Source: Candidatus Odyssella sp.
Lineage (GTDB): Bacteria; Pseudomonadota; Alphaproteobacteria; Bin65
Reading direction: 5' to 3'
Assembly: GCA_016792765.1 (NCBI GenBank)
Contig: JAEULD010000151.1
Location: forward strand, 1-35,057
Length of the DNA stretch: 35,057 bases
The first letter of the stretch is position 1, and every line of letters begins with the position of its first letter. Below, one piece after another: positions 1 to 35,057 of the stretch. Both the position numbers and the translations under genes were made by a program. Below the pieces are notes generated by a model that worked only from the letters and a program-made list of their open reading frames with translations, made no database searches and had not been told where the DNA came from.

Positions 1-852
1 CAGACGCCGTTCATGGGCTACGGCACGATCCTCGAAGTGTGGGGCAACTATTCGCGCACCAAGCCCGGCTTCACGCTGCGCTTCCTCGACATCGAGGGCG
101 AAAGCTGGTCGTGGAACATCAAGCTCAAGCAGCCGCTCATCCGCACGCGCGCGATGAACTGGTGGGTCTACGGCCAGTTCAGCTGGCAGAACACGACCAA
201 CGACGTGCTCACCGCCACCATATCGGACGACCGCCTGCGCGTGTTCCGCTACGGCACGACGTTCGAGGTCGTGGACGGGTTCCGCGGCATCAACTACGTC
301 GACCTCCAGGTGAGCCACGGCATCGACGGCCTGGGCGCGCGCGGCAACAGCCGGGAATTCGGCCGTACCGATTTCACGAAGGTCACTCTCGACCTCCAGC
401 GCAACCAGCAGATCTGGGGCCCGGTTTCGGCCTTCGTGCAGTTCGCCGGGCAATACGCCGCCACGCAGCTTCTGGCGCAGGAGGAGTTCGGCCTCGGCGG
501 GCGGACCTATGGGCGCGCGTTCGACCCCTCGGAGAAGACCGGCGATCACGGCATGGCCGTCGCGGCCGAGCTTCGCTACACGATCGAGGACCTCAAGTTA
601 CCGGTGCTCGATCTGCCGACGTCGCTGCAGCTCTACGGGTTCGGCGACTGGGGCCGCGTCTATCACATCGACAGCAGCACGCGGAAACCCTTCGAGCAAC
701 TCGCCTCGGCCGGCGTCGGCATGCGCTTCACGGTGGGCCCGCGTCTCTCCGGCCAGGTGGAGGGCGCGGTGCCGCTCTACGGCCGCACCAGCGCGCTCGG
801 CGACAAGGGCGATACCTGGCGCGTGTTCTTCATTCTCAACGCGCGCTACTGA
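1..852 (+). CDS. Two-partner secretion transporter (TpsB, ShlB/FhaC/HecB family), 3' part
   Basis: The reading frame is open from the first base of the window, so the start and the expected N-terminal POTRA domains lie outside; 283 residues plus the stop are present. The visible part is a run of amphipathic beta strands with many aromatic residues, ending in the aromatic C-terminus NARY. This is typical of outer-membrane barrels inserted by the BAM complex. The strand pattern and the phrases GFRGINYVDLQVSHG and EEFGLGGRTYGRAFDPSE resemble the C-terminal half of ShlB/FhaC-type transporters, which export a large TpsA adhesin or hemolysin across the outer membrane. No TpsA partner is visible and it may lie upstream. 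The gene converges on the next one across a strong hairpin. Family membership is an inference from pattern; a related Omp85 barrel is the main alternative. Confidence 0.8.
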   Translation, partial: QTPFMGYGTILEVWGNYSRTKPGFTLRFLDIEGESWSWNIKLKQPLIRTRAMNWWVYGQFSWQNTTNDVLTATISDDRLRVFRYGTTFEVVDGFRGINYVDLQVSHGIDGLGARGNSREFGRTDFTKVTLDLQRNQQIWGPVSAFVQFAGQYAATQLLAQEEFGLGGRTYGRAFDPSEKTGDHGMAVAAELRYTIEDLKLPVLDLPTSLQLYGFGDWGRVYHIDSSTRKPFEQLASAGVGMRFTVGPRLSGQVEGAVPLYGRTSALGDKGDTWRVFFILNARY

Positions 853-895
853 CGAAGCCTCGAAGCGCCACCGCCGCCTGCGCCGCACCCGCGGC

Positions 896-917
896 GCCGG
901 CGGCCCTGGCCGCCGGC
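896..917. terminator. Hairpin between convergent genes
   Basis: A perfect 10-bp inverted repeat (GCCGGCGGCC at 896-905 and its complement at 908-917) lies in the 69-bp gap between the ends of the TpsB gene and the convergent exported-protein gene. There is no long T run on either side. It probably acts as a bidirectional, GC-rich terminator. Confidence 0.55.
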
Positions 918-921
918 CGGC

Positions 922-1572
922 TCAGAACTTGCCCTTCTCGATCCTGTAGATGTCGGGCGCCTTCGGATCGAGCACGTAGCTCAGGATCACCGCCTGCGGC
1001 TCGTCGGTCTTGAGCTGCTTGTCCTTCTCCGCCTTCGGATCGAACTTGAACTGGCCGAGCAGCGCGACGACGCGGCCCTTCTCGTCCTCGGCGCGGAACA
1101 TCAGCAGGATGTTGGGCTGCGGCGTGGTGGCGTTCACCACCGTCTTCTCCTTGGCGAAGCCGCGCTCCTGCAGGTATTGCCGCAGATTGATGAGGACCGC
1201 GGTGAGCGCCGCCGGCGCCACCTTCTGATCCACCGCCGGGCCCCAGATCACGTCCACCTGGATCAGCTTCTTGTTCTTGAAGCCGAGCTTGTAGTTGACC
1301 TGCGCCGTGCCGCTTTCGGGCAGCAGGTCCGGCACCCGCACGGAGAGGATCGTCGTGCGGTCCACCTTGTTCACCTGCTTCAGGACGGCCGCCGGCTGGA
1401 TCTTGAAGTCGGCGGCGATCGCCTGCTTCACCTGATCCTCGGTCATGTCGAAGCGCGCCGAGCGGAAGCCTTCCACCAGCGCGGTTTCGGCAATGGCCGG
1501 CGCGCCGGCGCCCAGGCCCGCCGCGATCACGGCCCCCGCCAGCAGGCGGGCAACGGCGAAACGTGCATTCAT
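922..1572 (-). CDS. Exported protein of unknown function
   Basis: A 216-residue protein with a clear Sec signal peptide: MNARF, a hydrophobic Ala/Gly/Leu stretch to about residue 25, and a likely cleavage after APAIA. The ATG at 1572 is chosen because it gives a compact signal peptide and has a GGAG ribosome site about 7 bases upstream. An in-frame ATG four codons earlier would overlap that site. The mature part is rich in Lys, Val and Gln and contains repeated short segments such as DQVKQAIAADFKI and LINLRQYLQERGF, looking like a small mixed alpha/beta periplasmic domain. I do not recognise the family. It lies 17 bases downstream of the SapC gene on the same strand and is probably co-transcribed with it. 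Confidence 0.75.
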   Translation of the reverse strand: MNARFAVARLLAGAVIAAGLGAGAPAIAETALVEGFRSARFDMTEDQVKQAIAADFKIQPAAVLKQVNKVDRTTILSVRVPDLLPESGTAQVNYKLGFKNKKLIQVDVIWGPAVDQKVAPAALTAVLINLRQYLQERGFAKEKTVVNATTPQPNILLMFRAEDEKGRVVALLGQFKFDPKAEKDKQLKTDEPQAVILSYVLDPKAPDIYRIEKGKF

Positions 1573-1589
1573 CGCAATCTCCATCGCCC

Positions 1590-2348
1590 TCACGCGGGCG
1601 CCTTCAGACGGCTGGCGAGGGCGGCCCAGTTCGGCGCCGACATGAGGTGGGCGTAGATCCAGCCGAGCCATCCCGACCGCAGCCATTCGGCGATCACGGC
1701 GTTCGGCAGGGCGGCGAGTTTCGCGGCGTCGATGGCGCGAAACGGGCCGAACACGAGCTTCTGGCCGTTTCCGAGCTCGATATTGGCGCTGCGCGATTCG
1801 AGCAGCTTGTGCTCGGCGAGCGCCGCCGTGAAGGCGCGCGTCTTCTCGTATTCGGCCTGGAACGAGGTGCAGAAGCCGAGCGCGTTCTTGGTCAATTCGG
1901 TCGGCTGGCCGTCGCGGAAGAACGGGTTGCTGTCGCCGTCGACGACGAGGCCCGAGGCCGCGTCGATGCACAGCGCGAACTGCTTCTGGTCCGGCGCGGT
2001 CATGAAAACGAACGGATAGCGCCGCACATAGGCGGGCACGTAGATGCCCTCGGTCCAGCGCCCCGACGGATCGAGGAACAGGTTCTCCGACGTGCGCAGG
2101 CCCAGGATCGCCATCGGAAACGGCGTCGCCTCGTCGCTGAACACGATCGGATAGTGCCGCTGCGCCAGCTCCAGCTCGACGCCGTTGAGCGGCACCGCGT
2201 TGGTGTCCTTCGCGAAGCGGTGGTCGGCGCTCGGCGCCAGCGATTTGCGGGCGTGCCTTTCGCTCGAGAGCAGCTCGGGCTGCCGGTAGAAGACCGGGAG
2301 GGCGGCTTTCGGCGCCGGGTTCGCTTGCGATGTGGCTTGATCTGTCAT
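1590..2348 (-). CDS. SapC family protein
   Basis: A 252-residue protein that matches the SapC family in length and in pattern: an early FYRQPELLSSERHA segment, VPLNGVELELAQRHYPIVFS, a central YVPAYVRRYPFVFM, and the acidic FRDGQPTE region followed by a long C-terminal segment with ALPNAVIAEWLRSGWLGWIYAHL. SapC was named from the S-layer locus of Campylobacter, but in most proteobacteria the biochemical role is unknown. There is no signal peptide. The gene starts at the ATG at 2348, and a candidate promoter lies about 60 bases upstream. It is followed by the exported hypothetical protein. The family call is confident, the function is not. Confidence 0.85.
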   Translation of the reverse strand: MTDQATSQANPAPKAALPVFYRQPELLSSERHARKSLAPSADHRFAKDTNAVPLNGVELELAQRHYPIVFSDEATPFPMAILGLRTSENLFLDPSGRWTEGIYVPAYVRRYPFVFMTAPDQKQFALCIDAASGLVVDGDSNPFFRDGQPTELTKNALGFCTSFQAEYEKTRAFTAALAEHKLLESRSANIELGNGQKLVFGPFRAIDAAKLAALPNAVIAEWLRSGWLGWIYAHLMSAPNWAALASRLKAPA

Positions 2349-2404
2349 GTCCCTGTCCGCGCCGTCGAGCGGATGTCGCGCCGGCGGCGAGCGTTGAGAA
2401 AGCG

Positions 2405-2432
2405 ACGATAATCGCTCTTATCCGGGTTTGAA
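2405..2432 (-). promoter_or_regulatory. Candidate sigma-70 promoter for the SapC operon
   Basis: On the minus strand, TTCAAA (2432-2427) is followed after 16 bases by TATCGT (2410-2405). Each hexamer matches four of six consensus positions. It lies in a locally AT-richer patch of the 119-bp gap upstream of the SapC gene. The assignment is by eye only. Confidence 0.35.
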
Positions 2433-2467
2433 AGAAGCGGCTGCGGCGCGCCGCGGGGCGGGGCGCA

Positions 2468-3241
2468 TCAGCGGAGGCTCTCGCGGCCGAGCGCCGCGGC
2501 CGCCAGCGCAGGGCGCACCGCGAGATCGGCCGGCGCCGGCGCGCGCGACGCCACCGCCGGCGGCGGCACCGGCGACCAGCCCTCGTGGAAGAACCACGCC
2601 GCGGCGTTGATCGAGAAGATCGGGCGATAGTGGGCGATGGAACCGTGCTCGAGGACCTCGGGCACCTGGTTGTCCAGAACATAGGCCGTGCCGCCGTGAT
2701 ACGCGATCAGGACCGCATGCAGTTCGCGCCGGTTCTGGTCGTTCAGCACGAGAATGCGCAGATTGCGCTCGTCCCACCCGAGGTGGCGCAGCGAGAGATA
2801 CTTGGCGATCGCGTAATCCTCGCAATCGCCCGAGCGGCCGAGAAACTCGGCCGGCGTCGCCCAGTAATCGACGACGCCGAAGCGCTGCTGATCCGTTACG
2901 TAGGGCGTCCTGTTGACGAAGTCGTTCACCGCGGCGAGCTGCTCGATCGCGGTCTTGCCCTTGAGCCCGAGCAGGAAGCCCCGCCACCGCTGGAGCGGAC
3001 AGGCGCCCCGGCAGGGCGCGTCTTCGAGGGCGCGCTCCCGCGCATAGCGCTCGAGCACCCCCGTCCATTTCGGGAACTGGGCGAGGTCGTGATGGGCCTT
3101 CTCCGACGTGCCGAAGAGCCGAACCGCGGCCGGGTCGGCGGCGCCCGCGGGGCCGGACGGCGCGCAGAAAAGCGCCGCGGCGAGGGCAGCGGCGGCGGCG
3201 AGGCGCCGGAAGCGGCGAGGCGGGCGGCTGGGCGGGGGCAT
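2468..3241 (-). CDS. LapG-like transglutaminase-fold cysteine protease (BTLCP family), periplasmic
   Basis: With the ATG at 3241 the protein has 257 residues: an Arg-rich n-region, an Ala-rich hydrophobic core to about residue 26 and a likely cleavage near AGAADP, so export to the periplasm is expected. The catalytic set of bacterial transglutaminase-like cysteine proteinases is present: Cys140 in GRSGDCEDYAIAK, His175 in RELHAVL and Asp190 in YVLDN. LapG of this family releases large surface adhesins by cleaving near their N-terminus. No LapA-type adhesin or LapD is seen here, so the substrate is open. An alternative in-frame ATG at 3271 adds ten residues; neither start has a good ribosome site. 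I prefer 3241 because it gives the cleaner signal peptide. The Pro/Ala-rich C-terminal 35 residues look disordered. Confidence 0.85.
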   Translation of the reverse strand: MPPPSRPPRRFRRLAAAAALAAALFCAPSGPAGAADPAAVRLFGTSEKAHHDLAQFPKWTGVLERYARERALEDAPCRGACPLQRWRGFLLGLKGKTAIEQLAAVNDFVNRTPYVTDQQRFGVVDYWATPAEFLGRSGDCEDYAIAKYLSLRHLGWDERNLRILVLNDQNRRELHAVLIAYHGGTAYVLDNQVPEVLEHGSIAHYRPIFSINAAAWFFHEGWSPVPPPAVASRAPAPADLAVRPALAAAALGRESLR

Positions 3242-3389
3242 GGGCGCGCGGTGGCTGGTGGCCAGGCGCATTCCAGCAAAGGGTGGTTCAAAAACGCTGA
3301 GGAGACATGGTTGAAGATTGATTGATGCGGCGTCGCCGAGGGCGGCCCGCGGCACGCCCGGCCGGCGCGATGCGGCCCCTCCCGCATCC

Positions 3390-3417
3390 TTCCCAGACAC
3401 CCGAGCGCGTGTACAAT
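3390..3417 (+). promoter_or_regulatory. Candidate promoter of the first liv operon
   Basis: TTCCCA (3390-3395) is followed after 16 bases by TACAAT (3412-3417), matching four and five of six consensus positions, about 34 bases before the livH start codon. The rest of the 209-bp gap shows no further gene. Confidence 0.45.
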
Positions 3418-3450
3418 GGCGCCCAGGGGAACGCCTGTAGCCGGCCGTCA

Positions 3451-4338
3451 ATGGATCCGCTGATCGTCTTCCTTCAGGCCGTCGTCAGCGGCATTTCGAT
3501 CGGCTGCATCTACGCGCTCGTCGCCCTCGGCTTCGTCCTCATCTACAAGGCGACCGAAGTCGTCAACTTCGCCCAGGGCGAATTGATGATGGTGGGCGCG
3601 TTCTTCGCCTACACGCTCGTCGACCTGGGCGGCGTGCCGTTCGTCCCCGGCGTGCTGCTGGCGCTGCTGGCGACGGCGGCGTTCGGCGTTATCCTTAATC
3701 ACCTGCTGCTGCGCCCGCTCATCGGCAGCCCGGCGTTCACGATCGTCCTCGCCACGGTGGCGGTCTCCACGCTGCTGCGCGCCGTCGTCGCGATGATTCC
3801 CGGCTGGGGCGTCGAGACGCACCGGCTTTCCAATCCGCTCGCCGGCCAGGTCGTGCCCATCGGCAAGCTCGTCGTCAGCGCCGAGCATCTGATGGTCATC
3901 GCCGTCACCGTCGTGCTGGTGGGTGCCCTCTATCTCTTCTTCTCTCTCGCGCGCGTCGGCGTGGCGCTGCAGGCCACCTCGCAGAACCAGCTCGCCGCCG
4001 GGTATTCCGGCATCGACATCCGGCGCATGTTCGGCCTGATCTGGGGCATCAGCGCCGCGGTGGCGGCGCTTGCCGGCGTGCTGCTCGCGCCGGCCGCGTT
4101 CGTGCACGTCAACATGGGCTATATCGGCTTGAAGGCGTTTCCCGCGGCCGTGCTCGGCGGCTTCGGCAGCCTGCCGGGCGCCGTCGTCGGCGGGCTCATC
4201 ATCGGCGTGGTCGAGGAACTGGCCGGGCTCTACGCGCCCGAGGGCGTGAAGAACGTCGCCGCCTACGTCGTGCTGCTCGCGGTGCTGATGGTGCGGCCGC
4301 AGGGCCTGTTCGGCATTTCGAAGCGCGTTCGCGTGTAG
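3451..4338 (+). CDS. livH: Branched-chain amino-acid type ABC transporter permease, LivH
   Basis: A 295-residue inner-membrane permease of the HAAT (hydrophobic amino-acid) class. The N-terminus shows the LivH hallmark GISIGCIYALVALGFVLIYKATEVVNFAQGE split over two helices, followed by about eight hydrophobic segments. Near the C-terminus are GGFGSLPGAVVGGLIIGVVEE and the terminal RPQGLFG, both family signatures. The ATG at 3451 is chosen because the first helix begins directly after it; the frame is open further upstream but that extension is Arg/Pro-rich and unlike the family. Only 3 bases separate it from livM. LivH pairs with LivM to form the membrane channel energised by LivG and LivF. 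In this group the substrates include branched-chain amino acids, amides, urea and aromatic acids, so the substrate is not fixed by sequence. Confidence 0.95.
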   Translation: MDPLIVFLQAVVSGISIGCIYALVALGFVLIYKATEVVNFAQGELMMVGAFFAYTLVDLGGVPFVPGVLLALLATAAFGVILNHLLLRPLIGSPAFTIVLATVAVSTLLRAVVAMIPGWGVETHRLSNPLAGQVVPIGKLVVSAEHLMVIAVTVVLVGALYLFFSLARVGVALQATSQNQLAAGYSGIDIRRMFGLIWGISAAVAALAGVLLAPAAFVHVNMGYIGLKAFPAAVLGGFGSLPGAVVGGLIIGVVEELAGLYAPEGVKNVAAYVVLLAVLMVRPQGLFGISKRVRV

Positions 4339-4341
4339 CGC

Positions 4342-5415
4342 ATGAAGTTCTACAAGAAGACGAGCTACACCGAGGATTTCCGCCTGTTCCGCGACGGCGC
4401 GGCCGCGTTCTGGTACGCGCTGCTCGGCCTGGCGCTGGTCGCGGCCCCGTTCGTGCTGCCGGCCTACTACCTCTCGCAGCTCGTTCTGATCGGCATTTAC
4501 GTCGTGGCCGGGGCCGGATTGATGCTGCTGTCCGGCTATTGCGGCCAGGTCTCGCTGGGGCACGCCGCCTTCTTCGCGGTCGGCGCGTTCACGGTGGCGG
4601 TGCTGGAGAAGCACGGCGTCCCGTTCCTCGCGGCGTTCGCCGCGGCCGGCGCGCTTTCGGCCGCGGTCGGCTTCGTCATCGGCCTGCCGGCGCTGCGGCT
4701 CTCGGGCCTCTATCTCGCGATCGCGACGCTCGCCGCGTCCTTCATCGTCACGGAAGTCATCGTCCGCTGGGAGGGCGTCACCAACGGCGCCTCCGGCCTC
4801 AACGTGGCGAAAATCCGCATCGCCGGCTGGATCGCCGACAGCGAGCCGAAGCTCTACGCGATCGTCCTGGCGGTGGCGGTCGCCGCGATGCTGGCGGTCC
4901 GCAACATCGTGCGCGCGCCGCTCGGCCTCGCGATGATGGCGATCCGCGACAGCGAAACCGCGGCGCAGAGCATGGGCGTGCCGCTGATGCGCGTGAAGCT
5001 CGCCGCCTTCGCGATCAGCGCGCTGCTGACCGGCCTCGCCGGCGCGCTCTACGCGCACAAGCTGCAGTTCATCGATCCGGATCAGTTCACGATCCTCGTC
5101 TCGATCGAGTTCCTCGTGATGATCTTCATCGGCGGCATCGGGTCGATGCACGGCATCGTGCTCGGCGCCGCCTTCGTCATCGCGCTGCCGCAGCTCGTCG
5201 CCGTGGCCAAGGATTACCTGCCGGCCGCCGTCGCGCAGCAGTCGGGCCTGCAGGCGGCGGTCTATGCGGCCGTCCTGCTCGCCTTCATCCTCGCCGAGCC
5301 CACCGGCCTCTACGGCATCTGGCGCAAGATCAAGCACTACTTCTCGATGTTCCCGTTCTACCGCAAAGGCTCGCTGCGCCGCGCCAAGAGCTTCGCCAAG
5401 TCGGAGACCTGGTGA
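4342..5415 (+). CDS. livM: Branched-chain amino-acid type ABC transporter permease, LivM
   Basis: A 357-residue permease with the LivM core signature LSGYCGQVSLGHAAFFAVGAF, the ALRLSGLYLAIATLA helix, and AIRDSETAAQSMGV followed by KLAAFAISALLTGLAGALYA, the cytoplasmic loop that contacts the ATPases. There are about nine hydrophobic segments. An N-terminal extension of some 20 polar residues (Lys/Tyr/Asp-rich) precedes the first helix, and a basic C-terminal tail of about 30 residues follows the last. Both are modestly longer than usual. The stop overlaps the start of livG by one base, so translation is coupled. Confidence 0.95.
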   Translation: MKFYKKTSYTEDFRLFRDGAAAFWYALLGLALVAAPFVLPAYYLSQLVLIGIYVVAGAGLMLLSGYCGQVSLGHAAFFAVGAFTVAVLEKHGVPFLAAFAAAGALSAAVGFVIGLPALRLSGLYLAIATLAASFIVTEVIVRWEGVTNGASGLNVAKIRIAGWIADSEPKLYAIVLAVAVAAMLAVRNIVRAPLGLAMMAIRDSETAAQSMGVPLMRVKLAAFAISALLTGLAGALYAHKLQFIDPDQFTILVSIEFLVMIFIGGIGSMHGIVLGAAFVIALPQLVAVAKDYLPAAVAQQSGLQAAVYAAVLLAFILAEPTGLYGIWRKIKHYFSMFPFYRKGSLRRAKSFAKSETW

Positions 5416-6173
5416 TGGCGGTGCTGTCGGTCAGCGACGTCGGCATCAGTTTCGGCGGCCTGAGGGCCGTGGACGGCATTTCGTTCGGCGTCGAGCCGCG
5501 CGAGATCTTCGCGATCATCGGGCCCAACGGCGCCGGCAAGACGACCCTGTTCAACGTCATCAGCCGCATCTACGAGCCGAGCACCGGCAGCATCGTCTTC
5601 GACGGGCGCGACATCACCCGCATCCCGCCGCACGACGTGGTGCGCGCCGGCATCGCGCGCACGTTCCAGAACATCAACCTGTTCGACAACGCGACCGTGC
5701 TCGACAATCTGATGCTCGGCCGCTATCGGCATCACCGGAGCGGCGTGCTGCGGCAGACGCTGTTCACGCCGTTCGTGCGGCGCGAGAAGCTCGCCGACCG
5801 GCGGAAGGTCGAGGAGGTGATCGATTTCCTGGAGCTCGGGAAGTATCGCGACGTGCTGGTGGCCGGCCTTCCGTACGGCGTGCGCAAGATCGTCGAGCTC
5901 GGCCGCGCGCTGGCCGCCGAGCCGCGCCTGATCCTGCTCGACGAACCTTCGTCCGGGCTCAACGTCGAGGAAACGCGCGACATGGTGTTCTGGATCCAGG
6001 ACATGCGCGACGATCTCGACATGACGGTGATCATGATCGAGCACGACATGAGCCTCGTCTCCGCGGTTTCGGACCGCGTGCTCGCCATGAGTTCCGGCCG
6101 CATGCTCGCGCTGGGCACGCCGGGCGAGGTGCAGCGCGATCCCGGCGTCGCCGCCGCCTATCTCGGAGGCTGA
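5415..6173 (+). CDS. livG: ABC transporter ATPase, LivG
   Basis: A 252-residue cytoplasmic ATPase. Walker A is GPNGAGKT at residues 36-43, the Q-loop is at RTFQN (82-86), Walker B plus the catalytic Glu is LILLDEP at 172-178, and the switch His is in MIEHDM. The ABC signature is the degenerate LPYGVRK (152-158) in place of LSGGQ, usual in the LivG branch. The C-terminal RDPGVAAAYLGG is the typical LivG tail. The ATG at 5415 shares one base with the livM stop; only one base separates its own stop from the livF start. Confidence 0.95.
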   Translation: MAVLSVSDVGISFGGLRAVDGISFGVEPREIFAIIGPNGAGKTTLFNVISRIYEPSTGSIVFDGRDITRIPPHDVVRAGIARTFQNINLFDNATVLDNLMLGRYRHHRSGVLRQTLFTPFVRREKLADRRKVEEVIDFLELGKYRDVLVAGLPYGVRKIVELGRALAAEPRLILLDEPSSGLNVEETRDMVFWIQDMRDDLDMTVIMIEHDMSLVSAVSDRVLAMSSGRMLALGTPGEVQRDPGVAAAYLGG

Positions 6174-6174
6174 C

Positions 6175-6942
6175 GTGGCGCTGCTCGAGCTTCGCAACGT
6201 CGAGGCATACTACGGCCCGATCGCGGCGCTGAAGGGCGTGACCCTCGACGTGAACGAGGGCGCGATCGTCGCGGTCCTCGGCGCGAACGGCGCGGGCAAA
6301 ACGACGCTGCTGAAGGCGATCTCCGGCGCGCTCGATCCCGAGGCCGGCACGATCCGCTTCGCCGGCGCGGAGATCCAGAAGCGCGCGGCATGGGACGTGG
6401 CCGCCGCCGGAATCGCGCACGTCCCCGAAGGCCGCGAGGTGTTCCGCCATCTCTCGGTCGCCGACAATCTCAAGATGGGCGGCTTCCTGCGCCGCGACGC
6501 CGGCGGGCTGGCCGCCGATCTCGAGCGCATTTTCGGCTACTTTCCGGCGCTGCGCGCGCGCGTCCGCGAGATGGCGGGAAATCTTTCGGGCGGCGAGCAG
6601 CAGATGGTCGCGATCGGGCGCGCGCTGATGGCCCGGCCCAGGCTCATCCTGCTCGACGAGCCCTCGCTGGGGCTCTCGCCGCTGCTCGTGCAGGAGATCT
6701 ACCGCATCATCGGCCGGGTGAAGGCCGATAGCGGAGTCGCGATGCTCCTCGTCGAGCAGAACGCCAAGATGGCGCTCGACGTCGCCGATTCCGGCTACGT
6801 GCTCGAGGGCGGCCGCATCGTTCTCGCCGGCAGCGCGGAGCGCCTGCGCAGCAACGAAGACGTCAAGGAGTTCTACCTCGGCATCCGCGACGCCGGCGTG
6901 CGCGGCGTCAGGCGCTGGAAGCGGAGGAAGCAGTGGCGTTGA
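6175..6942 (+). CDS. livF: ABC transporter ATPase, LivF
   Basis: A 255-residue ATPase starting at GTG. Walker A is GANGAGKT (36-43), the family-specific IAHVPEGREVFRHLSV follows, the canonical signature LSGGEQQ is at 137-143, and Walker B LILLDEP at 157-163. The segment EPSLGLSPLLVQEI and the LLVEQN switch are LivF hallmarks. The last 15 residues are unusually basic (RGVRRWKRRKQWR) because the gene runs 10 bases into the acyl-CoA ligase gene, whose GGAGG ribosome site lies inside the livF coding sequence. This tail is absent from the second LivF of this window. Confidence 0.95.
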   Translation: MALLELRNVEAYYGPIAALKGVTLDVNEGAIVAVLGANGAGKTTLLKAISGALDPEAGTIRFAGAEIQKRAAWDVAAAGIAHVPEGREVFRHLSVADNLKMGGFLRRDAGGLAADLERIFGYFPALRARVREMAGNLSGGEQQMVAIGRALMARPRLILLDEPSLGLSPLLVQEIYRIIGRVKADSGVAMLLVEQNAKMALDVADSGYVLEGGRIVLAGSAERLRSNEDVKEFYLGIRDAGVRGVRRWKRRKQWR

Positions 6943-8762
6943 CCGACGCGCGCATCCCGGCCGGCTGCGACACGGTCGCGAAGCTGTTCCGGCACACGGC
7001 CGCGGCGCGCGGCGAGCGCGTCGCGTTGATGCACAAGGATTACGGCGTCTGGCAGGCGACGACGTGGCGCGGCTACGCCGAGCAGGCGCGCCACACCGGG
7101 CTCGGCCTCGCGGCGCTGGGCCTGCGGCCGCGCGAAGTCGCCGCGATCCTGGCCGAGACCATCCCCGAATGGCTGTTCACCGACATGGGGATCATGGGCA
7201 CCGGCGCCGTCTCGGTCGGCCTCTACCCTACGAGCTCGCGCGAGCAGGTCGAATACATCGTCAACGACAGCGGCGCGCGCTTTCTGTTCGTCGAAGACGA
7301 AGAGCAGCTCGACAAGGTGCTCGAGCGGCGCGAGCGCATGCCGCGGCTCGAGCGCGTCGTCGTCTACGACACGACCGGCCTCAAGCGCTTCTCCGATCCG
7401 CTGGTCATGAGCTACGACGAGCTGCTCGCGCTCGGCCGGGCCGAGGCGGAGCGCGCGCCGGGCGCGTGGGACGCGCTCGTCGACGCGACGCGGCCCGAGG
7501 ATCGCGCCATCCTCGTCTACACCTCCGGCACGACGGGGCCGCCCAAGGGCGCCGTCCTTTCGCACGCGAATCTCGTCTTCGCGATCGACCGCTGGGGCGA
7601 GATGGCGCCGACGCACGACGGCGACGACACGCTCGCCTTCCTGCCGCTCTGCCACATGGCCGAGCGCATGATGACGGCGATGCGCCCGCTCGCCTATGGC
7701 GGCGTCGTGCATTTCGCCGAAAGCCCGGAGACGGTGCTCGAGAACCTGCGCGAGGTCTCGCCCACCGTCTTCTTCGCCGTGCCGCGCATCTGGGAGAAGC
7801 TGCACTCGCTGGTGACGATGACCCTGCAGGACGCCACGCCGCTGCAGCGCGCGCTTTACGGCCGGGCCAGCGCCGTCGCGCACGCGGTCGCCGACCGCAG
7901 GATGGCCGGCAAGCCGGTGCCGTTCGGCCTGCGCGCGCTCTACGCGCTCGCCGAGCTCGCCATCCTGCGCAACACGAAGCGGCTGCTCGGCCTGTCGCGC
8001 GCCCGGCTCATCGGCAGCGGCGCCGCGCCGATCTCGCAGGACATCATGCGCTGGTACGTGGCGCTCGGCATCCCGATCTTCGAAATCTACGGCCAGACCG
8101 AGTGCTCGGGCATCGCGACGTTCTATCGGCCCGAGGAGTTCGCGCTCGGCACCGTCGGCAAGCCGCTCTCGGGCACCGAAGTCCGCCTCTCCGCGGAGCA
8201 GGAGATCGTCATCCGCGGGCCGCACGTCTTCCAGGGCTACCTCAACAAGCCCGAGCGTACGGCCGAGGCGATTCGCGACGGGTGGCTCCACACCGGCGAC
8301 GTCGGCGCGTTCACGCCCGAAGGCCGGCTCAAGATCGTCGACCGCAAGAGCGACATCATCATCACGTCGGGCGGCAAGAACATCACGCCTTCGGAAATCG
8401 AGAACAAGCTGAAGTTCAGCCCCTACGTCACCGACGCGATCGTGATCGGCGACCGGCGCAACTATCTGACCGCACTCGTGATGATCGACCAGGAGAACGT
8501 CACGAAATACGCGCAGACGAACCGCATTCCGTTCACCGACTACGCGAGCCTCACGCGCGCGCCGGCGATCAAGGATCTCGTCTGGGCCGAGGTCGAGAAG
8601 GTCAACAAGCAGCTCGCAAACGTCGAGCGCATCCGCAAGGTCCATCTGCTGGACATTCTGCTGACCGCCGAGGACGAGGAAATGACGCCGACGTTGAAGC
8701 TGCGCCGGAAATTCGTGAACGAGAAATACAAGAAGGAAATCGAGGCCATGTACGGCGGATGA
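6933..8762 (+). CDS. Long-chain fatty-acid/aromatic acyl-CoA ligase (AMP-forming)
   Basis: A 609-residue member of the ANL adenylating superfamily, closest in pattern to FadD15-type long-chain acyl-CoA synthetases. The P-loop YTSGTTGPPKGAVLSHANL is at about 196-214, the adenine-binding GSGAAPI at 361-367, YGQTECSG at 386-393, the A7/A8 motifs GWLHTGDVG (450-458) and IVDRKSDIIITSGGKNI (468-484), and the C-terminal lysine motif PTLKLRRK near the end. It activates a carboxylic acid to its CoA thioester using ATP. The GTG at 6933 has a GGAGG site 7 bases upstream and overlaps livF by 10 bases, so it is part of the transport operon. This suggests that the imported compound is a carboxylic acid trapped by CoA activation. 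The exact substrate cannot be read from sequence. Confidence 0.9.
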   Translation: MALTDARIPAGCDTVAKLFRHTAAARGERVALMHKDYGVWQATTWRGYAEQARHTGLGLAALGLRPREVAAILAETIPEWLFTDMGIMGTGAVSVGLYPTSSREQVEYIVNDSGARFLFVEDEEQLDKVLERRERMPRLERVVVYDTTGLKRFSDPLVMSYDELLALGRAEAERAPGAWDALVDATRPEDRAILVYTSGTTGPPKGAVLSHANLVFAIDRWGEMAPTHDGDDTLAFLPLCHMAERMMTAMRPLAYGGVVHFAESPETVLENLREVSPTVFFAVPRIWEKLHSLVTMTLQDATPLQRALYGRASAVAHAVADRRMAGKPVPFGLRALYALAELAILRNTKRLLGLSRARLIGSGAAPISQDIMRWYVALGIPIFEIYGQTECSGIATFYRPEEFALGTVGKPLSGTEVRLSAEQEIVIRGPHVFQGYLNKPERTAEAIRDGWLHTGDVGAFTPEGRLKIVDRKSDIIITSGGKNITPSEIENKLKFSPYVTDAIVIGDRRNYLTALVMIDQENVTKYAQTNRIPFTDYASLTRAPAIKDLVWAEVEKVNKQLANVERIRKVHLLDILLTAEDEEMTPTLKLRRKFVNEKYKKEIEAMYGG

Positions 8763-8775
8763 CGCCGGGGCTCGA

Positions 8776-8803
8776 TTGCGGCGGCCCGGGCCGCTGCTAG
8801 AAT
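8776..8803 (+). promoter_or_regulatory. Candidate internal promoter before the binding-protein gene
   Basis: TTGCGG (8776-8781) and TAGAAT (8798-8803) are separated by 16 bases; the -10 matches five of six positions. A small dyad (GGCCG, four A, CGGCC at 8812-8825) follows, close to the predicted transcript start. A separate promoter would let the binding protein be made in excess of the membrane complex. Confidence 0.4.
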
Positions 8804-8843
8804 GACTGCAAGGCCGAAAACGGCCGTGCAAGGGAGGTAGACG

Positions 8844-10013
8844 ATGAGAGCAAAGATTGCCGTCATGGGCCTCGCCATGGCCTTGCCGCTCGCCGGCGGA
8901 GCGAACGGCCAGGAGGTGCGCGGCGTCACCGCCACCGAAATCCGGCTCGGCACGCAGGACGATCTCTCCGGGCCGATCGTGTTCTGGGGCCAGCCGATGC
9001 GCAACGGGAAGATCCTGCGCATCGAGGAGCAGAACGCGAAAGGCGGCGTGCACGGCCGCAAGCTCGTGCTGATCGGCGAAGACAACGGCTACGATCCCAA
9101 GAAGGGCGTGCTGGCCGCGCAGAAGCTGATCCAGCAGGACAAGGTCTTCGCGATGGTCGGCGTGCTCGGCACGCCGATCGCGATGGCGACGATGCCGATC
9201 GTGCTCGAGGCGGGCGTGCCGTTCATGTATCCCGGCACGAATCACCGCGCGATGTTCGAGCCGTTCAACAAGCTGAAGTTCAGCATGGCCGCGCCCTACG
9301 ATCACCAGATGCGCGCGGCGGTGCAGCACATGATCGAGAAGCAGGGGCGGAAGAAGATCGCGATCATGTACCAGGACGACGAGTTCGGTAAGGAACTCCG
9401 CGAGGCGGCCGAGGCGCAGGCGAAGGCGTCGAACGTCCAGGTCGTGGCGCTCACCAGCTACAAGCGCGGCGACACGTCGTTTTCCTCGCAGGTGGCGCGC
9501 ATGCGCCAGGCCGAGCCCGACCTCATCGTCGCCGGCACGGTCGTGCGCGAGACGGCGGGCCTCGGCCTCGAGCTCAAGAAGGTCGGCTGGAAGGTCGACG
9601 TGCTCGCTTCCGCCGCCGCCTGCAACGCGGCGGTTCCCGGCATCGGCAAGGAGGCGGTCGACGGATTCTACGTCCAGTGCCAGTACGTGCCGTTCGCGGC
9701 CGAGGGCGAGTCGGAGGCGGTCAAGGCCTGGATGAAGCGGTATCAGGACCGGTTCGGCAAGCCCGCCGACGTGTCGGCCGCCATCGGCTACGACATGATG
9801 GAAATGACGATCCTCGGGCTCGAACGGGCCGGCAAGGATATCACGGTCGAGAAGTTCATCGCCGCGAGCGAGACGATCAAGAACTGGCAGAACATCTTCG
9901 GCTCGCCGCCGATGACGTTCGGCCCGGAGCGCCGCCTCGGCACGCGCGCCTTCGTGCTGACCCGGATCAAGGACGGCAAGTTCGCGCGCGTCACGGGCAC
10001 GCTGGGCGAGTGA
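8844..10013 (+). CDS. Periplasmic substrate-binding protein of the first Liv-type transporter
   Basis: A 389-residue protein with a Sec signal peptide (MRAKI, hydrophobic core, cleavage near GANGQ) and a mature part matching the Leu/Ile/Val-binding-protein-like periplasmic binding fold (Peripla_BP_6). It opens with EIRLGTQDDLSGP and has GGVHGRKLVLIGEDNGYDP, then LIQQDKVFAMVGVLGTP, and a second lobe beginning at KKIAIMYQDDEFGKE. The start has a strong GGGAGGT ribosome site 6 bases upstream. It delivers the substrate to LivHMGF encoded just before it. The pair Cys in SAAACNAAVPG and VQCQYVP may form a disulfide. The ligand is unknown. Confidence 0.92.
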   Translation: MRAKIAVMGLAMALPLAGGANGQEVRGVTATEIRLGTQDDLSGPIVFWGQPMRNGKILRIEEQNAKGGVHGRKLVLIGEDNGYDPKKGVLAAQKLIQQDKVFAMVGVLGTPIAMATMPIVLEAGVPFMYPGTNHRAMFEPFNKLKFSMAAPYDHQMRAAVQHMIEKQGRKKIAIMYQDDEFGKELREAAEAQAKASNVQVVALTSYKRGDTSFSSQVARMRQAEPDLIVAGTVVRETAGLGLELKKVGWKVDVLASAAACNAAVPGIGKEAVDGFYVQCQYVPFAAEGESEAVKAWMKRYQDRFGKPADVSAAIGYDMMEMTILGLERAGKDITVEKFIAASETIKNWQNIFGSPPMTFGPERRLGTRAFVLTRIKDGKFARVTGTLGE

Positions 10014-10025
10014 CGTTGCCTTCGC

Positions 10026-10051
10026 AGGGGCGGGTCGGGGGACCCGCCCCT
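10026..10051. terminator. Perfect 11-bp hairpin in a convergent gap
   Basis: AGGGGCGGGTC (10026-10036), a four-G loop and the exact complement (10041-10051) fill the 36-bp gap between the binding-protein gene and the convergent hydrolase gene, and reach into the hydrolase stop codon. It probably terminates both transcripts. The arm sequence also resembles the short GGGGCGGGT-type palindromes scattered in many environmental genomes, so a repeat origin is possible. Confidence 0.65.
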
Positions 10052-11222
10052 ACGATTCGATCAGCTTGCGCCGCACGAGCCAGTCCCGGATCGCGGCGAC
10101 GGCTTCGGCGCATTTGTCGGGCTGATTGAAATAGTAGTGATTGGCGCCCTCGATCACCCTGTGCTCCTTCTCCGACCGGATCGCGGCGAGGAAGCGCCGG
10201 TTGTGATGGGGCAGGCAGCCGTCGTCGGCGCCGTTCTCGATCACGAGCACCGGAACCGAAATGCGCGCCGCGCTGGCCGGCCCGTCGGCGTTCGAGCGGT
10301 CGCAGCTCCATTGCGATAGCCAGCTGCGCAGCGAGGAAAACCGCGCGAGCCCGGCCGGCGCGTCGTTGACCATCCTGGGGTCGCCCATCAGGCACCAGCC
10401 CGGGCGGCGCGCGTTCGGCTCGATCGCGGCGTCGAGCCAGGCCGGGTCGGCCATGGTCCCGTGCACGACGAAGCAGTGCTCGAAATTGGGCTCGCCGCGC
10501 TTGCGGGCGGCGCGCAGCTGGCTTTCGACGCGCTCGGTGATGCGCCGGTTGCGCGCGATCTGCGCCTCGCGGTAGCGCGCGAGGAAATCCTGGGAATAGG
10601 GCGGCTTCGGCGCATCGGGGCCGAAGAGATTGAGCGAGGGGTCGCGCGAAAGCGGCTTCGATTCGTCGAGAATCGAGGGGTCCATCCACTCGGTCAGCGT
10701 CTTGGCGCGGCTCGTGTGCGCGGCCAGCAGCATGATCGCGTCGGCCTTCTGCAATTTCGCCCGCGTGAGATCGGGCGGGTCGCCGGCGGGCGTGCCCGTG
10801 ACGGTCGGGCTCTCGGCCTGCGACTGGTAGAAGGTCGAGAGCGAGCCGCCGCCGCTCCAGCCGCCCAGGATCACGCGCTCGTAGCCGAATTTCTCGCGCG
10901 CGTGGCGGACGCAGGCGCCGAGATCGAGCGCCACCTTCTCCATGATGAGCGCGGTGTCGTTGCGCGGATACCGGCTGTTGCAGGAGATGACGTGCAGCCC
11001 GGCGCGCGCCAGCGCGGTGGGCAGCGGCAGATACTGCGTACCGCCGATCGGGTGCATGAAGACGACGACGGTCTTGGACTCCACCCCGGCCGGACGCAGC
11101 CGCTGGCCCTCGATCACCACCGTGCCGATCTCGCCGGCATAGGTTTCCTTGATCGGCTGCTCTTCCTTGAAGACGATGAGAAACGGCTCGCGCGCGTAGT
11201 CGAAGGAGCGGGAGGACTGCAT
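10050..11222 (-). CDS. Alpha/beta hydrolase, possible carboxylesterase
   Basis: A 390-residue protein from the ATG at 11222, or 394 residues from the in-frame GTG at 11234; neither has a strong ribosome site. The alpha/beta-hydrolase core is clear: the oxyanion region VVVFMHPIGGTQYLP (about 52-66), the nucleophile elbow GGWSGGG with Ser123, a candidate acid in VIENGADDGCLP, and the catalytic His in IEGANHYYF near the C-terminus. A large insertion between the nucleophile and the acid (about residues 140-290) forms a cap domain. No signal peptide is seen. It lies about 90 bases downstream of the VOC gene on the same strand and is probably co-transcribed with it. The substrate is unknown. Confidence 0.82.
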   Translation of the reverse strand: MQSSRSFDYAREPFLIVFKEEQPIKETYAGEIGTVVIEGQRLRPAGVESKTVVVFMHPIGGTQYLPLPTALARAGLHVISCNSRYPRNDTALIMEKVALDLGACVRHAREKFGYERVILGGWSGGGSLSTFYQSQAESPTVTGTPAGDPPDLTRAKLQKADAIMLLAAHTSRAKTLTEWMDPSILDESKPLSRDPSLNLFGPDAPKPPYSQDFLARYREAQIARNRRITERVESQLRAARKRGEPNFEHCFVVHGTMADPAWLDAAIEPNARRPGWCLMGDPRMVNDAPAGLARFSSLRSWLSQWSCDRSNADGPASAARISVPVLVIENGADDGCLPHHNRRFLAAIRSEKEHRVIEGANHYYFNQPDKCAEAVAAIRDWLVRRKLIES

Positions 11223-11245
11223 CGTGGTTTTCACGCTTTCATCGC

Positions 11246-11271
11246 CTGGCGGCGGGTCCCCGGCCCGCCAG
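11246..11271 (-). other. Imperfect hairpin between VOC and hydrolase genes
   Basis: CTGGCGG (11246-11252) and its complement CCGCCAG (11265-11271) can form a 7-bp stem with a 12-base loop in the short gap upstream of the hydrolase gene. Its inner part shares GGCGGGTCCCC-like bases with the hairpin at 10026-10051. It may be an attenuator, or only GC-rich chance pairing. Confidence 0.25.
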
Positions 11272-11320
11272 TGGTGCCGAAAGCCCCGCGTCCGAGATCG
11301 GTGCGGTGGAGGCGCCGCTT

Positions 11321-11881
11321 CTACGCGGCGCTCGCGGGCTTGAGCTTCAGTTTCCCGGCCTTGATCGGCGCGGTGTCGCGGTCCCACGCCTGCATCGCGC
11401 CCTGGGCCTTCGCGCGCTCTTCGCCCAGGATGCGGTCGTGGGCCGGCTCGCGCCAGGTGATCTCGATCTGGATGCCGTTGGGGTCCCAGGCATAGATGGA
11501 TTTCACGAAATGGTGGTCGATCGGGCCGTGGTTCTCGACGCCGTTCTCGCGGAAGCGGCGCCGGAAGTCCTCGAGATCGGCCTCGGTCGCAACCTCGAAG
11601 GCGATGTGCAGGTTGAAGCCGGACTTCTTCTTGAAACGCGATTCGTCGGCCGAGTCGGGCAGATCGAAGAACGCCACGTAGCTGCCGTCGCCCATCTCGA
11701 AGAACAGGTGCATGTATTTCAGCGGTGCGCCGGTGCCGGGCTCTTCGTCGAACGACAGCGCGGCGGCCAGCGGCAGGCCGAGCACGCCCTCGTAGAAGCG
11801 CCGCGTTTCGGCGGCGTCGCGGCACCGGAAGGCCGTGTGGTGGACGCCGCGGATTTTCGGAACGGGCTTTGCCGCCGTCAT
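11321..11881 (-). CDS. VOC superfamily protein (glyoxalase/extradiol dioxygenase fold)
   Basis: A 186-residue protein with paired beta-alpha-beta-beta-beta modules. The probable metal triad is His15 (RGVHHTAFRC), His92 (FNLHIAF) and Glu140 (GIQIEITW), as in type I extradiol dioxygenases and glyoxalase I. The segment YMHLFFEMGDGSYVAFFDLPD is shared almost phrase for phrase with the second VOC protein at 32745-33254, so the two are paralogues. The ATG at 11881 is supported by an AAGGA site 9 bases upstream; an ATG nine codons earlier is not. It probably performs a metal-dependent step in the breakdown of an aromatic or related compound, but the reaction is not determinable here. A Lys-rich C-terminal tail follows the second module. 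Confidence 0.85.
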   Translation of the reverse strand: MTAAKPVPKIRGVHHTAFRCRDAAETRRFYEGVLGLPLAAALSFDEEPGTGAPLKYMHLFFEMGDGSYVAFFDLPDSADESRFKKKSGFNLHIAFEVATEADLEDFRRRFRENGVENHGPIDHHFVKSIYAWDPNGIQIEITWREPAHDRILGEERAKAQGAMQAWDRDTAPIKAGKLKLKPASAA

Positions 11882-11910
11882 GGCTCGAATCCTTCGGATG
11901 GCCTGCAAGA

Positions 11911-11940
11911 ATTATCCATCGGCCGCCCGCCCGCTGTCCA
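11911..11940 (-). promoter_or_regulatory. Candidate promoter of the VOC-hydrolase operon
   Basis: On the minus strand TGGACA (11940-11935) is followed after 18 bases by GATAAT (11916-11911). Each hexamer matches five of six consensus positions, about 30 bases upstream of the VOC start. This is one of the better promoter-like matches in the window. Confidence 0.5.
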
Positions 11941-11988
11941 TGCCGCCGGCGCAGGGCAAGAACGGCCGCGCGGCGAAGGCCCGGCGGC

Positions 11989-14589
11989 TCACTCGCAGGC
12001 CGGCCAGCAGTCGCGGTAGGGCGGCAGCTCCTCGAGAAAGCTCATATTGCCCGCGGCTCGCTGGCCCAGCGCGCGCTGGCGGAGCGCGAGGCGGGCGCGC
12101 TCGGCGGCGCCGTGCTCGACCGCGCGCCGGATCGCCGCCAACAGCGCATCGGAGTCGACGCTGGCGGCCGAGCCGATGCAGGCGATGCCCAGCTCGCCGG
12201 CGAGATCCCGGATCTTCGCGCCGCGCGGAATGCACACGGGCACCGAACCCGCCAGAACCGACTGGATCGCGAAATGATAGCGCTGGCCGAGCGTCACGCT
12301 GGCGTGCCGGAGCAGCGCCACGGCCTCGTCGGGGCTGAAATACGCGTTGGGCACCACCGCGGCGGCGATGCCCAGCCGTGCCGCCATGTCCCGCGCCGCC
12401 GCGTGATCGAAGAATTCGCCGTCGCGGCATTCGTTGTCGAGGAATCCCACCTGGAGCCCTTCCAGCGCGGCGGCACGCGCGATGGCGTCCGCGATCGCGC
12501 GCTTCGCCGCGTCGCTGTCGCGCCACAGCATGTTGACGACGTTGGCGACCAGCAACGGGCGGGCGGGGTCGATGCCGAGCCTGCGCCAGGTCTCTTCGGC
12601 CCAGCGCCGGCGGTCGCGCCGCGGCGCGTAGAGCCACGCCCAGTCCGCGCCGACGCGGATCCGGGCCGGCTCGATGCCGAGGTCGAGCAGCGCCGCCCGG
12701 CAGGCCTCCGAGCGCACGGTCCACGAGCGGATCGGTCCGAACGCCGCACGGAACAGCGCGCGCCCGTCCTCGGTCTGCAGCGGCTCCACGCCCACGCCGA
12801 CGGCGTCGACCGGCAGGCGATGGCGGTGGAAGTGGTCAAGGCGCGGCGCGAGAAAGCGGAGCGGCCAGTGCACGCCTTCGGCGTCGGTCACCGGCGTGCC
12901 GCCGACCAGGAGGCCCGGCATCATGGCATCCGCGTTTTCGTTGCCGCCTTCGTCGACCGGCAGGTAGCGATGCCGCGCCGGATAGGGCTCGCGGCAGCGC
13001 GCGGATTCGGGGAACAGCGCCACATCGAGCGCGATCGCGTCCGGCAGCCGGCTCCAGAACGATTGCGCCATGAGCTCGTCGCCGATGTTGCCGGCGCCGA
13101 GCCCGAGGCCGATCTGGAAGGCGCGTACGCGGTCCGGTGCGGCAAGCCGCGCCTTGGCCTTGCCGAGCTCGCGGTCGCGCAGCGCCAAGCGCTCGCGCAA
13201 CGACGCGATCTCGGCCATGTGCTGCCCGGCGATCCGCGCGGCTTCGTCGAGCGAAGCGAGCCGCTCGTGCGCCGCCGTTTCGAACATGGCCCGCGCCGCG
13301 CTCTGCTCGCGATAGGCCAGTTCGCCCCGCAAGACCGTCTCGAGCCGCTCTTCGCGATCGCGCTGGACCGCGCGGTAGGAGCGGCTCGCATCGTCGAGCA
13401 TTTCGCGCGTGCCGGCGGGCGTCTCGTCGAGCGCCACGATGGCCGGCGCGGTTCGCTGCCCGTCCAGCGCGCTTCGGAGCGCGGCCGCAACCGCGGTCAC
13501 GGGAATGCTCTCGACGCACAGCGCGTGGCCGAGCATGCAGTCCCAGTCGCAGCCGAAGCAGGGCAGCGGATGGACGATTCCGGCCGCGCCCGGCGCCCAA
13601 GGCGCGTAGCTCGGCCAGCGGCCGCCGCCGCCGAAAATGCCCACGCCGGGAACCTCGTGCGCCTGCGCCAGGTGCATCAAGCCCGAATCGTTGCCGAGCC
13701 AGGCGCGGGATTCGGCGAGAAGGGCCGCGACCGTCGCAAGATCCGCAGGCGCGCCGGCAAAGATCGCGTTCGGCGTGCCGCCGAGCGCGGCCGCGACGCG
13801 CGCGAGCACCCCGGCTTCCTCGGCCGAGCCGATCAGCACGGCCGGCCGCCCGGCGGCGCGCAGGGCCGCCGCGAAATTCGCCTCGGGCCAGCGCTTGAGC
13901 CGGGCGGCCTCGTTGCCGCCGGGAAAGCACGCGACGAATCCGCCCGGCTCCAAGCCGGATTCGCGCAGAAACGCGCGGGCCCGTTCCCGCGGCGCGGCGG
14001 CGACGCTCCAGCGCGGAGCGGGCACGGGCTCGATCGCGAACGCGCCCAGCAGATGGCGGTACCGCTCGCGCTCCCGGAGGCGCGGCGGCACGGCGATGCG
14101 ATGGATCGGGTGCCACGCCAGGCCGAAATCGCGCAGCAGGATGCGTGCGAGCGCTTCGCGCTGCGGTTCGGTGGCCACGTGGCAGGAAACCGCCGCACGC
14201 GGCCGGCAAAGCGCGGCGACGAAAGGAGCGAACCACAGCGGACGATGGCCGGCATCGATCAGCACGTCGGCGGCCAGTCCGGCGAGCGCGGCCGCGACCG
14301 GCTTCAGCGCCGCCCCGAGCGGCTCGGACGGCTCGTGCCATCGATGCGGGTCGAAGGCCAAGCCGATCGCCCTCGCGGGCGGCGCCGGAAGCAGGTCCGC
14401 GACGGCGGCGAAGTCCGCGCGGCACACGAGCGTGGTCCGCTCGCGGTGTCCGGCTGCGGCCAAGGCGAGAAGCACCTCGCCGGTCAAGACCAGATCGCCG
14501 AGGCCGCCCATTTGCAGCAGAACGATCCGGTCGCCGGGTCCGATCCGCCCGATCGGGCCGCCGCCTTCGCCCATGGCGCCGCTGTCCAT
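11989..14589 (-). CDS. Fusion of GT9 (heptosyltransferase-like) glycosyltransferase and polysaccharide pyruvyl transferase
   Basis: An 866-residue protein with two enzyme domains. Residues about 20-375 are GT9-like: LLQMGGLGDLVLTGEVLLAL (25-43), the nucleotide-sugar region CFPGGNEAARLKRWPEANF (221-239) and LGNDSGLMHLAQA (298-310), followed by a Cys cluster CFGCDWDCMLGHALC (344-358). Residues about 390-485 are Glu/Arg/Ala-rich and probably helical or coiled coil. Residues about 490-855 match polysaccharide pyruvyl transferase (CsaB-like): GLGLGAGNIGDELM (494-507), VGADWAWLYAP (646-656) and TLGQRYHFAIQSVLAGSVPV (766-785). Such enzymes add ketal pyruvate from phosphoenolpyruvate to sugars. The protein would thus both transfer a sugar and pyruvylate a glycan. 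It starts 10 bases after the stop of the GH130-like gene. There is no membrane segment, so a cytoplasmic site is expected. Domain calls are firm; the fusion is unusual in my experience. Confidence 0.85.
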   Translation of the reverse strand: MDSGAMGEGGGPIGRIGPGDRIVLLQMGGLGDLVLTGEVLLALAAAGHRERTTLVCRADFAAVADLLPAPPARAIGLAFDPHRWHEPSEPLGAALKPVAAALAGLAADVLIDAGHRPLWFAPFVAALCRPRAAVSCHVATEPQREALARILLRDFGLAWHPIHRIAVPPRLRERERYRHLLGAFAIEPVPAPRWSVAAAPRERARAFLRESGLEPGGFVACFPGGNEAARLKRWPEANFAAALRAAGRPAVLIGSAEEAGVLARVAAALGGTPNAIFAGAPADLATVAALLAESRAWLGNDSGLMHLAQAHEVPGVGIFGGGGRWPSYAPWAPGAAGIVHPLPCFGCDWDCMLGHALCVESIPVTAVAAALRSALDGQRTAPAIVALDETPAGTREMLDDASRSYRAVQRDREERLETVLRGELAYREQSAARAMFETAAHERLASLDEAARIAGQHMAEIASLRERLALRDRELGKAKARLAAPDRVRAFQIGLGLGAGNIGDELMAQSFWSRLPDAIALDVALFPESARCREPYPARHRYLPVDEGGNENADAMMPGLLVGGTPVTDAEGVHWPLRFLAPRLDHFHRHRLPVDAVGVGVEPLQTEDGRALFRAAFGPIRSWTVRSEACRAALLDLGIEPARIRVGADWAWLYAPRRDRRRWAEETWRRLGIDPARPLLVANVVNMLWRDSDAAKRAIADAIARAAALEGLQVGFLDNECRDGEFFDHAAARDMAARLGIAAAVVPNAYFSPDEAVALLRHASVTLGQRYHFAIQSVLAGSVPVCIPRGAKIRDLAGELGIACIGSAASVDSDALLAAIRRAVEHGAAERARLALRQRALGQRAAGNMSFLEELPPYRDCWPACE

Positions 14590-14599
14590 CGCGGCGCCC

Positions 14600-15598
14600 C
14601 TAATCGACCGCCGCCAGCGGCCGCATCGCCGCTTCCACCTCGGCGGCGGAAAGACGTGCGATCGCGGCGCGCGCGTCGTTGATGCCGTAGCTGATCAGCC
14701 AAGTGCCGTCGCGGTAGGCCGCGCCGCAGGGATAGACGACGGCGCCGACATGCGGATTGAGGCGGTCGCCGAGCGTGTCGGATCCGAGCGGGTTCTCGAG
14801 CCGCAGCGGGTGCAACGGCGCGTCCGTCGGCCGGAACGGAAACGCGGCGCCGAACCGGTAGACGGCGGCCGCGTAGTCGTAGCCGAGCGGGGTGGGGTAA
14901 ACCGTGTGGCAGAACGCATAGTAACCGTCGCCGAGGCGCTGCGGCGGCGCGCCGCCTCGCAACTCGCCGTATCGCAGCGCGAAGTCCCCGAGGTCCCACG
15001 GCGCCGCATGGCGCGGGCGCAGCTCGATCTCCGCGGCCTCGCCGCACGCGACGTCGAGAATCGCCTGCTGCATCGGCGAATACAGCGCCCGGAGCGGATC
15101 GTCGCCGAAGAAGGTCCAGTTCTTCTCGATCGGCCGACGGTCGCCCGCGAGACGCAGCTCGCGCGCGGGCCCGCACGGCATCAGCGTGCCGCCGTCGAGC
15201 TCGGCGACGAACTGGACATTGGGCTGCGGATCCCAGCCGGAATTCCAATAGACGAACAGGCGCCCCGCGAGCCGGTAAAGGCGCGGATCGGCAAACCACG
15301 AAAGCACGGCGTCCGGATAGGTGCGCCCCTCGGCGAAGCGAATCGCATCGCACAGCGGCACGGCCGAGCCGGGCTCGACGCGCAACCGGCCGTCCAGGCG
15401 GCAGATCGCGATCCGCCGGAGGCCGTCGGCGCCGACCATGCGATAGGCGAACAGCCAGCCCGGCCCGTCGGCGAGAAGCGCCGGATTGAACGCGCGCAAC
15501 GGCCCGCGCCCGGCGAGATCGCGCCATGCCGCCGGCAGCAGTTCTTCGGCCGAAAAATGCACGGTTCGCGGTGCGGCTCTGGGCAAGGCTCGAGTCAC
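14600..15598 (-). CDS. GH130-like five-bladed beta-propeller protein
   Basis: A 332-residue protein with the pattern of glycoside hydrolase family 130 phosphorylases and related beta-propeller proteins. It shows FNPALLADGPGWLFAYRMVG near residue 37, ADPRLYRLAGRLFVYWN (the usual EDPR region), IEKNWTFFGDD (the usual KNW/lfp region), FCHTVYPTPLGYDY, and a final blade YPCGAAYRDGTWLISYGIND. GH130 enzymes phosphorolyse or hydrolyse mannosides. The catalytic residue cannot be assigned here without alignment, so a non-catalytic sugar-binding role is possible. The start is GTG at 15598 without a clear ribosome site and is therefore uncertain. The gene sits between two glycosyltransferase genes and probably trims or senses the glycan they make. 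Confidence 0.6.
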   Translation of the reverse strand: MTRALPRAAPRTVHFSAEELLPAAWRDLAGRGPLRAFNPALLADGPGWLFAYRMVGADGLRRIAICRLDGRLRVEPGSAVPLCDAIRFAEGRTYPDAVLSWFADPRLYRLAGRLFVYWNSGWDPQPNVQFVAELDGGTLMPCGPARELRLAGDRRPIEKNWTFFGDDPLRALYSPMQQAILDVACGEAAEIELRPRHAAPWDLGDFALRYGELRGGAPPQRLGDGYYAFCHTVYPTPLGYDYAAAVYRFGAAFPFRPTDAPLHPLRLENPLGSDTLGDRLNPHVGAVVYPCGAAYRDGTWLISYGINDARAAIARLSAAEVEAAMRPLAAVD

Positions 15599-15666
15599 CG
15601 TCGCGGTGGTGGAAGCCGGAGTTCCCTATCACAAGGTGTCGTCGAAATCTGTCTCGCGGGCACACG

Positions 15667-16080
15667 ATGCGGAGCATTTCGGATCGGCCCACCGCAGCCG
15701 CTCTGCGCGCCGAGGTCTCGCCGCGCCCGAGCTTCGAAGACAAGAGCCGGCGCCTGCTGCGCCTCGGGATCGCGCAACGATCCTACCCGATCGAGGCCAA
15801 CGAGGCGTCGCGGCGGCAGATCTCGCAGCCGCTCGCCATTCCGCCGGGCGCGTCGGTCGTGCGCGTCGAGGCCATGCCGCCCGCAAAGCTATTCGGCCGG
15901 CGTGCGCCGCCCCTGTGGCGCCTCGGCCCGCAGCCACCCGAACATGCGGATACGGTCGCCCTCGATCGGCCCGGATTTCGCGATGGTCTCGGCAAACAGG
16001 CCGCGCAGGCAGTATCCCGGCCGGCGCGCGTTGAGCCTGATCCAGGCTGCCTTGAAATAGAGCCAGCGCCAGAACAGTGA
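15667..16080 (+). CDS. Possible small gene of unknown function, partly antisense to the GT2 gene
   Basis: A plus-strand frame of 137 residues begins in the 290-bp gap between two minus-strand genes and runs 192 bases antisense into the end of the GT2 gene. In the gap part (15667-15890) its codons show the high third-position G+C expected of real genes here (about 87% by my count, with a lower second position). No good ribosome site is visible and I recognise no family; the frame continues upstream to 15526. It may be a real small gene, the remains of a lost gene, or a by-product of base composition. If it is false, the 290-bp gap holds nothing else that I can name. Confidence 0.22.
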   Translation: MRSISDRPTAAALRAEVSPRPSFEDKSRRLLRLGIAQRSYPIEANEASRRQISQPLAIPPGASVVRVEAMPPAKLFGRRAPPLWRLGPQPPEHADTVALDRPGFRDGLGKQAAQAVSRPARVEPDPGCLEIEPAPEQ

Positions 16081-16863
16081 CCGCGGCGGCGCCGCGCGTG
16101 CGGCGTGCCGCATCTGATAGTGGTGATCGCTGATCGCCTGCACGAAATAGGGCGAGACCTTGCCGTAATGCCGGACCTGGACCGCCACCGCTTCGGCGTA
16201 GAGTTTCGGCAGGCCCGCCACGGTCTTGGCATTCTCGTGCCAGCGATTGCCGGAGATGTCGCGATCGAACGCGGCGAATTTCGCGCCGGCGCGGGCCAGG
16301 CGGACCCACAGCTCGTAGTCCATCACGTAGTGAAGCGATCGATCGACTCCGCCCGCCCGCCGGTAGGACTCGCGCCGGAAATAGACGGAGGGTTGCGCCA
16401 CGTAGCCGTTCGCGAAGAAAGCGCGCCGGGCGTCCGTAGCCGGGCCGATCGGCATCGTGGGATAGTCGCGCAGACGCGCCCCGGCTTCGTCGATGTAATG
16501 CCCTCGCCCGAAAACCACGTCGGCGTCCGGCCGCCGCGCGATCGCGTCCGCGGCGGCGAACAGCGCGCCGTTGCATTGGATGTCGTCCGAGTTGAGCCAG
16601 GCGAGCCATTCCTTGGTGGCGCGCGCGAACCCTTTCTCGATCGCGTGCGCCTGGCCTTCGTCTCGCTCGCTCGTCCACACGATACGGTTGCCGTACCGGC
16701 GCAGCCGTTCCACGGTGTCGTCGGACGAACCGCCATCGACGACGATGATCTCGACGTTCGGATAGGCCTGGTCGAGAACGCTGCGCAGGGCGTCGTCGAT
16801 GAAGCGGCCCTGGTTGAGGGACGGAACGACGATCGAAAAGCCCGGGAGACCGGCGCCGGCCAT
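15889..16863 (-). CDS. Family 2 glycosyltransferase
   Basis: A 324-residue GT2 (GT-A fold) enzyme. The N-terminus shows SIVVPSLNQGRFIDDALRSVL (10-30), the nucleotide-binding VVDGGSSDDT (41-50), the metal-binding NSDD (91-94), and MDYELWVRLARAG (181-193), which usually lies close to the catalytic base. The last 60 residues are basic and aromatic (WRWLYFKAAWIRLNARR) and may dock on the membrane. The ATG at 16863 has an AAGGAG site 10 bases upstream. The GT2 half of the fusion at 19114-21468 is strikingly similar in the first 100 residues, so the two are paralogues. It probably adds a sugar to a surface glycan; donor and acceptor are unknown. Confidence 0.9.
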   Translation of the reverse strand: MAGAGLPGFSIVVPSLNQGRFIDDALRSVLDQAYPNVEIIVVDGGSSDDTVERLRRYGNRIVWTSERDEGQAHAIEKGFARATKEWLAWLNSDDIQCNGALFAAADAIARRPDADVVFGRGHYIDEAGARLRDYPTMPIGPATDARRAFFANGYVAQPSVYFRRESYRRAGGVDRSLHYVMDYELWVRLARAGAKFAAFDRDISGNRWHENAKTVAGLPKLYAEAVAVQVRHYGKVSPYFVQAISDHHYQMRHAARAAPPRSLFWRWLYFKAAWIRLNARRPGYCLRGLFAETIAKSGPIEGDRIRMFGWLRAEAPQGRRTPAE

Positions 16864-16935
16864 GCCGCTAGCGCTCCTTGCGATGCCGGGCGATGCCAAG
16901 CGCGTCGGCGGACATGGCGGGTTCCGAAAATGCCT

Positions 16936-16964
16936 CGGGCCGGAAGCTAGCGGCTTCCGGCCCG
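16936..16964. other. Perfect 11-bp hairpin in the divergent gap of the glycan island
   Basis: CGGGCCGGAAG (16936-16946), a 7-base loop CTAGCGG and the exact complement (16954-16964) lie in the 243-bp gap between the divergently transcribed GT2 gene and membrane-protein gene. A terminator-like structure is unexpected upstream of both genes. It may be a leader-RNA element, an operator, or an old terminator. The rest of the gap shows no gene. Confidence 0.5.
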
Positions 16965-17106
16965 CCGGGTCCAGCGGTGCCGCGCACGCTGATATGCCAG
17001 CCCGGAACGAGCGCCATCTGCCGACGAAGTTCGGCACGAGCTCGATCCGCAGCGCGCAGGCGCCGCAGGGCTTCCTTCGCCGCGCCGTCTGCTGCTAGGT
17101 GAAGCG

Positions 17107-19026
17107 ATGGATGCGCTCATCGACGTGTCGTTTTTCGCCGCGGGCCTTGCCTGCTTCGCGGCGATCGGCTGGCCGGTCTGCGCGGCGATTCCGGCCGAGG
17201 TGCGCGGGCGGTTCTGGGCCGCTCCCGTTCTGGGGCTGGCGCTGTTCGGCGTGGTCGCTACGCTCGCCTATCGCGGCGGCGTTCCGCTGCCCTATCTGCC
17301 GTTGGTCTGTCTGTTTTTCGCGGCGGTCGCTTGCGCGCTGCCGGGCGTCCGCCGGCGCGCCGCACCGGCGGCCGATGCGCGCGCGGCGGCGATCTCGGCC
17401 GTCGCCGTCGTCGCGGTCGGGCTGCTCGTCTTGTCGCCGAAATGGATCGGCGGGCACCAGTTCGCCGCCTTCCAGGGAAATCACTACGATCAGGCGACCT
17501 ACATCGCCAACGCTTCGGCCTTCGCCAAGCTGAGCTACGGTGAACTTGCCCGTCTCTCGCCGGCCAACGTCCTCGCGAACACCTACAATCATTTCGCCGG
17601 AGAGCAACTCGGATCCCGGCCTGCCGTCGGCTTCGTGCTCGCGGCGTTGCGCGCGCCGTTCTTCGACACGACCTTCGAAGCCGCCTATGCCTATCTCGCC
17701 CTGCTGCAGGCGCTGACGTTCTTCGCCGCCGTTTTCGTGCTGCGCGCGGTCTTCGCTGTTTCGCCGATTCCGGCGCTTCTGCTTTCGGCGGCGCTGGCGG
17801 CCGGCACCTACCTGCAACTGATTTTCGACATCAACGCCTGGAGCCAGCTGGCCGCGACGCCGCTGGTCCTGGTGCTCACGGCGCTCGTCGCGCTGGCGTT
17901 CGGCCGGACGGCGCGCGCGCCGCTGTTCTTTCCGCTGACGGCGGGCGGCGCAGGCGTGTGTTACGTCTATCCCGAGATCGGGCCCATCGCGGCGTCCGCG
18001 GTCGCGGGCGCGGCCCTGGGCTGGCTGCTGATCCGCGATCGGCGCCCGTGGATCGAGGCGATGCGGGTTCCGGCGCTTGCGGGGGCCGCCGCGCTCGTCG
18101 TCTGCGTGCCCTATTGGCGCGGAACGCTCGGATCGCTCCTGATTCAGGCGCAAGCCATCGGCAGGGGCTCGTATCCGACCGAATGGTTTTTCTACTATTA
18201 TCGCTTCCTGTTCGGGCGCAACGAACACGCCGTCGATCTCGTTCTGAATTCGGCGATCCCGGCCCAGACCGCGCTGGCCGCGGCGATGGCGCTGCCGGTC
18301 GATTTCGCGCTCGGGGCGCTGGGGCTCTATTTTCTCAGCCCCGAGCCCGGCGCGGGCCGGGCGGCGGGTCTGCTCGCCGCGTGCGCCGCCGTGATCGCGT
18401 TGATCGCGGCGTGTATCGGCGCGGGGCGGGCGCTGCGCGCCGCCAACCCGGCCGGCTTCGCCTTCGTCTGCGGCGCCGTGCTGGCGTTGGCCGTTCCGGC
18501 GTCGATGCTCGCGTCGGGGAATCTGTGGCCCGGCGGGAAGGGCGTACTGATGGCCGCGCCCTTGCTGTACTTCGCGCTGATCTCGCCGCTGCTCGTGGCG
18601 ATGCCGCGCCGGCGCCGGATTCTGCCGCTGCTGCTCGTTTGCGCCCATCTCGCCTTCGCCTTCGAGCGCCCCGTCGCGGCGGCGCGCCCGAACGGCATCC
18701 ACCGCAGCTTCCCGCCCTATCCCTCGATCATGGAAAAGGCGGCGCACGATTGGGATCTGCCTCGGCACAAGAGCCGCCTGCGCGCGTGTTCGGCCGTGGC
18801 GCTCGACATCGCCCACCCGGTGCTCGACCGCGTGGCGCAAACCTTCGTCGTCGACCTGGGGCTGCGCTGGTATTCGCGAAGGCCGCTGCGATCCTACTTC
18901 GAGCAGGGCACCGATCTCGGGCGCCAGCCGCCGATCGCGGATGCCGATTGCGTTCTGACGGACGGCGCGGCGCCGCCGGGCGAACAGCGCGCGCACCATC
19001 GCATCGGGCTGCGGCGCGGCCCCTGA
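17107..19026 (+). CDS. Polytopic membrane protein, GT-C-like
   Basis: A 639-residue protein with about 13-14 hydrophobic segments and a soluble region near residues 125-175. That region, containing GNHYDQATYIANASAFAKLSYGEL, has the Asp in a first large periplasmic loop expected of GT-C transferases, though the exact DD/DE motif is not seen. Later come YYYRFLFGRNEH and a C-terminal soluble tail of about 100 residues. GT-C enzymes move sugars from polyprenyl carriers outside the membrane. The position next to glycosyltransferase genes supports such a role, but a flippase or O-antigen-ligase-like role is not excluded. The ATG at 17107 has an AGGTGA ribosome site. Function is an inference from fold and context. 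Confidence 0.65.
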   Translation: MDALIDVSFFAAGLACFAAIGWPVCAAIPAEVRGRFWAAPVLGLALFGVVATLAYRGGVPLPYLPLVCLFFAAVACALPGVRRRAAPAADARAAAISAVAVVAVGLLVLSPKWIGGHQFAAFQGNHYDQATYIANASAFAKLSYGELARLSPANVLANTYNHFAGEQLGSRPAVGFVLAALRAPFFDTTFEAAYAYLALLQALTFFAAVFVLRAVFAVSPIPALLLSAALAAGTYLQLIFDINAWSQLAATPLVLVLTALVALAFGRTARAPLFFPLTAGGAGVCYVYPEIGPIAASAVAGAALGWLLIRDRRPWIEAMRVPALAGAAALVVCVPYWRGTLGSLLIQAQAIGRGSYPTEWFFYYYRFLFGRNEHAVDLVLNSAIPAQTALAAAMALPVDFALGALGLYFLSPEPGAGRAAGLLAACAAVIALIAACIGAGRALRAANPAGFAFVCGAVLALAVPASMLASGNLWPGGKGVLMAAPLLYFALISPLLVAMPRRRRILPLLLVCAHLAFAFERPVAAARPNGIHRSFPPYPSIMEKAAHDWDLPRHKSRLRACSAVALDIAHPVLDRVAQTFVVDLGLRWYSRRPLRSYFEQGTDLGRQPPIADADCVLTDGAAPPGEQRAHHRIGLRRGP

Positions 19027-19067
19027 GCGCGACGACGCGCGATCGGCCCGCGCATTGCCAAGAGACA

Positions 19068-19096
19068 TTGTGCGCGGTATGCCGGATTACTATCTT
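19068..19096 (+). promoter_or_regulatory. Candidate promoter of the GT4-GT2 fusion gene
   Basis: TTGTGC (19068-19073) and TATCTT (19091-19096) are 17 bases apart in an AT-richer patch. The predicted transcript start would lie only about 10 bases before the ATG at 19114, leaving almost no leader. Confidence 0.35.
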
Positions 19097-19113
19097 TCGT
19101 TACATTTCCGCTT

Positions 19114-21468
19114 ATGCCGCGTGCCGGGATGCGTGTCGGAATAGAGGCCAGGTTCATCGAGTTCGGGCCGTCGGGCGGAATCGCGCCGCTTCTGCACCAG
19201 ACCCTGTCGACGCTGGCGCGGCGCCATCCCGAGCACCATTTCTTCGTCTATGGAACGATCTTCAATCGCAGCCTCGTCGATCCGGAGGCGGCCAACGTCA
19301 CCGTCGCAGCGCTTCCGCTCGACCTCGCGAGCACATGGCCGTCGCTCGATTCGCGCCTGGCGCGCGACGACGTCGACGTGCTCTTTCGATCCTATCCGGT
19401 TCTCGATTCCCTGCGGTTTCCGCCCGGCCGCCAGGTCGTCCTCATCCCCGACCTGCAGCACGATCGCTTTCCCGAGTTCTTCGCCGCGGAGACCTTGAAG
19501 CAGCGGCGGGCGGCCTTCGCGCGCGTGCTCGGATCGGCAGGCGCGATCGGCACGATTTCGGAGTATGCGCGCAAGACCATCGTCGATTCGCCGCAGAACC
19601 GGTGCCGCGACGTATTCCTGATGCAGCCGGCGCTGAAACCGCACGACGCGGCCGGCGCCGCCAGCCCGGCGCTCGCCAAACGGCTGGCGGCGATCGGCTC
19701 GTATTTCCTGTTCCCGGCCAATCTCTGGCCGCACAAGAACCACGAAAGGCTGTTGCGCGCGTTCGAGACCTACCGCCGCGCCACCGGCCGCAACGATGCG
19801 ATGGTGTTCACCGGGCATCCGGAAGGCTGGGAGCGGCTTGCGCCGAAATTCGGCCACCTGCCGGTCCATCACCTGGGCTTCGTCGGCGACAACAACCTGC
19901 GGTTGCTTTACCGGAAAGCGCTGGCGCTGACGTTCTTCTCGCTCTACGAAGGCTTCGGCATGCCGCTGCTCGAGGCGTTCGACGCCGATTGCCCGGTGAT
20001 CTGCAGCGATACGACGAGCCTGCCGGAAGTGGGCGGCGATGCGGTCCTGTCGTGCGACCCGTGCGACATCGGCGCGATGGCGCGGCTGATGGAGCGCGTG
20101 GCCACGGACGAGACGCTGCGCGCCTCGCTCGCGGCGCGCGGGCGGGGGCGGCTGGGGCGATACCGCTGGGAGCGTTCGGCCGACGAGCTCATGGCCGCCT
20201 TGGAGCGCGTCGGCGGAGGCTCGGCGCAAGGCCGGATATCCGGTCACCCGCTCGTCTCGATCGTGACCCCCTCGTTCAACCAGGGCCGATTCCTGCGGCG
20301 CACGATCGACAGCGTGCTGAACCAGACCTATGGCAACATCGAGTATCTGGTCGTCGACGGCGGGTCGACCGACGATTCCAAGGCGATCCTCGCAAGCTAC
20401 GGCGACCGCCTGCGCTGGATTTCCGAGCCGGACGGCGGGCAGACGAACGCCATCAACAAGGGTTTCGCGCAGGCGCGCGGGGAGATCCGGGCCTATCTCA
20501 ATTCCGACGATACGCTCCTGCCCGACGCGGTCGAGCAGGCCGTGGCGTTCTTCCGCCGGAATCCGGACTGCGACCTCGTCTACGGCGAGGGCATCTACAT
20601 CGACGAGCACGACCGGACCGTCGGAACCTACGACACGGCCGAGTATTCGTTCGAGCGCCTGATGTGGGATTGCTGCGTGTGCCAGCCGGCGGCGTTCTGG
20701 CGGCGCGGCGTTGCCGATCGGATAGGGCCGTTCGACGAGCGCCTGCATTATGCGATGGACTACGATTACTGGCTGCGAATCGGCCGGGCCGGCGGGCGTA
20801 TCGTGCACCTGCGCCGCCCGCTCGCGAACTCCCGCGTGCATCGGGACACGAAAACGCAATCGCGCCGGGCCGAGATCTTCGCCGAGATCTTCGACGTATG
20901 CTTCCGGCACGGCGGCTATGTCAGCTACAACTATTTCCTCGGCCTCTGGCACGAACGGCTTGCGCGCGTTCGCCGCCGCGCGCCGCTTGCCATCGAGAGG
21001 GGCGATCCCGGCCGCGCGGTGAAGCTGCTCGCGCGCGCCCATTCCCGATGGTTTCACTTCTATCGCCGATTCAAGGCCTCGCTCGCCCGCATCGCGGGGG
21101 CCGCCGGCCGTTCGTCCGGCAGCGGGCGGGCGCGCATAGCGCCGCCCAACGGCAAGCGGGTCGCCGGCTTCTGGCCGGATGCGTGGTTGGCCCCCGAGGC
21201 TCGCATCAGCAAGCCGGATTTCGGGCAGGCGGCCCTGCTGCATCTCTCGGGCCGGGCGGCGCGCGATTGCGAGCTCGTGATTTCGGCGAACGGGTCGGTG
21301 CTGACGACGGCGACGCTCGGCGGAAACCGGGAGGTGAGGATCGAGTTTCCGCCGCCGCGCGAGGCGCCCATCGACATCCGGTTCACGTCGTCGATGATCG
21401 ATCCGGCGGGGCGCGAACTGGCGTTTCGGGTCTCGAGCACGAACATGTTCGCGGAGCGCGACCTCTAG
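19114..21468 (+). CDS. Bifunctional glycosyltransferase: GT4 domain, GT2 domain, C-terminal beta-rich domain
   Basis: A 784-residue protein. Residues 1-370 are a GT-B fold family 4 transferase: FPANLWPHKNHERLLRAFE (200-218) and the E-x7-E motif EGFGMPLLEAF (279-289), followed by DTTSLPEVGGDA. Residues about 378-620 are a GT2 domain: VSIVTPSFNQGRF (381-393), VVDGGSTDDS (413-422), the metal site NSDD (463-466) and MDYDYWLRIGRAG (548-560). After a basic linker, residues about 685-784 form a beta-rich domain (ARISKPDFGQ, then ELVISANGSVL) that may bind carbohydrate. Two sequential sugar additions by one polypeptide are likely. Start choice: ATG at 19114 or at 19129 (MRVGIEARF); neither has a ribosome site. 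It follows the membrane protein by 87 bases. Confidence 0.88.
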   Translation: MPRAGMRVGIEARFIEFGPSGGIAPLLHQTLSTLARRHPEHHFFVYGTIFNRSLVDPEAANVTVAALPLDLASTWPSLDSRLARDDVDVLFRSYPVLDSLRFPPGRQVVLIPDLQHDRFPEFFAAETLKQRRAAFARVLGSAGAIGTISEYARKTIVDSPQNRCRDVFLMQPALKPHDAAGAASPALAKRLAAIGSYFLFPANLWPHKNHERLLRAFETYRRATGRNDAMVFTGHPEGWERLAPKFGHLPVHHLGFVGDNNLRLLYRKALALTFFSLYEGFGMPLLEAFDADCPVICSDTTSLPEVGGDAVLSCDPCDIGAMARLMERVATDETLRASLAARGRGRLGRYRWERSADELMAALERVGGGSAQGRISGHPLVSIVTPSFNQGRFLRRTIDSVLNQTYGNIEYLVVDGGSTDDSKAILASYGDRLRWISEPDGGQTNAINKGFAQARGEIRAYLNSDDTLLPDAVEQAVAFFRRNPDCDLVYGEGIYIDEHDRTVGTYDTAEYSFERLMWDCCVCQPAAFWRRGVADRIGPFDERLHYAMDYDYWLRIGRAGGRIVHLRRPLANSRVHRDTKTQSRRAEIFAEIFDVCFRHGGYVSYNYFLGLWHERLARVRRRAPLAIERGDPGRAVKLLARAHSRWFHFYRRFKASLARIAGAAGRSSGSGRARIAPPNGKRVAGFWPDAWLAPEARISKPDFGQAALLHLSGRAARDCELVISANGSVLTTATLGGNREVRIEFPPPREAPIDIRFTSSMIDPAGRELAFRVSSTNMFAERDL

Positions 21469-21491
21469 GCGCGCCGACGGCGCGGGCGCGT

Positions 21492-21536
21492 CCGGCCCTC
21501 GGCCGGTTGGTTCCGGGCGCGGAGTTTCGCTAGTAT
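21492..21536 (+). promoter_or_regulatory. Small hairpin followed by a weak promoter-like pair
   Basis: CCGGCC (21492-21497) and its complement (21501-21506) form a short stem directly before TTGGTT (21507-21512), with TAGTAT (21531-21536) 18 bases later. This could end the fusion-gene transcript weakly and start that of the next glycosyltransferase gene. The evidence is slight. Confidence 0.25.
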
Positions 21537-21563
21537 CGCGCCCCGGCGCGGCAGTGCGGCGAC

Positions 21564-23495
21564 ATGATTTCGGTTGTTCTCTACGGGAGAAACGACGATC
21601 ACGGCTACAACCTGCACAAGCGGGTGGCCATCAGCCTGAATTGCATCGCGGAGCTGCTGGCGGACGAGGCCGACGAGATCGTTTTCGTCGATTACAACAC
21701 GCCCGACGATCTGCCGACCTTGCCGGAGGCGATCGGCGATACGCTTGCCGCGAAAACGCGGCGCCGGCTGCGGATCCTCCGCGTGCGGCCCGATATCCAC
21801 GCCCGCTACGCGCAGCGCACGCCTCTGCCGGTCCTCGAGGCCATCGCCCGCAACGTCGCGGTGCGGCGCTCGAACCCCGGCAATCGCTGGATCCTCTCGA
21901 CGAACGGCGACATGGTGTTCGCGCCGCGGGCCGAAGCGTCGCTCTCCGCCATCGCGCGCGAATTGCCGGCCGGGCTGTATCACATCCCGCGTTTCGACCT
22001 GCCCGAGGCGCTCTGGGAATCGTTCGACCGGATGGACGGTCCCGGCACGATCGAGGCGGTCCGCCATTGGGGCGCCGCCGCGCATCTCGACGAAGTCGTT
22101 CGCCGCGACTTCGTGCGATACGATTGTCCGGGCGACTTCCAGCTCATGCCGCGCGGCGATCTCTGCCGGATCGGCGGGTTCGACGAGCGGCTGATCCACG
22201 GCTGGCATCTCGACTACAACGTCGCCAAGCGGATGAGTTTCCTCTATGGCGGCGTCGGCGATCTCGCCGGCGAACTGGCGGGATACCATTGCGATCACAC
22301 GCGCCGGTCCACGCCGACTCACGAGCCGGACCACCGGGCCAACAGCTGGTACCTGGCCTACGACTCGGTCGCCCGCGCGGAGCTGCCGGAGCAGGCGGAA
22401 AGTTGGGGATGCCCCGGCGACGCCATCGAGGAAATCAGGCTCGCGGAACCCGCCGGCAGCCGATACCTCGCGGCTCTGCGCGCCTCGCTCGTCGCGCCCT
22501 CGCGCGATGCCGGCCGCGCGGGCCCCGGCGCCGCAGGCGGCGAGAAAACCGCCCGGCCGCACCACGTCGTGCCGTTTCTGGCCAGCCTCGTGGCGCCGGC
22601 GCCCCGCGGCTGGGCCGCCGCATGGTTCGGGGAAGACCCCGAGCTGCTCGGGCTGTTTCGCGCGGCCTGGACGGCGCTCGGCTTCGAACGGCCGGTCGCA
22701 GTTCCGCGCGAGCTCGAAGACCTGTCGCGCGCCGGCTCGGGCGGCCTGGCCATCGGCGGGGCCGCGGAGATCCTCGAAACCGCGAACGTGCTGCTGTTCG
22801 ATTTCGCCGTTCCCGGAACGGACGAGGCCCGGGGCCCGAACTCCGCGAGCGCCGTCGAAGGCATGTTCCTGCGAGCCATCGACGGCGAGCGCAGCCGGAT
22901 CGCCGGCGGGCGGCCGGCCCGGCTCTTCGTCTGCGTCGACGCCGTCGACAACCGGTACGAGCAGATGGTTCTGGCGCAGCTGGCGGCGGTTCACACCCCG
23001 GCCGGCACGCGGCTGCGCTACGGTTACGTGCGGCCCGCCGGCGGCCACGCCGGAGACTGGCTCGCGCGCATGGATGTGGGCCCCGCCGGCTACCGCGACC
23101 GGACGGCCATCCGCGCGCGCGCGCACGTGCCCGGCGCCGCCGCCTACGGCCCGCGCGTCTGGCTTCCGCCCGGTTCCTATTGCGCGCGGGTGGAGTTCAC
23201 GCTCGCCGGCTTCGGCGGCGTCAGGTCGCTGTTCCGGCTGCTGTGGCGGCTCGGGCGCGTGGCCCAGTTCTGCATCGCCGCCGGGGGGCGGGTGCTCGCC
23301 AAGCGCTCGGCTTTCCTCATCGGTCCGCGGCGGCGCTCCATCCGGTTCGAGTTCTCGGTGGCGCCGACCGCCGGCGGCGCGGCGGGCGCGGCAGACCTCG
23401 AGGCCTGGATCCTCACCAGCGGCATCTGCGATCTCGCGGTTTCGCGGCTGGACGTCAGCCCATCCGGCGACGGAGCCGGCCAGGGCCGCGCATAG
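21564..23495 (+). CDS. GT-A type glycosyltransferase with a large unassigned C-terminal half
   Basis: A 643-residue protein. Residues 1 to about 245 look like a GT-A transferase: ISVVLYGRNDDHGYNLHKR at the N-terminus, DEIVFVDYNTPDDLPTL (37-53), WILSTNGDMVFAPR (109-122) in the place of the metal-binding DxD, and CPGDFQLMPRGDLCRIGGFDER (188-209), the usual acceptor-side region, with a His-rich segment following. Residues about 245-480 resemble nothing I know and include an Ala/Gly-rich linker near 315-325. The last 150 residues contain alternating hydrophobic strands (SYCARVEFTLAGF, SIRFEFSVAP, LEAWILTSGICDLAVSRLDV) that suggest a beta-sandwich, similar in style to the end of the preceding protein. 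No membrane helix is evident. It probably acts in the same glycan pathway. Confidence 0.7.
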   Translation: MISVVLYGRNDDHGYNLHKRVAISLNCIAELLADEADEIVFVDYNTPDDLPTLPEAIGDTLAAKTRRRLRILRVRPDIHARYAQRTPLPVLEAIARNVAVRRSNPGNRWILSTNGDMVFAPRAEASLSAIARELPAGLYHIPRFDLPEALWESFDRMDGPGTIEAVRHWGAAAHLDEVVRRDFVRYDCPGDFQLMPRGDLCRIGGFDERLIHGWHLDYNVAKRMSFLYGGVGDLAGELAGYHCDHTRRSTPTHEPDHRANSWYLAYDSVARAELPEQAESWGCPGDAIEEIRLAEPAGSRYLAALRASLVAPSRDAGRAGPGAAGGEKTARPHHVVPFLASLVAPAPRGWAAAWFGEDPELLGLFRAAWTALGFERPVAVPRELEDLSRAGSGGLAIGGAAEILETANVLLFDFAVPGTDEARGPNSASAVEGMFLRAIDGERSRIAGGRPARLFVCVDAVDNRYEQMVLAQLAAVHTPAGTRLRYGYVRPAGGHAGDWLARMDVGPAGYRDRTAIRARAHVPGAAAYGPRVWLPPGSYCARVEFTLAGFGGVRSLFRLLWRLGRVAQFCIAAGGRVLAKRSAFLIGPRRRSIRFEFSVAPTAGGAAGAADLEAWILTSGICDLAVSRLDVSPSGDGAGQGRA

Positions 23496-23516
23496 GGGTC
23501 CCGCGCGGCGGGATCC
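23496..23516. terminator. Hairpin in a convergent gap
   Basis: A 9-bp stem with one G-T wobble and a 3-base loop fills most of the 27-bp gap between the end of the glycosyltransferase gene and the convergent hydrolase gene. It probably stops transcription from both sides. Confidence 0.5.
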
Positions 23517-23522
23517 GGCGGC

Positions 23523-24239
23523 TCACCGGATGAACGCGAAGATCGCCTCCGCCAGCTCCCCGGCGCGGTTGTCGAGCGTGTGGCCGACGCCGTCGGGCTC
23601 GTGAAACGTGACGAGCGCGGAGCGCGGAATGTGCGCGAGCAGCGCCGGGCCCTGGAGGCCGCACTCCGCGGTCTCGTGCCGCGTCGCGATCTCGACGACG
23701 AGCGTGCGATTGGGAATCCGCCGCAGATCGCGCTCGAGGTCGTAGGCGAAGTTCGCTTCGTAGAGTCGGCGCGCGTCGCGCCGCGCCGGATCGTCGGGGC
23801 CGTCGGTGAAGTAGTGCCGCGTCAGCGCGCGGACATGCGCGTTGCGCCGCGCATTGTCGGCCGTGATGCTGTGGCTCTGGCCGCTGAAGATGAATTCGCC
23901 GACGCGGTGGGGCCAGCCGGCGGCCAGCGCGGCGCCGATCTTGTTCCCGAGATGGATACCGTAGACGTGCGCCTGTTCGATGCCGAGCGCGTCCATCGCG
24001 GCGACGACGCTTTCGGCGAGGCGCTCGACGCTCAAGGGATCGGGGAGCGGCGCGGAGCCGGGGCTGCCGGGCGGATCGAGGCCGACCGTGCGGAACCGCC
24101 GCGACAAGGCCTCGATCTGGCGCGCGAACATCGCGTGGGTCTGGCCGGTGCCGGGCAGATGGATCAGCGCGGGCCCGCGCCCGGCCTCCGCACAGGTTAT
24201 CGGACCGAAGCGCGTCTGCGCGAACCGACGCTGAAGCAT
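23523..24239 (-). CDS. Alpha/beta hydrolase fold protein with His at the nucleophile position
   Basis: A 238-residue protein with the alpha/beta-hydrolase layout: the oxyanion region IHLPGTGQTHAMFARQIEAL (26-45), GLDPPGSPGSAP (53-64), the nucleophile elbow HVYGIHLGNKIGAALAAGWP (91-110), a cap, and a C-terminal GVGHTLDN with His220. The elbow normally reads G-x-S-x-G; here it reads G-I-H-L-G, so the Ser (or Asp/Cys) nucleophile is His96. A subset of uncharacterised family members carries a similar G-x-H-x-G elbow, to my recollection, so this may be a natural variant with a changed reaction, for example a lyase or a binding role. The frame is intact and codon use is normal, so this is not a decayed gene. 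It is divergent from the GST gene. Confidence 0.8.
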   Translation of the reverse strand: MLQRRFAQTRFGPITCAEAGRGPALIHLPGTGQTHAMFARQIEALSRRFRTVGLDPPGSPGSAPLPDPLSVERLAESVVAAMDALGIEQAHVYGIHLGNKIGAALAAGWPHRVGEFIFSGQSHSITADNARRNAHVRALTRHYFTDGPDDPARRDARRLYEANFAYDLERDLRRIPNRTLVVEIATRHETAECGLQGPALLAHIPRSALVTFHEPDGVGHTLDNRAGELAEAIFAFIR

Positions 24240-24338
24240 GTCCTATCCGCTGTTTCGCGTGCACGATTTCCGGAATGACGTCCGGCAGGCGGCGCATTAT
24301 CGTCGCTGCGCGCCCCGCCGGGAAGGGAAGGAAGCGGA

Positions 24339-25025
24339 ATGATCGATCTCTATTTCTGGCCGACCTCGAACAACAAGAAGGTCACGATCATGCTGCACGA
24401 GGTGGGGCTGCCCTATCGCCTCCATCTCGTGAACTTCATCGAGGGCGAGAATTATCGCGACGACTTTCTGGCGCTCAATCCGAACGCCAAGACGCCGACG
24501 ATCGTCGACGACGAGGGGCCCGGCGGCAAGCCGATCACGATCTTCGAGAGCGGCGCGATCCTGCTCTATCTCGCCGAGAAGACCGGCAAGCTCGTGCCGA
24601 AGGACGCGGCCGCGCGCTGGGCGGTGACGCAATGGGTGTTCTTCCAGGCGGCGAGCATCGGGCCGATGTTCGGCCAGCACGCGCATTTCTTCGATTATTG
24701 CCCCGAAGACATCCCCTACGCGAAGGATCGCTATCTCAACGAGGTGCGCCGTCTCTACGGCGTGCTCGACAGGCGCCTCGCCGCCTCGCCCTATCTCGCC
24801 GGCGGCGAGTACACGATCGCCGACATCATGGTGTGGCCGTGGATCCAGTGGAGCCGGCAGCACCAGTCGCCCGCCGAATGGAAGGCGGTGAAGGCCTGGT
24901 ACGACACGATCGGCGCGCGGCCGGCCGTGCAGGCGGGCTTCAAGGTCGGCACCGAATTGCAGAAGCCGGGGGCGGTGCCGATGACGGTCGAGCAGAAGCG
25001 CGCGCTGTTCGCGCGGCGATTCTGA
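24339..25025 (+). CDS. Glutathione S-transferase, Nu/YfcG-like
   Basis: A 228-residue cytosolic GST. The thioredoxin-like N-terminal domain begins IDLYFWPTSNNKKVTIMLHE, with the Thr/Asn pair (T9, N11) used by YfcG/Ure2p-type enzymes in place of a catalytic Tyr or Ser. The cis-Pro region is NAKTPTIVDD, and FESGAILLYLAEKTG (the ES pair that binds the glutathione gamma-Glu) follows. The C-terminal helical domain contains the N-capping box YTIADIMVWPWIQW. YfcG-like enzymes act as disulfide reductases with glutathione. The ATG has a GGAAG-type site a few bases upstream. The gene converges on the SDR gene with only a 10-bp gap. Confidence 0.92.
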   Translation: MIDLYFWPTSNNKKVTIMLHEVGLPYRLHLVNFIEGENYRDDFLALNPNAKTPTIVDDEGPGGKPITIFESGAILLYLAEKTGKLVPKDAAARWAVTQWVFFQAASIGPMFGQHAHFFDYCPEDIPYAKDRYLNEVRRLYGVLDRRLAASPYLAGGEYTIADIMVWPWIQWSRQHQSPAEWKAVKAWYDTIGARPAVQAGFKVGTELQKPGAVPMTVEQKRALFARRF

Positions 25026-25035
25026 CGGCGCGCTC

Positions 25036-25794
25036 TTACTGCATCCGATACCCGCCGTTCACGTCGATCGTGCTGCCGGTGATATAGCCGGCTTCGCGCG
25101 AGGCGAGGAACGCGATCGCGGCGGCCACTTCGTCGGGCTGGCCGAGGCGGCCGAGCGGCACGAGGCCGAGCATCGGCCCCTCCGCGCCGACCGGCACCGC
25201 CGCGCGGTACATCGGTGTCTCGATGGGGCCGGGCGCCACGCTGTTGGCCGTGATCCCGTGTTTGGCGCCCTGGCGCGCCGCCACCTTGACCAGCGCGATG
25301 ACCGCGGCCTTCGACGCGATGTAGTCCGCGCTGCCGCGATAGCCGCCGAGCTGCGCGGCGGCCGAGGAGATCGCCACGATGCGCCCGTCGGCGACGGGGC
25401 TCCTGCGCCGCGCCCGCATGAACTCGCGAACGCACAGGAACACGCCGCGCGCGTTCACGGCGAAGGTGCGGTCCCAGTTCGCCGCCTCCATGTCGGCGAT
25501 GTCGGGCGGCGCCGGCGGCGGCGAGATGATGATGCCGGCACAGCAGACCAGCACCGCCACGGGCCCGATCTCCCGCTCGGCGTCGGCGAACACGGCGGAA
25601 ACCCGGCTCTCTTCGGCCACGTCGAGCGCGTAGGCGCGATGGCCGCTTCCCGAAAGCCCCGCCGCCACGGCCCGCGCCGCGTCCGCGCGCAGGTCGGTGA
25701 CGGCCACCGCGCAGCCGTCGCGGGCGAGCAGCGCTGCGGTCGCGGCCCCGATGCCGGAGCCGCCGCCGGTGACGAGCGCGACGCGCCGGCTCAT
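25036..25794 (-). CDS. Short-chain dehydrogenase/reductase
   Basis: A 252-residue classical SDR. The cofactor motif is TGGGSGIG (9-16) and Asp34 at the end of the second strand favours NAD(H). The catalytic set is Asn114, Ser144, Tyr158 and Lys162 (YIASK), with VAPGPIETPM after it and the C-terminal DVNGGYRMQ. The usual NNAG structural motif is changed to CCAG (84-87), an uncommon replacement that may affect cofactor-site packing. The ATG at 25794 has a GGAGG site 8 bases upstream. It is divergent from the next SDR gene across 150 bp. The substrate is unknown. Confidence 0.9.
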   Translation of the reverse strand: MSRRVALVTGGGSGIGAATAALLARDGCAVAVTDLRADAARAVAAGLSGSGHRAYALDVAEESRVSAVFADAEREIGPVAVLVCCAGIIISPPPAPPDIADMEAANWDRTFAVNARGVFLCVREFMRARRRSPVADGRIVAISSAAAQLGGYRGSADYIASKAAVIALVKVAARQGAKHGITANSVAPGPIETPMYRAAVPVGAEGPMLGLVPLGRLGQPDEVAAAIAFLASREAGYITGSTIDVNGGYRMQ

Positions 25795-25944
25795 GCCGGC
25801 GCCTCCGCGGGACGAGCTTCGCTTCGCATGGCTGGCCACACCTCCAACCGGATCGCCGGAACAGGGTTTGAATGCTAATCAACGGGCCGGGCCGGGTATA
25901 TCGGCGTTTCCGCAACGGCCGCACGCGAGCGGCGGGGGCAAGCC

Positions 25945-26895
25945 ATGCAGGCGACACGGGCGACGACGGACGCCAAGCCGATCCGCTTCGACGGGCGCGT
26001 CGCGCTCGTCACCGGCGCCGGGCGCGGGCTCGGGCGCGCCTACGCGCTCGCGCTGGCCGCGCGCGGCGCCGCCGTCGTGGTGAACGATCCGGGCGTCAAC
26101 GAGGCCGGCAGCGACGCCGGCGATCGCGCGCCGGCCGATGCGGTCGTCGCCAGCATCCGCCAGGCCGGCGGCCGCGCCGAGGCCGACTACGGCAGCGTCG
26201 CCGCGCCGGCCGACGCCGAAGCGATGGTGCGGCGCGCCGTCGACCGCTTCGGCGGCATCGACATCGTGGTCGCCAATGCGGGCAACCACCGGCGCGCCGT
26301 CTTCGGCGAGGTGGTGCCCGAGGATTTCGTCGACGTGCTGGGCGTGCACCTCGTCGGCGCCTTCCGCGTCAGCCGCGCGGCGTGGCCGCACATGGCGAAG
26401 AAGCGGCGCGGCAACATCGTGCTCGCGACCAGCCAGACCGCGTTCTACGGCAAGATCGACAGCGTCTCCTACGGCGCCGCCAAGGCGGGAATGATCGGCC
26501 TGATGCACGGCCTGCGCCTCTCGGCGGAGCCGCTCGGAATCAAGGTCAACTGCATCTCGCCGTTCGCGCTGACGCGCATGGCCCATCATTTCCCGGCCGA
26601 GATCGCGCCCTTGATCGACCCGGCCCAGGCGGCGGAGGCGGTCGTCCTGCTGGCGAGCGACGGGTGCCCGCTGTCGGGCGAGATCCTGATCGCCGGCGGC
26701 GGCCATTTCGCCGTGGCGCGCATCGTGGAAAGCCGCGGCATCGACATCGACGATCCCAAGGACGTCACCGCCGAGGCGCTGCGCGGCCGCCTCGGGCAGA
26801 TCGGCGACCTGTCGGAGCCACAGGTGTTCGGGGATTCGCTGAAGGCGGTGGGCGCGACGTTCGACCGGCTGAAGAAGCTGGCGGGCCTGAGCTGA
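25945..26895 (+). CDS. Short-chain dehydrogenase, MFE-2/HSD17B4-like 3-hydroxyacyl-CoA dehydrogenase type
   Basis: A 316-residue SDR with a long-form Rossmann start, FDGRVALVTGAGRGLGRAYALALAARGAAVVVND (split across 15-48), followed by the insertion PGVNEAGSDAGDRAPADAVV that is typical of the (3R)-hydroxyacyl-CoA dehydrogenase part of peroxisomal multifunctional enzyme 2 and its bacterial relatives. The catalytic residues are Ser163, Tyr176 and Lys180 (YGAAK), with Asp48 favouring NAD. A C-terminal extension of about 65 residues after the core resembles that of the same group. A role in beta-oxidation-like breakdown of an acyl-CoA fits the acyl-CoA ligase of region 2, but this is an inference. 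It converges on the second livF. Confidence 0.85.
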   Translation: MQATRATTDAKPIRFDGRVALVTGAGRGLGRAYALALAARGAAVVVNDPGVNEAGSDAGDRAPADAVVASIRQAGGRAEADYGSVAAPADAEAMVRRAVDRFGGIDIVVANAGNHRRAVFGEVVPEDFVDVLGVHLVGAFRVSRAAWPHMAKKRRGNIVLATSQTAFYGKIDSVSYGAAKAGMIGLMHGLRLSAEPLGIKVNCISPFALTRMAHHFPAEIAPLIDPAQAAEAVVLLASDGCPLSGEILIAGGGHFAVARIVESRGIDIDDPKDVTAEALRGRLGQIGDLSEPQVFGDSLKAVGATFDRLKKLAGLS

Positions 26896-26940
26896 CCGAA
26901 GGCGCCGCGTGCGGTCGCCGGCAGCCTGTCTCGGGTCCGC

Positions 26941-27645
26941 TCACGCGCCCAAATACGCCGCCTTCACCTCTTCGTTCTGCTCGAGGTCGCGCGCCGGTCC
27001 GTCGAGCCGGATTTCGCCGTTCTCGATGATGTAGGCATGGTGGCTCGCGGCGAGCGCCACCGCCGCGTTCTGCTCTACGAGCAGGATCGGCACGCCGTCG
27101 GCGTGCACGCGCGCGATGATCCCGAACAGCTGCTGCACGAGCAGCGGCGAGAGGCCGAGGCTCGGTTCGTCGAGCAGGAGGAGCTTCGGCTGGGCCATCA
27201 GCGCGCGGCCGATCATCAGCATCTGCTGCTCGCCGCCGGACAGCGTGCCGGCCGGCTGGCGCGCCCGCTCCCGCAGCCGCGGGAAATAATTGTAGATCCG
27301 CTCGAAGTCGCGCGCCGCGCCGCCCTTGCGGCGGCGCAGCCAGGTGCCGAGCAGAAGATTGTCGGCGACGGTGAGCTCCGGAAAGATCTCGCGGCCCTCG
27401 GGCACCTGCACGATGCCGCGCGCGACGATGCGGTCGATCGGCCAGCCGGTGATGTCCTCGCCCTCGAAGCGGATCCGGCCCGCGGTGAGCGGCACCACGC
27501 CGGAGATGCAATTGAGCGTCGTCGTCTTGCCGGCCCCGTTGGCGCCGAGCAGGCAGACGATGCGCCCGGCCGCAACCGACAGCGATACGTTCTCGAGCGC
27601 GCGGATCGCGCCGTAACTCGCCGATATTCCGCTCAGCTCAAGCAC
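26941..27645 (-). CDS. livF: ABC transporter ATPase, LivF (second system)
   Basis: A 234-residue ATPase starting at GTG. Walker A is GANGAGKT (34-41), then GIVQVPEGREIFPELTV, the signature LSGGEQQ (135-141) and Walker B LLLLDEP (155-161), with EPSLGLSPLLVQQL and LLVEQN as LivF hallmarks. It is the last gene of the long minus-strand operon and overlaps the end of livG by 8 bases. It lacks the basic tail of the first LivF of this window, and its sequence differs enough that the two systems are not a recent duplication. Confidence 0.95.
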   Translation of the reverse strand: MLELSGISASYGAIRALENVSLSVAAGRIVCLLGANGAGKTTTLNCISGVVPLTAGRIRFEGEDITGWPIDRIVARGIVQVPEGREIFPELTVADNLLLGTWLRRRKGGAARDFERIYNYFPRLRERARQPAGTLSGGEQQMLMIGRALMAQPKLLLLDEPSLGLSPLLVQQLFGIIARVHADGVPILLVEQNAAVALAASHHAYIIENGEIRLDGPARDLEQNEEVKAAYLGA

Positions 27646-28408
27646 GGTGGCCCTGCCCGAGATAGGCTTCGATGACTTGCGGATCCTCGCGCACCTCGGC
27701 GCCGGTGCCCTCGGCGATCTTCTGGCCGAAATTCAGCACCGTGATGCGGTCGGCCACCGCCATGACGAGGCGCATCACGTGCTCGACCAGGACGATCGTG
27801 ATGCCCTGTTCGCGGGCGAGGCCGACCAGCAGCGAATCGAGCGCCGCGATCTCGCGATTGCGCAGGCCCGCCGCCGGCTCGTCGAGCAGCAGCAGCTTCG
27901 GCCGGCTCGCGAGCGCGCGCGCGAGGTCGAGCCGCTTCTGGTTGCCGAAATCGAGCGCTTCGGCCGGCGTGTCGCGCAGCGCCGAGAGGCCGGTGCGCTC
28001 GAGCAGCGCGTCGGCCTCTTTCACGGCCGCGCGCTCCGCCGCGCCGCGGCGCGCGCCCGGCCCGAACGGGAAGTAGCCGGGAACGCGCGTCGTCATGCCG
28101 ACGAGGACGTTCTCGAGCACGGTCAGGCTCCGGCACAGCTCGATGTTCTGGAACGTCCGCGCGATGCCGGCCGCCGCGATGCGGTGCGGCGGCATCGCGA
28201 GCAGCGAGCGGCCTTCGAACACGACGTCGCCGGAAGCCGGCGTATAGAAGCGCGAGACGCAGTTGAACACCGTCGATTTCCCGGCGCCGTTCGGCCCGAT
28301 CAGGGCGTGGATCGAGCCTTGCGCCACCTCCATCGAGAAGTTCTGCAGCGCGTGCAGGCCGCCGAACCGGACGCTCACGTCGCGCAGGGCGAAGTAGGGC
28401 GTGCTCAT
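27638..28408 (-). CDS. livG: ABC transporter ATPase, LivG (second system)
   Basis: A 256-residue ATPase. Walker A is GPNGAGKS (38-45), the Q-loop is in RTFQNIEL, the signature is the degenerate LDFGNQKRLDLARAL (152-166) and Walker B is LLLLDEP (172-178), with VEHVMRLV as the switch region and EDPQVIEAYLG near the C-terminus. Its ATG overlaps the livM stop by four bases (ATGA), indicating coupled translation. Confidence 0.95.
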   Translation of the reverse strand: MSTPYFALRDVSVRFGGLHALQNFSMEVAQGSIHALIGPNGAGKSTVFNCVSRFYTPASGDVVFEGRSLLAMPPHRIAAAGIARTFQNIELCRSLTVLENVLVGMTTRVPGYFPFGPGARRGAAERAAVKEADALLERTGLSALRDTPAEALDFGNQKRLDLARALASRPKLLLLDEPAAGLRNREIAALDSLLVGLAREQGITIVLVEHVMRLVMAVADRITVLNFGQKIAEGTGAEVREDPQVIEAYLGQGHRA

Positions 28409-29361
28409 GCGCGCACGCGCCTTGCCCGCGCGCGCGCGAGCCCCCACAGCCCGCGCGGCATGAACATCATCGCGAGGATCAGGATCACGCCGTAGACGAG
28501 CTCCTGCCAGACGAGCAGGTTGCGCATCGTCGTCCGCAGCACCTCCGGCAGCAGCCCGAGCAGCACGACGCCGAGCAGGACGCCCGGAATCGTGCCGAGC
28601 CCGCCCACCACGATCATCGAGAGCACGAGCACGATCTGCGCGAAGCCGAACACCTCCGGGTTCGCGAAGGACTGGTACAGCGTGTACATGCCGCCCGCGA
28701 TTCCGGCATAGACGGCGGAGATCGCGAACACGGCCACCTTGGTGAAGCGCACGTCGATGCCCGAGGCGGCGGCGACGTGCTCGCTGTCGCGGATCGCGCA
28801 CATCGCGCGGCCGAAGCGCGAGCGCGTGAGGAACATCGTCGCCGCCAGCACGAGCGCGAGAATGACCGCCATCACCGGGAACGCGCGGGGGTCGCTGCCC
28901 ATCGCGTAGCCGAAGATGTCGGGGCGGGGCAGGCGCAGGCCGTCGGCCCCCTTCGTCATCGATTCCCAGGCGTTGAACACCCACTGCGCGCCCTCGGCGA
29001 AGGCGAAGGTGGCGAGCGCGAGGTAGACGGCGCGCAGCCGCGTGGCGGGAATCGCGATCAGGAAGCCGACCAGGCCGGCCAGCAGTGCCGCCGCCGGCAT
29101 CGCGACGACGAAGGGCAGGCCGAGGCGGATCTGGATCAGCGCCGTTCCGTAGACGCCGATGCCGAAAAACGCGATGTGGGCGAACGCGAACTGGCCGGCC
29201 CAGCCGAGCAGCAGGTCGAGGCCGATCGCCAGCACCGCGTACATCATGATGACGTTGCCGAGATAGAGATAATATTGCGGCAACAGCATCGGCAGCGCGA
29301 GGCCGAAGGCCAAGAGCAGCAGGAGCGGCGCGAGCCGGGCGAGCGAAGGAGAGCCGTACAC
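28405..29361 (-). CDS. livM: ABC transporter permease, LivM (second system)
   Basis: A 318-residue permease beginning at GTG, with the LivM signatures LLLGWAGQFAFAHIAFFGIGVYG, PATRLRAVYLALATFAFAE and AIRDSEHVAAASGIDVRFTKVAVFAISAVYAGIAGG in successive positions and about nine hydrophobic segments. It lacks the long polar N-terminal extension of the first LivM in this window. It ends in a basic tail (ARARARRVRA). It follows livH by 4 bases. Confidence 0.95.
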   Translation of the reverse strand: MYGSPSLARLAPLLLLLAFGLALPMLLPQYYLYLGNVIMMYAVLAIGLDLLLGWAGQFAFAHIAFFGIGVYGTALIQIRLGLPFVVAMPAAALLAGLVGFLIAIPATRLRAVYLALATFAFAEGAQWVFNAWESMTKGADGLRLPRPDIFGYAMGSDPRAFPVMAVILALVLAATMFLTRSRFGRAMCAIRDSEHVAAASGIDVRFTKVAVFAISAVYAGIAGGMYTLYQSFANPEVFGFAQIVLVLSMIVVGGLGTIPGVLLGVVLLGLLPEVLRTTMRNLLVWQELVYGVILILAMMFMPRGLWGLARARARRVRA

Positions 29362-29365
29362 CGCG

Positions 29366-30265
29366 CTACACCTTCTTCGCGGCGACGCGGCCGCCCAAGA
29401 GCCCCTGCGGCCGCAGCGCGAGGATCAGCATGATCACCGCGAACGGCGCCACCGAGATCGCGTTGGAACCGACGTAGAGGCCGACGATGTTCTGGATCAC
29501 GCCGAGCAGGATGCCGCCGATGATGCAGCCGGGCAGGCTCGCGAAGCCGCCGATGATCGCGGCGGCGAAGGCGAGAATGACGATGACGCCCATGTCCGGC
29601 GTCATCAGCAGCTTCGGCGCGAGCAGGACGCCCGCGATCGCGGCCAGCGCCGAGGCGATGCCCCACACGGTCATCCGCATGCGCCGCACCGGAATTCCGA
29701 CGAGGGCGGCGGCGCGGGGATTCTGGCTGGTGGCGCGCAGCGCCTTGCCGGTCAGGGTCAGGCTGAAGAAGGCCCACAGCGCCGCCATCACGACGACGGC
29801 GACGACGATGATCGCGATGTCCTGCCTCTGGACGACGACCGGCCCGATGAAGATCGGCTCGCCGGTGAAGAAGGGCGGCAGCCGGCGGACCTCTTCGGTG
29901 TAGGGCACGACGCGCACGCCGCCCTTCAGCACGTAGGACAGGCCGACCGTGGCGATGACCATCGCGACGAGGATGCTCTGGCCGGGTACCGCGCGGCCGA
30001 GCACCTTGTGCAGCACGATGCGGTCGAACAGCGCGCCGAGCGCGAACGTCGCGATCGCGGCGAACGCGAAGATCAGGATGTAGGGCAGGCCGAGATAGAG
30101 CAGCGCGAGCATGCCGGCGTAGCCGCCGATCATGACGATCTCGCCGCCGGCGAAATTGATCACGTCCGTCGACTTGTAGACGATCACCAGCGAAAGCGCG
30201 ATCAGCGCGTACACGCAGCCGGTGACGACGCCGCTGGCGATCGCCTGCAGGATCAGCAAGGTCAT
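29366..30265 (-). CDS. livH: ABC transporter permease, LivH (second system)
   Basis: A 299-residue permease with the LivH start GVVTGCVYALIALSLVIVYKST and VINFAGGEIVMIGGYAG, eight or so hydrophobic segments, ATSQNPRAAALVGI in the cytoplasmic loop that meets the ATPases, GGFASLPGCIIGGILLGV and the terminal LRPQGLLGG. Compared with the first LivH it has a longer periplasmic stretch around residues 110-135 (VVPYTEEVRRLPPFFTGEP), which may reflect a different binding-protein partner. A strong hairpin separates it from the upstream binding-protein gene. Confidence 0.95.
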   Translation of the reverse strand: MTLLILQAIASGVVTGCVYALIALSLVIVYKSTDVINFAGGEIVMIGGYAGMLALLYLGLPYILIFAFAAIATFALGALFDRIVLHKVLGRAVPGQSILVAMVIATVGLSYVLKGGVRVVPYTEEVRRLPPFFTGEPIFIGPVVVQRQDIAIIVVAVVVMAALWAFFSLTLTGKALRATSQNPRAAALVGIPVRRMRMTVWGIASALAAIAGVLLAPKLLMTPDMGVIVILAFAAAIIGGFASLPGCIIGGILLGVIQNIVGLYVGSNAISVAPFAVIMLILALRPQGLLGGRVAAKKV

Positions 30266-30280
30266 GAGCGTTCGACCGGG

Positions 30281-30313
30281 ACGGGGCGGGGCGCCGCGGC
30301 GCGCCCGCCCCGT
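30281..30313 (-). terminator. Intra-operon hairpin between binding-protein gene and livH
   Basis: ACGGGGCGGG (30281-30290) and its exact complement (30304-30313) form a 10-bp stem around a 13-base GC-only loop, in the 56-bp gap after the binding-protein stop. It lies between two genes of the same operon, so it probably stabilises the upstream message or ends part of the transcripts. Either would yield more binding protein than permease. Confidence 0.55.
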
Positions 30314-30321
30314 GCCGTGTC

Positions 30322-31527
30322 CTACATGCCGTCCTTGCCGTTCCAGCTATACGCGCCCGGCATCAGCGTGTGGGTCTTGCCGTCGAACCTGATGAAGATC
30401 GACGAGCGATAGCCGTCGCGGCGGTCCTTGGCGAAGGCGGTGAGCCCCGCGAGGACGCCGGAGTCGAACTGCGTCGCCTCCATCGCATCGACGAACTTCT
30501 CGCGCGTGAGATCCTTGCCCACCTTCTCGAGCGCCCTCGTGATGGCCATGGCCGAGGGCAGGCCGTAGGTCATGAACGCGCCCGGCGTGCGGTCCGGATA
30601 GTACTGCTTGTAGAGCTGGATCCACTTCTGCTGCTTCGGTCCGTCGGTGAGGTCGTTGAGCGGCGAGCCGTAGTAGAAGTTGACGAGCGCCGCGTCGTTG
30701 CCGACGTTCTTCGCGAACACGGCCGGGATCGGGATTCCCTGCACCGCCTGCACGAGCGGGGTCTTGGTCATGCCGAACTCGGCGTATTTCTGCGCGATGA
30801 GAACCGCGGGCGCCGGATACGCGGTCGAGATGATCACGTCCGGGTTCGCGGCGCGCACCTTCAGCAGCGGCGCGGTCACGTCGTTGATGCGCGGCGGAAT
30901 CCGCTCGACGGCGACGACCTCGGCGCCCATGCGCGCGGCCACCGCCTTCGCCGTGCTCCAGTTCGAGTTGCCGAAATCGTCGTCGTGGGCGATGAACGCG
31001 ATCTTCTTGCCCTTCAGCTCCTTGATCGCGAATTCCATGATCGTGGCGCCGACCGTGCGCTGCGTGCCCCCGAACGCGCCGAACACGTAGCGGGTGGGCG
31101 GGAAGACGCCGCCGTCGCCGGCCGCGTTCAGCATCACGAACGGGATCTTCTCGCGCGTCACGAACTCCTGCGCGGCCACGGCCGCGGCGGTGCAGGAGCC
31201 GCCGTTCACGAGGAACACCTTGTCGACCGTGGCGAGCTTCTTGACCACCGTCACGGCCTCGGTGGGCGTGCACTTGTCGTCTTCGACGATGACCTTGATC
31301 TTGCGGCCGTGGATGCCGCCCTTCTTGTTGACCTCCTCGTACCACATCTTCGCCGCCTGCAGCGGATCGAAGCCGAAGGCCGCCAATTGGCCGGACATCG
31401 GCGCGAACAGGCCGATCAGGATCTCGCCGTCGGTGACGCCCGGGTCCGCGGCGCGCGCGGGCCCGAACGCGGCGAGCATCGCCGCGGCGCCGAGCAGCGC
31501 GCCGCGCAGTGTCTTCAGTCTCAACAT
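30322..31527 (-). CDS. Periplasmic substrate-binding protein of the second Liv-type transporter
   Basis: A 401-residue protein with a Sec signal peptide (MLRLKTLRG, Ala-rich core, cleavage near GPARAADP) and the Leu/Ile/Val-binding-protein-like fold: GEILIGLFAPMSGQLAAFG, then NKKGGIHGRKIKVIVEDDKCTP, VFLVNGGSC, and a second lobe from KKIAFIAHDDDFGNSNW. The start has a strong GGGAGGA ribosome site. Cys residues in DDKCTP and NGGSCTAAA may pair. It differs clearly from the first binding protein, so the two transporters are likely to have different ligands. Neighbouring catabolic genes suggest an organic acid or aromatic compound rather than a plain amino acid. Confidence 0.92.
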   Translation of the reverse strand: MLRLKTLRGALLGAAAMLAAFGPARAADPGVTDGEILIGLFAPMSGQLAAFGFDPLQAAKMWYEEVNKKGGIHGRKIKVIVEDDKCTPTEAVTVVKKLATVDKVFLVNGGSCTAAAVAAQEFVTREKIPFVMLNAAGDGGVFPPTRYVFGAFGGTQRTVGATIMEFAIKELKGKKIAFIAHDDDFGNSNWSTAKAVAARMGAEVVAVERIPPRINDVTAPLLKVRAANPDVIISTAYPAPAVLIAQKYAEFGMTKTPLVQAVQGIPIPAVFAKNVGNDAALVNFYYGSPLNDLTDGPKQQKWIQLYKQYYPDRTPGAFMTYGLPSAMAITRALEKVGKDLTREKFVDAMEATQFDSGVLAGLTAFAKDRRDGYRSSIFIRFDGKTHTLMPGAYSWNGKDGM

Positions 31528-31588
31528 TCCATCCTCCCTTTGAATTCCCTCGTTCGCGTCGTCTTCTTCGCCGCGGCTTCGCCGGCCG

Positions 31589-31936
31589 TCAGGCCGCCTT
31601 CGCGGGGGCGTCCACGGCGATTTCGAGCGTGCCCCAGTTGCGGTCCATCCTCAACAGCGGATCGAGGCCGAGTTGGGCGCGCTCCTGGACGTAGCGCTTG
31701 GTCGCGGGGCTGGCGAAATAGGCGCGCAGCGCCTCCGCCGACTTCACGCCGTAGATCATCGCGTAGCCGGGCCAGCCGTCCTTGTCGGGCTCGGCCAGCT
31801 TGTAGCGGCTCGCCCAGAGGAAGCCCGGCTGGGCCACGACGTCCTGCAGATGGCCGCCGTCCAGCCAGTCGAACACCTTCTTCTCGCCGCCCGGCTTCAC
31901 CCAGAATTTCACGAGATAGACGATCGGTGCGTTCAT
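31589..31936 (-). CDS. Small EthD/DUF4286-like dimeric alpha-beta barrel protein
   Basis: A 115-residue protein beginning IVYLVKFWVKPGGEKKVFDWLDG, followed by GGHLQDVVAQPGFLWASRYKLAE and a WPGYAMIYGVKSAEALRAYFAS segment. This layout, a beta strand, a helix and then strands, is that of dimeric alpha-beta barrel (ferredoxin-like) proteins such as EthD and DUF4286 members. Proteins of this type often sit in catabolic operons as monooxygenase- or cyclase-like partners, but the role here is unknown. The start is supported by a GGGAGG site. It lies between the SDR and binding-protein genes in the same operon. Confidence 0.7.
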   Translation of the reverse strand: MNAPIVYLVKFWVKPGGEKKVFDWLDGGHLQDVVAQPGFLWASRYKLAEPDKDGWPGYAMIYGVKSAEALRAYFASPATKRYVQERAQLGLDPLLRMDRNWGTLEIAVDAPAKAA

Positions 31937-31955
31937 TGCGGTCCTCCCTTGGCGG

Positions 31956-32720
31956 TCAGGCGGCGGCCACGCCGCCGTCCACGTTGATTTCCGCGCCGGT
32001 GACGTAGGCCGATTCGTCGGAGGCGAGGTAGAGCGCGGCGTAGGCGATGTCGATCGGCCGCCCCATGCGCCCCATCGGCACGCGGCCGACGATCATCCGC
32101 CGGCGCTCCGCCGGATCCGCGGCCTGCGCGAAGCTCGCCTGCAGCAGCGGCGTGTCGATCGCGCCGGGGTTGATCGAGTTGCAGCGGATGCCGTAGCCGG
32201 CGCGCGCGCAATAGATCGCGACCGTCATCGTGTATTCGTGCACGGCGCCCTTGCTCGCGCCGTAGGCGGCGAGGTGCGGCGGCGCGGCGCGGATCGCGGC
32301 GCGCGAGGCGACGTTGACGATGCTGCCGCCGCCGCTGGCGCGGATCGCCGGGATCGCGGCGCGGCAGCCGAGAAAGACGCCCTCGGCGTTCACCGCGTGC
32401 ACGCGCCGCCAGTCCTCGAGCCGCGTGTTCTCCGGCGTCCCCTCCAGGGCGCAGCCCGCATTGTTCACGAGGATGTGCAGGCCGCCGAAGGCATCCCGCG
32501 CCAGGTCGACGACGCGCGCCCAGCCGGCTTCGTCCGCCACGTCGTGCCGCAGGGCGCGCACCGACGGGCCGATCTCCGCGGCCAGCGCCGCCACGCTCGC
32601 CTCGTCGAGATCGGTCGTGACGACCTTCGCGCCCTCGTCGGCGAACAGCTTGACGGTGGCCCGGCCCATGCCGGAGCCGCCGCCGGTGACGATCGCCACC
32701 TTGTCGCGCAGCCGCGCCAT
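31956..32720 (-). CDS. Short-chain dehydrogenase/reductase of the GntR-controlled operon
   Basis: A 254-residue classical SDR: TGGGSGMG (12-19), Asp37 favouring NAD(H), NNAG (86-89), Asn111, Ser139, Tyr153 and Lys157 (YGASK), and the C-terminal GAEINVDGG. The active site is complete. A GGGAGG ribosome site lies just upstream of the ATG. It sits 24 bases after the VOC gene and 19 before the small barrel protein, so it acts in the same pathway, probably oxidising an alcohol or dihydrodiol intermediate. The substrate is not determinable. Confidence 0.92.
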   Translation of the reverse strand: MARLRDKVAIVTGGGSGMGRATVKLFADEGAKVVTTDLDEASVAALAAEIGPSVRALRHDVADEAGWARVVDLARDAFGGLHILVNNAGCALEGTPENTRLEDWRRVHAVNAEGVFLGCRAAIPAIRASGGGSIVNVASRAAIRAAPPHLAAYGASKGAVHEYTMTVAIYCARAGYGIRCNSINPGAIDTPLLQASFAQAADPAERRRMIVGRVPMGRMGRPIDIAYAALYLASDESAYVTGAEINVDGGVAAA

Positions 32721-32744
32721 GCCGCCCTCCCGGCCCGCCGCGGA

Positions 32745-33254
32745 TCAGATCGCGTTCGGAACCGCGCGCTTGGTCTTGTTCCACTGCTCGAGCATCGCGG
32801 GCGCCGCCTTCTCCATCGCCGCGCACATCTCCGGCGTGTCGGTGGGGAAGCTGAGCTCGAGCCGGTGCCCGCTCGGGTCGTGGAAATAGATCGACTGGCA
32901 GATCTTGTGATCGGCCGGGCCGAGCACCTCGATGCCCATGTCTTGCAGGCGCTTCTTGGCCGCCAGCAGCTCCTCCATCGAGCCGACGCGCAGCGCGAGG
33001 TGCTGCACCCAGCCCGGCGTGTTGGGGTCGAAGCCCATCTCGGGCGATTCCGGCACCTCGAAGAACGCCACCGAGCTGCCGTCCTCCATCTGGAAGAACA
33101 AGTGGAAGTGCGGGCTGTATTCGCCGGTGGAGAGCACCGTGTCGGCCGACACCGCCATCCTGTACTTCATGCCGAGCGCGCGCGTGTAGAACTCCGCGGT
33201 TTCCTTGGCGTTCTTGCAGCGGTAGGCGACGTGATGCAGCGACTTGACGAGCAT
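32745..33254 (-). CDS. VOC superfamily protein (extradiol dioxygenase/glyoxalase fold)
   Basis: A 169-residue protein with two beta-alpha-beta-beta-beta modules and a likely metal triad His8 (LHHVAYRC), His85 (VQHLALRV) and Glu133 (HRLELSF). The HFHLFFQMEDGSSVAFFEVPE segment is shared with the VOC protein at 11321-11881, its paralogue. It may be a small type I extradiol dioxygenase or another metal-dependent lyase or isomerase. The ATG at 33254 has a GAGGA site; it lies 8 bases after the regulator stop, so it is the first structural gene of the operon. Confidence 0.85.
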   Translation of the reverse strand: MLVKSLHHVAYRCKNAKETAEFYTRALGMKYRMAVSADTVLSTGEYSPHFHLFFQMEDGSSVAFFEVPESPEMGFDPNTPGWVQHLALRVGSMEELLAAKKRLQDMGIEVLGPADHKICQSIYFHDPSGHRLELSFPTDTPEMCAAMEKAAPAMLEQWNKTKRAVPNAI

Positions 33255-33262
33255 CGGGGTCC

Positions 33263-33970
33263 TCACTCTGTGCGTAGTTTCGACGACGAAGGGGCGGGAT
33301 GCGGCGTCTGGCCGGCCGGCCCGATCCGTTGGCGGATCTGGTCGATGCCCTGATAGATGTGCTCGCGCATCAGCGCCTCGGCATCGATCGCACGGCGCTC
33401 GCGGATATAGCGATAGATGCGGCGATGCAGGAGGTGGGAGCCCTTCAGCGCGTCGTAGTCGTACCAATGGATCACGCGCGCCGAGGCCAGCGGCACGCGG
33501 CAGGTACGGTCGATCAGGTCGGCCAGCAGGCGGTTGCCCGAAAGCGCGATGATGCGCGTGTGGAACAGGTCGTTCATGTCGGTCCACGGCTCGCGGTCGC
33601 CGTCGACGAGGCGGCCCTTCGCCAGGATGTCGTCGCCGATCGCGAGAATGCGCTCGAGCTCGCGCGCCGTCTCGCCGTCGATGCCGCGCTCCGCCGCGTA
33701 GCGGCACGCCATTCCTTCGAGGTTCGCGCGCACCTCGTGCGCCGCGGCGATCTCGGCCATCGCGAAGCGCCGCACCGAGTAGCCGCGCTTGGGCGCGTAG
33801 TCGAGCAAGCCCTCCGAGGCGAGCGTCGCGAGCGCGGCGCGCACCGGCGTCCGCGAAACGCCGAGCAGCGCGGCGAGCGGAATCTCCTGGAGATGCTCGC
33901 CGGCCGCGAAAGCGCCGCGCAGGATGCGGTCGCGCAGGTTGTTCGCAGTGTCTTGCGTACGCGAACTCAT
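33263..33970 (-). CDS. GntR-family transcriptional regulator, FCD (FadR-type) subfamily
   Basis: A 235-residue regulator. Residues about 5-70 form the winged helix-turn-helix: NLRDRILRGAFAAGEHLQE, then LAALLGVSRTPVRAALATL (32-50), the DNA-reading part, and GLLDYAPKRGYSVRRF. Residues 75-215 are the all-helical FCD effector domain with the usual metal ligands in NDLFHTRII (His137), SHLLHRRIY and MREHIYQ (His204); the position usually held by Asp four residues before His137 is Asn133, a known variation. FCD regulators respond to organic acids. The ATG at 33970 is preferred; an upstream in-frame ATG at 34009 falls inside the operator palindrome. It heads the operon down to livF and faces the bicupin gene. 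Confidence 0.93.
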   Translation of the reverse strand: MSSRTQDTANNLRDRILRGAFAAGEHLQEIPLAALLGVSRTPVRAALATLASEGLLDYAPKRGYSVRRFAMAEIAAAHEVRANLEGMACRYAAERGIDGETARELERILAIGDDILAKGRLVDGDREPWTDMNDLFHTRIIALSGNRLLADLIDRTCRVPLASARVIHWYDYDALKGSHLLHRRIYRYIRERRAIDAEALMREHIYQGIDQIRQRIGPAGQTPHPAPSSSKLRTE

Positions 33971-34001
33971 GCCGGTGTCAGAATTGAGTGCCAACGCCGC
34001 G

Positions 34002-34029
34002 GTTAGCATGTATACATGATTGCGGTCAA
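34002..34029 (-). promoter_or_regulatory. Candidate promoter of the GntR-VOC-SDR-liv operon
   Basis: On the minus strand TTGACC (34029-34024, five of six matches) is followed after 16 bases by GCTAAC (34007-34002, three of six). The spacer holds the operator palindrome. The -10 is weak, so the exact start is unsure. Confidence 0.4.
34007..34018. promoter_or_regulatory. Palindromic operator O1 for the GntR regulator (predicted)
   Basis: CATGTATACATG is a perfect 12-bp palindrome. The GTATAC-type core is of the kind bound by FadR-subfamily GntR repressors. It sits in the spacer downstream of TTGACC, the candidate -35 of the regulator's own promoter, an ideal place for repression. Binding itself is a prediction. 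Confidence 0.7.
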
Positions 34030-34069
34030 TTGCCGCGGAATTGCCTTGCCTCGTCCGGAATCCATGGCT

Positions 34070-34081
34070 CATGTATCCATG
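34070..34081. promoter_or_regulatory. Second operator O2 (one mismatch)
   Basis: CATGTATCCATG differs from the perfect palindrome at one base and lies 63 bp away, centre to centre, which is six turns of B-DNA. It is on the bicupin side of the gap. A 5-bp inverted repeat (CAATT and AATTG, 34027-34043) lies between the two sites. Confidence 0.55.
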
Positions 34082-34155
34082 CGGGCGCCGGCAGGGGACC
34101 GCGAGCGAGACCGGCGCGGATGGGCCGGCGCCGCCGATCCGGCGGCGCATCCCGC

Positions 34156-34181
34156 CCGGACCGGAAGCGTGGCCGGTCCGG
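34156..34181 (+). other. Perfect 9-bp hairpin in the bicupin leader region
   Basis: CCGGACCGG (34156-34164), an 8-base loop and the exact complement (34173-34181) lie about 55 bases before the bicupin start. It could be a leader-RNA structure, an additional protein site, or a chance product of high G+C. No T run follows. Confidence 0.4.
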
Positions 34182-34236
34182 AAAACTTCGCCGCTGTGCG
34201 CAGAGGCGCACGGACGAATCGGGGGGAAGAGCGACC

Positions 34237-35057
34237 ATGAATGCCGAATCCACGGCGCCGCCGACCGAGCGGCCGCGCATCGCGCAAAGCTTCGATTACA
34301 CGCCGCTGCGCGAATCCGACTTCGCGCAGAAGGGCCTGCGCGCGTTCATGCAATACCGCGATCTCGGGCTGCGCCGGGCGACGGGCGGCCTGATGCGGGC
34401 GGAACACATCCGCGTGGTCGCCGAAACCGGCATGAAAACGGGATGGCACTGCCACGATCTCGATTTTCAGTTCGTCTACGTGCTGAAGGGGCACGTCCGG
34501 TTCGTCACCGAGGACGGCGAGACGGTGACCCTCCGCGCCGGCGATTGCGCGCATCTGCCGGCGCTCTATCGCCACGACGAGATCGAGTTCGCGCCGGATT
34601 TCGAGGTCGTCGAGATCACGGCGCCGGCCGAGGTGCGCACGATCCCGGGGCGCGACGCGCCGCTGCCGCGGCGGAGCGACGCCCAGGGCCGCGTTTCCCG
34701 CTTCGCGGCGAGCTACGACCGGCCCGAGGCCTACAAGGTCGGCGACGGGCCGCGCCAGTTCCTCGCCTATCGCGACACGGCGGTGACCGAGGCCACCGGC
34801 CGGCGCGTCAACGTCAACGTCGTCCGCAACAGCAAGGCCGGCGACAAGTCCACGGGCTGGCACTATCACACGCTCGCCTGCCAGTTCGTGTTCGTGCTGA
34901 AGGGCTGGTCGCGCGTCGAGGTCGAGGGCCAGGGCGAGTTCACGATCCACGCCGGCGACGCGATGACGCTGCCCCACAGGCTGAAGCACGACGTGACCGG
35001 CTTCTCGGCCGATTTCACCGTGCTCGAGCTCAATATTCCCGCCGACTACGAAACGAT
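34237..35057 (+). CDS. Bicupin protein, 5' part
   Basis: The gene starts at an ATG with GGGGGGAAGAG upstream and runs off the window end after 273 codons. It carries two cupin domains made by internal duplication. Domain 1 has TGWHCHDLDFQFVYVLKG (residues 68-85) and YRHDEIEF; domain 2 has TGWHYHTLACQFVFVLKG (206-223) and LKHDVTGF. The likely metal ligands are His71, His73, Gln78 and His113 in the first, and His209, His211, Gln216 and His251 in the second. Both sites look intact. Bicupins include dioxygenases, decarboxylases and isomerases. It is divergent from the GntR operon and shares its operator region, so it probably belongs to the same pathway. The reaction is not known, and the missing C-terminus may be short. 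Confidence 0.88.
   Translation, partial: MNAESTAPPTERPRIAQSFDYTPLRESDFAQKGLRAFMQYRDLGLRRATGGLMRAEHIRVVAETGMKTGWHCHDLDFQFVYVLKGHVRFVTEDGETVTLRAGDCAHLPALYRHDEIEFAPDFEVVEITAPAEVRTIPGRDAPLPRRSDAQGRVSRFAASYDRPEAYKVGDGPRQFLAYRDTAVTEATGRRVNVNVVRNSKAGDKSTGWHYHTLACQFVFVLKGWSRVEVEGQGEFTIHAGDAMTLPHRLKHDVTGFSADFTVLELNIPADYET

What the first reader, a model, noticed from the sequence alone, without database searches (positions are those of the whole stretch)
11989..14589. GT9 glycosyltransferase fused to a polysaccharide pyruvyl transferase
One 866-residue protein holds a heptosyltransferase-like domain, a helical linker and a CsaB-like pyruvyl transferase. Fusing sugar addition to pyruvate capping would couple chain growth to a terminal or side-chain pyruvate ketal. 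I do not know a characterised protein with this order of domains.
Basis: partly seen in the sequence, partly recalled or inferred. Interest (0 to 1): 0.66.

Follow-up and report, generated by a model that had tools for sequence, protein, structure and literature searches.

The report
Sugar-adding and pyruvate-capping enzymes fused
A bacterial protein joins an enzyme that probably adds a sugar to a surface glycan with one that probably caps it with pyruvate; relatives in other phyla fuse the same two enzymes in the reverse order and attach them to a coiled coil built of repeats, which suggests a chain-capping machine whose length could vary.

Summary
One clean 866-residue ORF (11989-14589, minus) carries a GT9 domain (about residues 20-380), a helical segment (394-482) and a PF04230 pyruvyltransferase (PPT) domain (488-866). 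Neither active site looks degenerate. The exact order GT9-helix-PPT was seen in this genome alone. Both halves are, however, part of a recurring gene set. In an Acidobacteriaceae MAG the two are separate neighbouring genes. In two further genomes, drawn from that MAG's class, they are fused in the opposite order (PPT-GT9-coil, 1220 and 1360 aa). In all three, GT4-GT2 genes like the window's follow. Other loci fuse the PPT to a methyltransferase or place it beside a Wzm/Wzt exporter with a Wzt_C domain. The long coils of the relatives contain in-frame repeats of 28 or 49 residues (4 or 7 heptads), and the two reverse fusions differ in length by exactly 140 = 5 x 28 residues. I read the protein as a bifunctional chain-end module: GT9 adds a sugar and PPT ketal-pyruvylates it. 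In relatives the module sits on a coil that may be a ruler like that of WbdD. Both catalytic activities, the 'terminal' position and the ruler are inferred. New variant of a known kind.

The parts
11989..14589 (-). GT9-helix-PPT fusion gene, 866 aa
13450..14532 (-). GT9 domain (about residues 20-380): GLGD (D32), KRWP (K232), NDSGxxH (D301, H306), Cys cluster C344/C347/C351/C358
   Evidence: Pfam; model matches 3tov Z 27.1, 1psw Z 24.9, WaaC 2h1h Z 24.0; motifs
13144..13410 (-). helical linker (residues 394-482); its first part is homologous to the start of the coil in L036
11989..13128 (-). PS_pyruv_trans domain (residues 488-866): N501xG503D504, R626, R770xH772, K792
   Evidence: Pfam; motifs
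14600..15598 (-). GH130-like protein, 332 aa, 10 bp upstream of the fusion; a 45% relative lies near the PPT gene in L104
15889..17037 (-). GT2 glycosyltransferase, relatives beside the PPT in L064, L102, L103
17107..19026 (+). 639-aa protein with about 13 hydrophobic segments, no Pfam match; 71-residue relative in the L079 cluster
19114..21468 (+). GT4-GT2 fusion, 784 aa; homologous fusions follow the PPT/GT9 genes in L036, L102, L103
21564..23495 (+). 643-aa protein without a Pfam match, last gene of the divergent cluster

Best explanation
The protein is a bifunctional chain-end enzyme of a surface-glycan pathway. Its N-terminal GT9 domain transfers a sugar from a nucleotide sugar to the growing, lipid-linked glycan. 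Its C-terminal PF04230 domain then transfers pyruvate from phosphoenolpyruvate onto that (or the neighbouring) sugar as a ketal, which ends or decorates the chain. The helical linker holds the two sites together. In relatives the same pair sits at one end of a long coiled coil built of heptad-keeping repeats, the place that terminators hold on the WbdD-type ruler, so the ancestral role was probably termination at a set distance from the polymerase; the window protein keeps only a short stretch of that coil. Shown: the ORF, the two domains, intact motifs, co-inheritance of both halves, fusion in two opposite orders, the shared GT4/GT2 neighbours, and the coil repeats of the relatives. Inferred: both catalytic activities, the order of the reactions, the terminal position, and the ruler.
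For: Domains and motifs; GT9 fold Z 24-27. PPT residues that align with mutagenised CsaB R148, H308 and K328 are all kept (R626, H772, K792; against passages of PMC10435577; the correspondence is by motif, CsaB itself was not in my alignment), as is NxGD of WbbZ. Relatives: L036 has PPT then GT9-coil then GT4-GT2; L102 and L103 are PPT-GT9-coil fusions followed by GT4-GT2 and GT2. Both halves group with the same genomes: PPT 96/94 with L036, L102, L103, L104; GT9 94/95 with L036, L102, L103. In 10 loci examined, a GT9 relative is in the locus in 6 (fused in 3) and a GT4-GT2 relative in 8, the window included. Chain-end logic: the PPT of three other loci lies with Wzt-type ATPases, of which L037 passes the Wzt_C cut-off and L063 matches below it. 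Coil repeats: 84 bp x 5.8 and x 10.7, 147 bp x 2.5; 1220 against 1360 aa, both colinear to the GT9 Cys motif.
Against: I tested no biochemistry and know of none for any member. The window's own helix is short (about 89 residues) and shows no long repeat. Its genome has no Wzt_C match; the Wzm/Wzt pair on contig C9 has a short Wzt of 256 aa, so cap-gated export is not supported here. No exporter genes were found in the L102, L103 or L104 stretches either. The S/T of the Rxxx(S/T) motif is Cys here. The PPT model is of low confidence (pLDDT 67) and matched generic GT-B proteins; the solved pyruvyltransferases were not among the 50 rows shown. L063, L064 and L104 have the PPT without a GT9 in the stretch held.
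Confidence: 0.5

Rival explanations
1. The enzyme decorates every repeat unit (side-chain or in-chain pyruvate) before polymerisation: GT9 adds one sugar of the repeat unit and PPT pyruvylates it, as CsaB does on each repeat of the P. alvei wall polymer.
For: CsaB pyruvylates ManNAc in every repeat of the P. alvei polymer (passages of PMC6801904). The window cluster has a 639-aa multi-spanning protein that could be a Wzy-type polymerase and no polysaccharide exporter was recognised in the window.
Against: In L037, L063 and L079 the PPT lies with ABC-exporter ATPases and a methyltransferase, the company of chain-end modifiers; long repeat-built coils in relatives fit a terminator better.
Confidence: 0.27
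2. The fusion is functionally neutral: two enzymes of one pathway became joined through gene rearrangement, and act independently on different residues of the same glycan.
For: Modules of this gene set are fused in many permutations: MT-PPT (L064), PPT-MT (L079), GT9-coil-GT2 (L037), GT9-GT2-coil (L079), GT4-GT2 (window, L036).
Against: The GT9/PPT pair in particular is fused in two opposite orders and is adjacent in a third arrangement, with both halves from the same lineage.
Confidence: 0.15
3. The C-terminal domain is not a ketal-pyruvyltransferase but a divergent GT-B transferase with another donor.
For: Pfam score only just above the cut-off (28.3 against 25.3 bits); L104's relative scores below it; the PPT-only model matched generic GT-B and 2-epimerase folds.
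Against: The PEP-site motif residues of CsaB/Pvg1p/WbbZ are kept in the window; several relatives score well above the Pfam cut-off.
Confidence: 0.07
4. Assembly artefact: two genes joined by misassembly of a draft genome.
For: The genome is in 376 contigs, and the exact order GT9-PPT was seen only once.
Against: One open frame with even codon-position GC across the junction; the junction falls between the coil homologous to L036 and the natural N-terminus of the PPT of L102; fusions of the same pair exist elsewhere.
Confidence: 0.02

Closest known systems
WbbZ, terminal pyruvyltransferase of Klebsiella pneumoniae O1 antigen (PMC10629545, sections 9 and 10 and passages read)
   Same: pyruvyltransferase with NxGD, R and H motifs acting in a glycan locus; it caps the non-reducing end and stops the polymerase in vitro
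   Different: not described as fused to a GT9; no coil mentioned; diverged in sequence
CsaB of Paenibacillus alvei (PMC10435577 passages read)
   Same: PEP-site residues R148, H308, K328 correspond by motif to R626, H772, K792
   Different: 396-aa enzyme without a GT9; the window protein is far below the TIGR03609 cut-off (49.3 against 213.1 bits)
WbdD and other coiled-coil chain terminators, K. pneumoniae O7 ORF6 and O12 WbbB (PMC11231755 passages read)
   Same: terminating enzyme at one end of a coiled coil, modules fused in varied orders with GT domains
   Different: their caps are methyl, methylphosphate or Kdo, not pyruvate; other catalytic domains; the window's helix is short
GT9 heptosyltransferases WaaC/WaaF and 3tov
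   Same: fold (Z 24-27) and sequence similarity to 1psw over the KRWP and NDSG stretches
   Different: below all heptosyltransferase equivalog cut-offs; fused to PPT; donor unknown
CsaB-type PPT-GT4 fusions of the L036 phylum (L066, L068, L069, L070)
   Same: a PF04230 domain fused to a glycosyltransferase
   Different: PPT first, GT4 not GT9; those placed in the tree (L066, L068, L070) lie in a different PPT clade

Membership tests
PF04230 polysaccharide pyruvyltransferases | Pfam score over the gathering cut-off | tested here: met
   28.3 against 25.3 bits
PF04230 polysaccharide pyruvyltransferases | NxGD motif and PEP-site R, RxH and K residues | tested here: met
   N501xG503D504, R626, R770xH772, K792; residue roles from PMC10435577 and PMC10629545 passages
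PF04230 polysaccharide pyruvyltransferases | S/T four residues after the conserved Arg (WbbZ set) | tested here: not met
   Cys630 here, Cys also in L036, L037, L063, L064, L079, L102, L103, L104
PF04230 polysaccharide pyruvyltransferases | fold nearest to Pvg1p/WbbZ | tested here: inconclusive
   GT-B fold; these entries not among the 50 rows shown for a model of pLDDT 67
PF04230 polysaccharide pyruvyltransferases | PEP-dependent ketal formation | not testable with these tools
   needs an assay
CsaB equivalog TIGR03609 | score over the equivalog cut-off | tested here: not met
   49.3 against 213.1 bits
Glycosyltransferase family 9 | Pfam score and GT9 fold | tested here: met
   56.9 against 22 bits; 3tov Z 27.1, rmsd 3.6, 325 aligned; 1psw Z 24.9, rmsd 4.0, 305 aligned
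LPS heptosyltransferase I/II | score over an equivalog cut-off | tested here: not met
   TIGR02195 54.5 against 134.6, TIGR02193 34.9 against 185.3 bits
Coiled-coil chain terminators (WbdD type) | terminating enzyme at the end of an extended coiled coil | tested here: inconclusive
   long coils by sequence in L036, L102, L103 but a helix of about 89 residues in the window
Coiled-coil chain terminators (WbdD type) | ABC exporter with a cap-reading Wzt C-terminal domain | tested here: not met
   no PF14524 match in the window's genome; among the relatives L037 passes the cut-off and L063 is below it

The most novel reading that the evidence does not exclude
GT9 plus pyruvyltransferase is a pyruvate-forming chain-terminator module, and in the relatives the number of 28- or 49-residue repeats in the attached coiled coil sets glycan length, so that chain length evolves by gain and loss of repeats in register; the window shows the module fused in the reverse order with the ruler nearly lost.
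Probability: 0.3. Interest if true: 0.75.

Novelty: new variant of a known kind. Interest (0 to 1): 0.56.

Why it matters
[quoted passage not shown] A set of proteins in which the pyruvyltransferase is covalently tied to a glycosyltransferase, in both orders, and to coils whose length differs by whole heptad repeats, would make that idea directly testable and gives natural length variants for the test.

Tried and rejected
Misassembly was considered and rejected on frame, composition and independent fusions. Heptosyltransferase and CsaB as names were rejected on the equivalog cut-offs. Cap-gated export in the window's own genome is not supported. The viral collection gave no relative, nor did the plasmid collection. 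A profile of the PPT found no solved structure by sequence. Fold search of the full model and of the PPT half gave generic GT-B matches for the PPT part; Pvg1p and WbbZ were absent from the 50 rows shown, which excludes nothing. A literature search for WaaC Asp13 found nothing and another gave one paper on O-fucosylation, seen only as a listing, so the catalytic roles of D32, K232, D301 and H306 in GT9 are recalled. A weak 95-residue hit of the L079 GT9-GT2-coil protein in L104 was not counted as a GT9; a 71-residue match of the 639-aa protein in L079 was counted as a relative of that protein. In one search the Wzt query also hit the window at 6208-6852, inside an ABC ATPase that I read as amino-acid-transporter type (the ATPase is; the type is my inference from its neighbours), so I did not count it. 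L033/L035/L095 were treated as outgroup; L095 is one of the 10 loci.

Sampling limits: the genome searches scored only the best few candidates of each genome (last column) and drew a few hundred genomes from larger groups, so absence elsewhere is not shown. each examined a 385-genome sample of the same class, with listed handles in common.

Full report
What is there. The minus-strand ORF 11989-14589 encodes 866 residues. Pfam finds Glyco_transf_9 (2.5e-15) and PS_pyruv_trans (2.1e-6), both over their cut-offs. The frame is clean across the junction, with even codon-position GC and no candidate start codon in residues 471-505. It is the only match to both halves in its genome; two other places match the GT9 part only. 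It lies 10 bp downstream of a GH130-like gene, in a divergent cluster: GT2, GH130-like and the fusion on the minus strand; a 639-aa multi-spanning protein, a GT4-GT2 fusion and a 643-aa unassigned protein on the plus strand. Around it are ordinary metabolic genes, among them two sets of transporter genes of branched-chain amino-acid type.

The two active sites. The GT9 half keeps GLGD, KRWP, NDSGxxH and a Cys cluster, and the model of residues 12-380 matches 3tov (Z 27.1), 1psw (24.9) and WaaC 2h1h (24.0). The roles of its catalytic residues are recalled. The PPT half keeps NxGD, R626, R770xH772 and K792. In CsaB, both R148 variants and two of four H308 variants lost activity, and K328 was linked to PEP binding (passages of PMC10435577); NxGD, Rxxx(S/T) and H are named for WbbZ and its orthologues (PMC10629545 section 9). 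I place the residues by motif; CsaB and WbbZ themselves were not in my alignments. One departure: the S/T is Cys630, as it is in 8 of the other 9 rows. The PPT model is of low confidence and its fold matches are generic.

How common. Among 385 genomes of the window's class the only full-length match of the fusion at E <= 1e-20 was the genome itself, with the PPT half alone in one other, G192. A PPT profile at E <= 1e-15 found own, G192 and a weak G355 (3 of 385). The PPT half at E <= 1e-6 was in 3 of 398 genomes of the phylum sample (own, G192, G585). In 61 relatives (own included) all matches listed outside the fusion itself covered the GT9 part only. The scan of genome contigs returned 7 loci, of which one (L036) matched both halves and one (L037) the PPT only. 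The PPT profile matched 12 of 297 genomes in a phylum sample around L036's genome at E <= 1e-12, 3 of 297 around L037's genome at E <= 1e-20, and 4 of 171 in the class of L036's genome at E <= 1e-40.

The relatives change the picture. In L036 the PPT (444 aa) is followed by a GT9 with a long coil (867 aa) and a GT4-GT2 fusion. In L102 and L103 one gene encodes PPT-GT9-coil, 1220 and 1360 aa, with both Pfam domains over cut-off, followed by a GT4-GT2 protein and a GT2. That is the opposite order to the window. L064 has an MT-PPT fusion with GT4 and GT2 genes. L079 has Wzm, Wzt, PPT-MT, GT9-GT2-coil, GT4 and a relative of the window's membrane protein. L037 has Wzm, Wzt with Wzt_C, PPT, MT and GT9-coil-GT2. 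L063 has MT, PPT and a Wzt-type ATPase. L104 has a PPT with a GH130-like gene that is 45% identical to the window's over 315 residues. Of 10 loci examined together, window included: GT9 relatives in 6 (3 fused, L036 adjacent, L037 and L079 in the cluster), GT4-GT2 relatives in 8, MT in 4, Wzt-type in 3 (leaving out the window's own hit to the ATPase at 6208-6852), GH130-like in 2. L063 and L064 are short contigs, so their absences mean little.

Co-inheritance. The PPT of the window groups with L036, L104, L102 and L103 (96/94), and its GT9 with L036, L102 and L103 (94/95). In one search, with fewer rows, L036 was its sister (98/97); L102/L103 were, at 81/85, so the exact sister is unsettled. 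Since the orders GT9-PPT and PPT-GT9 both exist, the simplest account is that the pair was joined more than once. Domain swapping after one fusion is not excluded.

The coil. L036's coil contains a 147-bp unit (49 residues, 7 heptads) in 2.5 copies. L102 and L103 contain an 84-bp unit (28 residues, 4 heptads) in 5.8 and 10.7 copies. These two proteins are colinear up to the GT9 Cys motif (position 700 in both), and their coils, from 60 residues after that motif to the end, are 460 and 600 residues long, a difference of exactly five units. Coil is read from sequence; no coiled-coil predictor was run on the relatives. Published terminators of the WbdD type hold their catalytic site at the distal end of a coil whose length sets glycan length (passages of PMC11231755; PMC10629545 section 10). 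The repeat variation is what a length-tuning ruler would show, but it may also be neutral coil drift, and copy numbers from draft assemblies are uncertain. The window has only about 89 helical residues, of which the first part is homologous to L036's coil start, and no long repeat.

Mechanism. Most likely a bifunctional enzyme at the glycan end: GT9 adds a sugar and PPT ketal-pyruvylates it. Which sugar is unknown. Genes resembling those for GDP-fucose synthesis, by my reading of the sequences, lie in L037 and L102, and a GDP-mannose dehydratase-like gene in L063. Export in the window's organism may use the Wzm/Wzt pair on contig C9, whose Wzt is short, 256 aa (named by my reading; ABC2_membrane match; no PF14524 in the genome).

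Novelty. My searches of the paper library found no described GT9-PPT fusion (the library is open-licence only), on the coiled-coil ruler with 'pyruvyl', listed 11 papers; two of these were read in part (PMC10629545, PMC11231755), the rest seen as listings. PF04230 fused to a GT4 occurs in the phylum of L036, so fusion of a pyruvyltransferase to a glycosyltransferase as such is not unique to this window.

Noticed in passing
L103:6907-7805, L102:12536-13021, L036:10258-10623: Coiled-coil segments of GT9-bearing proteins are built of tandem repeats of 28 or 49 residues; L102 and L103 differ by exactly 140 residues.
   Followed up: partly
L064:90-1994 and L079:7589-9946: The same PPT subfamily is fused to a methyltransferase in both orders (MT-PPT and PPT-MT).
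   Followed up: partly
L066:6198-8843, L067:8779-12642, L068:7239-9932, L069:7481-12727, L070:2014-4806: CsaB-type PPT domains fused to C-terminal GT4 and, in L067 and L069, GT2 domains in the phylum of L036.
   Followed up: no
window 14600-15598 and L104:7382-8419: A GH130-like protein (sub-threshold in the window) accompanies this PPT subfamily in two genomes; role unknown.
   Followed up: partly
L092:3268-4900 (contig C9 of the window's genome): A Wzm/Wzt exporter pair, with a short Wzt of 256 aa, lies on another contig of the same genome, near a GT2 gene.
   Followed up: partly
window 17107-19026 and 21564-23495: Two cluster proteins of 639 and 643 aa without Pfam matches; the first has about 13 hydrophobic segments and could be a polymerase or other membrane enzyme.
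   Followed up: no
L079:6757-7578: A 273-aa helical protein with a possible nuclease-like C-terminal part (by eye only) sits between the PPT-MT and GT9-GT2 genes.
   Followed up: no

Follow-up and report, generated by a model that had tools for sequence, protein, structure and literature searches.

Two near-identical palindromes lying six helical turns apart upstream of a GntR/FCD regulator gene appear to be the operators at which this regulator represses its own operon, with both sites bound jointly and most likely bridged by a tetramer into a DNA microloop, a reading to which we assign a probability of roughly 0.74. The analysis covers a 35,057-nucleotide stretch of Candidatus Odyssella sp. 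DNA (the window), the 4.6-Mb genome to which it belongs, and 48 homologues of the regulator obtained from searches of approximately 1,700 genomes plus two plasmids.

The operator pair and the possible regulator promoter

Putative operator O1 is a perfect 12-bp palindrome, CATGTATACATG, at 34007..34018 (no strand assigned), 36 bp upstream of the regulator start codon. Its partner O2, CATGTATCCATG, at 34070..34081 (likewise without strand), carries one mismatch relative to O1 and lies 63 bp away on the side of a divergent bicupin gene, which confirms what an earlier note on this DNA had described. Start to start the distance is 63 bp, or 6.0 x 10.5, and because this amounts to six full turns, O1 and O2 would face the same way. 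The sites are rare. In the whole window CATGTATACATG was found twice at up to two mismatches against 0.12 expected, and a Markov-1 estimate for this window of 69.5% G+C expects about 2e-5 further copies of this kind within 100 bp of one already present. The search of the whole genome for further copies, suggested in the earlier note, was run and returned O1 and O2 as the sole matches to CATGTATACATG at no more than one mismatch. The pattern ATGKATMCAT likewise found only these two sites in the 4.6 Mb, with no further copy that might indicate a wider regulon in the organism's own genome, and relaxing the outer base to A/T (WTGKATMCAW) added one site, on contig C205.

On the minus strand the hexamer TTGACC (34024..34029), a weak candidate for the -35 element of the regulator promoter, sits 5 bp upstream of O1. 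A promoter scan found no acceptable -10 element paired with it and no standard sigma-70 promoter, the best -10 hexamer being a weak GCTAAC with 3/6 matches at 16 bp spacing, and therefore a regulator promoter at TTGACC is only suggested. In the earlier description of O1 as lying just downstream of the regulator's -35, the hexamer and its position are correct. Alignment with homologues places the regulator start at 33970; an alternative in-frame ATG at 34009 falls inside the palindrome and takes up the last bases of O1.

The regulator and its presumed operon

The regulator (33263..33970, minus strand, 235 aa) was assigned to the VanR group of GntR/FCD proteins, as an Atu1419-like member, from Pfam, its relatives in the PDB, a structural model, and Foldseek. 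It has the N-terminal winged helix-turn-helix and C-terminal FCD domain that define the FCD subfamily of the GntR superfamily, with matches to PF00392 (GntR, E 4.3e-15) and PF07729 (FCD, E 2.7e-17), each exceeding the gathering score. Within FCD proteins, six C-terminal helices mark the VanR group and seven the FadR group. The monomer model (mean pLDDT 82.7) has six, at residues 71-95, 99-117, 123-143, 147-163, 172-190, and 194-216. Atu1419 (6z74) is the best PDB relative by sequence (E 7.5e-28) and also heads the Foldseek results for the model, at about 31% identity. The window regulator carries R, T, and R at the Atu1419 DNA contacts Arg45, which reads a base, Thr46, and Arg49. The two arginines are conserved in 48/48 homologues and the threonine in 46/48, and the Atu1419 zinc ligands Asn137, His141, and His192 are also conserved in all 48, while the fourth ligand, His214, aligns with a histidine of the window regulator. 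The operator core in the window is identical to the Atu1419 operator ATGTATACAT.

On the minus strand the regulator is closely followed by genes for a VOC/glyoxalase-fold protein (32745..33254, Pfam Glyoxalase), an SDR oxidoreductase (31956..32720, adh_short_C2), a small DUF4286 protein (31589..31936, called a small barrel protein in the earlier note), and an ABC substrate-binding protein of the Peripla_BP_6 family (30322..31527), and then by open reading frames of LivH type (29366..30265) and LivM type (28405..29361), both permeases, and LivG type (27638..28408) and LivF type (26941..27645), both ATPases. The LivH-type frame is homologous to annotated permeases of the Methylobacterium currus plasmid locus L065, and comparison with that locus also identified the other three. 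The VOC protein, second gene of the presumed operon, is the most conserved neighbour, being 73-75% identical beside the regulator in two other loci (L058, L059). It has a strong solved relative named 'Glyoxalase' (9u42, E 2.4e-49), for which a literature search found no paper.

A near-complete copy of this gene set occurs in another family's genome (G294, locus L074, 2909-13263), where a regulator of 40% identity shares one 10-kb cluster with bicupin, GST, two VOC genes, binding protein, LivHMGF, SDR1, SDR2, and DUF4286, and the proteins other than the regulator are 46-66% identical to those of the window. The operators of that cluster are 114 bp apart, not 63. The M. currus regulator, at 47% identity, stands opposite genes for SDR, binding protein, and LivHMGF, and a GST gene comes next after it. 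Therefore, of the earlier proposal of one substrate-induced uptake and degradation system, the gene set as one such system is well supported by these two clusters, while induction by the substrate is the part that we infer.

Conservation and helical phase of the sites

The 12-mer palindrome recurs unchanged upstream of homologues with 63% (G002, L004), 62% (G004, L005), and 44% (G017, L006) identity. Scored with a symmetric half-site matrix, the 48 upstream regions held 1.69 sites each versus 0.15 in Markov shuffles, a contrast to be read with the knowledge that the matrix was written after inspection of seven loci and that related regulators are not fully independent. In the 7-20 kb neighbourhoods of close homologues, strong sites were almost confined to the regulator promoter. 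There is a single site in L006 and in L088, and none was found upstream of the homologue in L035. Comparison of the palindromes among related genomes had been set beforehand as the refuting test, and they proved conserved. Together with the conserved DNA contacts, this comparative evidence bears out the earlier proposal that the palindromes serve the adjacent GntR/FCD regulator, and they are almost certainly its operators. Among FCD homologues at 30-35% identity, mostly one site or none was present, and the whole-turn pair looked for there was absent, and therefore pairing would be a property of the nearer clade.

Pairs separated by 63 bp occur in the window, in G004, on the M. currus plasmid (L065), and in L092, L095, and L100/L101, while 62 bp separates those of L037, L038, L089, L090, and L093. 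Other loci have pairs at 52/53 bp (L004, L007, L054, L066, and the L091 group), 73/74 bp (L064, L106), or 31 bp (L098, L099), and the spacings 52/53, 62/63, and 73/74 bp correspond to five, six, and seven turns. For a test of phase, regulators were collapsed at 65% identity, leaving 23 spacings of 20-130 bp. At a period of 10.5 bp these gave a mean vector R of 0.79 (Rayleigh p about 7e-7), with a phase -0.5 bp from whole turns and a best period of 10.3-10.4 bp. The idea of a phase arose from seven loci, and a held-out set of 16 spacings that omits those seven gave R 0.71 with p 3e-4 (permutation p 4e-5). With each distinct spacing counted once, the full set gave p 0.009 and the held-out set p 0.044, which is the most conservative of these estimates.

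Turn numbers on the tree run 6, 5, 6 in the three nearest members and 5, 6, 7 in the next clade, so that several switches have occurred, with no intermediate lengths. Where the sites are 63 bp apart, the intervening DNA shows 12-37% identity, no more than chance, apart from two sister loci at 78%, which rules out inheritance of the spacing through conserved spacer DNA. What is preserved between the sites is length modulo one turn, and not sequence. The pair in the window, at 63 bp, has the whole-turn spacing of a cooperative in-phase pair of the AraR kind, and the persistence of phase among homologues supports the same-face arrangement that the earlier note had deduced for O1 and O2. In more distant members some pairs, at 29, 65, 24/124, and 113-114 bp, depart from whole turns or come only roughly near them. 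Upstream of the L106 regulator are four operator-like sites (-197, -124, -29, -18), of which the distal two are 73 bp apart, so that the pair takes a more elaborate form there. In a related subclade of L102, L104, and L105, the sites are weaker and their spacing of 29 bp does not fit whole turns, and this is possibly a different arrangement.

One unit or two operators

The bicupin gene (34237..35057, plus strand), recognized by two Cupin_2 stretches, is divergent from the regulator and cut by the end of contig C301 at 35057. O2 lies 156 bp from its start, and no promoter was evident on the bicupin side of O2. One explanation of the pair is that O1 serves the regulator operon and O2 the bicupin gene, as two independent operators without interaction. 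The position of O2 on the bicupin side is consistent with this, and it would be the usual layout of FadR-subfamily divergons with two sites, in which, according to one survey, spacing grew with intergenic length in 71/100 pairs (PMC4494728). However, independent operators would not account for spacings locked to whole turns across spacer sequence that is at chance, nor do the spacings track how far away the divergent gene begins, the criterion applied in that survey (r=0.13 across 12 loci, whose gene starts are estimates based on ORFs). Moreover, the pair is present in G002 (L004) where there is no divergent gene at all, the upstream gene, encoding a molybdopterin-binding protein (PF20256), being co-directional with the regulator and ending 161 bp before it, and the second site still stands five turns away. 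Elsewhere the divergent gene varies among SDR, DsbA-like, hydantoinase B, methionine synthase-like, VOC, and bicupin genes. Therefore the independence of spacing from intergenic distance, the G002 pair, and the varied divergent genes argue for a pair that works as one unit, in the first place at the promoter of the regulator itself, and we consider two separate operators improbable. By the same observations, and given also the 156 bp and the want of an evident promoter, the control of the bicupin gene together with the regulator that had been predicted earlier is at best plausible.

Proposed mechanism and alternatives

We suggest that one dimer would occupy each 10-bp core (ATGTATACAT and ATGTATCCAT) and that the two dimers would bind cooperatively on the same DNA face, most likely as a single tetramer that bends the 63 bp between O1 and O2 into a microloop, as proposed for Atu1419. 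As O1 closely follows the possible -35 and O2 lies upstream of it, the complex would shut the promoter of the operon running from the regulator through VOC, SDR, DUF4286, and the binding protein to LivHMGF, and possibly that of the divergent bicupin gene too, until an effector releases the regulator and repression ends. The earlier predictions of autorepression and of a possible loop between the sites are both strengthened by the comparative evidence. Some parts of the model are firmer than others. Joint, phase-dependent action of the two sites is likely in view of the conserved spacing, and for a protein-bridged loop the balance tilts only slightly in favor. Tentatively, and at somewhat less than even odds, the pattern could reflect a built-in ruler throughout this clade of FCD regulators, by which the tetramer needs operators five, six, or seven whole turns apart, forming very short loops, while the remaining promoter region, including the gene on the other side, is free to change.

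Loops of 52-63 bp are stiff, and bending them is costly; for that reason the main rival is joint binding without bridging, in which dimers would cooperate on one DNA face, for example through joint bending or through joint exclusion or trapping of RNA polymerase. Such binding would avoid a very short loop, and phase dependence by itself is no proof of bridging. Nevertheless the Atu1419 tetramer, whose two dimers hold palindromes approximately 10 nm apart, provides a direct bridge (PMC7797058), and we regard cooperation without a bridge as unlikely, if the strongest of the alternatives to the bridged pair. The palindromes might instead serve another regulator or function and be close to the FCD gene only by coincidence, and the genome does hold other FCD paralogues. 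This is very improbable considering that the sites travel with the regulator across many genomes in which the adjoining genes differ, agree with the operator proven for its nearest solved relative, and hardly occur anywhere else in the genome. A chance repeat is ruled out, its probability being negligible, by the two copies found against 0.12 expected at two mismatches, the rarity of the sites in the genome, and their conservation in relatives.

Comparison with known systems

GntR/FCD proteins are one of the largest families of bacterial regulators and were long described as dimers; a tetramer has been reported for a single protein, whose sites are widely spaced (PMC7797058). A pair of sites phase-locked at five to seven turns throughout a clade provides independent, purely evolutionary evidence that two dimers act as a unit on one DNA face. 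The pair also lends itself readily to a helical-phasing experiment, and ATGKATMCAT-like sites paired at 52, 63, or 73 bp form a simple signature for predicting the targets of such regulators. Precedents are known in the looping model of Atu1419 and the in-phase pairs of AraR; phase-locked operator pairs in an FCD clade were not described in the literature searched, which consisted mostly of papers available without subscription.

Atu1419 of Agrobacterium fabrum, an FCD regulator of the VanR group, is tetrameric both in solution and on DNA, where each dimer takes one palindrome with the operator sequence ATGTATACAT. It acts as a repressor of its own gene and of neighbouring genes, with DNA looping proposed, has one operator between its own -35 and -10, and is known from structures 6Z74, 6ZA0, 6ZA3, 6ZA7, and 6ZAB (PMC7797058). 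The window system shares with it the operator core, the DNA-contact arginines, the zinc ligands, a divergent region that contains two sites, and, as proposed here, autorepression and looping. It is unlike Atu1419 in spacing, 63 bp compared with 190 bp and, in a second promoter, 109 bp, and in its gene set, since Atu1419 controls genes of hydroxycinnamate degradation, with methylene-tetrahydrofolate proposed as effector. Among FadR-subfamily divergons, 29/100 have double sites whose distance hardly varies and whose cooperation is presumed (PMC4494728), a class that resembles the pair in the window, although the accessible part of that survey does not describe helical phase, the present clade, or its steps of five, six, and seven turns. 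NanR of Escherichia coli is likewise an FCD repressor with more than one dimer per operator, but its three dimers bind a (GGTATA)3 repeat and not distant in-phase palindromes (PMC8012715). AraR of Bacillus subtilis has the GntR DNA-binding domain with a non-FCD C-terminal domain, another operator sequence, and arabinose genes as targets, yet it binds cooperatively to two properly spaced, in-phase operators with formation of a small DNA loop (PMC4218819) and so is the experimental precedent for pairs that, like the one in the window, lie in phase.
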